Part shown: positions 1-11,587 of the stretch, one piece after another
Position numbering within the stretch: position 1 is the stretch's first letter
Layout of the letters: each line of letters starts with the position of its first letter
NCBI GenBank assembly: GCA_001953115.1
Contig: LSSL01002937.1
Location: 1-11,587, forward strand
Direction of reading: 5' to 3'
Source: Smittium mucronatum
Lineage: Eukaryota > Kickxellomycota > Harpellomycetes > Harpellales > Legeriomycetaceae
Length of the DNA stretch: 11,587 nt
Position numbers and translations under genes: made by a program
Notes under the pieces: generated by a model
The model's database searches: none
What the model saw: the letters and a program-made list of their open reading frames with translations, nothing else
Told to the model about the DNA's origin: nothing

Positions 1-290
1 AGATGGATCTCAGCGTCTAACAGCTATTTGTAGGAAAGCCATGTCGATCAAACCCACGTTTGGGTAGGAGCCTAATTTTATCAATCCTGTTAGAAGTAGG
101 CTCTGACTAGGAGCTCAATAGCTTCAATGAACTGTTGTTCATTGACAAAGAGCTTAATTCATGACTGCATGTAACCTCAGTCATCCAGCCTACTTGAAGC
201 AATGCCAGGGGGGGTATTTCGGTTGGTAGATTGAACCCTTTTCCCGTAGGTACGCAGCCGGTAGTCCGGTAGAGGAGCTTATTGTAGTTA
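1..290. other. GC-rich structured segment of unknown identity
   Basis: I counted 134 G+C in bases 1-300 (45%), against about 20% in the DNA that follows, and the drop occurs near base 290. The segment runs off the left edge. It holds four perfect stem-loops in a row. They pair 52-56 with 61-65, 68-74 with 97-103, 124-132 with 137-145 (9 bp, TGTT loop), and 161-167 with 178-184. A short direct repeat CCGGTAG-T-CCGGTAG lies near 258-272. In an AT-rich genome, raised GC together with serial hairpins is typical of structured RNA genes, but old transposon fragments can look the same. The minus strand is open from about 496 to 107, but most of that frame crosses the AT-rich flank, so I do not call it a gene. 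No tRNA, 5S or conserved large or small rRNA core motif was found. Confidence 0.5.
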
Positions 291-379
291 GGATAATAGT
301 CTTTTCTATACGTCTTTTTCTTTTTTTCAAAATTTTTTAGTATAGTTTTTAATGAAGTTATCTTACAATAGAATTCCGT

Positions 380-399
380 AAAAAAAAAAAAAAAAAAAA
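380..399. repeat. A20 homopolymer
   Basis: An uninterrupted run of 20 A. It lies about 90 bases right of the GC-rich island. It could be the remnant of a retroelement poly(A) tail, but no target-site duplication was seen, and A runs are common in DNA this AT-rich. Confidence 0.9.
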
Positions 400-1736
400 T
401 GGTATAATTGTGCCCAAGAAAAAAAATATAATATAAGAAATGATTTAGCAAACAACTAACTTCCATACTTAAACTAAATAAACCCCACTTTTTCAAATTG
501 TTAATTTTTTTATAAAAATTATAGCATGAAATATATATAAAGATATATATTTTTCATATTACCAGGTTTTAAAGAAGAAAATTGAATAAACGTATAGTAA
601 CATTAACTATCTAGTTTATTATGCAAAATAAGACTGATATTTTTAATAACACGAATTAAAAGCGTAGGAATGTCAAAAAAAATCAAGAAAAATACCAGAC
701 TCAGAAATATCAAAGCTATATATATATAACAAAAATAATACACACACTTCGCCATTTATATATTTAATACAGCTTTTAAATTCATTAATAAATGTTTAAT
801 ATTTATAAAAAAAATTCTAAAACATCTATAAATCAGAAAAAAAGGCTAAAATATATTTTAATTAGCAATATATAACAAGTAAATTGATATTATTTAATCA
901 AAAAGCATAAAATTTATTGACATTGTATGTATAAATATCAAAATAAAATCTTGCACTCAAAATTTATGTTTAAACAATTAATTTAAAATTTCCGTATTTT
1001 AGTATCCCTGATTGATACATGTCTATTTTAGAGATTGATAATTATTTAATAAAAAATAGTAATAAAAATATGGTATTAAATCACCTATTATCTAGTAGTT
1101 TTGTAAAAGTAATATATTAAATCACCCTCAAATCATTTTTTAGCTAAAATGTAAAAATAAAAGGAAAAAAAAATGTATTTAAATACTATCTTATAAATAA
1201 TAACACCTCAGAACTAAACTAATGTGATGAATTTTATTAAAATGTTATAAATATGCTGTAAGTGATTGAAACCACTAAGTTTATGTGATCTTTTTAATTA
1301 ATTGTGCTATTTATGTGGATGTGATTTTTAAATAGATGTGATTTTATTTTGGTGATTCTGAAATCCAAGTAGATGAATTATGAATTATGATGGGTAATTA
1401 GGTGCATTAATAGAGTAATTATCGCAAATAAATCCAAAATTAAAACAAACGAAATTATACTAAGGATCCAATATATATATTAAATTGTAGCGATTTTAAT
1501 ACGCTATTAAATCATTTCAAATACAATGAAAACCATAAAAAATAGTCTGTATTTAAACAGAATATACCAAAATTTAGAAATTGAATACCAAAAAATATGA
1601 AAGAAGTCCAGTTTAAAACGAGAAATAAAGACATTAAATCCAAAAACTTCAACGATAATACGAAAGATAATGAAAAAACACTATCTAAATATTATCAATA
1701 ATTTCAACAATTTTAATTTACAGGAGTGATAACTAA
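400..1736. other. AT-rich DNA without recognisable genes
   Basis: No coding-like frame was found on either strand. Only weak short repeats are visible: TTAAATCACC occurs near 1077 and 1118, and GATGTGATTTT occurs twice near 1318 and 1334, with further TGTGAT copies near 1223 and 1283. They are too short and irregular to call a tandem array. Confidence 0.6.
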
Positions 1737-2067
1737 GTTACGATTGCGATTGCTTTTTTGATTGAAAATGTGAAAGCATATTTAGCTAATTTTGATAAAG
1801 ATTCTGCAATTAAATTTGGTATTGAATTGCTTTATATAATTTTGTTTTTTATTTATGCAACTGTTTCTAAGGAATTTTTTTGAAATCTCTGCTTCTGTTA
1901 TTAAAGCTTCTGCTGCTTTGAATATTTCTGATTTTTTAGCTGTTTACGTTTCTGTCGCTGTTAAGATAGTAAATGCTATTTTTTTGCGACTTTTTTTATA
2001 TAAAAATTTTTTTTGTAATGTTTTGTATCCTAATTTAATATTTTTTCTTAATTTCTTTAACGTTTAA
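1737..2067 (+). pseudogene. Broken coding-like frame, unrecognised
   Basis: One frame is open from 1737 (just after a TAA) to a TGA at 1881-1883 and reads like protein, for example AFLIENVKAYLANFDKDSA. The next frame carries on at once from 1882 (EISASVIKASAALNISDFLA) to a TAA at 2065-2067. The join falls in a run of seven T at 1875-1881, where one T fewer would give a single frame of about 110 codons. The codons favour G or A in first position, unlike the flanks. The product looks hydrophobic, with probable membrane segments around codons 30-42. No ATG is seen at the left end, and I recognise no family. It could be a decayed gene, a sequencing error in a live exon, or a transposon relic. Confidence 0.4.
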
Positions 2068-2206
2068 GCTAACTTATTTAAAATTTTCATTTTTTATTAA
2101 GATATTTATATACCGAAAATCACTTTTTACTTTTTATTTCATATATTTATAACAATTTTTAAAAAAATTGAATCTTTTTTTTAATATAAAATATATATTC
2201 TATAAT

Positions 2207-2227
2207 ATTTATTTATTTATTTATTTA
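2207..2227. repeat. (ATTT)5 microsatellite
   Basis: Five perfect ATTT units and a closing A. It is a simple repeat with no evident role. Confidence 0.85.
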
Positions 2228-2311
2228 AAAAAATATAATTTAATTGGCAAAGACAATTTTATTTTTAAGCTATTTTATTTGAGACTGATTAAATGTGGTT
2301 GCTAAAATCAT

Positions 2312-2364
2312 CACAAATTCCATTATCCCATGTTTGATCGCGCCCAACATGACAAAAAATTGTG
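2312..2364. repeat. Imperfect inverted repeat around a GC-richer core
   Basis: CACAA at 2312-2316 pairs with TTGTG at 2360-2364, and CATGTT at 2329-2334 pairs with AACATG at 2346-2351. The loop holds TGATCGCGCCC, unusually GC-rich for this region. It could be the end of a small decayed DNA transposon, but no target-site duplication is visible. Confidence 0.35.
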
Positions 2365-2583
2365 AATATTTTATTGGTTATTTTTCATTTATTTTTATTT
2401 TCCCGAAATCCACTTTTGCACACGTATTTTATATCTATTCTTAACTTTCATGCCAAAAATTCTCAGAATGAAGCGCTTAAATATATGCACGAGTTTGAAA
2501 AATATAATTATACTTCTATTATATTGCTTCATATATTTTTTCCATTTAAATTTTATCATGGGCTCATCAACAGCAATTATTAG
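2362..2583 (+). other. Possible coding relic, unrecognised
   Basis: A frame of 73 codons. The first half is low-complexity and hydrophobic. The middle (NSQNEALKYMHEFEKYNYT) has a more protein-like composition. By a rough estimate, stop codons make up about 9% of codons at this base composition, so one or two open frames of this size are expected by chance in the window. I recognise no domain and have little confidence that it was ever a gene. Confidence 0.15.
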
Positions 2584-2813
2584 TGAAGAATTGATATTTT
2601 TTGTATTTTTCTTTTAATATAATTTATAAATGTTTTTTCTAGTCTGTTGAATTTTTGAGAATATGCTTCAAAACCATCAAAAATATATAATTTTGATAAA
2701 ATATATTCAAAAAATTTAGATTTCATAAGACATAATATATAATAGTAATTTAGTTTAGAGTTTAAAACACAAGAACCTATGTAGGACGTAGATTTTTTAA
2801 TATAAATAAACAT
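2580..2813 (-). other. Possible coding relic, unrecognised
   Basis: A 77-codon minus-strand frame. Its second half (KLYIFDGFEAYSQKFNRLEK) has a mixed, protein-like composition rather than the simple F/I/N/K pattern of random AT-rich DNA. No family is recognised, no neighbouring frame continues it convincingly, and it may be chance. Confidence 0.2.
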
Positions 2814-4772
2814 TAATATCTAAAATAATTTTCTGCACATCGAGATCAAAATGTATCTTTATTTAATTTTTACTCAGTTTATTTTTAGAATGGTTTTTAG
2901 ATTTTTTTTTAAACATTAGTCAGACACTAATAAATTGAAGATTTTGGAGGCAAAATATTGCGATATTTAATGTGAAATCTGGTATGTTGGTAGCACCAAA
3001 AAAAATTGTTATTATTACCAGATAAATATTTTCTTTCTTTCTCCAAGATATAATAGAATTTTTAGGGTTTACATTATATAAATTAGAATTAATAATATTT
3101 TTTAAATAAATGGAGTTGTAGATCAATTTATATGCCCAATTAAATTATCTAAAACATATTAAGTAATATTGGCAGGAATTAAATGTGTGTTTGATAAATA
3201 GTTAATAAAAGAATATTTCTGTGAAAATTTATCATTCCCTTAAAAATAAAATTCAATAAACTTTTAAACTAACATTAATAACTCTTAAAAAATAACCATA
3301 AATTTTCAAAAAGATAATTAATATTGATAAATAGTGAAAATTGAAAAATAAATAAATATGTAAAAATAAAGGGTTGCAACAATCTAGAAGTAAAAATCTG
3401 AGAAAAATATCACAAAGGATAAGTAGTAAAAAAAATATTTGTAAATATTGGGAAAAAAAAGAGATAAAAAAAATTATTGGGTACAAAATATAATTGTCTA
3501 TGACAATAAAAAAAAATTCATATACTGGATACCCTTCTTATAAGTAGATGCTTCCCTACTTAGTATCTACTGCTTTCCTGATTTGTGAAATTAACATTTT
3601 TAATGTATAAAATTATTTAATAGCTCAAAATTTGAATTACAAAAACGAATCTCTTAATGGAAAAAATAAAATAAAATTCTCATTATTTTATGTGCGATTT
3701 TCCATTTTCATTGGGGTTTCAACCAATGAAGTTTTTTCTATCCAATGTTATGCATAATATAAAAATTATTATTTCTCTAACAAGAATCTCTCTTATAAAA
3801 CAAAATATATTTTCACAGTGTCATTAAATTGTAAATTATAGAGTACAAAGGTAACAATATTTGTTAAGAAAGTTCCGGAATTCTCAGATATGGCAACAAT
3901 ACAGGGTTTTGACTCATTTTTTTTGGTCTAAAAATTTAGACAGCGAAAAAAAATTTTATATTTAAAAATCAAAAGTTTCGTGCAGTAAGTGTCATAATCC
4001 TAGAACATAAAAACGATATGTAATTTACCATGATTTATTTATCTAATTTTATAACTTTTTCTAAAACTATTTTTAGCATAAAACAAAAAAATTTGGACAG
4101 AAAATGAAAAAAATTTCGATATTTATATTTAATATGAGTTTAATATAATAATTTTAGTCATAAGTTGAAGCCTGTATAAGAGTAAGTTATAATTTGAAAT
4201 TAAATTTTTTGGAGAATAGATTCGAAAACTTGATTACAGATATGAATTAAAATTACACCATCAGTTCAAAGTCTATAATAATGTCTTTAAAAAAATCGAA
4301 GTCAAAAATAATAATTTTTAGGTAGCAATTTTTCTTTCTTCTGATTGCTTAATTTTTCTTTTTTTTACTTCATCTATTTTTTTCAGACTATGTAAGTAAG
4401 AAAAAAAATATTTTTTAGACCGCTTAAGCTACATCCACGCTTTATGTGTTGTATAAATTACTTAATGTAAAAATTGAAATATTTTCAAATAATGTAAATG
4501 ACCTGTTACAAATTCATAGCATTAATAAAAATTTCTTATTTCCAATAGGTGGAAGCAAATATGAAATTTGTGGGAGTTTGAAATATTTTTCGATCTCAAA
4601 AAAAGTCTGAAAACATTATAAATTTTCATTTGAACAATTTAAAATGTTCTTCAGCGCAGAACTCGTCTCAAAGATTAGTGTTTTTTATCGGTTTAGGATT
4701 AATTCAATTTTTGTAAATGGTAAATTATTTCCAATAGAAAGATATTAATAACTTTTAAAGTAGCTGTTGATA
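2814..4772. other. AT-rich DNA without recognisable genes
   Basis: Minus-strand frames of 68-77 codons occur near 2920-3126 and 3253-3486, but they are low-complexity and hydrophobic and look like chance. The only local structure I note is a stem-loop at 3543-3571. No promoter, RNA gene or repeat family was recognised. Confidence 0.5.
3543..3571. repeat. Stem-loop, 7-bp stem
   Basis: AGTAGAT at 3543-3549 pairs with ATCTACT at 3565-3571. An alternative fold pairs AAGTAG at 3542-3547 with CTACTT at 3556-3561. It sits in a slightly GC-richer patch. It is probably incidental. Confidence 0.4.
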
Positions 4773-4892
4773 TCAAGATGTCAGTAGATAAAATTTTTCC
4801 GATTTCACATCTGCTTCATATTTTTTAAGTGATATTCCCCAAATGCTATGAGCTTTCCCATTAGGCATTATTTCATTAATTGGTGATATTAT
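4773..4892 (-). pseudogene. Coding-like fragment, unrecognised
   Basis: An open frame of 39 codons plus stop with a clearly protein-like composition (EIMPNGKAHSIWGISLKKYE), read from 4892 to 4773. It follows the larger fragment at 5148-4918 on the same strand, as expected for one decayed gene. No domain is recognised. If the parent element is DIRS-like, this would lie in or after the recombinase region, but no catalytic R, H or Y motif could be placed. Confidence 0.35.
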
Positions 4893-4917
4893 CTAATTTG
4901 CGATAGAATAATTTAAT

Positions 4918-5148
4918 TCAATTTTTTTTATCTAAATCTGTTATAAAAAACAAGTTATCCAATATCCGCCTGTTTCCGATTTTTTTGCATAGTATAGGTA
5001 AATTCCAGCATATTTTCAATGGTTGTAAACCACATTTTTTCACCTTTTTCAGATTTTTCGGATTGTGAACCAAATTTAATGAGATAATTTTTATTACATG
5101 TCTTCTGAAAAACGCTCTATTCCTTGCAGCCCACTTCTTTGAATCCAA
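4918..5148 (-). pseudogene. Coding-like fragment, unrecognised
   Basis: A minus-strand frame that starts in the stretch NPLDSKKWAARNRAFFRRHV. At about 5035 a neighbouring frame becomes the more protein-like one (KMWFTTIENMLEFTYTMQK, 5035-4955, ending in TAA), and the first frame resumes with DNLFFITDLDKKN. That suggests two small indels in one former gene. The family is not recognised. Placement within a tyrosine-recombinase retroelement rests only on strand and neighbourhood. Confidence 0.4.
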
Positions 5149-5399
5149 AGGATTTTTAGATCCAACAAAATGTTAATTTTTTTTAATTTTGGAAAGTCCA
5201 ACTTTTTAATTATTCACCAATAATACAAGCAATTAATTATTTTTCGAAAAACCAAATTTGTGAATTCTGTTGGTTTCTTATTTATTTTATTATTTAGATT
5301 TTTAGAGAGCCATTAATCCTTGTTTGTGATGTAATTGGCTTGTTTTTTGGGAAAAATTCTCAGCAGGTATTCAGAAAAAAAATTAAATATATAATAACT

Positions 5400-5738
5400 C
5401 AGGATTTTTTTAAGTTCAAAGATAACAAGTCAGCAAAATTGATAAAATTTGGTTGATCTGAATTTGATTCTTTTTTCCAATATATTAATCCTTTTTTGGT
5501 ATGATTTTTATTTTTTGGTATTTTTTGGTTTAATTGATCCCTTTATTAGAACTTTAGATGAATCCGGATCTTCTGGCACTCGTTTATTATAGATTCTATG
5601 CTGAAATTTAATATTTTGTGTGATTTTTATTGAGTGGGGGATTTTTGTGCATACTGGTAAATTTATAAAATGCGGTAATGGGGTTTCTACAGTTAATTTT
5701 GTGTTATTATTACCAACTGAAACTGTTATTAAATCGTT
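5400..5738 (-). pseudogene. Possible tyrosine recombinase N-terminal domain, decayed
   Basis: A 76-codon open stretch (5738-5508, minus) includes RVPEDPDSSKVLIKGSIKPK followed by NTKK and a TAA. Reading on, first in the same and then a shifted frame gives KSYQKGLIYWKK and PNFINFADLLSLNL. A pattern of basic-P-x-T-K-K-Y-x-S-Y, then W about eight residues later, then F-x-x-(F/L)-L, resembles the SAM-like core-binding domain of tyrosine recombinases. This is pattern resemblance only. The catalytic domain could not be traced. The plus-strand frame over 5620-5853 is its antisense and is not annotated. Confidence 0.3.
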
Positions 5739-6427
5739 TTATAGAGTTTTTAGAGTATTAAGAAGGTTTTTGGGAAGAATTTTCTCCTTTTTTGGCTTAT
5801 TGATGTATCTATTCATCTTAAGTATCAATTGGATTTTTTTTTCTTTTAATTGATAGCATTTTAGTTGTTTTTTTATCATCAATTCATAAAATTAAATTTA
5901 TATATGGAACCTTCTTCTGTTTAACTAATTAAGAAAAGAATTTTTGCAACTGCAATTCTTACACTTTTTTTATTTCCTAGAAAATCAATCAACTAGTATG
6001 GTTTCCTTCTACGATTTATGAATGGTTTTAAACGTGAATTTTTTATTTTTTTATATATCCCGCAGTTCCTTGGTAAGGTCAAATGGTTTTCGATAGGAAT
6101 TTTTCCCTCATTTCAAGAATATAGTTTTTTTTGTGGTGATTTCTGTTTTTAGCTAAAATTTTGAGTTCACCAGTGCTATATTATGGGTCTTGGTGTATTA
6201 AATAATGTTATAGATCCCTTTTAATCAGTATCGTATCGCTCTTTCCTTTTTTGTAGTAAATAATTCATTTCCAGTAGATATTAGCTACCAATTTTGATAT
6301 TGATTAATTAAAACTCAATAAACTTTTTTAATTATGTGGAAATGGTAGTGGATTATTTTAACTGTAATTTTGGAACACCATAGACTAATTTATTTTTAGT
6401 TAGGGCCCCCTCTATTAAAATACAGCT
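5739..6427. other. Unreadable stretch inside the eroded retroelement
   Basis: No fragment longer than about 20 codons reads well on either strand. On the minus strand near 5880-5820 there is a short lysine-rich patch (TTKMLSIKRKKNPID). If the flanking pieces belong to one DIRS-like element, RNase H would be expected here, but no DAS-type motif was found. Confidence 0.35.
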
Positions 6428-6659
6428 TATCTCACTTTCGTTGCAGCAACTAAAAACTGCAAACATAGTTCTGGCGCCCGAATTATAGATATTTGATGAT
6501 TTATATATTTTCCTATTTTTCTTCTAGTTTTTTTAGGCGATTTTGCGGCAGATTAATTTTATTTTTTTTTGTGTCAAACACTACCCCAAGAAACTTCTGT
6601 CTAATCAATGATTCTGTTAGGTATAATTTAAGCTGTAAAGCAAATAATCGGATCCCCAG
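6428..6659 (-). pseudogene. Reverse transcriptase fragment, DIRS-like
   Basis: The minus frame from 6659 to the TAG at 6515-6513 (48 codons plus stop) reads LGIRLFALQLKL, then KFLGVVFDTKKNKINLP, then QNRLKKLEEK. An LG-(I/L)-x-L segment about 20 residues before FLG-(I/V)-x-x-DT, then a (R/I)-x-LP box and a K/R-rich helix, is the layout at the thumb end of RTs from DIRS/Ngaro-type retrotransposons. Further on, 6462-6428 reads LQFLVAATKVR, similar to the LQ-x-L-x-G...A-x-x-V segment that follows in those proteins, with several residues lost. The fingers and palm with the YxDD motif are not present to the right (6660-7021). It is non-functional. Confidence 0.5.
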
Positions 6660-6848
6660 GCAATTATTCTCCTGTTTTTATCTTCTTTAAAATCTCTCTT
6701 TCTATACGGCCTTTATATATAAAAGTATTATGGTTACATTAATATTGGTCTACTTATATCTTTTCTACATACCATTTTTAATTTTTTTTTAAATAATAAC
6801 CAATAAAAATATATACCAATTTTAATAAATAATATTTCTCCCACTTCC

Positions 6849-6892
6849 AATGTGACATAAATCACATTAATAATACGTGACATTAATAATAC
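6849..6892. repeat. Hairpin plus two direct 13-mers
   Basis: AATGTGA at 6849-6855 pairs with TCACATT at 6862-6868. Overlapping this, ACATTAATAATAC occurs at 6864-6876 and again at 6880-6892, separated by GTG, giving a 16-bp period. It lies 130 bases outside the earliest base I can assign to the left arm of the long inverted repeat, so it could be part of that arm or a flank feature. Confidence 0.6.
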
Positions 6893-7107
6893 ACACAATT
6901 TTACATATAAAACAATGGATATAAATGAAATTATGAAAAAATTTAATTTTGCGCATTATTATTTTTTGAAAATGAATATTTTTGCATACTACACGTTAGA
7001 CATATAATACCATTGGTCAGATTTACGGAAAAAACACAAGCTCAATGTTTTAATATATTATAAAATTGCCTATAGTAAGATATGTTTATTAAAATGTATA
7101 GGGTTTT

Positions 7108-7467
7108 TTATTGGCAATAACAAGAAATTAAGCTAGATTTGATAAAGCCAGGAGCTTTTGGAATTGCGTATATTCCATTTACAATATCATCAAATTTAAA
7201 TTTTTCACAATCATGAATAAAAATCCAAAAATCCAAAGAATTAAATAAAATAATAATTTTGAAAATCATTTTTAAGAACAGTATGTCTCTTTTGCTAAAG
7301 GGTATGGATTTTTTGTTTTTTTTCTTTACTCTACTGCTTTTTTAAATAAAGAATAAAGCGCTTTTAGTTAATGGAGTCTTCAAACCTAACAAATCTTGAA
7401 ATGAGATCAGCCATCTATTTGCAGCAAACAAATCATAAACCATAAAATTTGGGATAAATTTTTGTGA
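7108..7467 (-). other. Coding-like frame in the left arm (copy of 11142-11501)
   Basis: This is the mirror copy of the frame described at 11142-11501, with identical sequence. It faces outward, away from the transposase. The product is unrecognised and contains one internal stop. Confidence 0.35.
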
Positions 7468-7516
7468 TTAATGCATCAGATATAAGAAAATTTTATCAGA
7501 GTAGATATATAGCAGA

Positions 7517-7527
7517 CCCCCCCCCCC
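7517..7527. repeat. C11 run in the left arm
   Basis: Eleven C in a row, matched by twelve G at 11081-11092 in the right arm. This is extreme for DNA of about 22% GC. The length difference shows either true divergence of the arms or a homopolymer sequencing error. Confidence 0.95.
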
Positions 7528-8360
7528 AAGACACATCTGCTCCTCAAAAACGTTAAGCTTATATCTTTTCATGAATTATTTAGAAAAAAAGACCAATTAT
7601 ATAAAAATTTTACACAATTAATTAATATTTATAAATAGAGAGAATCTTGTGTCTCTGATGGCCCATATTGAATATAAAAAGCCTGAAATAATCCCTAATA
7701 TATTTTTAAATCTTTACCACAAGCAGCTAATATAAATAGTTTCTTGAAAAAATACACCTTATTAGCACTAGCACGCTCCAATATAAGTTATAATACCTTT
7801 TTAACAACTAAAAAATATTATAAATTTTAATAGAATCAAATATATCAGCACATAACCCCCAAAACTAGTCTGTATATCCTAAAAAAATTTATTAACCAGC
7901 TATTTTTATAAAAAAATTACTTTTACCGAGATGTTTATAATATTACCAACTGAACTTTTGCCGCTTAAGTGATGATTTTTATTATAAGAAGCCTTTTTTT
8001 AAACGATATAACACGCCGAAATATTTTTCAAAACTTATTAATAGGCACTGAGGCCCCAGATTTTATAATTTATTTTTTAATATAAATCAGATTTTCTTCT
8101 ATGTTTAAAGTGTTTGTTTTATTCACATTTTTTTGTATTTATGTTTATATTTTGAGTATAAATTTTTCATTTCAAAAAACAAATTATATTATGTTTTGTT
8201 TTTCAGATTTTTTGAAAAAAATCTAGTTAATTTTCCACTGATCCTTTAAAATACTACTTAAATATCCTTAAAAAATTTCATCCAATTTTATTTAATATAA
8301 ATTATATCTATTGCGTACCACTTCTAAAACTTCCTAAATACAATGGTGGATTTTATACCT

Positions 8361-8820
8361 ATTTATAAGCTAGCTACCATTATTATCAAATATAAATATT
8401 TGTAACTGAAAATTTCAAAAATTATTACAAGTTTGATATTGACTTTTTAGGTGCTGCGGAAGTTTATTTTTTTATATATGCTATATTAAATAAGTACATA
8501 TCACTAAATATAGAATTTAATACCTGTTTTTATTTATTTTTTTGTTTTCCTCAACTTGAATAAATGTATTTATTATTAAATTGTATTGTTTGCGTATTTA
8601 TTGTCGCGTAAATATTGAAAATGCATTTTTCTATCAATTATTAACAAAATTAACGGAAAATGATATTTTAAATTTTCTGTATCTTTACTTTCATTATACA
8701 GTATATTAGATATAGATTATTTTTTAATATAAAAGCATACATTTATGGTAATTAATTATGACTTATCCTTATTTATTTTAAATGAATCCTTAGATAAACT
8801 TAAGTATTAGGAATTGTAAA
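8361..8820. other. 5' part of the transposon spacer, no readable gene
   Basis: It lies between the inner end of the left arm and the first readable FLYWCH codons. Very AT-rich, with no convincing frame. The promoter and N-terminal codons of the transposase would be expected here, but I cannot place a start codon. Confidence 0.4.
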
Positions 8821-8913
8821 ATTTTATCATTTGATGGATAATTATACCATTTACATCGTAAAAATAGAATCAATGGGAATTCATATTACATCTGCGCCAA
8901 AAAATGTATGTGA
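8821..8913 (+). pseudogene. FLYWCH zinc-finger part of the MULE pseudogene
   Basis: The frame reads LSFDG-stop-LYHLHRKNRINGNSYYICAKKC. The FDGYxY start, the basic stretch with NGxxYW, and a Cys pair are the FLYWCH pattern; the usual Trp of YWxC is Ile here, and GY has become a stop (8839-8841). The expected His pair seems to be kept in the next readable piece (NRSHESE near 8993-9013), about a dozen codons further on than usual, which suggests a small insertion. FLYWCH fingers bind DNA and commonly precede MULE domains in animal-type transposases. Confidence 0.65.
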
Positions 8914-9247
8914 TATCAAAAATCAAACACTCATGGTGACCTCCTATATGTATTTAGAAGTAGGATCATTTTCATAATAAAAATTGTGATAAAATCGTAG
9001 CCATGAAAGCGAGGATTCTAATATTGAATTAGTTATGTCTAATGAATATATAGCTCTCATAATATATATAAAGGAAAATTACATTTATTTGCAAGAGTAT
9101 TGAATAGCAGTAATTTCTTCTAGGCCAACCCTTGTTAGAATGATAAACAGAAACAGAGCCGGAATTATATCATTTTCCCCCAAAATATACTTGGATTAGA
9201 TGAGCTTCTAGATTATAACAAGCTCACACTTAAAGAGCAATTTTTTG

Positions 9248-9658
9248 TTTTTTTATTTCTCAGGACCAAAATTTAGAAGAAACAGGATCTCTATATCTTC
9301 GACGATAAAAAAATTTGGACTTTTTTTCAATTCAAAAGTTTTTTCTGTTGATGTGACTTTTAAAGTAGCTACATCAGCCTTTTGCCAAACATTTACAATA
9401 CATGGGATGTATATGACCTCAACTTTATCGTTATTTTATTTTCTATTACCCAATAAATTTTATGTTACATAAAAAATAGTATTTTCGAAAATAATTGAAT
9501 ATTATATGTCAAAAGGGATATATATTTGCTCTTCAGAGAACATAATAAGCGACTTCAAACTTTCAGTGATAAAATTAAACCTATTATATTTCACATTTGC
9601 CAATATAATACTTTACTTCTTCCATTTAGGGCAAAGTATGTTTAGAATGTTCAAATAA
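9248..9658 (+). pseudogene. MULE catalytic core, first two acidic residues visible
   Basis: In one frame with a single internal TAA (9470-9472) this reads SGPKFRRNRISI, FSVDVTFKVATSAF, TFTIHGMY, FLLPNK, IISDFKLSVI and FFHLGQSMFR. These match the MULE consensus blocks DGTFK-x-x-P, Q-(L/F)-x-T-IHG, LLPNK, (S/T)DFE and GC-x-FH-x-x-Q-S-x-x-R. The first catalytic Asp is codon 9350-9352 (DGTF changed to DVTF). The second is 9551-9553. The cysteine before FFH has been lost to Tyr. The frame ends at TAA 9656-9658, and similarity continues in the same frame to 9781 (REVFSWL). Confidence 0.85.
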
Positions 9659-9816
9659 AAGGGATTATATATGCTCCATCTAAACCCTGAAAATAGAGAA
9701 AACAAAACAGCAGTGGATAGATTTCTTTGCACCAAATCCTTCTTTTTAGAAGATAATCGTGAAGTGTTCTCATGGTTATAAACAGTTTACCATAAAAAAT
9801 GATAGAAAAAGGTGTA

Positions 9817-10194
9817 TATTTTGAAAAAATTTATATTTCTGGAAATTTAATATGAAACCACAGTGAATATATAGCTTTAATATATCCACCTAATCAATGG
9901 AATCAGTTTTTAATAGTAAAAACAGGTGAAAATAGAACCAAAAATACTTTGTAATCACGACATTCTAAATTCTCAAAATTGTAGAAAACCCAAATTCCAC
10001 ATTATACAGCTTAATCGATTCCACAAAAAAAAGAAAAAAATGGCTATTCAGTTTTAGTCACGGAGTTAAACTTAGGAAAAAGGATAGATGAAACTAGAAG
10101 AAAAAAATATACTAATCTAAATAAATATATATTTAATATTGTAAAAAACTATAAAAATAAAAAGCGGGATGTTTGGTTTATTAAATATTTATAA
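9817..10194 (+). pseudogene. C-terminal MULE region with stop at the catalytic Glu position
   Basis: This frame reads YFEKIYISG, IYPPNQWNQFLIVKTGENRT, then KNTL-stop-SRHSKFSKL, and later NLGKRIDETRRKKYTNLN and FNIVKNYKN. The family pattern is YFE-x-x-YIG, P-x-x-WN-x-(F/Y), RTNN-x-x-E-x-x-H-x-x-F, then RRKKY and a closing helix. The TAA at 9952-9954 stands where the Glu of NN-x-x-E is expected; one base change from GAA would give it. Further stops are at 9853, 9982, 10012 and 10192. The right arm begins 54 bases after the last stop. Confidence 0.8.
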
Positions 10195-11080
10195 AATTGT
10201 GTGAATTTATTTTCATTATAGATATTTAAAAAAAAAAAAGATAAAAACAGGTATAAATCCACCATTGTATTTAGGAAGTTTTAGAAGTGGTACGCAATAG
10301 ATATAATTTATATTAAATAAAATTGGATGAAATTTTTTAAGGATATTTAAGTAGTATTTTAAAGGATCAGTGGAAAATTAACTAGATTTTTTTCAAAAAA
10401 TCTGAAAAACAAAACATAATATAATTTGTTTTTTGAAATGAAAAATTTATACTCAAAATATAAACATAAATACAAAAAAATGTGAATAAAACAAACACTT
10501 TAAACATAGAAGAAAATCTGATTTATATTAAAAAATAAATTATAAAATCTGGGGCCTCAGTGCCTATTAATAAGTTTTGAAAAATATTTCGGCGTGTTAT
10601 ATCGTTTAAAAAAAGGCTTCTTATAATAAAAATCATCACTTAAGCGGCAAAAGTTCAGTTGGTAATATTATAAACATCTCGGTAAAAGTAATTTTTTTAT
10701 AAAAATAGCTGGTTAATAAATTTTTTTAGGATATACAGACTAGTTTTGGGGGTTATGTGCTGATATATTTGATTCTATTAAAATTTATAATATTTTTTAG
10801 TTGTTAAAAAGGTATTATAACTTATATTGGAGCGTGCTAGTGCTAATAAGGTGTATTTTTTCAAGAAACTATTTATATTAGCTGCTTGTGGTAAAGATTT
10901 AAAAATATATTAGGGATTATTTCAGGCTTTTTATATTCAATATGGGCCATCAGAGACACAAGATTCTCTCTATTTATAAATATTAATTAATTGTGTAAAA
11001 TTTTTATATAATTGGTCTTTTTTTCTAAATAATTCATGAAAAGATATAAGCTTAACGTTTTTGAGGAGCAGATGTGTCTT

Positions 11081-11092
11081 GGGGGGGGGGGG
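11081..11092. repeat. G12 run in the right arm
   Basis: Mate of the C11 run at 7517-7527, one base longer. Single G runs of this length can slip in replication and can join in intermolecular quadruplexes, but no multi-tract G4 motif is present. Confidence 0.95.
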
Positions 11093-11141
11093 TCTGCTAT
11101 ATATCTACTCTGATAAAATTTTCTTATATCTGATGCATTAA

Positions 11142-11501
11142 TCACAAAAATTTATCCCAAATTTTATGGTTTATGATTTGTTTGCTGCAAATAGATGGCT
11201 GATCTCATTTCAAGATTTGTTAGGTTTGAAGACTCCATTAACTAAAAGCGCTTTATTCTTTATTTAAAAAAGCAGTAGAGTAAAGAAAAAAAACAAAAAA
11301 TCCATACCCTTTAGCAAAAGAGACATACTGTTCTTAAAAATGATTTTCAAAATTATTATTTTATTTAATTCTTTGGATTTTTGGATTTTTATTCATGATT
11401 GTGAAAAATTTAAATTTGATGATATTGTAAATGGAATATACGCAATTCCAAAAGCTCCTGGCTTTATCAAATCTAGCTTAATTTCTTGTTATTGCCAATA
11501 A
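11142..11501 (+). other. Coding-like frame in the right arm, unrecognised
   Basis: One frame of 120 codons with one internal stop (11265-11267) and a final TAA at 11499-11501. By a rough estimate about eleven stops would be expected at this base composition. Readable parts are MVYDLFAANRWLISFQDLLG, then KSSRVKKKNKKSIPFSKRDI, then DDIVNGIYAIPKAPGFIKSS. The ANRWLISFQ stretch faintly recalls a helix-turn-helix of the CENP-B/Tc5 type, but this is weak. It could be an accessory gene of the transposon, a captured host gene fragment, or an older insertion. The same frame is in the left arm on the minus strand. An ATG at 11340 would give a 53-residue product. Confidence 0.4.
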
Positions 11502-11587
11502 AAAACCCTATACATTTTAATAAACATATCTTACTATAGGCAATTTTATAATATATTAAAACATTGAGCTTGTGTTTTTTCCGTAAA

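Follow-up and report, generated by a model that had tools for sequence, protein, structure and literature searches.

In foldback transposons, the inverted repeat makes up most of the element, and the palindromes of mammalian Y chromosomes are kept uniform by gene conversion. MULEs (PF10551) with long terminal inverted repeats (TIRs) have inverted arms of hundreds of base pairs or more around a MULE-type transposase. In the available portions of two surveys, MULE TIRs measure 14-500 bp across eukaryotes (PMC6446971) and at most 1193 bp in arthropods (PMC13359780). The Smittium mucronatum locus described here shares the MULE anatomy, as do other MULE relics in this species with TIRs of 385 bp and 801 bp. 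Its arms are longer than those reported in either survey, in a comparison limited to these two surveys, from which we claim no record. As in foldback transposons, inverted repeat accounts for the greater part of the element, but here the spacer is occupied by a MULE transposase relic and TRF detected no tandem repeats in the arms (its single array lies outside the element). As in the Y palindromes, the two arms at one locus are alike, while those of homologous loci have diverged. Unlike those palindromes, the locus is a transposon, its arms contain no recognised host genes, and conversion is something that we only infer.

The window that we analysed is 11,587 nucleotides long and comprises an entire contig (C1589). 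Comparing the window with itself using BLASTN revealed a 99.7% match between 7022-8367 and 11587-10242 (1347 columns, E 0), while the remaining self-matches were only 30-42 bp. The initial annotation described arms with no substitution and two one-base indels, and base-by-base comparison bore this out for 7022-8360, placing the indels in a C run (7516/11092) and at a T (8351/10258). The differences were clustered at the inner edge, with three in the inner 17 bp (P 1.7e-6); beyond these 17 bp, the C-run indel was the sole difference between the arms. No arm frame stayed free of stops for more than 87 amino acids, so the arms were taken as non-coding. An Rfam search of the window gave 0 matches.

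Features of the element in the window
Feature	Positions	Strand	Basis
Left arm, outer part; partner would fall past the contig end	6728..7021	+	Homology to C1598, C2913 and C2177
Left arm, present twice in the window	7022..8367	+	99.7% match to 11587-10242
Proposed innermost part of the ancestral arm; retained on the left, with about 159 bp apparently missing on the right	8368..8547	+	Present in both C2913 arms
Spacer with decayed MULE transposase gene	8548..10241	+	Similarity to C1598 and C2913; stops
Best-preserved piece of the transposase relic	9128..9493	+	Match to C2913 piece
Inner end of the right arm and start of its perfect copy of the left arm	10228..10258	-	Match to left arm; clustered differences
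Right arm, cut by the contig end	10242..11587	-	Self-match; base-by-base comparison

Two earlier statements about the extent of the arms need amending. The match between the arms had been said to continue past the window. On the left, homology to C1598, C2913 and C2177 begins at about 6728-6786 and takes the arm out to about 6728-6743 (giving an arm of about 1.8 kb by homology); the right arm stops at 11587 because the contig stops there. Positions 5400-6740, further left, matched only themselves in the genome. The second amendment concerns the inner boundary. The counterpart of 8368-8547 is contained in both arms of C2913 (6-713 and 5318-6024), and we read the ancestral arm as having run inward to about 8547, and the right arm as having lost about 159 bp of this stretch, bounded by two ATACCT sites. 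Positions 10228-10257 matched 8546-8517 at 26 of 30 bases, and from there on the right arm copies the left one perfectly.

That the arms surround a dead MULE transposase, as first proposed, was supported by a relic at 9128-9493 and by a Pfam MULE match in a homologue. The spacer was 67.9% similar to C1598 and 75-77% similar to C2913, and the three forward frames of 8548-10240 contained 35, 35 and 53 stops. The relic aligned with a 132-amino-acid piece of C2913 (E 6.8e-19, 44% identity, three stops), and a further match reached 49% over 77 amino acids. The same 132-amino-acid piece matched C1598 at 7308-7663, again with stops. The adjoining piece of C2913 scored 28.9 bits against the Pfam MULE family (cut-off 27.6), and it is through this homologue that a MULE-type DDE transposase is recognised; Pfam searches of the window's own masked frames returned 0 families. 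All three contigs that hold the spacer (the window, C2913 and C1598) carry broken transposase pieces. For the C2913 piece, 5.3% of possible substitutions create a stop, so finding three stops within 366 bp points to a substitution level of roughly 15% since the gene died, although the error on this figure is very wide. Arms that had escaped conversion should differ by at least several percent. Long terminal inverted repeats, also expected of a MULE, are present in the window and in C1598. Our verdict is a MULE family that is dead and whose TIRs are very long, a known kind of element. The arms of this family have probably been homogenised.

We searched the S. mucronatum assembly (73.8 Mb, 2957 contigs, about 72% of the published size) for copies with the same ends, as the initial annotation suggested. 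Homologous structures were found on three contigs, C2913 (both arms), C1598 (both arms) and C2177 (one arm), together with three short arm matches of 57-64 bits; the end was shared by C2913 and C2177, but not by C1598. The arm-spacer-arm layout is common to the window, C1598 and C2913, and the inner boundaries correspond. The palindrome is therefore older than the copies and, since C1598 has both arms, ancestral. In C1598, the left arm (3429-3994 and 4911-6689) and right arm (8414-10210 and 10249-10814) are about 2.4 kb long, with pieces pairing at 73.7% and 78.6%; in the shared 1.6 kb, these arms are 81.0% alike (1570 columns). C2913's two arms showed 0 substitutions in 707 columns, and both there and in the window the arms are identical save for homopolymers and the inner edge. 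Arms on different contigs were 69-83% alike in comparisons of at least 1280 columns, placing the copies 17-31% apart, and the short left arm of C2913 was 65-86% alike to other arms. C332, the next relative, matched arm and spacer at 60-65%; at the threshold applied, it showed no inverted arms itself. C2177 may possibly be C2913's missing arm, as the two are 83.4% alike.

The window, C2913 and C2177 cease to be homologous near a single point and their flanks differ, as for dispersed copies at different sites. The end near 6728 is not common to C1598, whose arms run on, and C332 goes with C1598 there. As a candidate outer end of the element, 6728 is thus backed by three contigs and contradicted by two. 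For comparison of target duplications, the window offers one element end only. Target duplications were sought at C607 and C699 and at two candidate ends of C1598, and none of the 8-11 bp expected for a MULE was seen. All spacer copies here are broken, and on both points the family would differ from other long-TIR MULEs.

Several other repeats were encountered in these contigs. C2177 carries a 3.2-kb insert in its arm (1641-4829), at which no clear target duplication was seen. A 2.9-kb insert in the transposase spacer of C2913 (1261-4166) has GTTTAGAT on each side and ends CAATG and CGCTG; we take it to be hAT-like, and one of its open pieces had no Pfam match. A match of window positions 7-442 to C2913 was considered as a longer arm and rejected, as it belongs to a high-copy repeat. 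This young repeat (window 1-400) recurs at 93-97% identity, over about 390 bp or longer, in at least 39 further places on contigs, many of them at contig starts, among the best 40 of 2412 candidates.

The small number of loci, arms that match at any one locus but vary from one locus to the next, and a shared core would also fit inverted-repeat centromeres, such as those of Candida tropicalis or Komagataella. However, the transposase relic that forms the core has relatives in 29 contigs among the matches listed, the outer C1598 arm belongs to a repeat with 44 places among the matches listed, and host genes lie on both C2177 (a 4-nitrophenylphosphatase, 100% identical to an S. mucronatum protein) and C1598. 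That the structure is centromere-like rather than a transposon is therefore very improbable. Alternatively, a dead copy may have been mobilised recently by the transposase of another element, from a parent with identical arms and with no later conversion. The genome contains 131 MULE matches, some in open frames (those on C583, C303 and C432 have no stops in the matched part), which could supply such an enzyme. Nevertheless, recent mobilisation is hard to reconcile with family copies that are 17-31% apart and with our finding no near-identical sister copy among the assembly contigs; moreover, the parent itself would need homogenised arms. We consider this explanation improbable. Some MULE matches came as contig pairs of identical score and frame (C928/C1775, C181/C2309, C1498/C1550, C748/C2730, C633/C2516 and C1860/C2410), which are perhaps unmerged haplotypes or duplicated segments.

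A third possibility is that the perfection arose during assembly: in an ordinary long-TIR MULE whose true right arm is diverged or shorter, the assembler would have spelled the left arm again in reverse as far as the contig end. The window's second arm is perfect and runs to the contig end, as would a foldback artefact, the alternative already named in the initial annotation, and its inner 30 bp are the imperfect ones. The window, C2913 and C2805 are alike in having inner-end differences followed by perfection to the contig end, while in C1598 and C699 (an 801-bp inverted repeat, 95.8%, with a MULE match), both inside contigs, the differences are spread along the arms. C2805:1-750 reproduces 3417-4166 exactly as its reverse complement, a match that crosses the shared end of the element near 809 and enters other DNA. 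Such passage of a palindrome beyond the element into unrelated flank was seen in C2805; in the window, the right arm ends before the element's end. Overall, C2805 folds exactly to its first base (1-1420 versus 2745-4166), beyond the TIR element into another repeat. Other copies of that repeat are mostly on contigs not among the listed matches to the C717-type TIR, and C2290 has both repeat and TIR, about 140 bp apart, in another order.

Other loci argue against such an artefact. C717 carries, in its interior, arms that agree at 641 of 641 bases, and its far flanks form no palindrome where one would be expected. These arms (85560-86200 and 87640-88280) include about 50 bp outside the sequence common to other copies. 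C607, a 385-bp inverted repeat (97.9%) with a MULE match that also lies inside a contig, has its arm differences at two edges, with three inner differences and 317 perfect bases. Thus, clustering alone is no proof of an artefact. In the window and C2913, identity begins at the spacer, where reads would have to support the true path. Further, divergence between arms would not produce contig breaks at their edges such as that of C2177, which begins at the arm's inner boundary. On balance, we find it doubtful that the assembly accounts for the arms of the window.

Paired arms with matching scores also occur elsewhere in the genome. With a C717 arm as query, two arms were found on ten contigs among the matches listed (42 rows, the best 40 of 127 candidates). 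Despite the divergence of the copies, paired scores were nearly equal in C717 (1157 and 1157 bits), C2805 (580/575), C392 (500/495), C110 (401/397), C2838 (348/341) and C1454 (335/332); the others were C1123 (444/424), C1055 (462/420), C754 (413/337) and C1916 (481/265, partial). Among 20 MULE loci examined with about 1.5 kb on either side, an inverted repeat of more than 100 bp was present in one (C699) and absent from 19.

The draft itself bears on these readings. The published genome is 102.35 Mb in 7,797 scaffolds with 26.05% GC and, in the available part of that 2018 Harpellales paper, its four new genomes are Illumina data assembled with Ray (PMC5954228). The available text on a sister draft gives Illumina and Ray too (PMC4974312), and judging from these sister drafts the S. 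mucronatum draft appears to rest on short reads. We counted by eye how often contigs start in the element, using contig starts only. A single arm in the same orientation lay in the first 400 bp of 12 contigs (C2607, C1239, C1532, C2859, C1284, C983, C1535, C1331, C1207, C305, C1144 and C1380; C717-arm query, 40 of 127 candidates scored). Matches to the relic fell in the first 3 kb of 14 of 29 contigs, versus 12% expected (P 1.7e-6; 30 matches listed, query's contig included). For MULEs at large, the figure was 12 of 131 rows. Since far-diverged arms should not break an assembly, contigs that often start in arms suggest that near-identical arms are real. The reading of the contig-terminal palindromes as pure artefact is weakened by this pattern.

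We favour, with moderate confidence, an old and inactive MULE-type copy with very long TIRs whose arms are near-identical, most likely through recombination or gene conversion, and whose exact identity can be trusted near the spacer only. The element would once have moved via a transposase coded between its arms, as in other members of its class. The arms of one copy would then have stayed or become near-identical while the copies drifted apart, and arms this alike could collapse in a draft assembly, so that contigs stop in or at them. For this reading, we counted the shared anatomy, the transposase relics, the independently spelled arms of C1598, the contig breaks at arms, the near-equal paired arm scores and the start of the window's identity directly at the spacer. 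Against it, we counted the walk of C2805 back over its own flank, the 19% separation of the arms in C1598 (the closest whole relative), the lack of inverted arms in C332 and of a repeat at 19 of 20 MULE loci, the failure to find a target duplication, and an outer end at which three contigs stop together while the C1598 arms run on.

How far the identity can be trusted depends on distance from the spacer. At the spacer, read pairs should hold the assembly walk on the true arm, and near-identity there is probably real; exact identity would be trustworthy within roughly one library insert. Further out, the draft does not show it independently: a contig such as C2805 can be folded over its flank, so identity at a distance from the spacer does not count as separate evidence. 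The same caution applies to any perfect palindrome that closes a contig in a draft of this kind.

A stronger form of the favoured reading, which we put forward tentatively, is concerted evolution: arms of well over 1 kb would have been kept identical by conversion after the transposase died, with the window, C2913 and perhaps C2177 fresh and C1598 drifting. If so, the arms would exceed the MULE TIR maxima in the available portions of both surveys (PMC6446971, PMC13359780). As it stands, the family adds an insect-gut fungus to the hosts of long-TIR MULEs, and its arms are above those maxima as far as the two surveys report them. If the arm identity is real, a fungus in which some dead copies have identical arms and others, side by side with them, have drifted ones would allow arm-to-arm conversion to be measured.
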